Below are positions 1-64,000 of a stretch of DNA of 64,000 nt, piece by piece. The translations under genes and the position numbers were made by a program. This stretch comes from Phytoactinopolyspora limicola (lineage in GTDB: Bacteria > Actinomycetota > Actinomycetes > Jiangellales > Jiangellaceae), in NCBI RefSeq assembly GCF_011320225.1, contig NZ_JAAOEN010000004.1, positions 1 to 64,000 of the forward strand. Direction: 5' to 3'. The first letter of the stretch is position 1. Each line of letters opens with the position of its first letter. The notes beneath the pieces were generated by a model. The model saw nothing but the letters and a program-made list of their open reading frames with translations. It made no database searches and was not told the origin of the DNA.

Positions 1-662
1 CGGTTGTCCCGACCATGCTCACCTGGATCATCCGGACGCTTATCCCGACCGTCCTCACCAGGATCATCCGGACGCTTATCCCGACCATGCTCACCTGGAT
101 CATCCGGACGCTTATCCCGACCGTCCTCACCAGGATCATCCGGACGCTTATCCCGACCATGCTCACCAGGATCATCCGGGCGAACGTTCAGGCTCTCCTC
201 CTCCGGGGGCCGACTCTCGGGTGCCGCGTCGTCCTCGGCCTCTTCCACCTCCACGCCAGCCTGCTCGTCACTGGAGAAGCTGACCGGCGTGACCGATTCG
301 ACGACGGTACGCACGCGATCCCCCACCGCGTCGGGTAACGCCCCAGCGGCCGCGGCACCGGTGGCTCCGATCATCATCACAACCACGCCGGTGGCCAGCC
401 GGGTCCGCCGGGTCATGGCGGCCAGCAGCGACTGGGCCCGCATGATCAGGCTGCGCCGGACCGGATAGGGCGCGGCCGGTACTCCGGTGAAGTCTCCCCG
501 AGCCATCCGTTCGGCTAGCTCAGCCGACGGGTGCGCCGTCGCCGTCGCCTCGTGCCGGATGGCGAGCGTCACCTCGCGCAGCGGCGCATGATCCGGCGTC
601 ACCGGCTCGCCGCCGAGGATGGCTTCGGCGGTAGCGTCGTCGATCGGGCGGGAAGTGGTCAT
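1..662 (-). CDS. Putative membrane anti-sigma partner with repeat tail (partial, 3' end outside window)
   Basis: The frame opens with ATG at 662 after a GGTGAG ribosome site and runs off the window edge, giving 220 visible residues. It starts 26 bp after the stop of the ECF sigma gene, the usual place for a cognate anti-sigma factor. Residues 1-75 are soluble. A hydrophobic stretch near residues 95-120 (LATGVVVMMIGATGAAAAG) forms one membrane segment, followed by a PDAVGDRVRTVVESVTP motif that I recall from proteins encoded beside actinobacterial ECF sigma factors. The C-terminal part is acidic and then becomes a tandem repeat of RPDDPGE(H/D)GRDK. The sigma-binding role is inferred from position and topology; no zinc-binding anti-sigma motif (HxxxCxxC) is visible. 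Confidence 0.65.
   Translation of the reverse strand, partial: MTTSRPIDDATAEAILGGEPVTPDHAPLREVTLAIRHEATATAHPSAELAERMARGDFTGVPAAPYPVRRSLIMRAQSLLAAMTRRTRLATGVVVMMIGATGAAAAGALPDAVGDRVRTVVESVTPVSFSSDEQAGVEVEEAEDDAAPESRPPEEESLNVRPDDPGEHGRDKRPDDPGEDGRDKRPDDPGEHGRDKRPDDPGEDGRDKRPDDPGEHGRDN
3..182 (-). repeat. 36-bp in-frame minisatellite, 5 copies
   Basis: Five consecutive 36-bp units each encode RPDDPGEHGRDK or RPDDPGEDGRDK. The H and D forms alternate strictly, so the true period is 72 bp, suggesting duplication of a two-unit block. The array continues towards the window edge. It lies inside the C-terminal tail of the putative anti-sigma protein. Confidence 0.95.
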
Positions 663-688
663 CTCACCTATGTCATCGTCACGGTGGC

Positions 689-1276
689 TCATAAAGACAC
701 GCCCTCCCGTGACAGTTTTTTTCGTAGGGTGTCTAAGCCGCGGCGCTGCAACGCTTTCACCGCTCCAGGGGTCTTGCCGACAACACCGGCGACCCGCTCG
801 ATGGAAAGATCGGCGACGATCCGCAGCAACAACACCTCCCGTTGATCATCCGACAGGTCCGCGCACAGCGCCTGCACTCGGTCCCGGCCCATGGCGTTCA
901 ACGCGTCCTGCTCGGCGTCTCCCCCTGGTCGGTCGAGCACGTCGACATCGCCCGTCGGGGTTGCGGGGCGGCGCGACATACGGCGCCGCTCGTCGATCAG
1001 CCGTCGGTGGGCGATGGTGAAGACCCACGACCGGAACTGCTGCTCGGAGCCGGTGAACGACGTCAGGCCGGCGAACACCCCCATGAAGACCTCACTACTG
1101 AGGTCATCAGGTTCAGCCGAACCTTGTAGTCGGGCATACCCCACCACCGCGGGCGCAAGGTCACCATAGATCCGCTCGAACGCCCACGGCGCGCCCGAAC
1201 GCGCAGCATCGAGCACATCATCGAAATCACTACCGAGCGACAGCTGAGCCTCCCCTTGAGCGCCACTCTGCCTCAT
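689..1276 (-). CDS. ECF-family RNA polymerase sigma factor
   Basis: This 195-residue protein has the two-domain layout of an extracytoplasmic-function sigma factor. Region 2 lies at about residues 30-105 (LAPAVVGYARLQGSAEPDDL, then RSWVFTIAHRRLIDERRR) and contacts the -10 element and core polymerase. Region 4 is at about residues 135-190 (LSDDQREVLLLRIVADLS, then TPGAVKALQRRGLDTLRKKL), a helix-turn-helix for the -35 element. Start is ATG at 1276. The following gene on the same strand is the likely membrane-bound inhibitor. The regulon cannot be deduced from the sequence. The family assignment is firm; the subgroup is unassigned. Confidence 0.92.
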   Translation of the reverse strand: MRQSGAQGEAQLSLGSDFDDVLDAARSGAPWAFERIYGDLAPAVVGYARLQGSAEPDDLSSEVFMGVFAGLTSFTGSEQQFRSWVFTIAHRRLIDERRRMSRRPATPTGDVDVLDRPGGDAEQDALNAMGRDRVQALCADLSDDQREVLLLRIVADLSIERVAGVVGKTPGAVKALQRRGLDTLRKKLSREGVSL

Positions 1277-1439
1277 ATGAGTAATCGAACCAGCCCCGCG
1301 AAAGGGTACGGGTTGTCAAGAAAAACACCGGATGAGCATCGCGCTTCCCACGAGCCCGACGGTCGGGCGGACGCGGACCACCGCAGTACGATTCAGGGTG
1401 CCACGCGGTGTACGGCGCTGCCAAGCAGGGCGGCCCAGG

Positions 1440-2138
1440 TCACGTCACGGGGTCGAGCGAGGCGATAGCCTCGTCCGCCGCGGCCACCTTCGTCGCGAGC
1501 AGCCGAGCCAACTCCCCCACCCGTTGCTGGACGGTGGGCTCGTGCCCACGGATGTATAGGAAGCCGATCACGTCTCCGACCGGGACGGCGACGATGAAGC
1601 CACTTGCCCGGCTCCCATCCGGATAGGTCCACCTGTCGTCCAACGCCGCGGCCCCCTCCGGGAGGCCGGCCGGCGCCTCGGCGGCGGCGAACACGGCTGA
1701 GGCGCCGCTCGCGTAGTCGGCGGCGGGGCAAGTGTCAGGCACCGCCGCGAAGGCCGACATCGTGTCGAGCGCCCCGCCCGGTTCGTAGTGCACCACCTCG
1801 ACACCGACGGTGTATCCGCCGTCGGCCACGTGCGGCCACAACTCGTTCTTCCACCATTGCTGCGATCTGGCGGTACGCGCGCCGTCCACCACATCCGAAG
1901 TGTCGTCGCAGTAGGCGAAGGTGGCCGTCTCGAGTCCGGACTCACGCCGGTAAGAGATGTCGATGGCGAGACCGATGTCGGTCTCGGAGAACCGGGCGTC
2001 GTCCAACAGCTGCTGGATGAGATCGACCCGCGGCCCCGGTTGCGGGCTTTCCGGGGTGTCGTCCGGGTGATCGTCGCCGCCGCTGCATCCGGTCACGACC
2101 AGAACGGCGGCGACGATCACCGCGAACGGCGGCCTCAT
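1440..2138 (-). CDS. Predicted lipoprotein, unknown function
   Basis: The 232-residue product starts with a lipoprotein signal peptide: a hydrophobic run followed by the lipobox VVTGC, so Cys18 should be lipidated and the protein anchored outside the membrane. The rest is an acidic globular domain with a D/P-rich linker just after the lipobox. I do not recognise a family. Its ATG overlaps the whiA stop as ATGA, so it is translationally coupled to whiA and is the last gene of the rapZ-yvcK-whiA operon here. The position is unusual, because I would expect central metabolic genes after whiA in many actinobacteria. Confidence 0.8.
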
Positions 2139-3115
2139 GGGGCCAGCATGTCCGACGTCAGGTTCGCATCGGTGCCGGGTATACCCAGGTCTGTTGCCTT
2201 ACGGTCGGCCATGGCCAATAGCCGGCGGATCCGGCCCGCCACGGCGTCTTTGGTCATCGGCGGATCCGACAGCTGCCCCAGCTCCTCCAGGCTCGCCTGC
2301 TTGTGCTCCAGCCGCAGCCGGCCGGCCGTACGGAGGTGGTCGGGTACGTCGTCGCCGAGGATGTCCAGGGCTCGCTCGACGCGGGCGCCGGCGGCAACCG
2401 CGGCTCGGGCCGAACGCCGCAGGTTGGCGTCGTCGAAGTTGGCGAGCCGGTTGGCCGTAGCGCGGACCTCACGGCGCATCCGCCGCTCCTCCCACGCCAA
2501 GACGCTGTCGTGCGCCCCGATCCGGGTCAGGAGCGCGCCGATTGCTTCGCCGTCGCGGACGACCACCCGATCCGTGCCCCGGACGTCACGCGCCTTGACC
2601 TGGATACCCAGTCGACGGGCGGCGCCGACCAGCGCCAGTGCGGCCTCCGGCCCGGGACAGGTGATCTCCAACGACGACGAACGGCCTGGCTCGGTGAGCG
2701 AGCCATGGGCCAGAAACGCACCCCTCCACGCGGCCTCGGCGTCACACGAAGCACCGTTGACCACCTGCGGCGGCAAGCCACGCACCGGCCGCCCGCTGGC
2801 ATCGATCAGCCCAGTCTGGCGGGCTAGATGTTCACCGTCCCGGGCCACCCGCACCATGTAGCCGGTGCCCTTGCGTAATCCTCCGGCGGCCACCGTCGCC
2901 AATTCGCCCTGGTGGCCGAACACGTCGGCAATATCACGTCGCAGCCGGCGAGCCACGACCCCCGTATCGACCTCTGCCTCGATGACGATCTTGCCACTGA
3001 CGAGATGCAAACCGCCGGCGAACCGCAGCAGCGCCGACACCTCCGCCTTACGGCAACATGTCTTGGTCACGTCGAGGCGAGCCAACTCGTCCTTTACCGA
3101 TGCTGTCATCGCCAT
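2135..3115 (-). CDS. whiA: DNA-binding sporulation/cell-division regulator WhiA
   Basis: The 326-residue protein matches actinobacterial WhiA almost throughout, with signatures such as [39 protein letters not shown] and [20 protein letters not shown]. WhiA joins an N-terminal domain with a LAGLIDADG-endonuclease fold to a C-terminal helix-turn-helix (about residues 240-310, [20 protein letters not shown]). With WhiB it controls the switch to sporulation septation in Streptomyces. Two ATG codons compete: 3115 (MAM...) and 3109. The second overlaps the yvcK stop as ATGA, but the MAMT start is how I remember the Streptomyces protein. Co-transcribed with rapZ and yvcK. Confidence 0.97.
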
Positions 3116-4161
3116 GGGCCGATCCTGCCACGTCCGAGGGTCCGGGCGAACGCCCAGCCCAACAACTCGGGGTCGTGCCGCGGTGTACCGTCGGCGGCGG
3201 CGACGTCGGCGATCACTAGCTCGGCCCCCATATCGGCGGCTACTCGCCGCAACACCGGCTCATGCGGCACCGATCGGCGGTCCGCGATCACCAGGTCGAT
3301 CCGGAGGTCGGGGGCATAGGCGCCGAGCACCTCCAAGTGCATCTCCGGGGTGAAGTTGGTGGTCTCGCCACCTTCCGGGGTGAGGTTGAGCGTTACCGCC
3401 CGCAGTGCCGGCGTCGCCACCAGCGCGTCGCGCAACTGCGGCACCAGCAGGTGCGGGATGACGCTGCTGAACCACGAGCCAGGTCCGAGCACGACCCATT
3501 CGGCCTCGCCGATGGCAGCAATCGCCTCCGGGCAGGCGGGTGGATCCGGCGGAGTCAGGCAGACCGCGACCACGTCGCCGTCGACGGTCGCCACGGCATG
3601 TTGACCGGTGATGGTGCGGATGTCTCGGACACCGTGGACCGATCGGCGTGGACTGCCCACCAGGGCCTCGATGTTCATCGGCACCAGTGCCATCGGCAGC
3701 ACCCGGCCTTGGGCACCGAGTAGCCGAGCCACCCAGTCCAGACCTTCGATGACGGGCTCCGCACCTCTGGTGGCGCCGATGGCGCCAGCGCCGTCGGCAC
3801 TCCGGGTGGCACCTGCGTCCCCACTGGCCGCGCCGCCAGCCAGCATGTCCCACAGGGCGACGATCAGCAGGTTGCCCGCCGCGTGCTGATGAAGGTCGCC
3901 GCCGCTAAACCGATGCTGCAAGACGTCGGCCCAGGTGCGTCCCCACTCGTCGTCGCCACACAGCGCCGCCAGAGCCATCCGGAGGTCGCCGGGCGGCAAC
4001 ACACCTAACTCACGGCGCAGCCGACCGCTTGAGCCGCCGTCGTCGGCCACCGTCACCACCGCGGTCAGCCGGCCGGCTATCCGGCGCAGCGCCGATAGTG
4101 ATGCCGCGAGACCGTGCCCACCGCCGAGGGCCACCACCCGGGGGCCAGCCAGCGCATCCAT
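3106..4161 (-). CDS. yvcK: YvcK/CofD-like gluconeogenesis factor
   Basis: The product (351 residues from ATG 4161) is a member of the YvcK family, related to 2-phospho-L-lactate transferase CofD. The N-terminal nucleotide-sugar-binding loop [19 protein letters not shown] and the [18 protein letters not shown] motif (about residues 8-50) are intact, as is the [20 protein letters not shown] stretch. YvcK proteins bind UDP-GlcNAc and are needed for growth on gluconeogenic carbon and for cell-wall homeostasis. The start at 4161 gives the usual family N-terminus and leaves 19 bp after the rapZ stop. A reading from 4233 would add a 24-residue tail antisense-like to nothing known. The 3' end overlaps whiA. 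Confidence 0.94.
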
Positions 4162-4180
4162 AGTCAGTGTCGGATTCCCC

Positions 4181-5074
4181 TCATTCCCGGCCAAGGTCAC
4201 GATGAACGACGAGAGTCTCCACGCCTTGCTCACGCAACCGAACCGCCAACGCCTCGCTCATGGCGACGCTGCGGTGTTTGCCGCCGGTGCAGCCAATGCC
4301 GATGGTGACGAACCGTTTGCCTTCTCGCAGATAACCTTCCGACACGACGCTGACCAGGTCGCCGTATCGGTCGAGGAAGTCAGTGGCGCCAGGTTGGTTG
4401 AGTACGTACTCGCTGACCTGAGCGTCCCGACCGGTTTGGGGGCGAAGCTCCGGCACCCAATGTGGATTGGGCAGGAAGCGCATGTCAGCGACGAGGTCGG
4501 CGTCGACGGGCAGCCCGTACTTGAAGCCGAACGAGACGATCACCGCGCGCAGCCCGATCTCTTCGCCGGCGAACGCGGTGCGGATCCGGGCGCTCAACTC
4601 GTGGATGTTCAGTAGAGACGTGTCGATGACGACGTCGGCGTTGGCCCGAAGTGTGGCCAGCTCACCCCGCTCGCGTTCGATTGCCTCGACCACCCGTCCG
4701 CCACCCTGCAACGGGTGTGGCCGACGCGCGGACTCGAAACGTCGCACCAGGACCTCGTCGCTGGCCTCGAGGAACAGGATCGACGGGCGTGCCCCCTGGT
4801 CGGCCATGGCCTGTAGGGCGCCACGCAGCTCGCCGAAGAACGCGCCGCCGCGGACATCGGCCACCACCGCGAGCCGGCGGGTGGCTTCGTCCTTGCTCAC
4901 CATGGTGACCAGGTCCATGAGCAGCGCGGGCGGGAGGTTGTCGACCACGAACCAGCCGAGATCGTCGAGTGCCGCGGTAGCGGCGGTCTTGCCAGCGCCG
5001 GACATACCCGTGACGATCAACACCTCGGGCACCGCCGACGCTCCGGCATCATGCGATTCATCCTGAAGCTCCAC
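4181..5074 (-). CDS. rapZ: RNase adapter / nucleotide-binding protein RapZ (YvcJ)
   Basis: The 297-residue protein has a Walker A motif GMSGAGKT at about residues 23-30, LDDLGWFVVDNLPPALL just after it, and the conserved C-terminal block GCTGGKHRSVAMSEAL. RapZ binds GlcN6P and guides RNase E to a small RNA in enterobacteria. In Gram-positive bacteria the homologue YvcJ is a GTP/ATP-binding protein of less clear role, always next to yvcK and whiA. The GTG start at 5074 follows a GGGGAGGAAAAAG ribosome site. First gene of the rapZ-yvcK-whiA-lipoprotein operon. Confidence 0.96.
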   Translation of the reverse strand: MELQDESHDAGASAVPEVLIVTGMSGAGKTAATAALDDLGWFVVDNLPPALLMDLVTMVSKDEATRRLAVVADVRGGAFFGELRGALQAMADQGARPSILFLEASDEVLVRRFESARRPHPLQGGGRVVEAIERERGELATLRANADVVIDTSLLNIHELSARIRTAFAGEEIGLRAVIVSFGFKYGLPVDADLVADMRFLPNPHWVPELRPQTGRDAQVSEYVLNQPGATDFLDRYGDLVSVVSEGYLREGKRFVTIGIGCTGGKHRSVAMSEALAVRLREQGVETLVVHRDLGRE

Positions 5075-5616
5075 CTTTTTCCTCCCCCGTCAATCCGAGT
5101 GGCTGGCTCCCCCGGCCACTGGTGTTCAACCCGCTTAGTAACGCCCCGCCATGATCCCAGCTTCCACGCCGCTACGCACGGCCAACTATGGCTCACACTT
5201 CTCGAAGCCGACGGCGATCGATCCGAGCACCTGGTGCGTGCGCCGCTAGCGATCCCCGTATCCGCCGGCCCAGCGGGACGCCAGCACACCAGACCACGAT
5301 GCCGTGCACCGGCAACACGCCGCACCGGAAGTTAACCCGCGGCTTGCAGAGTCAACGGAGCACCTCTCGGGTGAAGGGATCCCACAGTGTCTCGGCTGAT
5401 CGACGCCCTGGCCGGCGAGCACGCCTCCGATGATGCGCCCCACACCGCGACAAATCACCCCAGAACCTCAACCAAGAGGCAGAACGATCATCAGCGCGCA
5501 GCCCATGAAAGATCTGGGCTAAAGACGCAAGCGGCGCCAGTTGACCCACCGCTAGCCGGCATCAGCGGCCGTATACAAGTTGGGCAGCGGGGCTGATCCA
5601 ACTCTCCCAGAAGGTC
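5075..5616. other. 542-bp gap upstream of rapZ without a supported gene
   Basis: No frame here gives a family-like product. Expected promoter signals of the rapZ operon should lie near 5080-5200, but I cannot point to a convincing -35/-10 pair. The stretch forms the right border of the lower-GC insert between rapZ and uvrC. Confidence 0.5.
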
Positions 5617-6042
5617 TTAGTCCAAGTGCTCGGCATAGATAAGATAGGTGCTGGCCAGCGCCCCTTCACGGGCGATCTTGGGAGAAACCCAGCCGGCAAA
5701 AATCCGGTCCCCCACGTTGAAAGTCAGGGCTTGCCCATCTACATCCCGCACCGCGACCAACGCACATCCAGCGCTCGCTCGCTCATCTGTTGGCGGGCGA
5801 TCACCAAAACACACGGCGGAACCGTCAGCATCAACCGCGTGAACATACTGCTCCTTGGTGTGCACCCAATTGGTACCGCCCACGGGGTCAACCCCGAGCA
5901 GCAAGAACGTAGCCGCCACCGCCACGCCAGCACCTACCAGTGCACTGGCGAGCATAGTCAGCCACCGCTGCGGGGATCGTGCAGCCAGCACCAGCACAGC
6001 CACCGCCAGGACCACTAGCACAACGATGACGACATATCTCAT
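5617..6042 (-). CDS. Small membrane-anchored protein of unknown function
   Basis: The start chosen is ATG at 6042, behind an AGGGGAA ribosome site 7 nt away; an upstream ATG at 6066 lacks one. The 141-residue product has two membrane helices at about residues 1-19 and 29-50 (VVIVVLVVLAVAVLVLAA and MLASALVGAGVAVAATFLLL). A 90-residue extracytoplasmic domain with two cysteines follows (AVCFGDRP and AGCALVAV), which could form a disulfide. No family is recognised. It sits with the next gene in a lower-GC patch that interrupts the usual uvrC-rapZ order. Confidence 0.7.
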   Translation of the reverse strand: MRYVVIVVLVVLAVAVLVLAARSPQRWLTMLASALVGAGVAVAATFLLLGVDPVGGTNWVHTKEQYVHAVDADGSAVCFGDRPPTDERASAGCALVAVRDVDGQALTFNVGDRIFAGWVSPKIAREGALASTYLIYAEHLD

Positions 6043-6124
6043 TTTGAGTTCCCCTATCACTTGCACACATGAACTGGTGGGACTTCCCGCCGGGAAAGCC
6101 CCACCATACCGCGCTGGCGTCTAC

Positions 6125-6994
6125 TTACCACACCCAAGTAAAGCCAATTCGGTAACTGAATCCAGTAACCGAACCCTTCCGATACACCGCATCTACAGCC
6201 ATCGTTCGACGCGTGCCGGTCGTGTGGGAATACCATGGATTTACCCAGGTCACGCGGAATTCTTTACCCTTATCATGGAAACTTGGGCTTAGCTTAGCAG
6301 GACACACCGTTGAACTCTGACTCCATGAGATGCCTTGATAACTTAGCCCAATCGTTCGACTTCCACAGGATCCAGCACTAATGTCTTCTTGTGGGCGCCA
6401 CCGCCGAATCTCAGTGGTGCTATTGTATATGTGGCGTGTCCGCAACCGCTCCAGCGAGCGTATCCCTTTAGCCGACCCACTCACCACACTTGATGTTCCC
6501 CAATAGCGCGACGTGTTACCCGTCTTTCTTGAGTAACAACCATGGGCCCATCCATTAGAATTGTCGATATCCACGCACGCCTGTGCGGTGAACTCTCCAT
6601 CCTGAAGTTCTGCACTTGAGACGAGCGCCAACGACTCGCCGCGCGTCACCATGCCGACCTCTTCGGCCAACGCGAGAGCATCGACCTCTGCCACCTCCTG
6701 AAGATCACCCGGGGGTGTGACCGAAGCCCAGGACTCGCCGCCGTCGTCGGACGATTCCGTTCCATAAACTATCTCCGAACCAACCGGAGCAACGACCCTC
6801 ACCCCTTCGCCAAAAGAAGCGTAGACCATCCCTCCCCGGAGAATCTGCACATCCGTAGGTGACGAAAGTCCACGGGTCGAAATTAATTCACCATCGTCGG
6901 GAGAATCCGAACCGGAACCTACCGATGCCGGCGCCAACATCACCACCACTGATAAAAGTGCCACGAAAGGAAGACGGATTAATTTATCCACCAC
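6125..6994 (-). CDS. Secreted hypothetical protein
   Basis: The 289-residue product begins with a signal peptide (LIRLPFVALLSVVVMLAPASVG). The mature part contains four cysteines (QACVDI, AHGCYS, GSCGSR, STVCPA), enough for two disulfides, and an aromatic, beta-rich C-terminus (GFSYRIGFTWVW). Two tandem GTG codons (6994 and 6991) follow a GAGGGGG ribosome site; spacing favours the second. No family is recognised. Base composition is clearly lower in GC than its neighbours, which hints at horizontal acquisition. It could be an extracellular effector or surface protein, but nothing in the sequence shows an activity. Confidence 0.72.
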   Translation of the reverse strand: MVDKLIRLPFVALLSVVVMLAPASVGSGSDSPDDGELISTRGLSSPTDVQILRGGMVYASFGEGVRVVAPVGSEIVYGTESSDDGGESWASVTPPGDLQEVAEVDALALAEEVGMVTRGESLALVSSAELQDGEFTAQACVDIDNSNGWAHGCYSRKTGNTSRYWGTSSVVSGSAKGIRSLERLRTRHIYNSTTEIRRWRPQEDISAGSCGSRTIGLSYQGISWSQSSTVCPAKLSPSFHDKGKEFRVTWVNPWYSHTTGTRRTMAVDAVYRKGSVTGFSYRIGFTWVW

Positions 6995-7314
6995 TAGCCC
7001 CCTCTATAGGGTCCCCCAGGAAAACAACTAGAGTCGACCCGAGAGATACGAAGCGCCTTGACCTAAGGCTGAACTCACCTGCGAGCAGCTGGAACGGCCA
7101 CGCAAGCTAATTCGGCATCACATGAAGACGGAATAATTTGCCAGCCCCATGCCACCCATCATGGAATGATGGCGAAGTCCCCTCCTACTCTTGCATCACG
7201 CTGGGCCTTGCGATTTTCTGAAGGTACAACCAGGTCACATGCCTGTCAATAGTGGTCAGAGCAACAACGCTGAACAACTGCGCCAGCCCTACTAGGAGCT
7301 TTCGCCAAGCGATC
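6995..7314. other. 320-bp gap between the insert and uvrC
   Basis: No supported gene is seen. The segment has the same lower GC content as the two genes to its left and ends at the uvrC stop, so it is probably part of the inserted segment and contains the promoter of the secreted protein gene. Confidence 0.5.
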
Positions 7315-9300
7315 TCAGCCTTCGATGATCTCGCCGGTGGCGGTGTTGACCGAGCGGGCCGGCTGACCTTGGGCGAGCGCCTCGGCGATGGTCTCGGCGA
7401 GCGCCGGACCGATCCCCTTGACCTGGCTGATCTCATCCGGGGTGGCCGCACGTAGCTTCTTCAACGAGCCGAAGTGGGCCAGAAGTGCCTTCCGCCGCGC
7501 CGGCCCGAGGCCCGGTATGGCGTCCAGGACGCTATCTGTCATGGACTTCGACCGCCGCTGCCGGTGGAAGGTGATGGCGAACCGATGCGCCTCGTCCCGG
7601 ACCCGTTGCAGCAGATAGAGCCCTTCACTGGTGCGCGGCAGGATGACGGGGTAGTCGGTGTCGGGTAACCAGACCTCCTCGAGCCGCTTGGCCAGGCCCA
7701 CCACCGGAATGTCCGGCACCCCGGACTCGTCCATAGCCTGCCTCGCCGCGTTCACCTGCGGCTGACCGCCGTCAACCACCACCAACCCGGGAACATAGGC
7801 AAACTTGCGAGGCCGCCCGGTGTCAGGATCGATCCTGGACGGCCGGGGCGTCGGATCGTCGTCACTCTCCACCACGGGTGCGTTGTCGGCCGCTTGCTCG
7901 CCGTTCATCCGCCGGAACCGGCGACGTAGCACCTCGCGGATCGAGGCGACGTCGTCAGTACCGTCGACGCCCCGGACGCTGAACTTCCGATACTCACTCT
8001 TGCGCGGCAACCCGTCCTCGAAGACCACCATCGAGCCGACCACCTCGGTGCCCGCCAGGTTGGAGATGTCATAACACTCGACCCGCAGCGGTGGCTCGTC
8101 GAGCTCCAACGCCTCCTGGATCTCTTCGAGCGCCCGGCTGCGGGTGGTGAGGTCGCTGGCTCGCTTGGTTTTATGCAGCGCCAGAGTCTGGGCGGCGTTG
8201 CGGGCAACCGTCTCCATTAACGCCCGTTTGTCACCCCGGACCGGGATCCGCAGGTCCACCTTTGCGCCGCGTAGCTCGCTCAGCAGCTCACGCAGCGCCT
8301 GGGCTTCGTCGGCATCAGCCGGTAGCGAGGGGACGATGATCTCGCGGGGCACGGCCTCACCACCCAGCTCGCCGTAAAGCTGCAGCAGGAAGCGCTCCAC
8401 GAGTTCACCAGCCGGTGCGTCGTCGGCCTTGTCCGCCACCCAGCCCCGCTGTCCACGCACCCGGCCGCCACGCACGTAGAAGATCTGAACGGCGACTTCC
8501 AGGGGATCCTCAGCCAGGGCAACGACGTCGGCGTCCGTACCGTCACCCAGCACCACGGCGTTGGCCTCCATGGCCCGTTCGAGTGCGGCGATGTCATCTC
8601 GAAGCCGGGCGGCGCGCTCGAAGTCGAGGTCAGCCGCGGCCGCCTTCATCTCACGTTCCAACCGTTTGACATACGTGCTGGTCTTGCCATCAAGGAAGGC
8701 GACCAGATCCTCGACGATCTCACGATGTTCGGCCGCGCTCACCCGTTCCACGCAGGGTGCCGAACACTTGCCGATGTAGCCGAGTAGACACGGGCGGCCG
8801 ATCTGACGTGAGCGGTTGAACACCCCTTTTGAGCAGCTCCGGATAGGAAACACCCGGAGCAGTTGGTCGAGCGTTTCCCGGATAGCCCAGGCGTGGGCGT
8901 ACGGGCCGAAGTACCGCACCCCGCGCTTCTTGGCCCCGCGCATCACCAGAGCACGTGGATATTCTTCGTTGAGGGTGACCGCGAGGTACGGATAGGACTT
9001 ATCGTCCCGGTATCGGACATTGAACCGGGGATCGAACTCCTTGATCCACGAGTACTCAAGCTGTAGCGCCTCGACCTCGGTGCGCACCACTGTCCACTCG
9101 ACCTTGGCCGCCGTTGTCACCATGGCCAGAGTGCGTGGATGCAGCGCGGACAGGTCCTGGAAGTACGACGACAGCCGCGACCGCAGGCTCTTGGCCTTTC
9201 CGACGTAGATCACCCGGCCCGTGGCGTCGCTGAACCGATACACGCCAGGCTCGACCGGGATGGAGCCGGGTGCGGGACGGTACGTCGAAGGATCAGCCAC
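7315..9300 (-). CDS. uvrC: Excinuclease ABC subunit UvrC
   Basis: UvrC makes the 3' and 5' incisions around a lesion bound by UvrB. The protein (661 residues from GTG 9300) shows an N-terminal GIY-YIG nuclease domain ([20 protein letters not shown]), a UVR domain that contacts UvrB ([20 protein letters not shown], about residue 200), the RNase H-like 5'-incision domain ([32 protein letters not shown]), and a C-terminal helix-hairpin-helix pair ([33 protein letters not shown]). GTG at 9300 gives the family N-terminus VADPSTYRP; an ATG at 9330 would add ten residues. Separated from rapZ here by an insert. Confidence 0.98.
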
Positions 9301-9536
9301 GCCACCAACCCTACGAGCCGTCACCGACACCGGACACGTACTGGTCGGCTACTCCACCACCGAACCGACCGATAATTCACCATTTCCCCACCATTTCCCC
9401 ATTTTCCATGTTTAAATACCGGCGCAAAAACTCACCCCAACTGGCCACCACCATGCGATTTCGCGAGCCATCCGTCGTTGACTTCGATATGTTCGTGCCA
9501 CTGACGGACCGAACAACAACAAGGAGTGGGTGCGGA

Positions 9537-10274
9537 ATGCATTATTACTCAGCAGACTTTGACTTTGTTGATCAGCTAGTCGACTCGTTCTCGGAGCTTG
9601 GCCGAGATATCGGAAACTTTGTCCCACGCCTGGTCACAGCCCTCCTACTACTGCTCATCGGGCACTGGATAGCCAAGCTCATCAGGCGTCTGCTGACGTC
9701 AGTTCTCGAGCGTGTCGGAGCGGGACGGCTGACCGAGGCGGCCGGCCTCGAGCCCATGCTTCAACAAGCCGGAACGTCTGGCGTTCGCCTACTCGGGCAA
9801 ATCGCATACTTCCTGATCTTCCTTATCTTTATCCAAATAGCGGCCGAGGTACTGGGCATAGATCAGCTAACCCAGATGCTCACGGACCTCATCTCGTACC
9901 TACCCCTGGTACTGATCGCACTCCTGGTGCTGTTCGTCGCCGCCGCCATCGCCAATTGGGCCGCTGGTGTCGTCCGGCCATTGGCGGAAAGCCGCAACAT
10001 GGGTTGGGCCGCCACGGCCGTGCGCATCGGCATCCTGGTCATCGGTATCTTGGCCGCCCTGGACACCTTGAGGTTCGCACCGTCGGTGACCGACAAGATC
10101 GAGAACACGCTCCTCCAGTTCCTGCCACTGGCCGTACTCCTGGCTGCCGTGATCGCCTTCGGTGTGGGCGGCATCAAGACGGCACAGCAGTGGTGGGCCA
10201 AGGTGGCCCCCCGGCCACGCAACGGCGGTGGCGAGCCCGAGCCGCCGGACCGTCAGGATTCGCCGTTCCTCTGA
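9537..10274 (+). CDS. MscS-like membrane protein with conserved TM-helix repeats
   Basis: The 245-residue protein carries several membrane helices (about residues 25-45, 75-95, 110-135, 150-170 and 195-215), including FVPRLVTALLLLLIGHWIAK, the conserved TM helix of small-conductance mechanosensitive-channel relatives. The usual soluble beta domain of MscS is missing, so channel activity is uncertain. The start ATG 9537 follows AAGGAG with 10-nt spacing. The upstream 200 bp are unusually AT-rich and should contain the promoter. A strong hairpin terminator follows the gene. Confidence 0.8.
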   Translation: MHYYSADFDFVDQLVDSFSELGRDIGNFVPRLVTALLLLLIGHWIAKLIRRLLTSVLERVGAGRLTEAAGLEPMLQQAGTSGVRLLGQIAYFLIFLIFIQIAAEVLGIDQLTQMLTDLISYLPLVLIALLVLFVAAAIANWAAGVVRPLAESRNMGWAATAVRIGILVIGILAALDTLRFAPSVTDKIENTLLQFLPLAVLLAAVIAFGVGGIKTAQQWWAKVAPRPRNGGGEPEPPDRQDSPFL

Positions 10275-10317
10275 GGTTCATAGTGCTGCCAACACGGACA
10301 GCGTTCTGACCAGCACA

Positions 10318-10355
10318 ACGAGGCGCCCGCACCGACCACGGTGTGGGCGCCTCGT
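10318..10355 (+). terminator. Strong hairpin terminator after the MscS-like gene
   Basis: A 16-bp arm ACGAGGCGCCCGCACC pairs with GGTGTGGGCGCCTCGT around a 6-nt loop. It has no T-tract, as is common in high-GC actinobacteria. It isolates the upstream gene from the ceb operon. Confidence 0.85.
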
Positions 10356-10388
10356 CATGTGGGGACGGAAGCCGCCGAGATAACGGTA

Positions 10389-10402
10389 TGGGAACGCTCC
10401 CA
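10389..10402 (+). promoter_or_regulatory. CebR-type operator O1
   Basis: TGGGAACGCTCCCA differs by one base from TGGGAGCGCTCCCA, the palindrome bound by CebR in Streptomyces. It lies 56 bp upstream of a second site, centre to centre. A TTGATC hexamer (10412-10417) lies between them, which would allow the regulator to cover the promoter from both sides. Confidence 0.85.
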
Positions 10403-10444
10403 AATGATCTCTTGATCTCGCCTTAACTCAGGGGCAACGTGATG

Positions 10445-10458
10445 TGGGAGCGCTCCCG
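10445..10458 (+). promoter_or_regulatory. CebR-type operator O2
   Basis: TGGGAGCGCTCCCG contains the perfect 12-bp palindrome GGGAGCGCTCCC and matches 13 of 14 bases of the CebR operator. It lies 75 bp upstream of the cebE start codon, probably at or just downstream of the transcription start, a repressor position. Confidence 0.9.
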
Positions 10459-10533
10459 GCACGTCGATTCGACGGCGATCGATCGACGGGCCCGGCCGCG
10501 CGGACCCAGCCGCACCCACCCTGGAGGGCCACC

Positions 10534-11886
10534 GTGAGACTCAGCCGACACCGAACCCGTAGCGCCCTGGCCGTCGCGGGCGTGACAGCCCTACTCGTTG
10601 CCGCCTGCGGTGGGGACGACGATTCAAGCGACGCGAGCGGACCCGATACCGAACCGGCCGGTGATACCGACGTCGACGACGCCACCGAGGAAGAACCCGC
10701 GGGCGAGCAGGTCACCCTCGTGCTCCAGACGTTCCAAGACTTCGGATACGACGCCGCCCTCGAGGAGTTCGAGCGCCTCCACCCCAACATCACGGTCGAC
10801 CACCAGCGCATGGGAGAGCTGCGCGACTTCGCTCCCCAGCTGGCCCAATGGCTGGCCGCGGGCAGCGGCGCGGGTGACGTCGTCGGCCTAGAGGAAGGTA
10901 TCCTCCTTGGCTACATCGAGAACCCGGACGCCTTCCACAACCTTCTCGAACTCGGCGCTGACGAACTCGATGGCGTTTATCTCGACTGGAAGTGGGATCG
11001 CGGCATCACCGCCGACGGTCAACTGATCGCGCTAGGCACCGACGTCGGCGGACTCGCCATGTGTTACCGCGCCGATCTGTTCGAGGCAGCAGGTCTCCCG
11101 TCAGACCGGGACGACGTGGCCGCACTCTGGCCGACATGGGACGACTACCTTGCCGCCGGTCAGCAGTTCCGCGACAGCGGCGTAGACGCCTACTGGCTCG
11201 ACGGTGCGGCCGGTATCCCCCAGCCCTACGTCATGCAGAACTCGGACGTCTTCTTCTACAGCCCCGATGGTGAGTTCATCGGCGACACCAACCCCGTCTT
11301 CCGGGAGGCGTGGGACTTCGCGGTTCAGCTACACGAGGAGGACCTCACCGCCGGGCTCACGTTGTGGACCGAAGACTGGACCGCGGCGTTCGAGCGTTCC
11401 GAGTTCGCCACCCGGCCATGTCCGTCGTGGATGACCGGTCTGATCGAGAACTGGTCCGGCCCGGACCACGCCGGGCTGTGGGACATCACGACGATCCCCG
11501 GTGGCGGCGGCAACTGGGGCGGCTCCTACCTGGGTATACCGGCACAGACCGAACATCCGCAGGAGGCCTACGAGTTGGCCAAGTTCCTCACCAGCCCAGA
11601 GGGGCACTTGTTCGCCTTTGACGAGGTCGGCGCCATGCCGTCCAGTGTGGCCGCCCTCGAGGACCCGTCCTTCACCAGCTCGACGAGCGGCTACTTCCGC
11701 GACGCACCTGTCGGTCAGATCATGGCCGAGAGCGTGGCCGGCCTGGAGCCTATCCACCTCGGCGCGCTTCACCAGGAGACCTGGGAGAACATCTTCGAGC
11801 AGGCGCTTAACCGGGTCGACGCCGGACAGCAGAGTTCGGACGACGCGTTCGACCAAGCCGTCAGCGAAGCCCAGGCGCTTCAGTAA
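10534..11886 (+). CDS. cebE: Cello-oligosaccharide ABC transporter, substrate-binding lipoprotein
   Basis: The 450-residue protein begins at GTG 10534, 5 nt after GGAGGG. A lipoprotein signal ends in a lipobox (LLVAAC), then a D/E-rich linker, then a family-1 extracellular sugar-binding fold (VTLVLQTFQDFGYDAALEEF; ALGTDVGGLAMCYRADLF; YLGIPAQTEHPQEAYELAKF). It should capture cellobiose or longer beta-glucosides outside the cell and pass them to the two permeases encoded next. The sugar assignment rests on the CebR-type operators and the linked GH1 beta-glucosidase. No ATPase gene is in the locus, so a shared ATPase such as MsiK is expected elsewhere. Confidence 0.88.
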   Translation: MRLSRHRTRSALAVAGVTALLVAACGGDDDSSDASGPDTEPAGDTDVDDATEEEPAGEQVTLVLQTFQDFGYDAALEEFERLHPNITVDHQRMGELRDFAPQLAQWLAAGSGAGDVVGLEEGILLGYIENPDAFHNLLELGADELDGVYLDWKWDRGITADGQLIALGTDVGGLAMCYRADLFEAAGLPSDRDDVAALWPTWDDYLAAGQQFRDSGVDAYWLDGAAGIPQPYVMQNSDVFFYSPDGEFIGDTNPVFREAWDFAVQLHEEDLTAGLTLWTEDWTAAFERSEFATRPCPSWMTGLIENWSGPDHAGLWDITTIPGGGGNWGGSYLGIPAQTEHPQEAYELAKFLTSPEGHLFAFDEVGAMPSSVAALEDPSFTSSTSGYFRDAPVGQIMAESVAGLEPIHLGALHQETWENIFEQALNRVDAGQQSSDDAFDQAVSEAQALQ

Positions 11887-11898
11887 GCGCGGCCCGTC

Positions 11899-12867
11899 TT
11901 GACGACAACCACGAAGCCTCCCCCGGGCGAGCGCCGGCAGCGCACCCACCGCCGCCGGATCTCGCTGCGGCTCGGCCGGTTCGAGGTGAAGGCCGCGCCC
12001 TACCTGTTCATCTCGCCGTTCTTCATCCTGTTCGGCATCTTCGGTGCGTTCCCGATTATCTTCACCGTCTACGTGTCGATGTTCGATTGGACACTGCTGG
12101 CCGGAAACCAAGGCTTCGTCGGCCTGGACAACTTCAGCCGCCTGCTCGGTGACTCGTTGTTCTGGAACGCGCTGCGCAACACGTTCGCGATGTTCATCAT
12201 CGCGACCGTTCCCCAGTTGCTGCTCGCCTTGATGATCGCGAACCTGCTCAACCGCACGCTGCGGGCTCGCACCATGTTCAGGATGGGGATCCTGGCGCCC
12301 TACACCACGTCGCTGGTCGCCGTCGGTATCGTGTTCGGTTTCATCTTCGCCGAACGGTACGGCTTGGCGACCTACCTACTCGAGATGATCGGGGTCGGCC
12401 AGTTCAACTGGCGCAACGAGCAACTGCCGGCCTGGGCGGCGATCTCCATCATGGTCGACTGGCGCTGGACCGGGTACAACGCGCTGATCTATCTGGCCGC
12501 GATGCAAGCCATCCCGCGGCAGCTCTACGAAGCCGCGGCGATCGACGGCGCCCGCCGATGGCGACAGTTCTGGACCATCACCGTGCCACTCATCAAACCG
12601 ACCATCCTGTTCACGGTCATCCTCTCGACCATCGGCGGGATGCAGTTGTTCACCGAACCCTTGGTGTTCAACTACGGCCGGATCCAGGGCGGCATCGGAC
12701 GGGAGTCCCAGACCGTCGCCATGTACGTCTACGAGCGGACGTTCGGCGGCACGTTCCACGTGGGTTATGGCGCGGCGATCTCGCTGGTGCTGTTCCTGAT
12801 CATCATCCTGGTGGCGCTGGTGAACTTCACCCTGGTGCGCAGGTCCATCCGGACGGCGGAAGGGTAA
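11899..12867 (+). CDS. cebF: Sugar ABC transporter permease (first)
   Basis: The 322-residue MalF-type permease has six predicted membrane helices, beginning with PYLFISPFFILFGIFGAFPI. It has the EAA loop for the ATPase, YEAAAIDGARRWRQFWTITV (about residues 214-233). The only in-frame start near the ribosome-binding region is TTG at 11899, 12 bp after the cebE stop, with no clear ribosome site, so translation may depend on coupling to cebE. It forms the membrane channel together with the next gene. Confidence 0.9.
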   Translation: MTTTTKPPPGERRQRTHRRRISLRLGRFEVKAAPYLFISPFFILFGIFGAFPIIFTVYVSMFDWTLLAGNQGFVGLDNFSRLLGDSLFWNALRNTFAMFIIATVPQLLLALMIANLLNRTLRARTMFRMGILAPYTTSLVAVGIVFGFIFAERYGLATYLLEMIGVGQFNWRNEQLPAWAAISIMVDWRWTGYNALIYLAAMQAIPRQLYEAAAIDGARRWRQFWTITVPLIKPTILFTVILSTIGGMQLFTEPLVFNYGRIQGGIGRESQTVAMYVYERTFGGTFHVGYGAAISLVLFLIIILVALVNFTLVRRSIRTAEG

Positions 12868-12871
12868 TGCG

Positions 12872-13783
12872 TTGAGCACGCTCACATCCGATCCGAAACG
12901 CACGACACACACCCCGCCGCGCCGGCCCACCCGACCTCGCAGAGGTGTCGGCAGCCGCCTCTGGGAGGCCAGCCCGCTCACCTATCTGGCCCTGGTGATC
13001 GCGCTCGTGTTGTCCGTGTTCCCCATCATCTGGGCTTTCCTCATGGCGACGCGGGACAACCGCTCGGCCTACCAGGTGCCACCACCGCTGCTGCCCGGTG
13101 GCGACTTCGCGGACAACGTCTCTCGAGTGTTGGACGCGGAGAACGGCATCTTCCTCAGGGGGCTGGTCAACTCCGCGATCGTCGCCGGGATCATCACGAT
13201 CTCGGTGGTGTTCTTCTCGTCGATGGCCGGCTTCGCCTTCGCAAAGCTGCATTTCCGTGGCCGCACCGGGCTGATGTTGTTCATCATCGCCACCATGATG
13301 GTGCCCACCCAACTCGCCATCGTTCCGCTCTACTTGATCATGATCCGCCTGGACTGGACCGACACCCTGCAAGCGGTCATCGTCCCGTTCCTCGTCAACG
13401 GCTTCGGCGTGTTCCTCATGCGGCAGTACGCGGTCACCGCCATTAGTGACGAGCTGATCGAGGCGGGGCGGGTCGATGGCTGCTCCACCTGGCGGATCTA
13501 CTGGAGTCTCGTACTACCCGCGCTGCGCCCCGCGGCGGCGGTGTTGGGCCTGCTGACGTTCATGCTTCAGTGGAACGAGTTCATCTGGCCATTCGTCGTG
13601 CTCACTCCGAACACCCCGACGGTCCAACTCTCGATCAAGATCATCTCAGCGGCGCATTACACCACTGACTACGCGATGGTCTTCGCCAGCACCGCCCTCG
13701 CGATGCTGCCTCTGCTCGTGGTGTTCGTCGTCTTCGGCAAACAGATCATCAGTGGGATCATGGAAGGGTCGGTCAAGGAATGA
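12872..13783 (+). CDS. cebG: Sugar ABC transporter permease (second)
   Basis: The 303-residue MalG-type permease has an N-terminal helix ([20 protein letters not shown]) and five further helices. Its EAA loop reads [24 protein letters not shown] start at 12872 follows GGAAGGG and sits 4 bp after the cebF stop; an ATG just upstream hits a stop after two codons. The 3' end overlaps bglC by ATGA. Partner of the preceding permease in cello-oligosaccharide uptake. Confidence 0.9.
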
Positions 13784-15195
13784 CCATCGGTCGCGAGAAA
13801 CCACACCCCGTCAGCACCACAGAGAACCCGTTCCCGGTCGGATTCCGGTGGGGCGCCGCCACGGCCGCGTACCAGATCGAGGGGGCCGTCGACGCCGACG
13901 GTCGAGGGCCATCCATCTGGGACACCTTCAGCCACACCCGAGGCGCCATCGCCGACGGATCCACCGGCGACATCGCCTGCGACCACTACAACCGGTTCCG
14001 CGACGACGTCCGACTAATGGCCGAACTCGGGCTCACCGCCTACCGATTCTCCATCGCCTGGCCACGAGTACAACCCACCGGCCGCGGCGCCCCCAACCCC
14101 GCCGGACTCGACTTCTACCGCCGTCTGGTCGACGAACTCCTGGGCCATGGCATCGAACCATGGCCGACGCTCTACCACTGGGACCTGCCACAACCACTCG
14201 AACACGACGGCGGCTGGCCGGAACGCGACACAGCGCAGCGGTTCGCCGACTACGCCGCCCACGTCCACCACGCCCTCGGCGACCGGGTGGACCGATGGAC
14301 CACACTCAACGAGCCGTGGTGCTCGGCCTTCCTCGGGTATGGCTCGGGAGAACACGCCCCGGGCCGGCGCGATCCGATCGCCGCCGTTCGGTCCGCACAC
14401 CACCTCATGCTCGCCCATGGCCTCGCCTGCCAGGCCATACGCGAAGCCAACCCGAGCGCCGAGGTAGGAACCACGGTCAACCTCTACGCCGTCTCCCCCG
14501 CCACCACCAGCCCCGCCGACGCCGATGCCGCCCGGCGCATCGACGGCCTGGCCAACCGGATCTTCCTCGACCCCCTCCTACGAGGCCGGTACCCGGCCGA
14601 CGTCCTCGACGACATAAGCGTCGCCACCGGTCTCGACCACATCCACCCCGACGACCTGGTCACCATCGCCGCGCCACTCGCCCACCTCGGCGTCAACTAC
14701 TACAGCCGATACGTCGTCGCGCGATCACACCACGATGGTCCGCTGCCGCTCAGCCACGGCGCCTGGCCCGGCGCCGACGACATCCAGTTCGCCGAACCCC
14801 ACGGGCCCACCACCGACATGGGCTGGGCCATCGACCCGGCCGGCTTGACGGAAACCCTCGTCCGCCTCCATCGCGACTATCCTGCCGTTCCCCTCTACGT
14901 CACAGAGAACGGCGCGGCGTTCGACGACATCGTCGGCCCCGACGGGCGAGTCGACGATCCCCAGCGCGCCCGATACATCGAGCAACACCTGGGCGCCTGC
15001 CTCGACGCCATCAGCCACGGCGCTCCAGTACGTGGCTATTTCGTATGGTCCCTCCTCGACAACTTCGAGTGGGCCCACGGCTACAGCCAGCGGTTCGGCC
15101 TCGTCCATGTCGACTACACCACCCAGCGCCGCACACCGAAAACGAGCGCACACTGGTACGCCGACGTCATCAGACGCCACCGACTCAGCCCATAA
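13780..15195 (+). CDS. bglC: GH1 beta-glucosidase
   Basis: This 471-residue cytoplasmic enzyme should hydrolyse imported cellobiose and short beta-glucosides to glucose. Family GH1 marks are complete: [20 protein letters not shown] at the N-terminus, the acid/base Glu178 in TLNEPW, the nucleophile Glu376 in YVTENG, and the C-terminal [16 protein letters not shown]. No signal peptide is seen. The ATG overlaps the cebG stop (ATGA), so it is part of the operon. The same set cebEFG-bglC is known from Streptomyces. Confidence 0.95.
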
Positions 15196-15226
15196 TGGGC
15201 GCGTGAGCAGCGCACGCAAGGACCGC

Positions 15227-16252
15227 ATGAGCGACCGCCCCACACTCGACGAGGTGGCCGCCCGCGCCGGTGTAGGCCGCGGCACCGTGTCGCGCGTGAT
15301 CAACGGATCGACACAGGTCAGCGACCAAGCTCGGCAGGCTGTGGAGCAAGCCGTCGCCGAACTCGGATACGTCCCCAACCTCGCCGCGCGGTCACTGGTC
15401 ACCCAGCGCACCGAAGCCGTCGCCCTCGTCGTCTCCGAGTCCGAGGAACGTGTGTTCGGCGAGCCGTTCTTCGCCGGCATCGTCCGCGGCATCAGCTCAG
15501 CGCTCGTCGACACCGGCCTGCAACTGTGGCTGGCCATGGCGCAAACCCCCGCCGAGCGGACCCGCGTGGAGCACCACCTGACCGCGCAACACGTCGACGG
15601 CGTCATGCTCCTGTCTCTGCACGACGCCGACCCACTCCCCCTGCTCGTGGAGCAGCGCGGCCTTCCCCTCGTGCTCGGTGGCCGCCCCGCCCGCCTCACC
15701 CGGCCGGGTGCCGCAGCAGGATGGTTCGTCGACGCCGACAACGAAGGTGGTGCGCGGCAAGCGGTGGACCACCTGTACGCCACCGGGCGACGGCGCATCG
15801 CCACGATCGCGGGCCCACAGGACATGGGTGCCGGCTCAGCGCGCCTCGTCGGCTACCGCGACGCGTGCCAAGCTCATGGGCTACCACCGGAAGCCAGCCT
15901 CGTCGCGTACGGCGACTTCAGCTTCGACGCCGGTGTGGCCGGGATGCGTGAGCTGCTACAGCGGCATCCGGATATCGACGGCGTGTTCGCGGCCGCGGAC
16001 CTGATGGCCGCGGGCGCCCTACGCACACTGCGGGAGGCCGGGCGACGGGTCCCCGACGACGTTGCCGTCGTGGGGTTCGACGACTCCGGTGTAGCCCGCC
16101 AAACCGACCCCACCTTAACCACCGTGCGCCAGCCCACCGAGGAGATGGGCCGCGAGATGGCACGGCTACTGATCTCGCGGATCGCCGGCGCCGACCCCGA
16201 ACAGTCCTTCGCCGTCTTGGACACCACCCTCGTTGTCCGCGAATCGGCCTAG
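15227..16252 (+). CDS. cebR: LacI-family repressor of the cello-oligosaccharide locus
   Basis: The 341-residue regulator has an N-terminal helix-turn-helix (TLDEVAARAGVGRGTVSRVI, residues 5-24) with the LacI hinge (YVPNLAARSLVTQRT), then a periplasmic-binding-protein-like effector domain. ATG 15227 has an AAGGA site 4 nt upstream; a GTG at 15203 would add eight residues and lacks one. It follows bglC on the same strand, whereas in Streptomyces cebR lies upstream of cebE. The two operators before cebE match the CebR box, supporting CebR rather than another LacI protein. Its 3' end overlaps the convergent HNH gene by 87 bp. Confidence 0.85.
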   Translation: MSDRPTLDEVAARAGVGRGTVSRVINGSTQVSDQARQAVEQAVAELGYVPNLAARSLVTQRTEAVALVVSESEERVFGEPFFAGIVRGISSALVDTGLQLWLAMAQTPAERTRVEHHLTAQHVDGVMLLSLHDADPLPLLVEQRGLPLVLGGRPARLTRPGAAAGWFVDADNEGGARQAVDHLYATGRRRIATIAGPQDMGAGSARLVGYRDACQAHGLPPEASLVAYGDFSFDAGVAGMRELLQRHPDIDGVFAAADLMAAGALRTLREAGRRVPDDVAVVGFDDSGVARQTDPTLTTVRQPTEEMGREMARLLISRIAGADPEQSFAVLDTTLVVRESA

Positions 16253-17596
16253 CCGGTTCGGTCGCGGAGTCTCACCCGTCCGGGTGCGGGTGGGGGGGTG
16301 TGAGGTGTAGCGGTGTCCGGTGGGTGTGGTGGTTTCGACGATGTGCCGGTACGGGTCGACGAGGCGGATGGTCCAGCCCGGCATCTGTTTGACGTAATTG
16401 CCGCGGGCGCAGGTTCCGCGCCCGTTGGCCGGGGTGGTGGGCCCGCCGTGGGTGTAGGGATGGATGTGATCGAAGTGCCGGATCGGTGCGTCGCAGTAGG
16501 GGTCGCGGCAGGTGCCGCCGTCGCGGTAGGTCAACAACCGGGCCAGGGTGCCGTCGAAGCGGCGGCGCCGGGGGTCGCAGTCGACCACGACCCCGGTGAC
16601 CGGGTCGGTGAACAACCGCCGCAGGAACACCCGGGCTTGGTGCTCGTCACCGCCTTGGCTGTCACCGCGGTGGTTGTCTCCGCGGTGGTTGTCTGCGCCG
16701 CGGCGGGTGATGTCGCGGGCGGTCTCGGCGGGGATGGGTCCGTACCCGAGTAGCTCCGCCGCCTCGGTGTTGTCTCCGCCGAGCAGCGCGCTGTCGGTCA
16801 TCACCAGCCCGATCTCAGCGGACACCGCGTCAGCGCTGGCTTGTCCGGTGAGCCGCTCCACGAGGGTGTCGGCCATGATCTGATCCCGGGAGCGCCCATC
16901 ACCACCGGCAGCGACGACCGCGTCGGCGTGGCGGCGCAGCGCAGCATAGGCCGCGACGCCTTGTTCACAGGGCAGCAGCGCGGAGAGCACGGTCATGGTG
17001 TCCGGTGCGGGGCGGATGCCGACCCGGCGGTCTTTGCGGGCTCGGGCGGCCCGGGCGACGGCGGCGGCGGGGTCGGCTTCGATGGCGTAACGCCGGGCCA
17101 GGCCTTGAACCCGCCGCGGCCCCACCCCGACCACCTCGCCGGCGAGGCGGGCGTCGACCTGGCGGCGCTGCTCGGGGTCGAGGTGGGAGGTTTCGTTCAC
17201 GATCACCGTGGCAGCGAACTCGGAGATTTCACCCTTGCGGAGCAGGTCGAAGGTGGCCGGGAGGTGGCAGGTCAACGCCTGGGCCCGGCTGAGTTGGCGG
17301 GCCGCGGCCGAGGGTGAGGTTTTCGTGGCCAGCCCGATCTGTTCGGGCACCCCACGGGTGGCGTGGCGCTCAGCGAATCCCATCCCGCGGCGGGCTGCGC
17401 GTTGGGAGGTGGCGAACTGGACCATCACCTCGTACTGGGTCGCCGCGGCGGCGGCTTTGAGCCGTTCCAGCCCGGTGAGCAGGTCGATGCGGGCCGCGTC
17501 ATCAACGACGGTGGTGGGTAGTTCGGCCAGCCGGGACAGCATCGAGGCCAGCTCACCCACCACCGCCGGCTGACCGGCGACCGCATCTTCGTTCAT
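16166..17596 (-). CDS. DUF222 / HNH endonuclease family protein
   Basis: The 476-residue product has the DUF222 domain (about residues 20-260) of the actinobacterial 13E12 family, followed by an HNH nuclease motif at about residues 350-405 (CRDPYCDAPIRHFDHIHPYT, GGPTTPANGRGTCARGNYVK). Such genes are often multicopy and resemble mobile elements; their function is not established. Between the domains is a short HRGD(N/S)-rich repeat. The last 29 residues are read from the strand opposite the end of cebR, so the original stop may have been lost and the tail extended into its neighbour. Palindromic repeats lie immediately upstream (17675-18019). Confidence 0.88.
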   Translation of the reverse strand: MNEDAVAGQPAVVGELASMLSRLAELPTTVVDDAARIDLLTGLERLKAAAAATQYEVMVQFATSQRAARRGMGFAERHATRGVPEQIGLATKTSPSAAARQLSRAQALTCHLPATFDLLRKGEISEFAATVIVNETSHLDPEQRRQVDARLAGEVVGVGPRRVQGLARRYAIEADPAAAVARAARARKDRRVGIRPAPDTMTVLSALLPCEQGVAAYAALRRHADAVVAAGGDGRSRDQIMADTLVERLTGQASADAVSAEIGLVMTDSALLGGDNTEAAELLGYGPIPAETARDITRRGADNHRGDNHRGDSQGGDEHQARVFLRRLFTDPVTGVVVDCDPRRRRFDGTLARLLTYRDGGTCRDPYCDAPIRHFDHIHPYTHGGPTTPANGRGTCARGNYVKQMPGWTIRLVDPYRHIVETTTPTGHRYTSHPPTRTRTGETPRPNRLGRFADNEGGVQDGEGLFGVGAGDPRDQ

Positions 17597-17674
17597 GTGT
17601 TCGATTCTACCGCTCTAACAGGCTCCAACACAACCAGTCACACCAACCAGCCAGCCACCCCACCCACCACACCA

Positions 17675-17753
17675 ACCCCGGTGATCGAAAACGCGATCCA
17701 GTCGCTATAGCGACACAAAACCGGCAACGATCACCGGGCTAGGTGGCAGCGGC
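17675..17753. repeat. Palindromic repeat element, copy 1
   Basis: A 79-bp unit nearly identical to 17941-18019. Its core is a 60-bp element with 10-bp terminal inverted repeats, CCGGTGATCG (17678-17687) and CGATCACCGG (17728-17737), enclosing a perfect 14-bp palindrome GTCGCTATAGCGAC (17701-17714). It could fold as a cruciform or as an RNA hairpin. It sits about 80 bp upstream of the HNH gene start. Confidence 0.95.
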
Positions 17754-17790
17754 CCCATGCCCCGGGACCCACACAAACCCGACCAGCCAA

Positions 17791-17945
17791 CCCAACTCAC
17801 CCCGAGCAACCCCAACTCACCCCGAGCAACCCCAACTCACCCCGAGCAACCCCAACTCACCCCGAAGCCACACCAGCCAACCACCCCAACCCACCACCCC
17901 AACCCACCACCCCAACCCACCACCCCAACCCACCACCCCAACCCC
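17791..17945. repeat. Two adjoining tandem arrays (20-bp and 13-bp units)
   Basis: Four copies of CCCAACTCACCCCGAGCAAC (17791-17870, the last one degenerate) are followed by five copies of CCACCCCAACCCA (17881-17945). The strand is extremely C/A-rich with almost no T or G. Not coding in any convincing frame. Confidence 0.95.
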
Positions 17946-18019
17946 GGTGATCGAAAACATGATCCGGTCGCTATAGCGACACAAAACCGGCAACGATCAC
18001 CGGGGTAGGTGGCAGCGGC
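17941..18019. repeat. Palindromic repeat element, copy 2
   Basis: Second copy of the 79-bp unit, 266 bp from the first, with the same terminal inverted repeats (17944-17953 and 17994-18003) and the same central palindrome GTCGCTATAGCGAC (17967-17980). The few differences from copy 1 fall outside the palindromic arms. Confidence 0.95.
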
Positions 18020-18036
18020 GGGTCGTTGCGCTCGGG

Positions 18037-18078
18037 GATCGACGTGCTCAGGGATCGACGTGCTCAGGGATCGACGTG

Positions 18079-18080
<2 letters not shown>
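18037..18080. repeat. 16-bp tandem repeat at the uvrA 3' end
   Basis: GGGATCGACGTGCTCA occurs three times in a row (the last truncated) and ends exactly at the uvrA stop codon. It may be a slippage product; no terminator hairpin was recognised here. Confidence 0.9.
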
Positions 18081-20943
<2,863 letters not shown>

Positions 20944-21065
20944 CTGCGGCCCGGCTCTCCGATCCAGCACAGTGGTTTAGGCATTCGGTTCGCATGGTAA
21001 AGGTCGGCACTGACAAGGTTGGCTTCCACAGCGCCTCCCCCAGTAGATTCGGACCCGTGCCTTCC

Positions 21066-21800
21066 ATGTCTTCCAAGAACGCCGACAACGACGCCGTGGA
21101 ATCCGCTGGCCCGGTCAGTGCCGCCACCGAACGACTGGTGACGACGGCCAGCGCGTTCGACGCCGAAGCACTGGCCGCACCCAGCTTATGCGCGGGCTGG
21201 ACCCGTGGCCACGTGCTGGCCCACCTAGCGCGCAACGCCGACGCCTTGACCAACCTCCTCACCTGGGCCCGAACAGGTGTGCGAACCCCGATGTACCCGA
21301 GTCGCGAGGAACGCGAGGCCGACATCAACACCGGAGCCGCCGCGTCGCCCGAGGCGCTCCTGACCGATCTTCAGGAGGCATCGGCCCGGTTCACGGCGGC
21401 CGTCACCGACCTGCCCGCCGATCGCTGGCAGCGTGAGGTCGTCACCGGTCCTGCCGCGTCGGGCCGGACCATCCCGGTACGCCGGACCTTGTGGATGCGG
21501 CTGCAGGAGCTCGAAGTGCATCACGTCGACCTCGACGCCGGCTACACCGTCGAACACTGGCCCGACATGTTCGTCGGGCGTGCGCTCACCGAGACCGTAC
21601 GTAGCTTCAGCCAACGTGATGACACCCCCGCCTTCGTACTCGTCACGAACGGTTTCACCACCCGCATCGGCACCGGTGGTCAGGTCACTGTGAGCGGGGA
21701 TTCCCGATCGGTCCTCGCCTGGCTCATGGGCCGGTCCCCCGGCACCGGACTGAGCACCGAGCCGAACCGCCCGCTGCCGGAACTCCCGGCGTGGTTGTGA
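21066..21800 (+). CDS. Maleylpyruvate isomerase-family (DinB-like) mycothiol-dependent enzyme
   Basis: The 244-residue protein begins with the family helix bundle, including LCAGWTRGHVLAHLARNADA (the metal-ligand His region), and has a second conserved patch LQELEVHHVDLDAGY that supplies more His ligands. These features fit mycothiol-dependent maleylpyruvate isomerases and related DinB-fold S-transferases, limited to mycothiol-making actinobacteria. The substrate cannot be deduced. ATG 21066 was chosen; GTG 21057 is an alternative and neither has a strong ribosome site. Its stop overlaps the ATG of the MBL gene (TGATG), so the two are coupled. Confidence 0.85.
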   Translation: MSSKNADNDAVESAGPVSAATERLVTTASAFDAEALAAPSLCAGWTRGHVLAHLARNADALTNLLTWARTGVRTPMYPSREEREADINTGAAASPEALLTDLQEASARFTAAVTDLPADRWQREVVTGPAASGRTIPVRRTLWMRLQELEVHHVDLDAGYTVEHWPDMFVGRALTETVRSFSQRDDTPAFVLVTNGFTTRIGTGGQVTVSGDSRSVLAWLMGRSPGTGLSTEPNRPLPELPAWL

Positions 21801-22453
21801 TGAGCTACCACGGCCACGTCGTCCCGGGCGGTCCACCGGCCGTCCGCGAACTGGCACATGTCATCGTCAACAAAGTGTCCGTCGGCGGTAGCTGGGACAA
21901 CAACGCCTACGTGTTGCGTTGCCGTGACACCGGCGAGGAACTACTCATCGACGCCGCCGACGAGGCCGACAGAATCCTCACCACGTGTGGCGACGGGCCC
22001 CTCATCCGCATCGTGACCACCCACCGGCACCGCGACCATTGGCGAGCGCTCGCCGACGTTACCCGCCATACCGGTGCTATCACCATGGCTCACCCGGACG
22101 ACGCCCCGGCCATCTCCGTACCCACAGCGGAGCTGGTGAACGACGGCGACCGGATCCGATTCGGCCACTGTGAACTCGGCGTCATCCATCTGGTCGGTCA
22201 CACCCCGGGTAGCATCGCGTTGCTCTACGACCCCGCCGGTCAGCCCCACCTGTGGACAGGAGACTCGCTGTTCCCGGGTGGCGTCGGCAAGACCACCTCT
22301 CCCGAAGACTTCGCCTCACTCATCGACGACGTCGAGCACAAACTCTTCAACCGGCTCCCGGACGAGACCTGGGTGTACCCCGGCCACGGTGACGACACCA
22401 CCCTTGGGCGAGAGCGCCCGCACCTGTCCGAATGGCGCAGCCGCGGCTGGTAG
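21800..22453 (+). CDS. Metallo-beta-lactamase-fold hydrolase
   Basis: The 217-residue protein has the metal-binding motif THRHRDHW (about residues 77-84), then GHTPGS with a further His ligand, the bridging Asp in WTGDSLFPGG, and the last ligand in YPGHGDDT. The arrangement resembles glyoxalase II-type thioester hydrolases. Coupling to the mycothiol-type transferase suggests that the two act in sequence on a thiol adduct, for example in detoxification; this is inference. It ends directly against terC on the opposite strand with no bases between the stops. Confidence 0.88.
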   Translation: MSYHGHVVPGGPPAVRELAHVIVNKVSVGGSWDNNAYVLRCRDTGEELLIDAADEADRILTTCGDGPLIRIVTTHRHRDHWRALADVTRHTGAITMAHPDDAPAISVPTAELVNDGDRIRFGHCELGVIHLVGHTPGSIALLYDPAGQPHLWTGDSLFPGGVGKTTSPEDFASLIDDVEHKLFNRLPDETWVYPGHGDDTTLGRERPHLSEWRSRGW

Positions 22454-23443
22454 TTAACGCAGGCGGACCTTGTCGCGGCGGGTCTTGAGCAGGCTGGCCA
22501 CCGTCGTGACGGCTAACGTCGCACCGATGAATCCCAGTGAAACCAGGATCGAGATCTGGGGAACGTGGATCGGCTCTCCCCCATTCACGAATGGCAGATT
22601 GTTCTCGTGAAGTGCGTGCAACACCAGTTTCACGCCGATGAACGCCAGAATGACGGCGAGCCCAGCCGAGAGATATACCAGCCGCTCCAGCAGCCCGCCC
22701 AGGAGGAAATACAGCTGCCGCAACCCCATCAACGCGAACACATTCGCCGTGAAGACGAGGAACATCTCCTGGGTGATACCAAAGATGGCTGGAATCGAGT
22801 CAACCGCGAAGAGTAGGTCGGCCGAGCCGATAGCAACAAAGACGATCAGCATCGGGGTGAGCATCTTGCGGCCGTCGACCACGGTGCGGAACTTGATGCC
22901 GTCATAGTCCGCACTCACCGGGAACCGTCGCCCGATCCGCTGTAGTAGCGGGCTGTCGAACTTCTCGTCCACGTGAGGGCCGCTGGCTTGCTGTTGGGCC
23001 AGCTTCGCCGCCGTGTAGATCAAGAAGACCCCGAAGAGGTAGAACACCCAGGCGAACTGGTTGATGGCCAGGGCCCCGAGGACGATGAACACACCTCGCA
23101 TGACGATGGCTAGCAAGATCCCGAACATCAGTACCGACTGCTGGTACCGCCGTGGCACCCGGAACTGGTTCATGATGATGACGAAGACGAAGAGGTTGTC
23201 GACGCTGAGACTCTTCTCCGTCACCCACCCGGCGAAGAACTCCCCTGACGCCTGGCCACCGCTGATGATGAGCAGGAGGATGCCGAACACGATCGGCAAC
23301 GCGATATAGAACGACACCCATGCCGTGGACTCCCGCATCGACGGCTCATGTGGCCGCCTGGTGACAATCAGGAGATCGACGATGAGCAGGAGAGTCAGCG
23401 TAACGAGGGTGACAACCTCGAACCACACAGGCAGATCCAGCAA
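22454..23443 (-). CDS. terC: TerC-family integral membrane protein, probable Mn2+ exporter
   Basis: The protein (329 residues from TTG 23443) is a typical TerC with nine or so membrane helices and the signatures SGGQASGEFFAGWVTEKSLS, VDNLFVFVIIMNQFRVPRRY and DLLFAVDSIPAIFGIT. The conserved acidic residues in two helices are the presumed metal ligands. TerC relatives under yybP-ykoY riboswitches export manganese or metallate secreted enzymes. TTG 23443 is chosen because a GAGGGAG site lies 8 nt upstream; a TTG at 23479 has none. The leader forms a manganese riboswitch (see 23452-23600). Confidence 0.9.
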   Translation of the reverse strand: MLDLPVWFEVVTLVTLTLLLIVDLLIVTRRPHEPSMRESTAWVSFYIALPIVFGILLLIISGGQASGEFFAGWVTEKSLSVDNLFVFVIIMNQFRVPRRYQQSVLMFGILLAIVMRGVFIVLGALAINQFAWVFYLFGVFLIYTAAKLAQQQASGPHVDEKFDSPLLQRIGRRFPVSADYDGIKFRTVVDGRKMLTPMLIVFVAIGSADLLFAVDSIPAIFGITQEMFLVFTANVFALMGLRQLYFLLGGLLERLVYLSAGLAVILAFIGVKLVLHALHENNLPFVNGGEPIHVPQISILVSLGFIGATLAVTTVASLLKTRRDKVRLR

Positions 23444-23451
23444 CGGGCAGG

Positions 23452-23600
23452 CTCCCTCTCCGGTCGCTTCGACACACAACGGTTGTTGCGTGCGACCGGA
23501 GGTCTCTTCCGCCCTGAACTAGCTGGGGCCGACGGGGCCGGGGTCCGTTGCCAGATCCGAGATGACGACACCGCCGCGAAGGAATACTCCCCTCCACTAC
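23452..23600 (-). promoter_or_regulatory. yybP-ykoY manganese riboswitch in the terC leader
   Basis: On the minus strand the leader reads GGAGG-GGAGTA (23585-23595) at its 5' end and GAGA-CCTCC (23498-23506) at its 3' end. The two conserved loops of the yybP-ykoY aptamer (GGGGAGTA and GAGACC) are thus joined by a P1 helix GGAGG/CCTCC. The 3' P1 strand is also part of CTCCGGTCGC, which can pair with GCGACCGGAG (23458-23467) downstream. That second arm includes the start of the ribosome site GGAGAGGGAG (23452-23461). Metal-bound P1 would free the ribosome site, so this is a translational ON switch. Motif recognition is from memory of the consensus. Confidence 0.78.
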
Positions 23601-23632
23601 GCCCACTATCTCACACCCGGATGACCAGGAGG

Positions 23633-25741
<2,109 letters not shown>

Positions 25742-26083
25742 AGAGACCACGGTATGTCCTGACACCGACAACGTCATGCGTGACTGTCGGAGCCGTGTTC
25801 CGGACGCCGGGGACGACGGGGTGCAATCGAACACTGCGGGAACAGGCGACGCCGGGTGGAGAGGCTGGTTTGCGCTTGGAATCGCGGCGTCAGCGAGGCT
25901 GACACGCCCGCCGGCCAGCCGGACGACCCGCTCATCGAGGCGTCAGCGGCGCCGAGGAGACGACCTCGAACACCACTCACTGACGAGGAAGTGGATGCTA
26001 TGCGAACGTGACGAGAAATCGGCGCCAGGAGTGTCATCCGCGGGGTGAAGAAGCGGGCCGGGGTCGGCCTTTAAACTGAGCCG
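25742..26083. other. 342-bp divergent intergenic region (uvrB / hydrolase)
   Basis: It holds the promoters of uvrB and of the alpha/beta hydrolase gene. A TCGAAC half-site is present near 25827, but no complete LexA palindrome was found. No supported gene. Confidence 0.45.
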
Positions 26084-27145
26084 ATGAGGAAGTGGGTAGT
26101 CCTGGCCTCAGCGGCGTTGGGACTTGCCGGACTCGCGGCGCTTCTGGCGTGGCGAGGGCCTCGTCTGCCGCCCGGCACCGATAGCACGATTGCCCGCGTC
26201 CGCGCCGGCCCCGTGACCGGAGTCGTCAGCGGCGAATCGGGGTACGCCCAGTCCGGCGGGGTCCGGATCTGGTACGAGTCCATCCCTCCGGTCGGTGCGG
26301 AGAAGGGTGTCGTATTGCTCAACTCCTCACTCGGTGTGGGCTCGTTGTTCTGGCCGCCCGCGTTCCTGCGCGCCCTGGCGGCGGCGGGATACCGCGTGGT
26401 CAGGTACGACCAGCGGGGTACCGGCGCGTCGAGTTGGATGACGGGCTGGAGCCGAAAGCAACCGTACTCGCTGATCGACATGGCGAACGATGCGATCGCC
26501 GTTCTCGACGAGCTTCGCATCGACCGCGCTCACCTGCTCGGGCTCTCCCTCGGAGGGTTCGTCGCCCAAGAGGTCGCGGTCGAATACCCCGAGCGTGTCC
26601 ACTCGCTCACCCTCATGTCGACATCGGCGGACCCGACCGACGCCGCTATGCCCGGACCACAGACCTGGCCGCTGATCCAGTCCGCGATAGCGGGCTTTCC
26701 ACTGCTGCGTTATCGCTTGCTCGGCGGCGAAACAAACCTCGTGAAGGAGTTCCTCGCGGGGCTGATCGCGCACGGCGGAGATGAACCTGTCGACGTGGAA
26801 GAGTGGACCAGGATCGTTCTTTACGACCTGCGCGAACGAAACGGACTCAACCTCCGTGCACTGGTGCAGCACCAGGCTGCTGTGGCCGTGACCCGCTCCC
26901 GATACCCGCTTCTAGGCACCATCACGGCACCCACTCTCGTGATACACGGGACCGCCGACGTGCTCTTGCCGATCGAGCACGGCCACCGACTCGCCGCAGC
27001 CATCCCTTCCGCCCGCGGCCTCTGGCTGGAAGGCGCTGGTCACCCGTTCCCATACCCTGACATGCCCAAGGTGACGGCGGCCATCACGAGCCACCTCGAC
27101 GCTACCGATCCCTACGTCTCCGGACCGGCGGGGCGGTCGGGCTAG
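26084..27145 (+). CDS. Membrane-anchored alpha/beta-hydrolase
   Basis: The 353-residue protein has an N-terminal membrane segment (WVVLASAALGLAGLAALLAW), then an alpha/beta-hydrolase fold. The nucleophile elbow is GLSLGG, the acid lies in HGTADVLLP and the catalytic His in GAGHPFP; YDQRGTGASS supplies the usual oxyanion-hole region. The catalytic domain should be outside the cytoplasm if the helix is a signal anchor. The substrate is not evident; esterase, lipase and epoxide-hydrolase activities are all possible. Confidence 0.87.
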   Translation: MRKWVVLASAALGLAGLAALLAWRGPRLPPGTDSTIARVRAGPVTGVVSGESGYAQSGGVRIWYESIPPVGAEKGVVLLNSSLGVGSLFWPPAFLRALAAAGYRVVRYDQRGTGASSWMTGWSRKQPYSLIDMANDAIAVLDELRIDRAHLLGLSLGGFVAQEVAVEYPERVHSLTLMSTSADPTDAAMPGPQTWPLIQSAIAGFPLLRYRLLGGETNLVKEFLAGLIAHGGDEPVDVEEWTRIVLYDLRERNGLNLRALVQHQAAVAVTRSRYPLLGTITAPTLVIHGTADVLLPIEHGHRLAAAIPSARGLWLEGAGHPFPYPDMPKVTAAITSHLDATDPYVSGPAGRSG

Positions 27146-27662
27146 GCCTCGGGTTCGCGCCCGTCTGAATGCGCGTAACCCAGGTGGCCGTAGAGCCATG
27201 TTTCCTGGACCGAAGACGAGCAGCCGTGCCCGCCCTTGGCCTAGCCCTTCGCCACCATCGTGACCGCAACCGGGCGGAGGAGACGACGGCACATACGGAA
27301 ACTCGTGCATCGGGGACACCGGGTTCGGTTCGCCTGCCGGGTGCCGTCCTGGTCGATGAATGCATACGCAAGAGCGATGAGGCGACCGCAACCGTGGTCA
27401 CGAACACTGACGTAGCCTCGGCGCGGCCACCATGATCCAGGCGTCCCGCTCCATCTCGATGCACCGCTCCTCTACGCCGAGACCGCGCAGCCGGTCAGGT
27501 CGTCCACGACGCTCCGCGGGAGCGCCAGGTGCTCTCCGGCGGCACGGCACTCGAACTTCCCGTTTTCCCAGCGGTACCCCGAGCAGCTGAGATACGTTGA
27601 CCGAGGCTCGGCCGGTAGCCGAGTCACCAAGCCGATAAACGCACACCACCACGGGGACTGAC
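27146..27662. other. 517-bp gap before the surface-protein gene
   Basis: No family-like gene was recognised. Apart from a short cysteine-bearing minus-strand frame (27472-27627), which may be a remnant, nothing is seen. The promoter of the surface-protein gene should be in the last 150 bp. Confidence 0.45.
27472..27627 (-). CDS. Possible small protein or gene remnant (51 aa)
   Basis: A GTG-started frame encodes 51 residues with a protein-like composition (YLSCSGYRWENGKFECRAAG) and four cysteines. After its stop, a different frame continues with CIEMERDAWIMVAAPR, which also looks coding, so this could be the decayed 3' end of a longer gene with a frameshift. No ribosome site is evident. Function unknown. 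Confidence 0.22.
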   Translation of the reverse strand: MTRLPAEPRSTYLSCSGYRWENGKFECRAAGEHLALPRSVVDDLTGCAVSA

Positions 27663-29117
27663 ATGGGCACCACTCAACACCGCTCCGCGCCTACGCGCCG
27701 GAGCCGCTTGACCGGCATCTTCGCTTTCGCCGCCACAGCCGGACTCGTGACGGCTACTGGCGTGGCGTTCGCACTCAGTACCACCGCCGACGACGACGTT
27801 CCAAGTGGATGTATCGGCGATGAGTGCCCGGAGGAGTGGCTCCCACCGCACAACGGCGACTTCTCCGGCACCGACGCCGCCGTTAACGTCTTCGCCGGCG
27901 GCGACTTCACCGTAGAGAACGCCGCAGCCGAGTCTGAGGGTCTCCTCGTCGTGCTCGGTGATGCTCATATCGACCTGGTCAATCGCGTATACAACATCGG
28001 TGTAGTGGGCGTGGGCTCGAGGGTTCCGCCGCCGGACGGCACCGATCACTTCATCGTCGGCGGCGATCTAGCCATCAATCCAGGTTCCCGGATAATTCTG
28101 GGTGGCATCGACACATCCGGCCGATTCATCAGCGGTAACGTCGCGTACGGCGGAGCCAAGAACTTCACCGACGATCAGGTCGACGTCGCTCCCGGCACAG
28201 TGCGCCAGGATCCCGAGGCCGTCGAGCCGTACCTGGACCTGCCCGCCTTGGTAACGGAGCGCTCGCAGTGTGTCGCCGAATCCGAGGCTACTGGCCAGGT
28301 GGTCGAGGAGTTCGGTACGGCCCAGTTCATCGGTGACGGCGAGAGCAACCCACAGGTCTTCGAGATAGACGAGCGGCTACCGTCGGTCGGCACGCAGAAC
28401 ATGATGATCGAGTTCGTCGATGTACCAGCAGGCGCCACCATCATCGTCAACGTGTTGGGCACCGACGTCGACCTCGCGCTCGACTCCCCCGCCCTTGACC
28501 CCGAGTTGGCTCAACGGGTGCTCTGGAACATTCCCGCCGCCAGCGACGTGAACATTCACGGCTTCGCCCAACTTCCAGGATCGATTCTGGTCGCCCGGTC
28601 CGACAGCAGCACCCGCATCGACCTACCGGGCACCAACGGCCGGGTTCTTGTCGCCGGCGATCTGATCCACGGCGGTCGGAGCTTCGGCAGCGAAATGCAT
28701 AGCTACCCGTTCACCGGTCAGCTGCCTGATTGCGACGAGAACGGCGACGAGAACGGCGACGAGAACGGCGACGTCAACGGCGACGTCAACGGCGACGTCA
28801 ACGGCGACGAGAACGGCGACGAGAACGGCGACGAGAACGGCGACGTCAACGGCGACGTCAACGGCGACGTCAACGGCGACGTCAACGGCGACGAGAACGG
28901 CGACGTCAACGGCGACGTCAACGGCGACGAGAACGGCGACGTCAACGGCGACGTCAACGGCGACGAGAACGGCGACGTCAACGGCGACGAGAACGGCGAT
29001 TCACTGCCGGACACTGGTGGCAGCCTCGCGGTCCTGGCGGCTGTCGGGTTGATGGCCCTGGGAGCTGGCGCTGTGGCGCTTCTGTCCGGTCGCCGTCGCC
29101 ACGCGCTGCACAGCTGA
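27663..29117 (+). CDS. Sortase-anchored choice-of-anchor-A surface protein
   Basis: The 484-residue protein has a signal peptide (residues 1-38), then a choice-of-anchor-A type beta-rich domain (about residues 55-350; NVFAGGDFTVENAAAESEGL, FIVGGDLAINPGSRIILGG, LPGTNGRVLVAGDLIHGGRS). A spacer of 22 repeats of (E/V)NGD follows, then the sorting signal LPDTGG, a membrane helix and a basic tail (SGRRRHALHS). It should be attached to peptidoglycan by a sortase, with the acidic repeat as a stalk that may also bind Ca2+. It faces the amidase gene across a shared terminator. Confidence 0.9.
   Translation: MGTTQHRSAPTRRSRLTGIFAFAATAGLVTATGVAFALSTTADDDVPSGCIGDECPEEWLPPHNGDFSGTDAAVNVFAGGDFTVENAAAESEGLLVVLGDAHIDLVNRVYNIGVVGVGSRVPPPDGTDHFIVGGDLAINPGSRIILGGIDTSGRFISGNVAYGGAKNFTDDQVDVAPGTVRQDPEAVEPYLDLPALVTERSQCVAESEATGQVVEEFGTAQFIGDGESNPQVFEIDERLPSVGTQNMMIEFVDVPAGATIIVNVLGTDVDLALDSPALDPELAQRVLWNIPAASDVNIHGFAQLPGSILVARSDSSTRIDLPGTNGRVLVAGDLIHGGRSFGSEMHSYPFTGQLPDCDENGDENGDENGDVNGDVNGDVNGDENGDENGDENGDVNGDVNGDVNGDVNGDENGDVNGDVNGDENGDVNGDVNGDENGDVNGDENGDSLPDTGGSLAVLAAVGLMALGAGAVALLSGRRRHALHS
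28737..29000 (+). repeat. 12-bp minisatellite, 22 units, (E/V)NGD
   Basis: Twenty-two 12-bp units encode ENGD or VNGD in the order EEEVVVEEEVVVVEVVEVVEVE. Each unit differs only in the first codon (GAG or GTC). The near-perfect DNA repetition keeps long open frames in other phases and on the other strand, which should not be called genes. Confidence 0.98.
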
Positions 29118-29131
29118 GCATGCCGAAAAGT

Positions 29132-29168
29132 GACGGGTGCCCTCGGCCAGCCGCCGAGGGCGCCCGTC
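29132..29168. terminator. Bidirectional terminator between convergent genes
   Basis: GACGGGTGCCCTCGGC pairs with GCCGAGGGCGCCCGTC with a five-base loop, one G-G mismatch aside. It lies 15 bp after the surface-protein stop and 11 bp before the amidase stop, so it can serve both. Confidence 0.9.
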
Positions 29169-29178
29169 AACGTCCGAT

Positions 29179-30705
29179 CTATCCGAGCAACGAGATCCGC
29201 ACCGCGTCGGCGATCACATAACCCGAACCCGACGTCCATCGGCTCACGCCGACGACCTGGCGGCGCCCGCTGCCCATCTGGAAGTTTCCGATGGAGCGCC
29301 ACTGCCCGCCCCCGGTGCGCTGGTTGACGCGGACCGACTGATTGCCGCCGGTAGCTGCGACCACGTATGGAGTGCTGTCGTTGTAACCCGAATCAGCTGG
29401 GTGCCAGACCTCGATCCGGTAGGTGCCAGATTCGGGCAAGGTGGCGTAGTACCAAACCGGATCGGAGATCGGCTCCGGGGTGTTGAACAGGTAGTAGTCG
29501 CCGTACTTCTGCGACGACCACGAAGACTGCTGCCAACTCGAACCCGCGGTGACATCACTCGAGGTGGCATCCACCACAGCCGTCCAGATCGGGTCGCCGC
29601 CATTGTCCTCGGTGACGTAGCTCATGTACCGGCCCCAGTCCCAGATCTGACCTGGACACGGCGTCGCGTTGACTTCTCCGTGGCCGACGATGCGAGAGCG
29701 GGTCTTCGGGATGTTGTGCATGTCGCAGATGTGCCGGGTCAGGGCCGCCGACGAGCGGTACATGGCTTCGGTGTACCACTGCGCCTGGTCGAACCAGCCT
29801 TCGTGTTCGATCCCGACGCTGCGCGAGTTGTAGTCCCGCGCGTGCCAGCCGATGTCCTTGTGCCGGACCATCTGGGTGACTTGTCCGTCGGAGGATCGGA
29901 CGCAGTAGTGCGCGGACACGTTCGCCGACGGGTTCTGGAACCACGAGATGCTGCCCGCGTAGGTGCCCTGCATGACGTGGATGACGACATGGGTAATCGC
30001 ATGGCTGCTTGGGCGGTTGGCCACCGTGAAGTTGCTGGAGTGGGCCGCTACCCACAGGGCCGGCGGGTAGTCGACGTGGTTCGACAAGGTGCCGAACTCG
30101 GTGTCGACGGCGTCGCGGTCCGGATCGACTGGATCGGCCTCCAGCCGGACGCCGGCGGCGTCGGCACCGGTCCAGAAGACGTCGTAGACGCCGTCGGCGT
30201 AGAGCCGCGCCACGTACGGGTCTTTCGCACCCGAGTAGCGGGCGACGACGGGGTACCAAGCACCAAGGTCGCGCCGGGTGCCAGCCGAGAACCGTGCGTC
30301 GTCGGCGTAGGCCCGCAACACGGCAGCAGCACCTTCGATGTTCGCTGTGGTGTCGACGCGTAGGGCTCGCTTCGAGTGGTCGGTCAGGCGAGCGGCCTCC
30401 GCCAGGGTCTGGTGCCGTGGGTTGTCGACGAGGTGCATGAGGCCGAATCCGCGGGCCTGGCTTGGTCCGTCGTGCCGGGTCAGGCGGGTTTCAGCGTAGC
30501 CGATGGCGACCAGTAGGTCGCGTGGTACACCATAGGCGGCTGCCGTGGCCTCGAACACGTCGGCGAGCGTGCTGGTGGTTCGCGCCTGGGCCGGCAGGGT
30601 CAGGGCGGTCCCGCTTGCGGCGACGCCAAGGAGCGCACCTCCTCCGAGGGCCAGGGCGCGGCGACGGGTGACGATGGGGGAATTGGGCGAGGGGCCGGGC
30701 GACAT
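29179..30705 (-). CDS. Tat-exported N-acetylmuramoyl-L-alanine amidase with golvesin-like C-terminal domain
   Basis: The 508-residue protein begins with a Tat signal (RRRALALGGG) after an AGGAGG ribosome site. Residues 45-190 resemble a lysozyme-like helical domain (LLVAIGYAETRLTRHDGPSQ). An amidase_2/PGRP domain follows (about residues 220-375) with zinc-site features VVIHVMQGT, DIGWHARDYN and GHGEVNATPCPG. The C-terminus (about 385-508) matches golvesin-like beta domains (SGTYRIEVWHPADSGYNDST, SGSGYVIADAVRI), thought to be wall- or sugar-binding. It should cut the stem peptide off peptidoglycan. The substrate is inferred from family. Confidence 0.88.
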   Translation of the reverse strand: MSPGPSPNSPIVTRRRALALGGGALLGVAASGTALTLPAQARTTSTLADVFEATAAAYGVPRDLLVAIGYAETRLTRHDGPSQARGFGLMHLVDNPRHQTLAEAARLTDHSKRALRVDTTANIEGAAAVLRAYADDARFSAGTRRDLGAWYPVVARYSGAKDPYVARLYADGVYDVFWTGADAAGVRLEADPVDPDRDAVDTEFGTLSNHVDYPPALWVAAHSSNFTVANRPSSHAITHVVIHVMQGTYAGSISWFQNPSANVSAHYCVRSSDGQVTQMVRHKDIGWHARDYNSRSVGIEHEGWFDQAQWYTEAMYRSSAALTRHICDMHNIPKTRSRIVGHGEVNATPCPGQIWDWGRYMSYVTEDNGGDPIWTAVVDATSSDVTAGSSWQQSSWSSQKYGDYYLFNTPEPISDPVWYYATLPESGTYRIEVWHPADSGYNDSTPYVVAATGGNQSVRVNQRTGGGQWRSIGNFQMGSGRRQVVGVSRWTSGSGYVIADAVRISLLG

Positions 30706-30847
30706 GTCACTCCTCCTGTCGCGGAGTTTCTCCGGGTCGCCTGGAATATATTCGCGATTTCACGCGTCGTCGACCCCTTTAGAAAAAATTCTTTCCGACC
30801 TTCGGGTGAGGACGAGAGGAAAAACCGCAACCGGATCTGACCGATGG

Positions 30848-32320
30848 TCATGCCCAGGTGTGTCGCTGAGCGAGCACGTTGACAAGTACCCGCAACCCTT
30901 CCTCAAGCTCCGCACGATGCTCCGGAGCCGCGTATCCGAGAGCCGCTCCGAACATCCACGGCGACCCCGTGAAACAACGCCGCAGCCCATCGATCCGGAC
31001 ACCGGCATGTGCCGCCTCCCCCACCAGGCGTTCCTCGTCGACGAGGCGATCCAGCAACACCGCCACATGACTCCCGGCGCGGTCGCCGGTCACCGGGACA
31101 CCCGCCTCAGCCAAGGTCTGAGCCACCAGGTCACGTCTGGCGGACAGCTCACGCCGGATCCGTCGCAGATGCCGGGGAAGATCCCCAGCTTCAGCCATCG
31201 CCGCCAACACTCGCTGCCCCGCCAGGCCAGGAGAAGCACTGCTGATGTCCCGATACGCCAGCACTGCCGAGCGCACCGCCCGCGGCGCCACCATCCATCC
31301 CACACTCAGCGTCGGCGACAACAGCTTGCTGGCCGTTCCCAGATGGATGACGACGTCCGGTCCGATCGATGCCAACAGGGGAAGCGGGGCGACGTCGTAA
31401 CGCAGCTCGCCATCGTAGTCATCCTCGACGATCAATGCGCCGGCCTGCCTCGCCCAGGCCACCAATTGTGCGCGGCGTGCCGCGGGCAGCCGGCCACCCA
31501 GCGGGAACTGATGCGCCGGGGTGCAATACACCACCCGCGTCGACGTAGGGATCGCATCGACGAGCAAGCCGTTCGTGTCCACCGGCACGGCCACTACCCG
31601 CATACCAGCGGCCTGAAAAGCCGCAACAGCCCGCGGATACCCGGGTTCTTCCACCGCGACAGTGGTGCCACGCTCGAAGGCTGCCATGGCCAGTTCCAGA
31701 ATGGCCGCCGTGGTCCCGGCGGTGGCCAGCACGGAACTGCCGGGCATGGCCAGGCCTCGGTGTCGTAGCAGGTGTTCTACCACCGTGGTCCGGAACTCCG
31801 GCAGCCCAGCGCGGAGATGCCTGGCGTCCGGTGGGGTATCCCCCGCCCGACGCCAGGCGCGGCGCCAGATCTCCGGCGGGACACCCGCGGCCCATGCTGC
31901 TCCGGGACGCAGATCGGGTCCCTCACCATCCGCCTCCGGCGGGTTCTCCGCGAGCTGGCGAACCCGGGACCGGAAGACAACACCTTCGGCCGCCACCGGC
32001 CGGATCGAAGGCACCGTCGTCGTCGGTGGCACAGGGGTGGACGCCACCACCAGCTCAGGGTCGATGGCGGAGGGCACCGCCGCGACGAACGTTCCCGAGC
32101 CGCGCCGAGAGATGATCCACCCCTCGGCATGTAGCTGGTCATAAGCCGCCTCGGTGACGGTCCTGCTGACCTGCAAACTCTTAGCCAAGGCTCGGGTGGA
32201 CGGGAGCCGGTCCCCTACCCGGATGAGGCCTTGGGCGCAGACCTCGCGGATGCCATCGGCAACCTGGCGGGCCAGCGGTCGTCTCGACGTGCGGTCGATG
32301 GCGAACGGCAAGTCACTCAT
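30848..32320 (-). CDS. MocR/PdxR-family transcriptional regulator (GntR + aminotransferase fold)
   Basis: From ATG 32320 the 490-residue protein has a GntR winged helix (residues 10-80; LPSTRALAKSLQVSRTVTEA) joined to a type-I aminotransferase fold. The PLP lysine is in GTASKLLSPTLSVGW, and IVEDDYDGELRY is the conserved cofactor patch. MocR proteins sense PLP or related ligands. The divergent PNPOx-like gene starts 63 bp away and is the likely target, as is common for PdxR. Two TGGCCAT-like direct repeats (32353-32360 and 32378-32385) lie in the gap. Whether it controls vitamin B6 synthesis or another pathway is not shown. Confidence 0.87.
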   Translation of the reverse strand: MSDLPFAIDRTSRRPLARQVADGIREVCAQGLIRVGDRLPSTRALAKSLQVSRTVTEAAYDQLHAEGWIISRRGSGTFVAAVPSAIDPELVVASTPVPPTTTVPSIRPVAAEGVVFRSRVRQLAENPPEADGEGPDLRPGAAWAAGVPPEIWRRAWRRAGDTPPDARHLRAGLPEFRTTVVEHLLRHRGLAMPGSSVLATAGTTAAILELAMAAFERGTTVAVEEPGYPRAVAAFQAAGMRVVAVPVDTNGLLVDAIPTSTRVVYCTPAHQFPLGGRLPAARRAQLVAWARQAGALIVEDDYDGELRYDVAPLPLLASIGPDVVIHLGTASKLLSPTLSVGWMVAPRAVRSAVLAYRDISSASPGLAGQRVLAAMAEAGDLPRHLRRIRRELSARRDLVAQTLAEAGVPVTGDRAGSHVAVLLDRLVDEERLVGEAAHAGVRIDGLRRCFTGSPWMFGAALGYAAPEHRAELEEGLRVLVNVLAQRHTWA

Positions 32321-32383
32321 GGTCCGAAGTGGCTCTCTAGGATCGATGGGAATTGGCCATTCAAGGCTGCCACATGGTGGGCC

Positions 32384-33094
32384 ATGATGACAGGCATGGC
32401 TAGCAGTACACCGCTCTCCCCTACTCCACGAAGCACCGTGAAGCGCGGCCGCCAACGTGCGCAGACCGACCGGGCCACACTGCACGGAATACTGGACTCG
32501 TGCCTCATCTGCCACCTGGCCACAGTGCGCGACGGTGTTCCCATCGCCTTGCCCACCGGGTACGGGCGAGACGGAGACACGCTTTATCTCCACGGCTCCA
32601 CCGGGGCGGCCAGCCTCCGCGACGCCACCGGTGACATCCCGATCAGTGTGACGGTCACCAGGGTCGACGGCATCGTGTATGCCCGCTCGAGCTTCCACCA
32701 CTCGATGAACTACGCCAGTGCGGTGATCATCGGCGCGGCCACACCGGTGACCGACCCCGACACCAAGCTGCGTGCCCTACAGGTACTCACCGAACACCTG
32801 GCTCCAGGATCGTGGGCGGCCACCCGCCCTCCGACCCGCAAGGAACTTGCCCAGACCGCGGTACTCGCGCTGTCCTTAGACGAGGCATCGGTGAAACTGC
32901 GATCGGGACCGCCCGGCGACGACGATGACGACATCGGTGTACACGGCGACTGGGCCGGCGTGCTGCCGTTGCGCCAGGTGTGGGGAACACCGGAGCCGTG
33001 CCCGCTGCTACCCACCGACGTGCCGGTGCCCGACCGGGTCGCCCACCGTTCGCCACTTGTCCCACGGTCACGTCCAGTAGCCCACCTGTATTAG
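32384..33094 (+). CDS. Pyridoxamine 5'-phosphate oxidase-family (flavin-binding) protein
   Basis: The 236-residue protein has the split-barrel FMN-binding fold of PNPOx-like proteins (ICHLATVRDGVPIALPTGYG; LYLHGSTGAASLRDATGDIP; SSFHHSMNYASAVIIGAATP). It could oxidise a B6 vitamer or use a deazaflavin. Start: ATG 32384 or the next ATG 32387. It is divergent from a MocR-type regulator. Its last codon overlaps the convergent coaE stop by 4 bp. Confidence 0.82.
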   Translation: MMTGMASSTPLSPTPRSTVKRGRQRAQTDRATLHGILDSCLICHLATVRDGVPIALPTGYGRDGDTLYLHGSTGAASLRDATGDIPISVTVTRVDGIVYARSSFHHSMNYASAVIIGAATPVTDPDTKLRALQVLTEHLAPGSWAATRPPTRKELAQTAVLALSLDEASVKLRSGPPGDDDDDIGVHGDWAGVLPLRQVWGTPEPCPLLPTDVPVPDRVAHRSPLVPRSRPVAHLY

Positions 33095-34275
33095 CTGGGC
33101 TCCAACCGCCAGCCGGTGTCCCGCGCCCACTCGTCGGCTCGACTCAACGCGGCGTTGATCCACGGCGTCTTCCGAACCGCGTAGTCGTCCATCGTCTCGT
33201 ACGTGTCACCGGCCAGCTTCCGCTTCAGGGCGGCGTACTCAGCCACAGCGCGCGGCTGAGCCCGCAACCAGTCACGGAACATCACGGCGTGGCGCCACGT
33301 CGGCGAGTCGGCGTGACGAATGTGGACGTTGACCGCCCGGTCCGGATCGGCGTTGCCCGCCATCACCTTGTCGACCTCGGCTCCGTCGCGGGCGGTGTCG
33401 AACCACCGGCCAGGCAGCCGGGCGAACCCGACGTCGATCAGCCGGTCCGCCACGGACGCGGCCTGCTCGAGGTCGTCTACCACCACCTGGACGTCGATGA
33501 CATCCTTGGCGGCCAAGCCGGGCACCGACGTCGACCCAATGTGATCGATCCGCTGGGCATCGTCACCGGCGACGTTCCGGATCCGGGCAGTGATGCGGGC
33601 CGCATCGGACGTCCATGCGGGGTCGGCGTCGACAATGACCGGCTGGCCCGAACGCTCCGCCGCCCGGCGAGCCCGTACGTTGCCCTCGAACGGCACCAGC
33701 CGTTGCGCCCAGAGTGCGGCCACCTGTGTCGACAACACGTCAACGGAGCCAGTGTTGTCCAGCCACACATCGGCCGCGGCGCGCCGGGCATCGTCACTGG
33801 CCTGAGCGTCGATCCGGGTTTGTGCATCGGCCGCCGACAGTCCGCGCGCGACGAGGCGTTCGATGCGCGTGTCGACTGGTGCGTGGACGACGATGACCGC
33901 TGGGTAAGCCGCCACCAGGCCGTTCTCGACCAGCAGGGGGATGTCTTCGACGACGATCGCATCCGAAGGTGCGGCCGCGACCAACTCAGTGCGGCGCTCA
34001 TGGACCCGGGGGTGGACGATCGCGTTCAACGCGGCCCGGCGCTCGTCGTCGGCGAAGATGATCCGGGCCAACTCGGCCCGGTCCAGCGAGCCGTCGTCAG
34101 CCAGTACCTCTCGGCCGAACTCCCCGACGACCTCATCGAGGCCCGGCGTCCCCGGCGCCACCACCTCGCGAGCCAACCGATCCGCGTCAATCAGCACGGC
34201 GCCCAGCTCGACGAGCTTCGTCGCCACGGTGGACTTGCCCGATCCGATCCCGCCCGTCAATCCGACACGCAACAC
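33091..34275 (-). CDS. coaE: Dephospho-CoA kinase fused to a GrpB/UPF0157 domain
   Basis: The 394-residue protein catalyses the last step of coenzyme A synthesis. The N-terminal kinase (residues 1-200) has the P-loop GLTGGIGSGKST, then DADRLAREVV. The C-terminal part (about 215-385) is a GrpB/UPF0157 nucleotidyltransferase-like domain with HIGSTSVPGLAAKDVIDVQV and FRDWLRAQPRAVAEYAALK. The same fusion is known for the mycobacterial CoaE. The GTG start has no strong ribosome site. It follows rpsA and a lipoprotein gene on the same strand. Confidence 0.95.
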   Translation of the reverse strand: MLRVGLTGGIGSGKSTVATKLVELGAVLIDADRLAREVVAPGTPGLDEVVGEFGREVLADDGSLDRAELARIIFADDERRAALNAIVHPRVHERRTELVAAAPSDAIVVEDIPLLVENGLVAAYPAVIVVHAPVDTRIERLVARGLSAADAQTRIDAQASDDARRAAADVWLDNTGSVDVLSTQVAALWAQRLVPFEGNVRARRAAERSGQPVIVDADPAWTSDAARITARIRNVAGDDAQRIDHIGSTSVPGLAAKDVIDVQVVVDDLEQAASVADRLIDVGFARLPGRWFDTARDGAEVDKVMAGNADPDRAVNVHIRHADSPTWRHAVMFRDWLRAQPRAVAEYAALKRKLAGDTYETMDDYAVRKTPWINAALSRADEWARDTGWRLEPS

Positions 34276-34318
34276 ACCTCAGACTCTAATGCCTGAGCCC
34301 TCGGGGGCTGGGAGGGCA

Positions 34319-35002
34319 TTAGTTGGAGGGAGTCGGCTCCGCGATACCCAGCAGCTCGGCCGCAAGCTCCAAGATAACCACCACCTCAGCTGCCTCCGGC
34401 ACCACACCACGGCGCAGGGTAATGACGTAGGTACGCACACCCTCGGCCACGATGTACGACACGTCGTCATCACCGGTGAGCAGGTACCCCTCCTCGCCGC
34501 CGATGGTCTGCGGGTCGATATCACGCGAGGTCGCGCCGACCGTCGACTCGATCCGGCCGCTCGCCGTTTCCGCGTCGACGTAAGAACTCACCGCGATCTC
34601 CACTGCCGGTGCCAGCTCATCCGCCTCCGCGTCCGGAGTAGGCGACGCCGTCGGGTCACTGGTGGGCACACCATAACGACAGGTCAATCTGCCGGTTCGA
34701 CCGGAACTCTCCAGAAACTCGTCGTTGTAGATCCGCTGGGTCTCGCCGTCCAGCGATGTCTGCACGATCTGCACTACTCGGCCCGCGGTCAGCATGTCAC
34801 CACACTCGAACGGGACATCCAGGGCCTCGGTCGGGTCGGCCGTCGGATCGACCACGGACGTCGGCTCCGCGCCGTCGGTGGGCTGCTCTGTACCGCCCGG
34901 CACCTCGGGGACCTCCGGCTCGTCCTGATCAGTGCAACCACTGACCGCGACGAGCAACGGCAGCACACCACCCAAGGCGCACCAACGCATAATCCGCTTC
35001 AC
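34319..35002 (-). CDS. Predicted lipoprotein, unknown function
   Basis: From GTG 35002 (or ATG 34990) the 227-residue product has a signal with lipobox AVSGC, an acidic Pro/Glu/Thr-rich linker and a globular domain of about 160 residues with two cysteines (FECGDML and LTCRYGV). No family is recognised. It lies between rpsA and coaE, 43 bp before coaE, so may be co-transcribed with it. The rpsA hairpin lies upstream. Confidence 0.75.
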   Translation of the reverse strand: MKRIMRWCALGGVLPLLVAVSGCTDQDEPEVPEVPGGTEQPTDGAEPTSVVDPTADPTEALDVPFECGDMLTAGRVVQIVQTSLDGETQRIYNDEFLESSGRTGRLTCRYGVPTSDPTASPTPDAEADELAPAVEIAVSSYVDAETASGRIESTVGATSRDIDPQTIGGEEGYLLTGDDDVSYIVAEGVRTYVITLRRGVVPEAAEVVVILELAAELLGIAEPTPSN

Positions 35003-35094
35003 GGCGACAACCGTACCCGGTGCTGACCACCAGGTTTCATGATCACATGTCACGATTACTCTACGGTGCGCGACGCTAGGGTGTTCTCGCCAGG

Positions 35095-36684
35095 TCATGG
35101 TGCGGTAAGCACAAACAGCGGTGGCGCCGAATGGGTAACCCATCCGGCGCCACCGCCGTTGCCGTCACAAGTTACGACCCAGCGCAGAAACCGGCCGGTG
35201 CCGGTCAGCCTCTCCCCCCCCGCCTGCAGCGCCTCGTCCGACGCCAGCGTGCCGCCTTCATCAGGCTTGGGGTCCTCACCGCGCGAGGTGTACTCGGACG
35301 GCGCGGCCTCACCCTTGGCGTCCGCATCCGCGACCTGAGCGGTCTGGATCTGCGTCTTGTGCGCCTCCCAGCGGGCGTGCGCCTCCGCGTACTGACGCTC
35401 CCACTCCGCACGCTGCTCGTCGAACCCAGGCAGCCAATCGTTGGTTTCGGGGTCGAAACCTTCGGGGTACTTGTAGTTGCCTTGGTCGTCGTAGTCGGCC
35501 GCCATGCCGTACAGCGTGGGGTCGAAGTGCTCGGCGACGTGCTCGGCCGTCTCGCCCTCGTTCGCCTGCTTCAGCGACAGGGAGATACGGCGACGCTCGA
35601 GGTCGATGTCGATGACCTTGACCATGCAGTCCGAACCAACCTCGACAACCTGCTCGGGCACCTCGACGTGGCGCTCGGCCAGCTCAGAGATGTGAACCAG
35701 GCCCTCGATGCCATCGTCGACCCGGACGAACGCACCGAACGGAACCAGCTTGGTGACCTTGCCCGGCACGATCTGGCCGATCTGGTGGGTCCGCGCGAAC
35801 TGCTGCCACGGGTCTTCGAGGGTGGCCTTGAGCGACAACGACACCCGCTCGCGGTCCATGTCGACGTCCAACACCTCGACGGTGACTTCCTGGCCGACCT
35901 CAACCACCTCGGACGGGTGATCGATGTGCTTCCACGACAGCTCCGACACGTGCACCAGGCCATCAACACCGCCAAGGTCGACGAAAGCGCCGAAGTTGAC
36001 GATGGACGACACCACACCGGACCGGATCTGGCCCTTCTGCAGGGTTTGGAGGAAGGTGGAGCGGACCTCGGACTGCGTCTGCTCCAGCCAGGCACGCCGG
36101 GACAGGACCACGTTGTTGCGGTTCTTGTCCAGCTCGATGATCTTGGCCTCGATCTCCTTGCCGACATACGGCTGAAGATCCCGGACCCGGCGCATCTCGA
36201 CCAGCGACGCGGGAAGGAACCCACGCAGCCCGATGTCGAGGATGAGCCCGCCCTTGACGACCTCGATGACGGAACCGGACACAACGCCGTCCGCTTCCTT
36301 GATGGCCTCGATCTTGCCCCAAGCGCGCTCGTACTGAGCCCGCTTCTTGGACAGGATCAGCCGACCCTCTTTGTCCTCTTTCTGAAGGACTAGGGCCTCG
36401 ACCTCGTCACCAACAGCAACAACCTCATGAGGATCGACGTCGTGCTTGATGGAGAGCTCACGCGAGGGAATAACACCCTCGGTTTTGTAGCCGATGTCGA
36501 GCAGGACCTCGTCCCGGTCGACCTTAACGACGGTACCGGCAACGATATCGCCGTCATTGAAGTACTTGATGGTCTCGTCGATCGCGGCGAGGAAGGCCTC
36601 CGCGGACCCGATGTCGTTCACTGCGACCTGCGGGGATGCAGGCGTGTTCACGGTGGGTGTTTCAGCCTCGATGCTGCTCGTCAT
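35095..36684 (-). CDS. rpsA: 30S ribosomal protein S1
   Basis: S1 binds mRNA on the 30S subunit. From ATG 36684 the protein has 529 residues with four S1 OB-fold repeats (about residues 38-105, 120-190, 205-275 and 290-360), for example GDIVAGTVVKVDRDEVLLDI, GQIRSGVVSSIVNFGAFVDL and GQIVPGKVTKLVPFGAFVRV. An acidic C-terminal tail follows. The last 25 residues (from GRFLRWVVTC) have no counterpart that I recall and are read through a hairpin; the homologous part ends near ERLTG. A run of eight C (35214-35221) just before may hide an indel. Promoter-like TTGACC/TAACCT lies upstream. Confidence 0.94.
   Translation of the reverse strand: MTSSIEAETPTVNTPASPQVAVNDIGSAEAFLAAIDETIKYFNDGDIVAGTVVKVDRDEVLLDIGYKTEGVIPSRELSIKHDVDPHEVVAVGDEVEALVLQKEDKEGRLILSKKRAQYERAWGKIEAIKEADGVVSGSVIEVVKGGLILDIGLRGFLPASLVEMRRVRDLQPYVGKEIEAKIIELDKNRNNVVLSRRAWLEQTQSEVRSTFLQTLQKGQIRSGVVSSIVNFGAFVDLGGVDGLVHVSELSWKHIDHPSEVVEVGQEVTVEVLDVDMDRERVSLSLKATLEDPWQQFARTHQIGQIVPGKVTKLVPFGAFVRVDDGIEGLVHISELAERHVEVPEQVVEVGSDCMVKVIDIDLERRRISLSLKQANEGETAEHVAEHFDPTLYGMAADYDDQGNYKYPEGFDPETNDWLPGFDEQRAEWERQYAEAHARWEAHKTQIQTAQVADADAKGEAAPSEYTSRGEDPKPDEGGTLASDEALQAGGERLTGTGRFLRWVVTCDGNGGGAGWVTHSAPPLFVLTAP
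35120..35154 (-). terminator. Hairpin at the 3' end of rpsA (inside the called frame)
   Basis: GGTGGCGCCG pairs with CGGCGCCACC (10 bp), and ATGGG with CCCAT above one mismatch, leaving a 3-nt loop. It has the form of a terminator, but the rpsA frame as read continues 25 bp past it to a stop at 35095-35097 (see findings). Confidence 0.8.
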
Positions 36685-36847
36685 GTGGAAGCGGGCTCCG
36701 GACAGGTGTGTTTGCGCTACGTAACGCCACGGGCCCTTTGGATCGCCGTGCCGAGGGACGGAAAACCTTGGAGAGCACCGGCCGAACGACATGAACGAGC
36801 GCGAGCCTGCTCGGTCCGAGGTCGCGCAGGCCCACAGCGCACAGGCA

Positions 36848-36877
36848 AGGTTACCTGGCCACCACATTGATGGTCAA
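36848..36877 (-). promoter_or_regulatory. Putative rpsA promoter
   Basis: On the minus strand TTGACC (36872-36877) and TAACCT (36848-36853) are separated by 18 bp. The pair lies 164 bp upstream of the rpsA ATG, leaving a long leader that may carry autoregulatory structure. Based on consensus match only. Confidence 0.55.
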
Positions 36878-36990
36878 TCGTGTGCGCGTATGTTACGTCT
36901 TCTTAGTCAACGACTCGGCGCCGGGAGGGGTTCCACACCGCACCCCGCCACCCGGGCCGCCGTTGTCCCCGCCCTACCTCAGCAGGCCTT

Positions 36991-38517
36991 TTAGTCGCGC
37001 CGGTTCGGCGCCGGGGTGTCACCCGGGGAGATCGACTCCGGGTGTTCGTCCTCATCCTCGTGACCGTCATCGGAGGAGCGCGCAGACGTCGACTCGGGGT
37101 TGTCCTCGCCTAGACACTCCGCGGGCTCGGACGGCTCCGACGACTCCGGTGATGTGGTAGGCCCGGTTGGCGCCGGCGACTCGGTGTCCGCGGCGTCGTC
37201 AGGATCGGCTTCGGCACCCTTGAGCTCCGGACACTGCTCGTCGGGCCCATCGGTGGGTTCCGGCGGCTCGGGTGTCTCGGTCGGTTCGGGCGTCTTCGTC
37301 GGTTCCGGTGTCTCGGTCGGTTCCGGTGTCTCGGTCGGCTCGGGCGTCTTCGTCGGTTCCGGTGTCTTCGTCGGCTCGGGCGTCTTCGTCGGCTCCGGCG
37401 TCTTCGTCGGCTCCGGCGTCTTCGTCGGCTCCGGCGTCTTCGTCGGCTCGGCAGTCCTCGTAGGCTCCGGCGTCTTCGTCGGCTCCGGCGTCTTCGTCGG
37501 CTCGGCAGTCTTCGTGGGTTCCGGCGTCTTCGTCGGCTTCGGAGAGGTGGTTGGCTCCGGAGACGGCGCCGGGTTCGTGGTCGAGTCGGTGGCGTCGGTC
37601 GAGCTGTCTGAACTGCCACGGCTCTCCGGTGGGGCCGCAACAATCAACTCGCCGGGACGATGACTACCCGGCCCGGCCTCGGCCACCGGAGCGATGTTTC
37701 CGCTGTCATAAGCGGCGATCCAGGCACGAACTTTGAGGACGTATGCCCCCGAATTGTTGTACCGCCGGAGGGCGGCGTTCAGTCCGCTGTCAGTCGACAG
37801 ATCCGAACCTCCGAAGCACAGGTAACGTGCCGCCGAGACGGTGGCATCGAACAGGTTGTGTGGATCGGCCTCACCACTGCCAGTGGCGTCGACGCCGAAA
37901 ACCCGCCATGTGGTGGGGATGAACTGCATCGGCCCAACCGCACGATCCCAGACCGTGTCGCCGTCCCAACGGCCGTTGTCGGTATCGGCGATCGCCCGGA
38001 TCCCCGGCCCACCATTCAGTGGCGGCCCGTAGATCCGTGGCTGACTGTCGCCCTGCGCGGTAACTTGACCACCCCGGGCGTGGCTCGATTCGACCTTCCC
38101 TACGCCCGCCAAGATCTGCCAGCGGATGTTGCAGCTGGGCTGCCGTTCCTGCCAGGTGTCGGCTGCCCGCCGGTAGGCTTCGAGGACGATCGCGGGAATG
38201 CCGATGGCACCGCCCCTCGCTGCCGCCGGACCGGCAGCGACCGGCTCGAATCCACGAGGTGTCTCGACCTCAGCATCAGGGGGATCGTCACCCTGATCGA
38301 CCGACACCATGCCGGATCCGGGCTCAGCGCCCGGCTTGGTGCCGAGTTCAGCCGTCACCGGGGGCAAAGATGAGCCGGCGGGCATAGTGTGCTCAGCAGA
38401 CGTCACCAACGGCTGCTCGACGACCAGCTCAGGGCTGGTCAGTGCCGCCGCTCCCCCCAAGCAGAACACGCTGGTGACCGTGGCCACCCCTACCGCCGCT
38501 CGAACAACTCGCTGCAC
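36991..38517 (-). CDS. Secreted lytic transglycosylase with Pro-Thr repeat tail
   Basis: The 508-residue product starts at GTG 38517 with a GGAGG site 7 nt upstream and has a signal peptide or anchor (VVRAAVGVATVTSVFCLGGA). A lysozyme-like transglycosylase domain (about 120-275) shows ILAGVGKVESSHARGG with the catalytic Glu, GPMQFIPTTWRVFGVDA, and ARYLCFGGSDL. A long tail of PEPTKT-type hexapeptides (about 325-425) and an acidic end follow. It should cut peptidoglycan glycan strands. The Pro-Thr tail looks like a wall-spanning spacer. Gene order next to polA and rpsA. Confidence 0.88.
   Translation of the reverse strand: MQRVVRAAVGVATVTSVFCLGGAAALTSPELVVEQPLVTSAEHTMPAGSSLPPVTAELGTKPGAEPGSGMVSVDQGDDPPDAEVETPRGFEPVAAGPAAARGGAIGIPAIVLEAYRRAADTWQERQPSCNIRWQILAGVGKVESSHARGGQVTAQGDSQPRIYGPPLNGGPGIRAIADTDNGRWDGDTVWDRAVGPMQFIPTTWRVFGVDATGSGEADPHNLFDATVSAARYLCFGGSDLSTDSGLNAALRRYNNSGAYVLKVRAWIAAYDSGNIAPVAEAGPGSHRPGELIVAAPPESRGSSDSSTDATDSTTNPAPSPEPTTSPKPTKTPEPTKTAEPTKTPEPTKTPEPTRTAEPTKTPEPTKTPEPTKTPEPTKTPEPTKTPEPTKTPEPTETPEPTETPEPTKTPEPTETPEPPEPTDGPDEQCPELKGAEADPDDAADTESPAPTGPTTSPESSEPSEPAECLGEDNPESTSARSSDDGHEDEDEHPESISPGDTPAPNRRD
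37260..37545 (-). repeat. 18-bp minisatellite encoding PEPTKT-type hexapeptides
   Basis: About sixteen units of PEPTKT, PEPTET, AEPTKT or PEPTRT lie in a row. Codon use at the variable sites differs between units, so the array is older or more diverged than the (E/V)NGD array. It forms the linker of the transglycosylase. Confidence 0.93.
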
Positions 38518-38618
38518 GCAAGAACCTCCGCTCGCAACGCGACCGACGCCCCCTGTGAGTTGAGCTTGTCACGAACCCATAAAGTTCGCTACCCCCTGCG
38601 CCGAAGAGGTGTGGATTC

Positions 38619-41303
38619 TCAGTGCGCGGCGTCCTGCCACGTCGCGCCGGCGCCGACCGATACCTCCAGCGGCACCCGCAGTCCGTGGGCGGCGCCCATC
38701 TCCCGCCGAACCAGTGCTTCGACTGTGTCGCGCTCACCGGGCGCCACCTCGAGGACCAGCTCGTCATGCACCTGGAGCAGCATCCGGGACGCCAACCCCT
38801 CGGACGCCAGCGCCCGCTCGACGCCGAGCATCGCCACCTTGATGATGTCGGCCGCCGACCCTTGGATCGGAGCGTTGAGCGCCATCCGCTCGGCCATCTC
38901 TCGACGCTGGCGGTTGTCGCTGGTGAGATCCGGGAGGTACCGGCGGCGCCCCAGGATGGTTTGGGTCCACCCCTCGGCGGCAGCGCGTTTGACGACCTCG
39001 CGCAGGTAGTCACGGACCCCGCCGAAGCGCTCGAAGTACTCGTCCATCAACCTCTGCGCCTCGGCGACGTCAATGGTTAACTGCTTGGAGAGGCCGTACG
39101 CCGACAGCCCGTAGGCGAGTCCGTAGTTCATCGCCTTGATCTTGGCCCGCATCTCGCCGGTGACCTCGGCCGCGGCGACGCCGAACACCCTTGACGCGGT
39201 GGCGGAGTGGAAGTCCATGCCGGACTCGAACGCCTCGATCAGGCCTTCGTCGTCCGACAGGTGCGCCATGATGCGCATCTCGATCTGGCTGTAGTCCGCG
39301 GTCAGCAGACTCTCGTATCCGTCGCCGACGACGAACGCCTGCCGGATGCGCCGTCCCTCCGCCGTGCGGATCGGGATGTTCTGCAGGTTGGGATCGGTGG
39401 ACGACAACCGTCCGGTGGCGGCGATGGTCTGATGGAATGTTGTATGGATGCGGCCGTCCGGTGCCACCGACTTCAGGAGGCCCTCGACGGTGACCCGTAG
39501 CTTCGACGCGTCGCGATGCCGGAGCAAAGCCTCCAGGAACGGATGCTCGGTCTTGGCGTACAGCTCAGCCAACGCCTCGGCGTCGGTGGTGTAACCCGTC
39601 TTGGTGCGCTTCGTCTTCGGCATGTTGAGCTCTTCGAACAACACCACCTGCAGTTGTTTCGGCGAGCCGAGATTGACCTCGTGACCGATAGCGTCATAAG
39701 CGTCCGCGGCCGCTTGGGCCACGGCCGCCGCGAACGACGACTCCAGCCCTTCGAGGTAATCCACGTCGATCCCGATGCCCCGTCGTTCCATGCTGGCGAG
39801 CACACCAACGAGAGGAAGCTCGACGTCGTCGAGAAGTTGACGTCCGCCGCGTTTACCGAGCTCATCGTCGAGCGCCGCACTCAACTCCAGGACCGCCCGC
39901 GCCCGCACCGCCTCGTCGTGCCCCAGCTGATCCTCGTCACCACCATCGAGAGACAACTGGACGTCCGCCGGAGCACTCTCGCTACGCAGCTCCTGCCCAA
40001 CGAACCGGAGCACCAGATCGGCGAGATCGTACGAGCGCTGCCCGGGCAGCGCGATGAACGCCGACAGCGCGGTGTCGGCAGCCAGCCCGGCTACCGGCCA
40101 GCCCCGCGCACTCAGTGCATGTAATGGCCCCTTGGCATCATGCATGACCTTGAGCTGCTCCGGATCGGCAAGCCAGGCCGCCAGCGCGGTGTCGTCCTCC
40201 GGCGTGAGCTTCGCCGTCTCGAACCACGCAGCGGCCCCATCGGTACTGGCCAGTGCCAGCTCGGTGGCGTCGCCAGTGGCCCGGGCCCAAGTGCCGCGCA
40301 CCGAGACACCCGTCGGGCCGTCGGCGGTGTGCTCGGCCAGCCACCCCGCCAACGTGCCGGGCTCGAGCCGGCTGGCCTCGACCTCCAGCACCCCGGCCGC
40401 CTCGGGCTCGGCCGCCTCCAACGTCTGGTAGAGGCGGTCGCGGAGTACCCGGAACTGCAATGTGTCGAAGACACGATGGACGTCCTCGCGGTCCCACGAC
40501 TGACGGACCAGCTGGTCGGTGTGCAGCCCGAGCTCCATATCCCGGACCAGCTCGGTCACCTGCCGGTTGGTCATCACCTGGCCGAGGTGTGCCCGCAACG
40601 CATCGCCCGCCTTGCCTTTGACCTCGTCAGCACGTTCGACGAGCTGCTCCAGCGAGCCGAACTGCACCACCCACTTCGCGGCGGTCTTCTCGCCGACACC
40701 GGGGATGTTCGGAAGGTTGTCGGAAGGGTCTCCGCGCAACGCCGCGAAGTCTGGGTATTGGGTCGGGCTGAGCCCATAACGTTCCTGAACCGCATCCGGC
40801 GTCATCCGGCTCAGGTCGGAGACACCACGCTTCGGATACAACACCGTGACGCGCTCGTTGACGAGCTGGAAGGTATCGCGGTCGCCGGTGCAGATGAGCA
40901 CGTCCACCCCATCGGCCTGGGCACGTTCGGCGAGCGTGGCGATGATGTCGTCGGCCTCGTACCCCTCCTGCTCCACCGCCGGAATCCGCAGCGCCGCCAG
41001 GACCTCCTTGATGAGAGCGACCTGGCCTTTGAACTCGTCCGGTGAGCTACTGCGGTTGGCCTTGTACTCCGGGTACATCTCATTGCGGAAGGTCTTCCTG
41101 GACACGTCGAACGCGACGGCGACGTGGGTGGGTTGCTCGTCCCGCAACACGTTGATCAGCATCGACGTGAACCCGTACACGGCATTGGTGGGCTGGCCCG
41201 TCGTGGTGGAGAAGTTCTCCACCGGCAGAGCGAAGAACGCCCGGTAGGCCAGCGAGTGACCATCGAGCAACAACAAGCGGGGACTCTCAGCAACATCGAC
41301 CAC
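38619..41303 (-). CDS. polA: DNA polymerase I
   Basis: The 894-residue enzyme has an N-terminal 5' nuclease (residues 1-300; LLLDGHSLAYRAFFAL, YEADDIIATLA, GDRDTFQLV), a 3'-5' exonuclease-like middle that seems to lack the usual DEDD residues, and a polymerase domain (about 500-894). Motif A is LLTADYSQIEMRIMAHLSDD, motif B MRAKIKAMNYGLAYGLSAYG, and motif C LLQVHDELVLEV. It fills excision-repair gaps and removes Okazaki primers. The start is GTG 41303. Loss of proofreading residues is usual for actinobacterial PolA. Confidence 0.97.
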   Translation of the reverse strand: MVDVAESPRLLLLDGHSLAYRAFFALPVENFSTTTGQPTNAVYGFTSMLINVLRDEQPTHVAVAFDVSRKTFRNEMYPEYKANRSSSPDEFKGQVALIKEVLAALRIPAVEQEGYEADDIIATLAERAQADGVDVLICTGDRDTFQLVNERVTVLYPKRGVSDLSRMTPDAVQERYGLSPTQYPDFAALRGDPSDNLPNIPGVGEKTAAKWVVQFGSLEQLVERADEVKGKAGDALRAHLGQVMTNRQVTELVRDMELGLHTDQLVRQSWDREDVHRVFDTLQFRVLRDRLYQTLEAAEPEAAGVLEVEASRLEPGTLAGWLAEHTADGPTGVSVRGTWARATGDATELALASTDGAAAWFETAKLTPEDDTALAAWLADPEQLKVMHDAKGPLHALSARGWPVAGLAADTALSAFIALPGQRSYDLADLVLRFVGQELRSESAPADVQLSLDGGDEDQLGHDEAVRARAVLELSAALDDELGKRGGRQLLDDVELPLVGVLASMERRGIGIDVDYLEGLESSFAAAVAQAAADAYDAIGHEVNLGSPKQLQVVLFEELNMPKTKRTKTGYTTDAEALAELYAKTEHPFLEALLRHRDASKLRVTVEGLLKSVAPDGRIHTTFHQTIAATGRLSSTDPNLQNIPIRTAEGRRIRQAFVVGDGYESLLTADYSQIEMRIMAHLSDDEGLIEAFESGMDFHSATASRVFGVAAAEVTGEMRAKIKAMNYGLAYGLSAYGLSKQLTIDVAEAQRLMDEYFERFGGVRDYLREVVKRAAAEGWTQTILGRRRYLPDLTSDNRQRREMAERMALNAPIQGSAADIIKVAMLGVERALASEGLASRMLLQVHDELVLEVAPGERDTVEALVRREMGAAHGLRVPLEVSVGAGATWQDAAH

Positions 41304-41402
41304 GGCGCCACCCTAGTCCCCAGCGGCGACAATGTCCGCCACGCTCCCCGGTTCGGCTGGGCCGTGAGCCGCGGCACACCAGCGATACGGCAGGATCAGG
41401 TC

Positions 41403-41864
41403 ATGAGCCAGGTCGAATCCAACGAGCGTGACGCCACCCCATCGTCAGACCGTTCACCGTCGGAATGGCCGGACATCCCGCCGCCGTCGGCGCTCGACGA
41501 GCGGATGGGCATCACCTTCATCGAACTATCCCCCGACCGTGTGGTGGGCCGGATGCCGGTGGCCGGCAACACACAGCCGTTCGGCCTCCTCCACGGTGGC
41601 GCATCGTGTGTGTTGGCCGAAAGCCTCGGCTCCACGGCTGCCGCCCTCCACGCAGGTCCAGGGCACATCCCCCTCGGCGTCGATATCAACGCCACTCACC
41701 ACCGCGCCGCGCGCGACGGATACGTCACCGGGGTGGCCACCCCGGCGCACCGCGGCCGAAGTTTCGCCACCTACGACATCGTCATCACCGACGATGACGA
41801 CCACCGCGTCTGCACCGCCCGGATCACCTGCTTCCTCCGACCGATCCCGGACGAAGCCCGTTGA
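41403..41864 (+). CDS. PaaI-type hotdog-fold thioesterase
   Basis: The 153-residue product from ATG 41403 matches the hotdog thioesterases: MGITFIELSPDRVVGRMPVA, then the catalytic-loop region NTQPFGLLHGGASCVLAESL, and VATPAHRGRSFATYDIVIT. It should hydrolyse an acyl-CoA thioester; the acyl group is not evident. It is divergent from polA and single. Confidence 0.9.
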   Translation: MSQVESNERDATPSSDRSPSEWPDIPPPSALDERMGITFIELSPDRVVGRMPVAGNTQPFGLLHGGASCVLAESLGSTAAALHAGPGHIPLGVDINATHHRAARDGYVTGVATPAHRGRSFATYDIVITDDDDHRVCTARITCFLRPIPDEAR

Positions 41865-42047
41865 GCAGCGATATCAACCGCCCGCGCGCCCGCTTTATAC
41901 CAAACCTCCCACCGCCGTCTCGAGCCGCATTCACTGAATCACCTTCTGATATCGAAAGGGCTACATCCAGCCACCCGCGTCGGCAACAGGTGGAATAACA
42001 GCTATGCTCCCTCCACGCCAAAAGCGAATTCATCACCGGGGAGCCAC

Positions 42048-43346
42048 GTGGTAAATGGTGTCGTACCGCGCCTTGCGCGGGGCATGGCCCTTCTTCTGGC
42101 CAGCGTCGTCATGGCATTACTCGCCGCCGGGGCACTCGGTCCCACGGCGGCGGCCAGCGGACAAGAAGAATCGGTCAGAGGCCGCCTAGAAGAACGCACC
42201 GCAGATGACGAACGTCATCCCGTCGCGGGTGTCCGAGTGTTCGTCGAGGGGCAAGGTTTCGTCGAAGAGACTCAGACGGATGAGAACGGTGACTGGCTCA
42301 TTCCCGTGCCGCAACCCGGCTCGTACACCGTGACGCTGGATGAGGCCACTCTTCCCGACGACGTCGTCCTCCGCGATCCCGACGACAACCCCTGGAGCGG
42401 CGACGTCCGGTCCGGGCGAAGTCAGATCGTGCGGTTCAACCTCGGCGAAGGACTGACCCGCGAAACCAGCACTATCAACCGGGTCATCGAACGCACGGCC
42501 GTCGGTATCCGCTTCGGACTCCTGCTGGCTCTGGCAGCCGTCGGGCTGTCCTTGATCTTCGGCACGATGGGCTTGACCAACTTCGCCCATGCCGAGCAGG
42601 TCGCCATCGGTGGGCTGGTCGGCTATACGTTCGCGGCCACCATGGGGATACCTCTGCTGCTGGCCGCCGTGCTCACGTTGCTGGCCGGCTGCATCGTGGG
42701 CTGGACGCAAGACGCCGGATTGTGGAAACCGCTACGAAGACGCGGGACCGGGATCATTCCGATGATGATCATCACCATCGGATTGTCCTTGTTCGCCCGG
42801 TCGGTGCTGCAAGCAATCTACGGCTCCTCACCACGCGCCTTCCCACACCGCTCCGACGTGGTAGCGCTCGGCCCCACCCGGCTGACGGTGAACGACTACA
42901 TCAGCATGGCCGTCGCGCTCGTGCTGCTCGTGGCCGTGGCGTACGTGCTGCTGCGGACCCGATGGGGCAAGGCCACTCGTGCCGTGTCCGACAACCCGGC
43001 GCTCGCCGCCGCGTCCGGCATCAACGTCGACATGGTCATCCGGGGCGTGTGGACCGCCGGCGCCGGTCTCGCCGCGCTCGGTGGCATGCTCCTAGGGCTC
43101 TCGCAGCAGGTCAGTGCTCAGATGGGCATCAACATGCTGCTCCTCATGTTCGCCGCCGTCGTGCTCGGCGGACTGGGAACCGCGTTCGGCGCCATGGCCG
43201 GTGCGTTGATCGTCGGAATCTTCATCGAGGTGTCGACCATCGTCATTCCCACGGAGATCAAAAACGTCGGTGCCCTGGCCATTCTTATCGTCATTCTGCT
43301 CTTGCGCCCACAAGGCATCCTGGGCAGACGCGAGCGGGTCGGGTAA
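42048..43346 (+). CDS. livH: LivH-type branched-chain amino acid ABC permease with N-terminal extracytoplasmic domain
   Basis: The 432-residue protein starts at GTG 42048 after GGGGAG. Unlike ordinary LivH (about 290-300 residues) it has a signal-like N-terminus (ALLLASVVMALLAAGALGPT) and a 100-residue carboxypeptidase-regulatory-like beta domain (VAGVRVFVEGQGFVEETQTD, PVPQPGSYTVTLDEATLPDD). The permease proper follows from about residue 150, with GLSLIFGTMGLTNFAHAEQV, RAVSDNPALAAASGINVDMV as the ATPase-contact loop, and LLRPQGILGRRERVG at the end. It makes the channel with the next gene. The extra domain may sense or capture substrate at the outer face. Confidence 0.92.
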   Translation: MVNGVVPRLARGMALLLASVVMALLAAGALGPTAAASGQEESVRGRLEERTADDERHPVAGVRVFVEGQGFVEETQTDENGDWLIPVPQPGSYTVTLDEATLPDDVVLRDPDDNPWSGDVRSGRSQIVRFNLGEGLTRETSTINRVIERTAVGIRFGLLLALAAVGLSLIFGTMGLTNFAHAEQVAIGGLVGYTFAATMGIPLLLAAVLTLLAGCIVGWTQDAGLWKPLRRRGTGIIPMMIITIGLSLFARSVLQAIYGSSPRAFPHRSDVVALGPTRLTVNDYISMAVALVLLVAVAYVLLRTRWGKATRAVSDNPALAAASGINVDMVIRGVWTAGAGLAALGGMLLGLSQQVSAQMGINMLLLMFAAVVLGGLGTAFGAMAGALIVGIFIEVSTIVIPTEIKNVGALAILIVILLLRPQGILGRRERVG

Positions 43347-43358
43347 GGGGAGGCCACG

Positions 43359-44354
43359 ATGGACTGGAACCTACTTGTCGCCAACGCCTTTCACGCCGCC
43401 CTCGGCCTGAATGCGATCGCCTACGCCATCGCCGCGATCGGCCTGAACGTGCACTTCGGTTACACCGGACTGCTCAACTTCGGTCAAGCCGGCTTCTTGG
43501 CGGTAGGCGCCTACGGCACCGCGATCTCCATTGTGCACTTCAACGTGCCATACCTGGTCGGCGCGCTGATCGGCGTCGCGGTGGCGGTGCTGCTAGCGCT
43601 GCTGCTCGGCATCCCGACACTCCGATTGCGGGCAGACTATCTAGCCGTCGCCACCATCGCCGCGGCGGAGATCGTCCGCCTGGTGATCGGCTCCACGGTG
43701 TACGCCCGGTGGACCGGCGGCTCGTCCGGCTTCTCCGGTGCGTTCGCCCGCACGTTCTACAACTGGAACCCACTACCGGCCGGCACCTACTCACTCGGGC
43801 CGGTCCGCCTGACCGCCGACCGGGCCTGGTTCATGCTCATCGGCTGGTCGCTCGTCATCATCATCGCGCTGCTGGTCTGGCTACTGGTACGAAGCCCATG
43901 GGGACGGGTACTGAAAGGGATCCGCGAAGACGAGGACGCCGTGCGCAGCCTCGGCAAAAACGTCTTCGCGCGGAAGATGCAGGCGTTGATCATCGGTGGT
44001 GTCATCGGAGCCGTCGCGGGCATCGCGTTGGTCACCGGCGAACAATCGGTCAACCCCCAGACGTTCAATACCCAGCTGACGTTCTTCTTCTGGACACTGT
44101 TGCTGCTCGGTGGTGTGGCGCGGGTCATCGGACCAGTCCTCGGCGCCGTCCTGCTCTGGCTGGTGTTCTCCGTCACCGAAACCGTGCTGCGGTCCGGAGC
44201 GAGCGCCGGTTGGGTACCGGACACACTCGTCTCCGAGTCCCAGATCGGTCTGGTCCGCGTCGCACTCGTCGGCCTGGGACTGATGTTGTTGATGATCTTC
44301 CGGCCGCAAGGCATCTTGGGAGATAGAAGGGAGTTGGCCTTCAATGTCCGCTGA
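43359..44354 (+). CDS. livM: Branched-chain amino acid ABC permease (LivM type)
   Basis: The 331-residue permease has eight or more helices and family features: IGLNVHFGYTGLLNFGQAGF near the N-terminus, the ATPase-contact loop VLKGIREDEDAVRSLGKNVF, and FRPQGILGDRRE at the end. It follows livH by 12 bp and overlaps livG by 11 bp. It is the second membrane subunit of the importer. Confidence 0.94.
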   Translation: MDWNLLVANAFHAALGLNAIAYAIAAIGLNVHFGYTGLLNFGQAGFLAVGAYGTAISIVHFNVPYLVGALIGVAVAVLLALLLGIPTLRLRADYLAVATIAAAEIVRLVIGSTVYARWTGGSSGFSGAFARTFYNWNPLPAGTYSLGPVRLTADRAWFMLIGWSLVIIIALLVWLLVRSPWGRVLKGIREDEDAVRSLGKNVFARKMQALIIGGVIGAVAGIALVTGEQSVNPQTFNTQLTFFFWTLLLLGGVARVIGPVLGAVLLWLVFSVTETVLRSGASAGWVPDTLVSESQIGLVRVALVGLGLMLLMIFRPQGILGDRRELAFNVR

Positions 44355-45312
44355 TGCCACATCGCCGTCGGCGCCCATCCGGGCTCAAGTCCTGGCCGAC
44401 GTGCCACCGGTTCCCGGTGCACCGAAGCCGGATCCGATCCTCGTCGCCGATAACGTCACCCGCCGCTTCGGTGGCCTCACCGCAGTCGACGTCGAACACG
44501 TCGAGGTCCAACGCGGCGTGATCACCGCGTTGATCGGGCCCAACGGAGCTGGCAAGACCACCTTCTTCAACGTCCTCACCGGGTTCGATCAAGCCGACAC
44601 CGGCAGCTGGACCTTCGAGGGTGCGTCGGTGGCCGGCAAACCGTCGTACAAGGTGGCCCAAGCCGGTATGGTCCGCACGTTCCAACTCACCAAGGCCCTG
44701 TCGCGGCTACGAGTGCTGGAGAACATGCGGCTCGGCGCCACCGGCCAACGCGGCGAGAGCGTCTGGCGAGCCCTGCTGCCCTTCCTCTGGCGCGACCAAG
44801 AGGAATCCATCACCGAACGCGCCGAACAGCTGCTGAGCAGGTTCAAACTCGACCATATGCGCGACGAGTTCGCCGGCGCGCTGTCCGGTGGGCAACGCAA
44901 GCTGCTCGAGATGGCCCGCGCCCTGATGTCCGAACCGACCATGGTGATGCTCGACGAACCCATGGCCGGGGTCAACCCCGCCCTCACCCAGTCCCTCCTC
45001 GGCCACGTGAAAGACCTGCGGGCCGAAGGGATGACGGTGCTCTTCGTCGAACACGACATGGACATGGTTCACGACATCTCCGACTGGGTCATCGTGATGG
45101 CCCAAGGCAAGATCGTCGCCGAAGGGCCACCGGAAGCCGTCATGGCCAACCCCGACGTCATCGACGCCTACCTCGGCGCACACCACGACGCCCCGGTCAC
45201 CGAGGCCGAAGAACAACAGCAGCTCGCGGAGATCGAATCGGACATCGAGGCCGAGCTGTCCGCACCGGACGAATCACCCGCCACCGAACCGTCGACGGGA
45301 GGCTCGTCGTGA
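44344..45312 (+). CDS. livG: Branched-chain amino acid ABC transporter ATPase (LivG type)
   Basis: The 322-residue ATPase has Walker A GPNGAGKTTFFNVLTGF (about residues 63-79), the signature LSGGQRKLLEMARALMSEP, Walker B MVMLDEPMAGV, and the H-loop FVEHDMDMV. An N-terminal extension of about 35 residues and an acidic C-terminal tail (about 40 residues, E-rich) exceed the usual LivG. GTG of livF overlaps its stop. It should power uptake as a heterodimer with LivF. Confidence 0.95.
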   Translation: MSADATSPSAPIRAQVLADVPPVPGAPKPDPILVADNVTRRFGGLTAVDVEHVEVQRGVITALIGPNGAGKTTFFNVLTGFDQADTGSWTFEGASVAGKPSYKVAQAGMVRTFQLTKALSRLRVLENMRLGATGQRGESVWRALLPFLWRDQEESITERAEQLLSRFKLDHMRDEFAGALSGGQRKLLEMARALMSEPTMVMLDEPMAGVNPALTQSLLGHVKDLRAEGMTVLFVEHDMDMVHDISDWVIVMAQGKIVAEGPPEAVMANPDVIDAYLGAHHDAPVTEAEEQQQLAEIESDIEAELSAPDESPATEPSTGGSS

Positions 45313-46082
45313 GTACCCAGAATCCTGTCCCCGATCGCAGCGAACACCTCACCCACGCCGACGGCGCCATCCTCCGCGCCGACGAGATCGTGGCCGGCTA
45401 CTTCCCCGGCGTCAACATCCTCAACGGATGCGACCTCTACCTCACCGAGGGCGAACTCGTCGGCATCATCGGGCCCAACGGGGCGGGCAAGTCCACCTTG
45501 CTGAAGGCGCTGTTCGGACTGGTCAAAGTCACCTCGGGCAGTGTCACCTTCAACGGTGAGGACATCACCGGCCAGAAGGCCAACGCGCTCGTATCCCGCG
45601 GCATCGGCTTCGTGCCGCAGACCAACAACATCTTCCCGTCGCTCACCATCGCCGAAAACCTCGAGATGGGCGTCTTCCAGAAGCCGCGCCAGTTCAACAA
45701 ACGGCTCGAGTTCGCGCTCTCCCTCTTCCCCGCCCTAGCCGACCGGCGCAACCAGCGCGCGGGCTCGCTGTCCGGCGGTGAACGCCAAATGGTCGCCATG
45801 GCTCGGGCGCTGATGATGGAGCCGTCGGTCCTGCTGCTCGACGAGCCGTCGGCCGGCCTCTCCCCCGCCATGCAAGACGAGGTGTTCATCCGCACGCGGC
45901 AAATCAACCGTGCCGGGGTGTCGGTCATCATGGTGGAACAGAACGCCCGTCGCTGCCTACAGATCTGCGACCGCGGCTACGTGCTCGACCAAGGCCGCAA
46001 CGCCTACACCGGCACGGGTGTGTCGCTGCTCGACGACCCTAAAGTCATCGAACTCTACCTGGGGACCCTCGCCCGGGCCTGA
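45309..46082 (+). CDS. livF: Branched-chain amino acid ABC transporter ATPase (LivF type)
   Basis: The 257-residue ATPase has Walker A GPNGAGKSTLLKALFGL, signature LSGGERQMVAMARALMMEP, Walker B VLLLDEPSAGLSP and the H-loop MVEQNARRCL. The GTG start overlaps the livG stop (GTGA). A large inverted repeat begins 43 bp after the stop and could act as the operon terminator. Confidence 0.95.
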   Translation: MSTQNPVPDRSEHLTHADGAILRADEIVAGYFPGVNILNGCDLYLTEGELVGIIGPNGAGKSTLLKALFGLVKVTSGSVTFNGEDITGQKANALVSRGIGFVPQTNNIFPSLTIAENLEMGVFQKPRQFNKRLEFALSLFPALADRRNQRAGSLSGGERQMVAMARALMMEPSVLLLDEPSAGLSPAMQDEVFIRTRQINRAGVSVIMVEQNARRCLQICDRGYVLDQGRNAYTGTGVSLLDDPKVIELYLGTLARA

Positions 46083-46124
46083 CCGGCAGATCGGGGTAGC
46101 ACCAAACCACTCACCCGCCCCCGG

Positions 46125-46746
46125 TGTGCACCTGATCTCCGTTTTGACGCCTGATCGTTTGTGTGGCGACGATCAGATGCGCGGTGGTGACGACGGCCAG
46201 CGGCGACGCGCGGTAGCCGCGCCTGATCGTCGCCACGATGTGGGACGGTTGGCGATCAGATGCGCTAACCACCCGAGTACTGTCCGATGACGCATCTGAT
46301 CGTGCGAAGCGACACCGTCGGTAGGGCGAAGACCGGGAACTAATCGCGGCGACGAGCAGTGCGGCGCTGACAGACCAGGCATGGTGCGCTGAGCGCTCGT
46401 TGAGCTGGGCAAAATGTCGGAAACGTGGAGGCCGTCAACGCACCATGCCCGTACGCAGTCCCGCGGTCCACCGATGAGCCCTTGGACCACGTCGAGCACG
46501 CCGAAGAACCCGCCCAGCGCCGATAGAACACCAGCCAGCCGTCGCATCCACCCCACGGGCATCGCCCCAAAAGATCAGATGCGCTGCCGGACACAATCCG
46601 TGGGTTAGCGCATCTGATCGCCAGCCGTCCCACATCGTGGAGACGATCAGGCGCCGCTACCGGACGTCGGCACTAGCCGTCGTCACCACCGCGCATCTGA
46701 TCGTCGCCACACAAACGATCAGGCGCCAAAACGGAGATCAGGTGCA
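46125..46746. repeat. Large imperfect inverted repeat (arms about 177 bp, centre about 270 bp)
   Basis: The left arm (46125-46301) is the reverse complement of the right arm (46571-46746) with only scattered differences. Within the arms the 12-mer GATCAGATGCGC or its complement occurs at 46171, 46254, 46573, 46608 and 46691, with a one-mismatch copy at 46290. The central 270 bp has a minus-strand frame beginning MPVGWMRRLAGVLSALGGFF (from 46562) with a hydrophobic start, but it runs into the arm and is not trusted as a gene. No target-site duplication was found. Likely a non-autonomous mobile element or a structured RNA locus. Confidence 0.93.
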
Positions 46747-46815
46747 CAAGGGTGGGGGACGTGGGCCGCGTTTCTGGCTCCGCTCACGGGATTGAGACGA
46801 CGAACGGCCCCACAA

Positions 46816-46900
46816 CGACGGAGGTCCCGCAACGACGGAGGTCCCGCAACGACGGAGGTCCCGCGACGACGGAGGTCCCGCGACGACGGAGGTCCCGCGA
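46816..46900. repeat. 17-bp tandem repeat, five copies
   Basis: CGACGGAGGTCCCGCAA (or ...GCGA) is repeated five times. The last copies can pair with TCGCGGGACC at 46914-46923, so the array may be built from one arm of a terminator stem. No coding role. Confidence 0.95.
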
Positions 46901-46946
46901 CGGCGCAAACCATCGCGGGACCTCCTGTTGAGCGACTAGCCAACCA

Positions 46947-46970
46947 GTCCGGCCGTGCGAACGGCCGGAC
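46947..46970 (-). terminator. Hairpin terminator after livJ
   Basis: GTCCGGCCGT pairs with ACGGCCGGAC around a GCGA tetraloop, 13 bp after the livJ stop. GNRA-type loops make very stable hairpins. Confidence 0.88.
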
Positions 46971-46983
46971 CGTCGGGAGTTGA

Positions 46984-48342
46984 TCAGTCGACGTCGAGCG
47001 TCCGCGCCTCGCGGAACTGCGGGGCGTTGTCGGCATCGAAGTCGTAGATACCGATATAGGCGCTCTGCGGGTCACCGTTGTCGTCGAACTCGATCGGACC
47101 GGAGATACCGTCGTAGTTGACGTCCTCGCCGGCTTCGATGAGCTGCTTGCACTCGACGAACGACGAGCAGGCCGTACCGCCACCACCGGAGACACTGGCC
47201 ATCTCGGCGGCGATGTCCTGGCCATCCGACGAACCCGCCTGGATCGCAGCCAGCGCGACCAGCACGATGGCGTCGTAGGCCTCACCAGCGTAGGTGTAGG
47301 AGTCCAGGTCCGGCGTGATCTCAAGCAGGCGTTCGCCGAACGGCGTGCCTTCGACGCTCTGCCCCGGAATGGTGCCGGTGGCACCCTCCACGACACCCTC
47401 CGGCAAACCTGGCTCGTCAGGGGTTGGGCCCTCACTCAGGTTCTTCGTGTTGCCGTCCACCAGGTAGAGGTTGTCCAGGCTGTCGAACGCCCGCTCCAAC
47501 TCCGGCACGATGGCGTAGATGTCGTCATAGGTGATCACCGCGATAGCGTCCGGGGACTCCGCAGCCAAGCCGGAGACCTCGGCGCTGTAGCTCTCCGACC
47601 GCTCGGCGATCGCAGAGTTGTGCACCACTTCGACGCCGCCGGCCTCAGCGGTCTCGGCCAACGAGGTGGCCAGCCCTTCACCGTAGGGGTTGTCCAAGTA
47701 CAGGATGCCGAGCGTCTCGTGTCCGTCCTCGAGGATGACCTCACCGAGGATCTCACCCTGCAGCAAGTCGGACGGCGCGGTACGGAAGTACAGGCCGCCG
47801 GTGTCCCAGTCGCTGACGATGACACCCGTGTTGGACGGGGAAATCTGCAAGATGCCAGCACCTGTGATCTGGCTGTAGACCCGCTGCGACATACCAGTGG
47901 CTGCCGCTCCGAGGATGGCGTCGACCTCCTGGTTGATGAGGCTGTCGGCAGAGGCACCCACGATGTTCAGGCTGTCGTCGCCCTCATCGGCATTAACCAA
48001 CTCGACGGGGGCACCATCGATGCCGCCAGCCTCGTTGATGTCGGCCGCCGCCAGTTCGGCGCCGGTGGTCATCGGCGGCCCGAGGAAGGCCAGCGTCCCG
48101 CTCTGCGGCAGCAACGTGCCGATGGTCAGCGCGGGATCACCTTCAGCGGGCTCGTATTCGCCAGCTCCGGGGTCGTCACCGGGATCTTCCGGATCGTCGT
48201 CCCCCGGCTCGTCCGTTTCTTCGGCGACCGGGCCGTCGTCATCCGACGGCTCATCACTGTCGTCGCCACCACACGCGGCGAGCACGAGAGCGGCAACGCC
48301 CACGGCGGCGATCGACCGCCATAGTCGCGTACTGCGATTCAT
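46984..48342 (-). CDS. livJ: Branched-chain amino acid ABC transporter, substrate-binding lipoprotein
   Basis: The 452-residue protein has a lipoprotein signal ending in VLAAC, a long acidic D/E/P linker (about residues 25-65), and a type-1 periplasmic-binding fold (LTIGTLLPQSGTLAFLGPPM; EILGEVILEDGHETLGILYL; TYAGEAYDAIVLVALAAIQA). The ATG at 48342 follows AAGGAG. It is on the strand opposite livHMGF and converges with livF across the inverted repeat, so it has its own promoter in the 222 bp upstream. Ligand: branched-chain amino acid, amide or urea are all possible by family. Confidence 0.92.
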   Translation of the reverse strand: MNRSTRLWRSIAAVGVAALVLAACGGDDSDEPSDDDGPVAEETDEPGDDDPEDPGDDPGAGEYEPAEGDPALTIGTLLPQSGTLAFLGPPMTTGAELAAADINEAGGIDGAPVELVNADEGDDSLNIVGASADSLINQEVDAILGAAATGMSQRVYSQITGAGILQISPSNTGVIVSDWDTGGLYFRTAPSDLLQGEILGEVILEDGHETLGILYLDNPYGEGLATSLAETAEAGGVEVVHNSAIAERSESYSAEVSGLAAESPDAIAVITYDDIYAIVPELERAFDSLDNLYLVDGNTKNLSEGPTPDEPGLPEGVVEGATGTIPGQSVEGTPFGERLLEITPDLDSYTYAGEAYDAIVLVALAAIQAGSSDGQDIAAEMASVSGGGGTACSSFVECKQLIEAGEDVNYDGISGPIEFDDNGDPQSAYIGIYDFDADNAPQFREARTLDVD

Positions 48343-48564
48343 TTGCTCTCCTTCTTAGGTGGGCACCGCGGTGGAGCCCCACTGACGTGGCAGTTGGACC
48401 CCCTCCAAGGACCGGCCATCACTTGGGCTGGACACGGTACCGACTTGGTCTGTGATCGTCGAACCTATTCCCGTCGGCACCAGGACGCACGTATCTGAGT
48501 CCAGCTGGCGCACGTTGTTAGGAACATGTGACCTAATGGCCTGCTCATAGAGACCATCGACGAT

Positions 48565-49866
48565 TCAGCGTGGCTCGACGGCCAACGGCGACCACACGTT
48601 GCCGTTGACCTTCAAGAGAACCGGATTGGCACCGACCCGATCACCATACTCGTCGAACGCAAGCTCCGCAGTGCCACCGCCAACCGTCACCTCCGCCATT
48701 TCGCCGATACACCCGCGCCGTGCAGCCGCCGCCGAACTCGCCGGCGGCAAACAGCCGGTCAACACCGTACCGACCGCCAACCCGGCATCGTAGGCTGCCG
48801 CGACCTGCGGGACTCCGACATCGAGGCCGGACTCGGCCAACCGACTCCGCGTGTTGTCGTCATCAGAGCCGGCCAGCTCACCGGCGACCGCCGTCCAAGC
48901 CCCCTCGGCCGACGAGCCGGCCTCGGCCAGGAAGTCGTCGTTCATCAGCGCCGCCCCGCCCAACAGTTCCACCCCGCCCCCGGTTCGGGCCAGCTCGTCG
49001 GCTAACGCCGCGGCGAGGGCCGAACTTCCGGTGACGAACACCGCTCCGGCATCCGCGTCTCGTACGGCTTGCACCAACGCGGCACTGGTGACCGTCTCGT
49101 CATCCACGGCCTCGTCATCCACGGCCTCGTCATCCACGGCCTCGTCATCCACGGCCTCGTCATCCACGGCCTCGTCATCCACGGCCTCGTCATCCACGGC
49201 CTCGTCATCCGCCGCGTCGTCGGCGATCTGGACTACCTCGCCGCCGGCCCTGTCGACGGCCTCCGCGAACGCCGCGGACTCGTCGTGGTCCCCCGCATCG
49301 ATCACCGCGATCCGGTCCGCCTCGAGTGATCCAACCGCATGCCGGGCCAGCATCCGCAGCGGATGCTCGCCGGTCACCACGGTCCGGAAGTAGTTGGGAT
49401 AGGGACGCAGCGGAGCACCCGGGTCAGCACCCCTCGTGTGCTCCGGGACGGTGTCGGCGGGTGAGACGAACAACACCGACGACGCACTCAGCACCGGCTG
49501 CGCGGCCCGCACCACCTCGGTGGACATACCTCCGATCACGGCGATCACGTCGTCCTCGGCGACCTCACGGACCAGCTCGGCCGGTCCGTCGTCGTGGCTG
49601 TCGTCAGCGACGAACCGTACGTCGATCGTCCAGCCCGGCACGTCGCTGGCGGTCTCACCGATAGCCAGTTCGACCGCGTCCATGACGGCGTCGCCGCTGG
49701 CGGTACCGCCGGGCGCGAGAACCACCACGGCGGCCTCGCGGGATCCGGCCTCCTCATCCGCGACGACCCGCTCGAACAGGCTGCACGACGTCAGGACCAG
49801 GACGGAGCAGAGCACTCCCGCGAGCATCGATGCCCGGGATACCCGGGCCGCACCCCCAGGCGCCAT
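48565..49866 (-). CDS. Binding-protein-like lipoprotein paired with the ANTAR regulator
   Basis: The 433-residue product has a lipobox (VLTSC) and a divergent type-1 periplasmic-binding (LivJ/AmiC-like) fold: AVVVLAPGGTASGDAVMDAV, VIAVIGGMSTEVVRAAQPVL, VPQVAAAYDAGLAVGTVLTG. Between the lobes is a run of DDEAV repeats. ATG 49866 overlaps the pdtaR stop (TGATG), so the two are translated together. In Pseudomonas the ligand-binding protein AmiC controls the ANTAR protein AmiR; the pairing here recalls that, but this protein should be outside the membrane, so direct contact is unlikely. Function not proven. Confidence 0.82.
   Translation of the reverse strand: MAPGGAARVSRASMLAGVLCSVLVLTSCSLFERVVADEEAGSREAAVVVLAPGGTASGDAVMDAVELAIGETASDVPGWTIDVRFVADDSHDDGPAELVREVAEDDVIAVIGGMSTEVVRAAQPVLSASSVLFVSPADTVPEHTRGADPGAPLRPYPNYFRTVVTGEHPLRMLARHAVGSLEADRIAVIDAGDHDESAAFAEAVDRAGGEVVQIADDAADDEAVDDEAVDDEAVDDEAVDDEAVDDEAVDDEAVDDETVTSAALVQAVRDADAGAVFVTGSSALAAALADELARTGGGVELLGGAALMNDDFLAEAGSSAEGAWTAVAGELAGSDDDNTRSRLAESGLDVGVPQVAAAYDAGLAVGTVLTGCLPPASSAAAARRGCIGEMAEVTVGGGTAELAFDEYGDRVGANPVLLKVNGNVWSPLAVEPR
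49090..49209 (-). repeat. 15-bp minisatellite, eight units, DDEAV/DDETV
   Basis: Seven identical 15-bp units encode DDEAV and an eighth encodes DDETV. DNA identity is perfect between the seven, indicating very recent or actively maintained expansion. It forms an acidic insert in the binding-protein-like lipoprotein. Confidence 0.98.
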
Positions 49867-50507
49867 CAGTCCGCGTCGGCCTCCTGCGCCGCGTCCTGCT
49901 CGTCTGCGCCGTCGTCGAGGATCACTTCGGCGACGTTGCGCATGGAGGTGCGCTTGTCCATGGCGGCCTTCTGGATCCACCGGAAGGCGTCCGGCTCGCT
50001 CAACCCGTACTGCGTCTGAAGCACCCCTTTGGCGCGATCGACCAGCTTGCGGGTCTCCAACCGCTCCCCGAGGTCGGCGACCTCCTTCTCGAGGTGCAGG
50101 ATCTCCTCGTGCCGGGACAACGCCATCTCGATCGCTGGAACGAGATCGGCCTTGGAGAACGGCTTGACGAGGTAGGCCATGGCGCCAGCCTCACGGGCTC
50201 GCTCGACGAGATCGCGCTGCGAGAACGCGGTGAGGAACAACACTGGTGCGATCCGTTGGCGGGCGATGCGCTCGGCAGCCGAGACACCGTCCAGCACGGG
50301 CATCTTCACGTCCATCATGACGAGATCGGGACGGTGCTCCTCAGCCAGCCGGACCGCCGTCTCTCCGTCGGCAGCCTCGGCGACGACGTCGTACCCCTCT
50401 TCCCGGAGCATCTCGATGAGGTCAAGCCGGATCAACGACTCGTCCTCGGCCACGAGGACGCGACGGGCCGGAGCGGTCTGGGGCTCGGTAGCTGGCGTAT
50501 CGGTCAC
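49866..50507 (-). CDS. pdtaR: ANTAR-domain response regulator PdtaR
   Basis: The 213-residue protein has a receiver domain (residues 15-130) with VLVAEDESLIRLDLIEML, the phosphoacceptor Asp in LVMMDVKMPVLDG and the Lys in YLVKPFSKADL. An ANTAR RNA-binding domain (about 140-200) follows, with LETRKLVDRAKGVLQTQYGL and AFRWIQKAAMDKRTSMRNVA. PdtaR relatives (Rv1626 in M. tuberculosis) bind two-hairpin RNA leaders to prevent termination, after phosphorylation by the kinase PdtaS, which is not in the window. It lies beside the liv genes as in other actinobacteria. Confidence 0.93.
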   Translation of the reverse strand: MTDTPATEPQTAPARRVLVAEDESLIRLDLIEMLREEGYDVVAEAADGETAVRLAEEHRPDLVMMDVKMPVLDGVSAAERIARQRIAPVLFLTAFSQRDLVERAREAGAMAYLVKPFSKADLVPAIEMALSRHEEILHLEKEVADLGERLETRKLVDRAKGVLQTQYGLSEPDAFRWIQKAAMDKRTSMRNVAEVILDDGADEQDAAQEADAD

Positions 50508-50576
50508 CCGGGCAGACTACCCGCCCGGCAAGCGTCGTCAGCACCCGACACCGCTCCGAGGTTGTTCCGCGCCACG

Positions 50577-53501
50577 TTAGCCGAGCCGGGCCATAAGTCC
50601 CCGGGTCTCCTGAGCTGCGCTCTCCATACCCATATCAGTGAGCCGAGTTATGGCTGACTCGGCCAACTCTCCGGCCGCCGCGACGTCACCAACGGCCGCC
50701 AGAGCACCCACCAACGACGCCGCGATATGTGCTTCGGTGCGAGCGCGCCCGGCCTGTTGCGCGATCACCATCCCCCGCGTGAGGGTGGCCCGCGCCTCGA
50801 CGTAGTCTCCGTCGTCGAGCTGCGCCTTTCCTAACCCGCCGAGCACGTGGGCCTGGAGGAAGAGTGATCTGCCCCGCTCGGCATACCGCAGCGCTTCGGT
50901 GAAGAGCCGACGCGCCCCGGTGGTGTCGCCATCCAGGTAGCTGAGCTCGCCGCCCCGCGTCCGGACGTGCGCGAGGTGTCCCCAACCACCGAGTTGTTCG
51001 GCAAGGGCCTCAGCCTTGGTCAGCAGATCCGCGGCAGCGCCCAGCTCACCTTGCGCCATGAGAACGTGGCTGGCTTCCAAGAGGGTGAAGAACCGGATCT
51101 CGACGTCCGGGGCCGCGCGGAGCAGTTTCAACCCTTCCTCACAACACTGCAACGCAGCCTCGAGGTCGCCGTGCAACCGGTTGAGGAAGGCCACGTAGCG
51201 CAGGGCATAAGCCTGTCCTCGTGGTTCGCCGATCCGCCCGAAGAGTGCCAGCGCCTGTTCGAGGTACGGGCGGCCGCTGGCCTGCTGCCCCACCTGCAAG
51301 CCGCCCCACCCGAGCATCAGCATCGCCGTGCCGAGTCGATTTCCCGCTGCACGGGTAGCGCTGAGCGCGGTCAGATACATCTTCTCGGCATCGTCGTGGT
51401 AGCCCACCGGCCGCTGCAACCCGAAACAGGTCAATGCGAGCTCCCAGCACAGCTCGTCCTCGCCGAGACGGGCGGCCTGCGTGACGGCGGCAACGAGGTT
51501 CTGCCACTCATTCTCCAGCCAATCGTCCACCTCGAGTAAGGCGTCAGCTACTTCGGCCGGCACACACCAGCGCGGCGCGCTTCCCACCAGACCGGTACTG
51601 CCGCCTGAATCGCGGCGCACAGCGGTTTCGGCGAGGGCTAGCCAACCAGCGAGTACCCGCGCTACGGCGGCATGTTGGGTATCGGCAGGTTCTTCGTCTC
51701 TGGCGCGGTCGCGGGCGAACAGCTTCATCAGGTCGTGCATCCGATAGAGGCGCACGGCGTCGTCACCATCGACCACATCGATCAGATGCGCCTCCCACAG
51801 CTTGCCCAGAAGGTGTTCTCCCTGTTCTGTGGAGGTATCCATGAGTGCGGCGGCGACCCAGGCGGATACCACCGGGCTGTCCAGCAGGCCGATCCGGCGG
51901 AACAGCGCCGCTTGATCACCATCGAGCCCTCGATAGCTCAGCATGAAGGTCGTCGTAAGACTGGATGATCCTGCCTGCAAGTCCGGAACCAGTTGCCGGC
52001 GCAACTCTCCGACCAGCGCCCGAACGCTGGAGACCAGCCCGGTCGCGAGCCGGGTACCGGCGATCCGCAAGGCAAGGGGCACGTAGCCACACAGGCGCGC
52101 GGCCTCGGACAGGTTGCCGTCGGCTGAGTCAGGCGGCTCCGCGACCAGCAGCGAGACCGCGTCCTGCTCGGACAACTCCTTCAGCCGCAGCACACTCACC
52201 CCCTGCTCGACGATCACGTCCAGAAGGGCGTCTCGGCTCGTCACGATCACCACGCAGCCTGGACCGCTCGGTAGCAGAGCACGAACCTGCTCCGCCGATC
52301 GAATATTGTCCAGCAGCACCAACAGCCGTTTCTCGGCGGTCAGGCTCCGGTACAGCGCGATGCGCTCCTCAACGTCGCGCGGGACGCTACTCGCCGGGAC
52401 ACCCAAAGCTCTGGTAAACCGGGCCGCCGCGTGCCCCTCGGTGACTGGGTCGCGGTCGCTGTAGCCGCGGAGGTCCACGTATATCTGGCCGTCTGGGAAG
52501 TGGCTGGCGTTCCGCCGTGCCCACTGGAGTGCCAGGGCCGTCTTTCCGATGCCTCCCATGCCCGTGATCAGCACCGCTCGCGGACCGTCCGGCGCTCGAT
52601 CGCCGAGCAGTTCGTGGTCGAGCCACGTCAACTCCTTCATCCGCCCGCGAAAGTTCGCCACCATGGGCAGCTGACGAGGACGTACCTGGTTGGTCGGTGC
52701 GGGGACCTCCGGTTCGTCGTCAACGGCGCCGACTGGAGCGGTGCGAGGGGCCGGGATCGGCGCTTGCCGAAGAATATGCTGGTGGGCCAGCTGCAATTCG
52801 GTCCCTGGATCGGCTCCGGTCTCGTCCCTGAGCCGCTGGCGGAACTCTGCGTGCAGTCGCAGCGCTTCGGTCGGCCGGCCAAGGCCGTAGAGGGCCTGCA
52901 TCGTCAACGCGCCGAGCCGTTCGTTAAATGGGTCGGCGTCGAGGGCGGCCGCGAGGTCGTCCAGCGCCTCCCGGTAGAAGCCGAGCTGGACATCGAGTTC
53001 GATACGTTCCTCCAGCAATGAACGGCGCAACGCGTCGAGCCGGTGCCGCCATTCACCGACTACCTCAGCCGACACGACGTCTTCGAGAACCTCCCCACGC
53101 CACAGGGCTATCGCGCGGCGATATTCACGCGCCGCGTCGTCGTTGTGGCCGGCCGCGCGAAGCTGGCGGGCCCGCCGTGCGTGGTCGGTGACGAGACTAG
53201 AGTCCACCTCGCAGGTGTCCGGGTTGAGCACATATCCGCTCGCGGAGAAGTCGATCAAATCCTCGTCCACACCCACCAGAGCGCGACGCAGAGTCGTCAC
53301 ACAGATCGCGAGTTGCTGAAACGGCTGCTTGGGTGGCTTCTCCCCCCATACCGCGTGCGCTAATGCCTCCCGGCTGACCACCCGGCCAGCATCGAGCGCC
53401 AACATCCCGAGAACAATGCGCAACCGGTTCTGGCGAAGCACCACCGGCTGGCCGTTCGCCATCACCTGAAGCGGACCAAGGACTCCTACCCATCGGTTCA
53501 C
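50577..53501 (-). CDS. AfsR/SARP-family transcriptional regulator (BTAD + NB-ARC + TPR)
   Basis: The 974-residue regulator has an OmpR-like winged helix (residues 1-95; LRIVLGMLALDAGRVVSREA), a bacterial transcriptional activation domain (about 100-245; AIALWRGEVLEDVVSAEVVG), an NB-ARC ATPase (about 280-560) with Walker A ITGMGGIGKTALALQWA and Walker B RLLVLLDNIRS, and a C-terminal TPR region (about 680-974). The layout is that of AfsR, a pleiotropic regulator of secondary metabolism. No biosynthetic cluster is in the window, so its targets are unknown. The MFS exporter gene 84 bp upstream on the same strand could be part of its regulon. Confidence 0.92.
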   Translation of the reverse strand: MNRWVGVLGPLQVMANGQPVVLRQNRLRIVLGMLALDAGRVVSREALAHAVWGEKPPKQPFQQLAICVTTLRRALVGVDEDLIDFSASGYVLNPDTCEVDSSLVTDHARRARQLRAAGHNDDAAREYRRAIALWRGEVLEDVVSAEVVGEWRHRLDALRRSLLEERIELDVQLGFYREALDDLAAALDADPFNERLGALTMQALYGLGRPTEALRLHAEFRQRLRDETGADPGTELQLAHQHILRQAPIPAPRTAPVGAVDDEPEVPAPTNQVRPRQLPMVANFRGRMKELTWLDHELLGDRAPDGPRAVLITGMGGIGKTALALQWARRNASHFPDGQIYVDLRGYSDRDPVTEGHAAARFTRALGVPASSVPRDVEERIALYRSLTAEKRLLVLLDNIRSAEQVRALLPSGPGCVVIVTSRDALLDVIVEQGVSVLRLKELSEQDAVSLLVAEPPDSADGNLSEAARLCGYVPLALRIAGTRLATGLVSSVRALVGELRRQLVPDLQAGSSSLTTTFMLSYRGLDGDQAALFRRIGLLDSPVVSAWVAAALMDTSTEQGEHLLGKLWEAHLIDVVDGDDAVRLYRMHDLMKLFARDRARDEEPADTQHAAVARVLAGWLALAETAVRRDSGGSTGLVGSAPRWCVPAEVADALLEVDDWLENEWQNLVAAVTQAARLGEDELCWELALTCFGLQRPVGYHDDAEKMYLTALSATRAAGNRLGTAMLMLGWGGLQVGQQASGRPYLEQALALFGRIGEPRGQAYALRYVAFLNRLHGDLEAALQCCEEGLKLLRAAPDVEIRFFTLLEASHVLMAQGELGAAADLLTKAEALAEQLGGWGHLAHVRTRGGELSYLDGDTTGARRLFTEALRYAERGRSLFLQAHVLGGLGKAQLDDGDYVEARATLTRGMVIAQQAGRARTEAHIAASLVGALAAVGDVAAAGELAESAITRLTDMGMESAAQETRGLMARLG

Positions 53502-53584
53502 CGCTGGCCGGCCTCCCCTGCCCGGGAACGATGTCTCCCGGTCACCTCCGACAGCCGCGAGTCTAGGAGTTGCTCACATATCGA

Positions 53585-55003
53585 TCAATCAGCTGCTCGC
53601 TGGTTGAGGCGCCATGCGGCCAGAATCACCGGCACCATACAGGCCGTGAACAGGATGTAGGGCACGCTCGTGGCTCCCGTCAAGCCGCCACCTTCAGCTT
53701 CTGCCCGCAGCAGAACACCTGCCACCGCCATCCCCAGCAAGGCGCCTGTCGTCTCAGCCAGGGTCACCGACGTCGCCTGATTCGTCGCCTGTCCCTCGTC
53801 GCTGCTGTCAAAGGCAGCCAAGGTGATCGGTGCGTAACACAGACCCATGCCAAACCCGCCGATGGCCCATGACATCCACAACAGCGTCACCGTCGCCGTC
53901 GGCGAGTGGTCCCCCAGGAGATTGATCAGAAGCACGACAAGTCCTGCCATCACGAGGACGGCACCGAGTCCTGCTGTGCGACGGAACCCAAAGCGCCGAT
54001 ACTCCAGCAGACGGGGCTGCAAGAGGCTGGCCATCGAGCGGCACACTGCCCCGGCGGTCAAGGCTAGCCCGGCTTGCAGAAGCGACGTGCCGAGATCCGC
54101 CACGGCCATCAACGTGACGATGCTCTCCGCCCCATATAACGCGAAAGACAAGAGGAGCATTGCCAGAATCGCCGCTGGTGTACCGGTCTGTGCGCGGAAC
54201 GTGCCCGGCGGAAAGAGCCCTTTCAGCGCGACCACCGTCAAGCCGATCCCAACGGCGAGCGCTACCGCACCCCACCCCGCAAGTGATCCACTGGCTGCGA
54301 GCACGCAGAGCACACCGATCGCCAGCAGCCCGGCTCGACGCAACGGCAAACCCTGCGGCCCGGAGACCGACGGTGGGTAGGCGCCAAGCCGCTTGGCCAC
54401 CAAGGCTCGGGCGGCCAGCATCGGCGGCACCAGGATCAGCAGTGCCCAGCGCCAGCCCAAGGCGGACGAGACGAGTGCGGCGTACGCGGGCCCCACCAGC
54501 GCCGGCACGATCCACATACTCGAACTCAGGGCGATCATCCGCGACCGCAGATGAGGGGCGAAGGCGGACACCATGGCGCTGAGACTGAGCACACCAAGCA
54601 CCGATCCCGCCGCGCCACGGATGAGCTGCCCGACGACAAACGCCCACATAGTAGGCGCAAGTGCCGCACCAAGCAGACCCAGCACGAAGACCGGAGTGGC
54701 GACGTACATAGTTCGGCGCAGTCCGAATCGAGCCATGAGCGGCCCAGCCATGGGCACCGTCACGATGGTGGCGAGCAACACTGACGACGTGGCGAAGCCG
54801 TACCACCGCTGGCCATCGAACTCCGCGGCCACGCTTGGCATGATCGTGGACAGGGTGAACACCCCGATGGCAGTGGTGAACTGCATCAGGAGCAACCCGA
54901 GAGCCAGCTGCCCCCGCGCCCCGTGGAACAACTCCCGCCATGCTCGGCTCGACGGGTTCGGGGCACTGGAGGAAGGGGCGACTGAGGTGTGCTGGTCTGT
55001 CAT
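53585..55003 (-). CDS. MFS transporter (drug-resistance type)
   Basis: From ATG 55003, which has an AGGAA site 6 nt upstream, the 472-residue protein has about 14 hydrophobic segments. They include LGLLLMQFTTAIGVFTLSTI at the first helix and VTVPMAGPLMARFGLRRTMY, the loop motif of major-facilitator antiporters. WMSWAIGGFGMGLCYAPITL lies in a later helix. It probably exports a hydrophobic compound by proton antiport. The substrate is not evident. The gene lies before the AfsR-like regulator. Confidence 0.88.
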   Translation of the reverse strand: MTDQHTSVAPSSSAPNPSSRAWRELFHGARGQLALGLLLMQFTTAIGVFTLSTIMPSVAAEFDGQRWYGFATSSVLLATIVTVPMAGPLMARFGLRRTMYVATPVFVLGLLGAALAPTMWAFVVGQLIRGAAGSVLGVLSLSAMVSAFAPHLRSRMIALSSSMWIVPALVGPAYAALVSSALGWRWALLILVPPMLAARALVAKRLGAYPPSVSGPQGLPLRRAGLLAIGVLCVLAASGSLAGWGAVALAVGIGLTVVALKGLFPPGTFRAQTGTPAAILAMLLLSFALYGAESIVTLMAVADLGTSLLQAGLALTAGAVCRSMASLLQPRLLEYRRFGFRRTAGLGAVLVMAGLVVLLINLLGDHSPTATVTLLWMSWAIGGFGMGLCYAPITLAAFDSSDEGQATNQATSVTLAETTGALLGMAVAGVLLRAEAEGGGLTGATSVPYILFTACMVPVILAAWRLNQRAAD

Positions 55004-55146
55004 GTCAGTTCCTGCCCGGTGGTGCGGCACGGTGGTCGCGTGCCAGGGAGTCGGCCGCTATCCCGAGAGGATTCTCCGACGTCTCGCCTTCCCCCGAGCT
55101 CTGTGCGGATTTCCTCGCCGCTTCTGCCCTTCTGGGCTGTGCCCGC

Positions 55147-55961
55147 TCAGGCCTTCGGGCCGATGAACGAGTCGAGGATGGCCACGCTGGGACGGCGAGC
55201 CACCGAGATCACCCTCGGCCGGCTAGGCCGCCACTCCACCCCGATGGCATCGCAGGCCCGGGTAAAGATGGTCCGGATGTCGGCCGAGGCGTTGGTGAAC
55301 TCGTAGCGCGGATAGGGCGGGTATTTGGTCCCGTAAGCCCGGTTGAGCGCGCGGCAACCGTCCGAGTGGATCAAGCCGCGCAGCAGCGGACGCGGATCCT
55401 GATCCACCAATTCTTGCTGCCACTGCGCCAACTCGATCTTCCGGGTGTGCTTCACCCCTGGACCGTGCTGCGGGAACAGGCACGGCCAATGCTTCGAGTA
55501 CGACGGATCTCAGTACAACCCCGCTTGCGCACCCGGCCCACTTTGGTTGGGAGCACGGCTGCCATAGCGTCCTGGCACAGTTCCGCCAGCTTCGGATACT
55601 TGTCGTCGCAGAAGATTCCCAACCGGTAGACACCCTTCGGACCTCGATACACACAACCGTCACCGAGATAGAGCCCCAGAAGGTACACGTAGTGCGCTTG
55701 AGGCAGAGCCTCGTGACAGTTCGCACATATCGGGCACGCGTAGCCATTTTTCCCGCTCCGGCCACGGCGACGGGCCTCGAAGTCCGGCACTGTGCCTGAC
55801 ACCCACCGGGCCACCGTCCGGTACGGAATGCCGGTGTAGCGGGCGATCTCAGCGTTCGTCATACCTCGCACCCGGAGGTCATTAACGAGGGCGACTTCAT
55901 CGGGCGTCCGCATCCACGCTATCCTTTCCGGTGTCCATGTTGGAGCCGTCGGCTTGGACAT
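55147..55961 (-). pseudogene. LAGLIDADG endonuclease-like gene with N-terminal HTH, frameshifted
   Basis: Two frames (55452-55961 and 55147-55455) make one protein of about 271 residues if a base is restored near 55504. The first frame has a helix-turn-helix (MTNAEIARYTGIPYRTVARW), a CPICANCH zinc knuckle and LAGLIDADG motif 1 (YLLGLYLGDGC). The second resumes as YSKHWPCLFPQHGPG and has motif 2 (LLRGLIHSDGC). Both motifs together suggest a monomeric LAGLIDADG nuclease or a DNA-binding derivative. The gap is one missing base, from mutation or sequencing error. The gene starts 3 bp from tRNA-Leu on the other strand. Confidence 0.82.
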
Positions 55962-55964
55962 GAC

Positions 55965-56051
55965 GCCCGAGTGGAGAAATTGGCAAACTCGATGGATTCA
56001 AAATCCATTGTCCGTAAGGGCTTGCGGGTTCGAGTCCCGCCTCGGGCACCA
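55965..56051 (+). tRNA. tRNA-Leu (anticodon CAA)
   Basis: Acceptor arms GCCCGAG and CTCGGGC pair over seven bases. The anticodon stem ATGGA/TCCAT encloses the loop TTCAAAA, giving anticodon CAA (codon TTG). A long variable arm (about 15 nt) identifies the class II tRNA, and the T arm GCGGG-TTCGAGT-CCCGC is standard. The CCA end is encoded (56049-56051). Confidence 0.97.
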
Positions 56052-56235
56052 TCAACCTTGAAGACACGCTAGCCGCCGGCACCGACAGGGTCGCCGGCTC
56101 CGCTGGAGCACTCAGCAAGCCGTCCATGGCCGAACCACATAGCGCCGCAACCATGTTGATCTTGACCCACCAAGCGTATTCTCAGTGGCGTCGTGCGGCC
56201 GGGCCAGACGGCCGGTTGCCGTGAAAGGACGTCGT

Positions 56236-57258
56236 GTGGACGAGGTCGTGGCTGCGGCGCGGGCAGGCGATAAGCAGGCGTTCGCCGCGGTGGTCGAGCG
56301 GTATCGTCGCGAGTTGCTCGTCCACTGCTACCGGATGACGGGTTCGCTCGACGACGCCGAGGACCTGGTGCAGGAGACGTTCGTGCGGGCGTGGCGGAGC
56401 GTCGGGACCTTCGAGGGCCGATCGTCGCTGCGTACCTGGCTGTACCGGGTAGCTACCAATGCCTGTCTCGATACTCTCGCCTCCGCCCACCGCCGACGAG
56501 TACTGCCGTATGACCTCTCGGCACCCAACGTCCCCGGCCCGCCGTCAACCGACGTGGCGTGGCTGCAGCCCTTGCCCGACCGACTGTGGCAGCCGGCTCA
56601 TGATGGCGAGGCCGAGCCCGAGGCAGCCGTCGTCGCTCGGGAGACGATCGAGCTGGCGTTCCTGGCCGCCATCCAGCACCTGGCACCGCGGCCCCGCGCC
56701 GTACTGCTCCTACGCGATGTTCTCGGATGGCCAGCCAAAGACACAGCTGAACTACTTGGCCTCACGGTGGCGGCAGCCAACAGTCACCTGGCCCGGGCTC
56801 GGGCCACACTCCGGAAGAGCGTGCCCGACCGCCATGATGCCTGGGAGCCGGGAAATCCGCCGAACGACGACGAACGTGCCGTACTAGACCGCTACATGAC
56901 GGCGGTCGGCCAGGGGGACCTCGCCGCGATCGCCGCGGTGCTCGCCGAGGACGTCCAGGCGTCGATGCCGCCGTTCACCTTCTGGTTCCGCGGCCGGGAT
57001 CACATCCTGGCGGCGCTGGCCAAGAGCTGGGACCCCTCGTCGCCGGACTACGTCGGCGAGTTTCGTATGGTGCCTACCGCCGCCAACGGCCAGCCGGCCG
57101 CCGCGGCCTATGTTCGAAGGCACGACGACGCCGCGTACCACCCTCTTGCGGTGTCGGTGCTCGACGTACGCGGTGGCCGCATTCGTGAGATGGTCGCGTT
57201 TCACGACCCCGCCCTCTTTCCGGCGTTCGGCCTGCCGGACGCCTTGCCTGCCGGCTGA
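56236..57258 (+). CDS. ECF sigma factor with C-terminal SnoaL-like domain
   Basis: From GTG 56236, behind AAAGGA, the 340-residue protein has sigma region 2 (LLVHCYRMTGSLDDAEDLVQ, WLYRVATNACLDTL), region 4 (AVLLLRDVLGWPAKDTAELL, VAAANSHLARARATLRKS), and a SnoaL/NTF2-like domain (about 215-330; RYMTAVGQGDLAAIAAVLAE). It belongs to the long ECF sigma factors in which the C-terminal domain regulates activity without a separate anti-sigma (SigG/SigJ type). An ATG at 56185 is possible but has no ribosome site. No partner gene is adjacent. Confidence 0.9.
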   Translation: MDEVVAAARAGDKQAFAAVVERYRRELLVHCYRMTGSLDDAEDLVQETFVRAWRSVGTFEGRSSLRTWLYRVATNACLDTLASAHRRRVLPYDLSAPNVPGPPSTDVAWLQPLPDRLWQPAHDGEAEPEAAVVARETIELAFLAAIQHLAPRPRAVLLLRDVLGWPAKDTAELLGLTVAAANSHLARARATLRKSVPDRHDAWEPGNPPNDDERAVLDRYMTAVGQGDLAAIAAVLAEDVQASMPPFTFWFRGRDHILAALAKSWDPSSPDYVGEFRMVPTAANGQPAAAAYVRRHDDAAYHPLAVSVLDVRGGRIREMVAFHDPALFPAFGLPDALPAG

Positions 57259-57296
57259 TCAGTTCTCGGAGCACCGTTCCGCGTCATCAACCAACC

Positions 57297-57325
57297 ATAT
57301 ACATGCTTACAGTAACCATGTATAT
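57297..57325 (+). promoter_or_regulatory. MarR operator palindrome at the marR start
   Basis: ATATACATG (57297-57305) and CATGTATAT (57317-57325) form a perfect 9-bp inverted repeat with an 11-bp spacer, immediately before the MarR start codon. Its AT-rich arms resemble -10 hexamers, so bound regulator would block its own promoter. Confidence 0.85.
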
Positions 57326-57326
57326 T

Positions 57327-57845
57327 ATGGCCATGAACGCCGATCCAACTACCGCCACCTGGCCCAGCATCGGCTACCTCGTATGGCGCCTGAGCATCAA
57401 ATGGCGGACAGAACTCGACCGCACGCTCGAGCCGTTCGACCTGACGTCGGCGCGCTACGCGCTAATGGCCTCACTACACGGCCTCTCCCAGTCCGGCGGA
57501 CTCCCTACCCAGCGCGAACTAGCTGACTTCAGCGGCCTCGAGCCGATGTTCGTCTCCAAGCTGGCCCGAGCGCTCGAGCAGGCCGGCCTCATCGCCCGCC
57601 AGACCAAGGCGGACGACCCACGAGCACGCGAACTCACCCTCACCACCAACGGACAGGCCGTGCTCGACGAGGCGCGCGCCATCGTCAGCCGGCTCGAGGA
57701 ACGACGATTGGCGGCACTCGGCACCGACGACGCCACCCGCCACCAGCTGGGCAACCTCCTGCACACCCTCCTCCATCAGCCACTCAGTGCCGACGCACCC
57801 CCGGACACAGCCGGTGCCCCAGCGAAAGGACAGCCACACCCATGA
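57327..57845 (+). CDS. MarR-family transcriptional regulator
   Basis: The 172-residue protein from ATG 57327 (or ATG 57333) has the winged helix of MarR: RYALMASLHGLSQSGGLPTQ, ELADFSGLEPMFVSKLARAL as the recognition region, and the wing TKADDPRARELTLTTNGQAV. A palindrome abutting the start points to autoregulation. Its stop overlaps the ATG of the NAD(P)-binding gene (ATGA), so it probably regulates that enzyme in response to a small phenolic or oxidant ligand. Confidence 0.92.
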   Translation: MAMNADPTTATWPSIGYLVWRLSIKWRTELDRTLEPFDLTSARYALMASLHGLSQSGGLPTQRELADFSGLEPMFVSKLARALEQAGLIARQTKADDPRARELTLTTNGQAVLDEARAIVSRLEERRLAALGTDDATRHQLGNLLHTLLHQPLSADAPPDTAGAPAKGQPHP

Positions 57846-58459
57846 GAATCACCGTCTTCGGGGCCGCCGGACGAACCGGCCGACTCGTCGCCGCCGACGG
57901 CATCCGCCGCGGACATGAGATCACCGCCTGCACTCGCCGGCCCGATGCGCTGGACGACCTATCCGGACTCGCCCGTGTCGTGAGCGGAGACGGACGCGAC
58001 CCCACGGTGGTGGAGACGGCTGTCACCGGCGCCGATGCGGTCATCTCGATCGTCTCGCCGCCGGGACGCAAGGGGCCACACCACACCGCGGCGGTGGCCG
58101 AGACGGTCACGAGTGTCATGAAAGCGCAGGGTGTTGGCCGGTTGGTCGTCACCAGCGCCTACCCGAGGGTCGCTGACCGCCCGCGCCTACTGGTAGCCGT
58201 CCTGCGTCGGATCCTGGCTGACTCCTACGCCGACGACGCCGCGATGGAAGAGATCGTGCGCTCGAGCGACCTCGACTGGACCATCGTTCGCCTCAACATG
58301 CTCACGGACAAGCCAGCTACCGGGCGGCTGCACACCAGCCGCGACCTACTCTCCAAGCCCCGGTCGATGACCCGCGCCGACGCGGCCATCCTGCTACTCG
58401 ACGTCATCGAGGATCCAGCCGCGACCCAGACCGCCGTCAACGCGACCGGCATGCGTTGA
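57842..58459 (+). CDS. NAD(P)-binding atypical short-chain dehydrogenase (NmrA/BVR-B type)
   Basis: The 205-residue protein starts with a Rossmann loop ITVFGAAGRTGRLVAADGI and continues with GADAVISIVSPP and RLVVTSAYPRV. It lacks a full YxxxK motif, which fits NmrA-like or biliverdin-reductase-B-like reductases. It is coupled to the MarR gene, so may act on the compound sensed by it. Substrate unknown. Confidence 0.85.
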   Translation: MRITVFGAAGRTGRLVAADGIRRGHEITACTRRPDALDDLSGLARVVSGDGRDPTVVETAVTGADAVISIVSPPGRKGPHHTAAVAETVTSVMKAQGVGRLVVTSAYPRVADRPRLLVAVLRRILADSYADDAAMEEIVRSSDLDWTIVRLNMLTDKPATGRLHTSRDLLSKPRSMTRADAAILLLDVIEDPAATQTAVNATGMR

Positions 58460-58589
58460 TCGGTCCGCGGCGGGTACCGAGCAAGCCATCACAAGGGTAC
58501 GGTGAGCGAATGGCGCTCGGTGCGCCATCCTGGCCGAATCCGACATCGGGCCGGCAACCTCGCCCGCCCCGTACGCTGGGAGGATTAGC

Positions 58590-58616
58590 ATGACCACCAC
58601 CGGAGCGGCCCTATGA
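58590..58616 (+). CDS. Putative 8-residue leader peptide before the SMP-30 gene
   Basis: ATG 58590 is preceded by GGGAGGA (58578-58584) with 5-nt spacing and encodes MTTTGAAL. Its TGA overlaps the ATG of the next gene (ATGA at 58613-58616). The strong ribosome site belongs to this mini-ORF, and the main gene has none of its own, so initiation there probably relies on reinitiation. Confidence 0.5.
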   Translation: MTTTGAAL

Positions 58617-59467
58617 CGGCCAGCGGGCGGGTCTTCTACGACGGCACCCTCACCCGCCCGCAGCTCGACCACCCCGAAGGTGTCGCTATTCACCCCGACG
58701 GCAGCGTCTGGTGCGGCGGCGAGCGTGGCCAGATCTTCCGGATCGCCGCGGACGGCAGCGCCATGGACGAGGTCGCCACCACCGACGGCTTCATTCTCGG
58801 CATCGCCTTCGGCGCGGAGGGTGACCTCTACGCCTGCGACGTCCGCCACCGAGCGGTGTTCCGGATCGACACCACCACCGGAGCCGTGCGCCGCCACAGT
58901 GATGGCGCGCCACGCCGGCCCTTCGTCGCGCCCAACTTTCCCGTCGTCGCTCCAGACGGAAGTCTCTACGTGTCCGACAGCAACGTTGCCGGTGAGCCGG
59001 GGCCCGGTATCTACCGGATCCACCCCGATGGCACCACCGAGCTGTGGTTCTCCGGCCCACTCAATTTCGCCAATGGCCTCGCCCTGAGCGCCGAGGGTTA
59101 TGCGCTTCTCGTGGTGGAGTCGTTCGGGCCGGTTATCACCCGTATTCCTATCACCGCGGGTGGCACGGCCGGCCGCCCGGAGCCGGTGGCCACCTTACGT
59201 GGCACTGTTCCCGACGGGATCGCGGTCGGCCCGGACGGCATGCTCTACGTCGGCTGTTATGAACCTAGCCAGGTTCTGCGCGTCGACCCATCCACCGGAC
59301 AGGTCAGCACCGTGCTCACCGATCCAACAGCCCACTTGTTGTGTCATCCCGCCAATGTCGCCGTCCGCGGCGACCAGCTGTTCACCAGCAATCTCGGGCG
59401 GTGGCACATCACGGTGATCGACGACGTCTTCGACGGTGCCAGCGGCCAGCGTGTCCGACAAACCTGA
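58613..59467 (+). CDS. SMP-30/gluconolactonase/LRE-family protein
   Basis: The 284-residue protein is a six-bladed beta-propeller lactonase relative. Metal-site regions can be read: LDHPEGVAIHPDGSVWCGGE with the Glu, FANGLALS with the Asn, and VPDGIAVGPDGMLYVGC with the Asp. It should hydrolyse a sugar lactone or related ester in a Ca2+/Zn2+-dependent way. No signal peptide is seen. The start ATG 58613 overlaps the stop of a mini-ORF. An ATGGCGC/GCGCCAT hairpin (about 58511-58529) lies further upstream. Confidence 0.88.
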   Translation: MTASGRVFYDGTLTRPQLDHPEGVAIHPDGSVWCGGERGQIFRIAADGSAMDEVATTDGFILGIAFGAEGDLYACDVRHRAVFRIDTTTGAVRRHSDGAPRRPFVAPNFPVVAPDGSLYVSDSNVAGEPGPGIYRIHPDGTTELWFSGPLNFANGLALSAEGYALLVVESFGPVITRIPITAGGTAGRPEPVATLRGTVPDGIAVGPDGMLYVGCYEPSQVLRVDPSTGQVSTVLTDPTAHLLCHPANVAVRGDQLFTSNLGRWHITVIDDVFDGASGQRVRQT

Positions 59468-59484
59468 CATTGCACCGCACGTAC

Positions 59485-59512
59485 ATCTGCATACACATAC
59501 ATCCATGCAGAT
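59485..59512. promoter_or_regulatory. 8-bp inverted repeat before the LuxR-family gene
   Basis: ATCTGCAT (59485-59492) and ATGCAGAT (59505-59512) flank a 12-bp AT-rich spacer. It may be an operator for the regulator downstream or a weak terminator of the SMP-30 gene. A direct repeat TAGACA (59542-59547 and 59554-59559, period 12) follows closer to the start codon. Confidence 0.6.
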
Positions 59513-59585
59513 CCTCCGGTACTATGCACGCGACGAAGTTTTAGACAAAGTGCTAGACATGAGGACAATTCGGTAGTGAGGTGCG

Positions 59586-62336
59586 ATGAGGCACACCACG
59601 TGCACCGCCCCGGTTGTCCGCGCTGCTGTGCTGTCCGATCTCCACACTGCGTTCGAGACGTTGGGGCGAGTGGTCTGCACCGGCCCGGCCGGCATCGGCA
59701 AGACCGTCCTACTCGACCAACTCCTGCGCGCCCTCCCCGAAACACAGGTTCTGCGGGCCTACCCGCGGGGTGAGCCGGAGGCCTATTCCACCCTCGCCGA
59801 ACTGCTGGACGGCCTGCCACCCGCGTGTGTGGCCGAACTCCCCGGGCCCCGGCGCGCCGCGCTGGCCAGTGTCCTGCGCTGGGACCAAGCTGACGACACA
59901 CCGGACCCTACGGCGCTGCGGCTCGCGGTCCGCGACGTGCTTGCCCGACTAGCCGGCCCCGATCCGGTGCTCCTAGCCGTCGACTCCATCGACGACGCCG
60001 ACGATGCCTCACTCGACCTCCTCGGACACGTGCTACGTCATGTCCCCGCGGACCGACTGCACCTCCTCGCGACGGCGCGTAGCCCAGGTTTTGCCCACCG
60101 CCTCGACCTGTCCGGCGATCACGATGCCCCGATCCCGGCCTGGACCATGGCCGAGGTGGCCGAGCTGTTGGCACCCCTGAGACTGCCTGGCCAGGTTGTT
60201 CTACAGGTGCACCGTCGAAGCGGCGGGTCGCCCGACCTGGCCGCCCGGATCGGGGCGGCCGCCGGATCGGCGTTCCACGATGCCGCGTCGATGCCGGCGC
60301 TTCCACCTCCGGCCGCGGCACTCACTCGGGAGCACCTGTCCGCGCTGTCGGCCAGATCCCGGGAAACCCTGTTGTTCGCGGCGCTCGCCGTCAAACCGTC
60401 ACCCCCGCTCCTGCAACGGGCCGGCCGGCACAGCGCCATGGAAGATCTCCTCGAGGCAGCCGTGCTCGGTCTGATCCGGCAGAACACCACCGGCGAGATT
60501 CAGTTCACCGCCGACGCCACGGTCGAAGCCCTGATCACCGACACCCCAACACCGGAATGCCAACGCGCTCACGAACTCCTCGCCGAGGCAGAGACGGATC
60601 CGGTGGTAGCCCTCCGGCACCGGGCCAACGCTGCCCGCAGCCCAGCACCGGAGCTGCTCACGGAGTTGGACGCGGCCTGCGCTACCGCCGCCCAGCGCGG
60701 ATCCGCGCTGCTCGCGGCCGAGCTGGCGCTCCTCGCTGCTGACCACACTCCACATTCCGACCATGACGCGCTGATCGAGCGGCTCGTCCAAGCTACTCAA
60801 CACGCGAGCTGGGCCGGCAGATACGGCCTCGTCCAACGAGCGGCACACAAGGTGCTGTCGATGGCGACCGACCCGTCGCACCGGCTGCGCACCTTCCTCG
60901 CCGTGATCAACTCGGTCGGGCAAGGTTTCACGAAGGTGCACGACGTCTTCACCGAAGCCGCCGCCGAGGACGGCGTCGACCCCTTCCTCAAGGCCCAGCT
61001 GACACTCTGGCGAGCCTGGCGGGCCAACGTCAGCGACGGCGACCTGCAAGCCACTCTCGACCTCGCCGGGCAAGCCGTCCAGCACGCTCGGGAGGGCGCC
61101 GATACCTTCACCGAGATGCAGGCATACGCCCTGATGGCGCGCATCCTGCGCTACCTGGGGCGGGACGGGGTCGAAGACGCGCTGATCCGCGCCGAGTCGC
61201 TGGAGACCACCCCCGACGTCGAGATTCCCGCGTCGCCCCGGTTCGCCCGGGCCCGCGATGCCCTCTTCGACGACCGGCTCGACGCCGCCCGGCAACAGTT
61301 CGGCGCACTTCTCCCGATGGCTCGGCGCAACGGCGACGTCAAGTCGCTGCTGGAGGTGCTGCGCAACCTCGCCGAGGTCGAGGTCCGGGCCGGCCGGTGC
61401 GCCATGGCACGAGAGCACCGCGACGAGTTCCTCACCAAACTGGCCGGCTCCGACCTTTCCCCGGGCCCGAGCTGGTATTCGGCGGGGTTGGTGGAATGCG
61501 ACGCCGGCGACATCGACCGGGCCCTCGGCTTCGCCACCCAGGGCCTGCACACCGCCCGGGAGGACAACGACGTCATCTTCACCGCTCGCAATCTGTATGT
61601 GCTGGGCCGAGCCAGGCTCCTCAAAGGAGACGTCGACGAAGCCGTCCGGTGCCTGCGCGAGGCGGAACGCTTGGAGCTGGCCAGCGGAACCATCGACCCG
61701 TCGGTGCTTCCGTGGCCGAGCGAGCTGGCCGAAGCGCTGGCCGCCAGCGGTGAGGTCGACGCCGCCCAGGAACTTGTCGCCACCACCCGCAAAACCGCCA
61801 TCAGTTTGGGTCGAGACAACGTACTCCCCCGGCTCGACCTCGCCGAAGCCGCCTGCCGGATCGCGATTCATGAACACGACGGTGCACTGGACCTGCTCCA
61901 GCAGGCCGCCGACGGTTTCGAGGAACGTGGCTTGGCCATCGAACATGGCCGCGCCCTGTTGACCACCGCCGGGGTCTACCGCCGGCTGCGCCGCCGGTCT
62001 ACCGCGCGGGAGCTGCTGAACCAGGCCGAGCAGGTGTTCACCGGCTGTGATGCCCGGCCGTGGTTGCTGTTGGTCGCGGCCGAGACCCGTCGGCTCGGGT
62101 TCGGGTTCGACGCTGGTTCCGCCGGTGGACCTGCTGCCCCAGGGGCCGGTTCGAGGCATCCTGAGCTCAGCCCGTCGGAAGCCCGGTTGGCCGAGCTGAT
62201 CCGCGATGGCGCCAGCAACCGTCAAGCGGCGAGTTCACTCGGGGTGAGTGTGAAGACGGTTGAAGGCACCCTCACCCGCATCTACCGCAAACTCGGCATC
62301 CGGTCGCGCGCCCAGCTCAGCCGCTACCTGCCCTGA
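59586..62336 (+). CDS. Large ATP-binding LuxR-family regulator (LAL type)
   Basis: The 916-residue protein has an N-terminal AAA/NACHT-like ATPase (Walker A VCTGPAGIGKTVLLDQLLRA at about residues 29-48, Walker B VLLAVDSIDDAD), a long helical TPR-like middle, and a C-terminal LuxR helix-turn-helix (about 858-916; LSPSEARLAELIRDGASNRQ, VSVKTVEGTLTRIYRKLGI). LAL regulators activate catabolic or antibiotic clusters on binding an inducer and ATP. The target is unknown. A hairpin follows 22 bp after the stop. Confidence 0.9.
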   Translation: MRHTTCTAPVVRAAVLSDLHTAFETLGRVVCTGPAGIGKTVLLDQLLRALPETQVLRAYPRGEPEAYSTLAELLDGLPPACVAELPGPRRAALASVLRWDQADDTPDPTALRLAVRDVLARLAGPDPVLLAVDSIDDADDASLDLLGHVLRHVPADRLHLLATARSPGFAHRLDLSGDHDAPIPAWTMAEVAELLAPLRLPGQVVLQVHRRSGGSPDLAARIGAAAGSAFHDAASMPALPPPAAALTREHLSALSARSRETLLFAALAVKPSPPLLQRAGRHSAMEDLLEAAVLGLIRQNTTGEIQFTADATVEALITDTPTPECQRAHELLAEAETDPVVALRHRANAARSPAPELLTELDAACATAAQRGSALLAAELALLAADHTPHSDHDALIERLVQATQHASWAGRYGLVQRAAHKVLSMATDPSHRLRTFLAVINSVGQGFTKVHDVFTEAAAEDGVDPFLKAQLTLWRAWRANVSDGDLQATLDLAGQAVQHAREGADTFTEMQAYALMARILRYLGRDGVEDALIRAESLETTPDVEIPASPRFARARDALFDDRLDAARQQFGALLPMARRNGDVKSLLEVLRNLAEVEVRAGRCAMAREHRDEFLTKLAGSDLSPGPSWYSAGLVECDAGDIDRALGFATQGLHTAREDNDVIFTARNLYVLGRARLLKGDVDEAVRCLREAERLELASGTIDPSVLPWPSELAEALAASGEVDAAQELVATTRKTAISLGRDNVLPRLDLAEAACRIAIHEHDGALDLLQQAADGFEERGLAIEHGRALLTTAGVYRRLRRRSTARELLNQAEQVFTGCDARPWLLLVAAETRRLGFGFDAGSAGGPAAPGAGSRHPELSPSEARLAELIRDGASNRQAASSLGVSVKTVEGTLTRIYRKLGIRSRAQLSRYLP

Positions 62337-62358
62337 GCCCGCCGGTTGACGCCCCGCC

Positions 62359-62391
62359 CTCTACTCCCGGCAACGATCACCGGGAGTAGAG
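62359..62391 (+). terminator. Terminator of the LuxR-family gene containing the dispersed 18-mer
   Basis: CTCTACTCCCGG pairs perfectly with CCGGGAGTAGAG around the 9-nt loop CAACGATCA. The segment 62367-62384 (CCGGCAACGATCACCGGG) is identical to part of the repeats at 17721-17738 and 17987-18004. Confidence 0.88.
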
Positions 62392-62438
62392 GAGACGAGC
62401 TCCTGGCCCCTTGGCCCGTCCTCAATGTCGAGGGTTGA

Positions 62439-62630
62439 AACGAGGGTTTCCCGGTACTGTCGGCGAGCGGCCTGCCCGCCGGCGCTAGCGCCGACATCGA
62501 CCCCTCCACCATCGAGTCCGGTGCGTCGGCGACACTCACTATCTCCACCAGCGGAACAACCGGCACCATCACCAAACCGGTAACCGTCGGCTGGGAGCTT
62601 TCCGCCAATAGATGCTGGCGGAAGCTCTAA
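62439..62630 (+). pseudogene. Remnant of a secreted-protein beta-sandwich domain
   Basis: A 63-codon open stretch, with no start codon and stops on both sides, reads LSASGLPAGASADIDPSTIE, then SGASATLTISTSGTTG. This composition is typical of the C-terminal beta-sandwich domains of secreted actinobacterial proteases. It lies 250 bp before a subtilase gene and may be a piece of an earlier copy. Confidence 0.5.
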
Positions 62631-62657
62631 GGACAATCAACTTTCCATCCCCGAAAC

Positions 62658-62690
62658 GCGTGGGCCCCGTCGTCACGGCGGGGCCCACGC
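62658..62690 (+). terminator. Strong hairpin terminator upstream of the subtilase gene
   Basis: GCGTGGGCCCCG pairs perfectly with CGGGGCCCACGC around a 9-nt loop. It follows the domain remnant by 28 bp, which suggests that it once terminated that gene. The rest of 62691-62880 has no gene and should hold the promoter of the subtilase. Confidence 0.88.
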
Positions 62691-62880
62691 ATCCGGATCG
62701 ACGGCGCCGCACCAAGCATCCCGAGCCCGGCTCAGGGTTCTAGCAAGGGTTTTCCCTGTACGTCCCCCTCGCTCGCCGGCCATACCGTCTCGATACCCCA
62801 TCAAGGCGGTCGGTCACGAGCCGGACCGTCGTACCCGTCGCCGGGGCCGCACCGGCCCCGATACAGGAGGTGAAACCGAC

Positions 62881-64000
<1,120 letters not shown>

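Follow-up and report, generated by a model that had tools for sequence, protein, structure and literature searches.

A predicted alx-type yybP-ykoY manganese riboswitch that may mask the ribosome site of terC in Phytoactinopolyspora limicola

INTRODUCTION

Does the leader of terC in Phytoactinopolyspora limicola contain a Mn2+ riboswitch, and would that riboswitch control the gene by covering and uncovering its ribosome site? The leader lies on the minus strand of the window, the whole stretch of 64,000 nt that we analysed. The riboswitch class yybP-ykoY, its ligand and its link to TerC/Alx proteins are already known, and RF00080 has been annotated in one terC leader of an actinobacterium. A reading made from the letters of the window (the sequence-only reading) had placed an aptamer of this class before terC, and had noted that the strand closing the aptamer could instead pair with the ribosome site. 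Our analysis indicates that the leader is very probably a yybP-ykoY Mn2+ riboswitch of the alx type, with a 7-nt L3, that controls the translation of terC.

RESULTS

Architecture of the leader and identity of the gene

On inspection of the sequence, positions 23597-23498 of the minus strand fit the P1-L1-P2-P3(L3)-P4 plan of the yybP-ykoY architecture (Table 1). Helices P1/P2 and P3/P4 are arranged round a four-way junction (27 pairs, five helices), and the conserved L1 (GGGGAGUA ... GAGACC) is present together with an L3 that carries the adenosine. The elements named by the sequence-only reading, namely the GGAGG/CCTCC closure and both conserved loops, were each found where it had placed them.

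The gene behind the leader is indeed terC, as had been claimed. Its product matches Pfam TerC (1.5e-49) and exceeds the cut-off of NCBIfam TIGR03718, 'R_switched_Alx' (361.1 bits against 246.4), and the aptamer precedes a gene for Mn handling (23443-22454), as it does in the class. The neighbours of terC are uvrB (23633-25834, minus strand) and a gene for a metallo-beta-lactamase-fold protein (21791-22453, plus strand). An in-frame TTG at 23479 was considered as the start codon and discarded, because the related loci L003-L005 carry a GTG that matches the TTG at 23443 and, by eye, no purine-rich ribosome site precedes 23479.

Table 1. Features of the terC leader region (window coordinates) and genes of the ~290-residue protein (coordinates within each named locus)
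Feature	Positions	Strand	Basis or remark
-10-like GATAGT of presumed promoter	23605..23610	-	GATACT in L002, L003 at similar distance from P1
Predicted yybP-ykoY-type Mn2+ aptamer	23498..23597	-	R1 84.2 bits, E 3.4e-17 (training row); covariation
P1 5′ strand GGAGG	23591..23595	-	partner 23498-23502
L1 5′ strand GGAGTA	23585..23590	-	invariant in 98/98 aligned matches
P2 5′ strand TTCC	23581..23584	-	partner GGAA 23507-23510
P3 lower 5′ strand CGGCGGTGTCG	23566..23576	-	partner 23530-23540, 10/11 paired, one U-C mismatch
L3 TCATCTC	23559..23565	-	loop C and A invariant in 98/98; E. coli alx has TCATTAC
P3 lower 3′ strand CGGCCCCGTCG	23530..23540	-	pairs with P3 lower 5′ strand
P4 hairpin (GCCC.../...GGGC)	23511..23529	-	helix 5, 93.9% of cells paired
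P2 3′ strand GGAA	23507..23510	-	pairs with TTCC 23581-23584
L1 3′ strand GAGA	23503..23506	-	AGAC invariant in 98/98
P1 3′ strand CCTCC, switching strand	23498..23502	-	sequence
Masking helix 5′ strand CTCCGGTCGC	23492..23501	-	ligand-free fold, pair probabilities 0.71-1.0
Hairpin between masking strands	23473..23492	-	predicted fold
Masking helix 3′ strand GCGACCGGAG	23458..23467	-	perfect complement of CTCCGGTCGC
Ribosome site GGAGAGGGAG	23452..23461	-	first four bases within masking helix
terC, TTG start, TerC/Alx family metal homeostasis membrane protein, 329 aa	22454..23443	-	Pfam, NCBIfam
Genes of the ~290-residue protein	L151 7157-7990; L172 6215-7159; L210 1987-2862 (-); L225 3361-4257; L138 275-1126; L105 280-1116		

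Comparison with known members of the class

The window shares with the E. coli alx leader the GGGGAGUA segment, a P2 set directly on L1, the L3 CGUCAUNNC, the GAGACC segment, the closing strand of P1 and a TerC/Alx gene downstream. The two differ in the first P2 pair (U-A in the window, A-U in alx), in the spacing of P3 from the second P2 strand, which is larger in alx, and in what follows the aptamer: in the window, the ribosome site some 40 nt further on serves as the masking partner, whereas the start codon of alx lies about 80 nt after the aptamer. The mntP-like members (E. coli mntP, the actinobacterial elements L031-L034 and L038, a second element of the P. limicola genome) have the GGGAGUA L1 and the four-helix plan in common with the window, but their L3 resembles ACAUACU where the window has UCAUCUC.

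The invariant adenosine of L3 is presumably A41 of the Lactococcus lactis aptamer, as judged by its position and numbering. According to the available text of PMC11087558, the A41U substitution is described as abolishing Mn2+ binding, Mg2+ and Mn2+ sites are found at L1/L3, and the crystal structure of this Mn2+ aptamer has, like the window, P1 on P2, P3 on P4, a four-way junction and the L1/L3 pair. The L. lactis member is a transcriptional antiterminator, whereas no terminator-like site lies in 23380-23720 of the window. Among actinobacterial terC genes, cg2157 of Corynebacterium glutamicum has a leader annotated as yybP-ykoY, with transcript ends that were observed; the Rfam version of that study gave it 49.13 bits (available portion of PMC3890552).

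Detection by covariance models

A scan with the Rfam covariance model had been suggested alongside the sequence-only reading as a check of the class, and it came back empty. RF00080 (Rfam 15; 177 positions, cut-off 45 bits) gave no match in the whole window at its gathering score or in the whole P. limicola genome, and none when the leader was scanned by itself with E values up to 10 allowed. At gathering score, the sole Rfam match of the window is a tRNA gene (55965-56048, plus strand). Across the bacterial class of P. limicola, RF00080 found weak matches in 4 of 197 genomes and exceeded its cut-off in 0 of 197. A pattern scan of named loci yielded at least 116 stretches in Actinobacteria, Firmicutes, Proteobacteria and a few others, from which the 80 listed were used, 30 with the model R1 described below and 18 with RF00080; none of those 18, which share the sequence type and span three phyla, passed the RF00080 cut-off.

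As controls, we applied RF00080 to the mntP and alx regions of E. coli K-12 (L035 and L036), both with leaders reported to be Mn2+ riboswitches of the yybP-ykoY class (PMC9603457). Neither was recovered at gathering score; at E up to 10, mntP reached 41.6 of the 45 bits and alx went unreported. The actinobacterial leaders L031-L034 received 23.7-32.4 bits. Since the same model fails on both E. coli alx and mntP, its negative result does not refute an alx-type element, and the alx type with its 7-nt L3 is a form that the Rfam model leaves unrecognised.

A model of the leader type itself, R1, was built from A2, a MAFFT alignment of 25 related terC leaders in which the window is one row. The leaders were obtained by searching for TerC in 40 genomes, that of P. 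limicola and others from its genus, family and class, of which 37 have it; of the first 30 terC loci, 25 carry the leader and five (L021, L027-L030) lack it. The hand-drawn structure of A2 has 27 pairs, comprising P1 (GGAGG/CCUCC), P2 (UCC/GGA), an 11-pair lower P3, the base of the upper P3 and P4. Searched against the 6.6-Mb genome, R1 gives the window 84.2 bits and an E value of 3.4e-17, partly by construction, as the window is among the 25 training rows. E. coli alx, outside the training set, is found with 35.1 bits and an E value of 6.6e-7 over 39.5 kb, E. coli mntP only marginally (17.7 bits, E 0.017), and the four actinobacterial elements weakly seen by RF00080 at 29.1-51.5 bits. In the P. 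limicola genome, R1 has two matches under E 1e-8, before the TerC gene and a GDT1 gene, and the third match comes only at E 0.079. At E <= 0.001, 231 of 393 genomes of the class contain a match, training genomes counted in; across a spread of the phylum, just 60 of 296 genomes do. All 30 pattern-chosen loci also match R1, as expected for loci chosen by a sequence pattern.

Conservation and covariation of the aptamer

We next consider the model-fitted alignment A3, whose 98 rows (97 distinct) comprise 81 matches from regions outside the window's family, 12 training rows, three mntP-like leaders, alx and L038. Its 27 pairs are kept in 97.1% of cells, with individual helices at 93.9-100%, and both sides change in 22 of the 27 pairs compared to 15.0 in shuffles. 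When the partners were slid by 1-3 columns, pairing fell to 38-54%. In A2, which was not fitted to a model, 12 pairs change on both sides compared to 4.3 in shuffles, and the helices are paired in 90.9-100% of cells; the window row keeps 25 of the 27 pairs, and rows L020 and L023 (14 and 22 of 27 pairs) look misaligned in P3. The fold energy of the window leader is only moderately lower than that of shuffled sequences (z -2.35; 4 of 200 shuffles were as low).

In the loops, GGAGUA, AGAC and the C and A of L3 are invariant in all 98 rows of A3. Read by alignment column, L3 spells UCAUCAC in 51 of the 98 leaders, UCAUCUC in the window and UCAUUAC in alx. The three modelled pairs of P2 are formed in 100% of A3 cells. 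The base after GUA makes a fourth P2 pair in 86 of 98 rows (UA in 67, the pair of the window, CG in 14, GC in 4, AU in 1) and is unpaired in 12; for this reason, we dropped the idea of a new, unpaired base in the L1 of Actinobacteria.

Genes downstream of R1 matches

We picked 80 regions by hand, not at random, from the stronger R1 matches listed; all lie outside the family of P. limicola, different genera were preferred, and no training locus is among them. They contain 81 R1 matches, 78 of which are followed on the same strand by a TerC/Alx homologue that starts within 200 nt. Two of the three matches without TerC precede the same kind of unannotated protein. Among the 80 pattern stretches listed, a search with four query proteins found TerC/Alx within 2.5 kb downstream in 50 and not in 30, and the same leader type occurs at named loci in Mycolicibacterium, Microbacterium, Kribbella, Nonomuraea and others. 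Together, the R1 match, the covariation and the TerC synteny at loci outside the training set uphold the assignment to yybP-ykoY made by the sequence-only reading.

Several further arrangements were observed. The P. limicola genome has a second Mn2+-type riboswitch with an mntP-like L3 (L038 1501-1594, G000:C1:1075558-1075651; 53.6 bits, E 2.1e-9), which precedes a GDT1 gene (PF01169, 7.1e-47) and whose closing strand CCUUCGA is complementary to a UCGAAGG shortly before the ATG; the whole-genome RF00080 scan did not report it. At L115, two R1 matches stand 1.3 kb apart on one strand, each with its own TerC homologue no more than 40 nt on (55.7% and 60.1% identity to the TerC of the window), as a tandem of riboswitch and terC. 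Leaders of the R1 type also lie directly before the gene of an AMP-binding enzyme (L192 5465-7348) and before that of a cation P-type ATPase (L214 733-3465, minus strand).

In addition, a protein of ~290 residues is encoded downstream of the same riboswitch at four Microbacterium loci and two others (Table 1). It had no Pfam match in the five of five sequences tested and no NCBIfam match in the three of three tested, its core is conserved around ADRAAIARYDYL, and it is present in 4 of 296 genomes of the phylum. We regard it as a candidate new Mn-handling protein.

The predicted masking helix and the ribosome site

The sequence-only reading had also proposed that the P1 3′ strand can pair ten-for-ten with a stretch ending in the ribosome site of the TTG at 23443. 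This proved exact, positions 23501-23492 being fully complementary to 23467-23458. The resulting helix has ten pairs (CUCCGGUCGC/GCGACCGGAG), starts one base into the P1 strand and covers half of the ribosome site. Like other members of the class, the leader offers the P1 3′ strand an alternative partner; that expression is controlled through it is a prediction from these pairings.

In the ligand-free prediction, the masking helix is formed and P1 has a probability of zero. For a 169-nt stretch, the predicted energy is -64.0 kcal/mol in the aptamer state compared to -83.0 kcal/mol in the masked state. Because the aptamer state is 19 kcal/mol weaker, it is implausible that a bound ion could drive switching at equilibrium; the choice would have to be kinetic, made co-transcriptionally. 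In L. lactis, the switch helix P1.1 folds co-transcriptionally (available text of PMC11087558). Positions 23380-23720 contain no terminator-like site, and no intrinsic terminator was found there.

The same fold suggests another contact in the window (23432-23560, minus strand), where a helix of about 15 pairs is predicted between the P3 tip CGGATCTGGCAACGG and the region of the start codon CCGTTGCTGGATCTG. By eye, and in one relative (L002), this pairing is seemingly not kept. It may be due to chance, or possibly serve as an extra lock on the start codon.

The masking pairing was counted in 95 leaders (the 81 matches and 14 training leaders) by looking 3-18 bases upstream of the homologous start codon for five bases complementary to the P1 3′ strand. 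A partner was present in 67 of 95; the 28 dropped were three without TerC and 25 without a full five-base site, and among these 25 were the window and eight other training leaders; the nearest relatives of the window also stand outside the count. As CCUCC opposite GGAGG is trivially expected of any Shine-Dalgarno sequence, covariation was scored beyond it. Extension positions 2, 3 and 4 are Watson-Crick paired in 62, 46 and 28 of the 67 leaders, numbers that none of 2000 shuffles reached at any of the three positions, the shuffles ignoring relatedness and the row L115_2592 being scored against the second of two terC copies. Covariation was absent at positions 1 and 5 (186 and 992 of the 2000 shuffles, respectively). 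Because positions 2-4 exceed all shuffles, the closing strand and the ribosome-site stretch appear to have co-evolved in these 67 leaders, a set that does not include the window.

The ribosome site was also compared with the P1 strand. Of 84 leaders with CCTCC in P1, 64 have GGAGG alone and 6 GAAGG alone as the ribosome site; for the 16 leaders with CCTTC, the numbers are 3 and 5 (Fisher 0.001 on these four cells). With phyla mixed, 39 of 161 loci left out and at least one GAAGG far from its start codon, this contingency is only suggestive of co-variation. An earlier score of complementarity against shuffled leaders (p <= 0.05 in 40 of 77) was set aside, as any GGAGG ribosome site complements CCUCC.

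Position of the transcript start

For the terC transcript, a start close to the edge of P1 (about 23597-23599) is a guess guided by the sequence upstream. TANNNT motifs in 98 leaders (81 plus 17 training) peak 13 to 15 bases before the start of the aptamer (11, 10 and 10 occurrences), and 37 of 81 other leaders have one that starts 11-18 nt before it. The GATAGT of the window does not fit TANNNT, and a sigma-70 consensus scan of the window leader found no promoter match. For the terC leader of C. glutamicum annotated as RF00080 (2,043,157-2,042,989), the observed start is 2,043,151 (available portion of PMC3890552).

DISCUSSION

These results are consistent with a translational switch in which two helices compete for one strand. 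At low Mn2+, the downstream GCGACCGGAG would capture the P1 3′ strand, hiding the ribosome site over its first half. Mn2+, once available, would dock L1 and L3 together with Mg2+, so that P1 (GGAGG/CCUCC) closes during transcription. With P1 closed, the masking helix could not form, ribosomes would start at the TTG, and the TerC/Alx protein made would handle or export Mn2+. We infer Mn2+ as the ligand and the ON direction from the class, and the co-transcriptional choice from the predicted energies of the two states. In E. coli, mntP and alx reporters both go up with Mn (available text of PMC9603457).

The same aptamer could instead act mainly by premature transcription end, for example through Rho on an untranslated leader exposed by masking. 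According to the available text of PMC13274385, the Vibrio parahaemolyticus terC that follows a yybP-ykoY element is induced by Mn with a rise of the mRNA itself, the authors leaving open the level of control, and 2024 work on Rho and the riboswitch is cited there for E. coli. The leader of the window has no terminator-like site, and in the leaders counted the conserved partner of the P1 strand is the ribosome site itself. We consider premature termination unlikely to be the main control; it is compatible with translational control of terC and does not exclude it.

It is also rather improbable that the aptamer answers to alkalinity, or to another metal, as much as to Mn2+, as is reported for E. 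coli alx. The UCAUCUC of the window resembles the UCAUUAC of alx, and alx and mntP reporters answer Mn and alkaline pH together (available text of PMC9603457), but the core bases of L1 and L3 are those of the Mn2+ class. A conserved structured leader that binds no small ligand, such as a protein site or a stability element, would also be conserved, and conservation alone proves no ligand; nevertheless, the loop bases are common to E. coli alx and L038, both found by R1 outside its training set, and we hold this explanation to be very improbable. Chance resemblance in GC-rich DNA, which the Rfam negative and the moderate fold energy might have suggested, has a negligible probability and is regarded as already refuted by covariation and TerC synteny at loci outside the training set.

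Carried further, a translational Mn2+ riboswitch before terC invites a joint reading: that the alx-type aptamer is a standing regulator of TerC across Actinobacteria, overlooked by Rfam, that it senses Mn2+ and alkalinity jointly, and that it was recruited in Microbacterium before a new Mn-handling protein of ~290 residues. As a whole, this reading is speculative and improbable. Among the open-access papers listed in our searches, none was seen to describe the alx type as general in Actinobacteria, which is a weak negative.

A Mn2+ riboswitch before a TerC gene is expected biology, and the leader of P. limicola, as read here, is one more ordinary example of an established class. Its readable ribosome-site helix makes it a compact translational switch for tests. 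At its cut-off, RF00080 misses the alx type in E. coli and in the sampled Actinobacteria, with matches in 0 of 197 genomes compared to 231 of 393 (training genomes included) for R1 at E <= 0.001. Consequently, annotation by RF00080 understates the Mn2+ riboswitch control of TerC in the sampled Actinobacteria.
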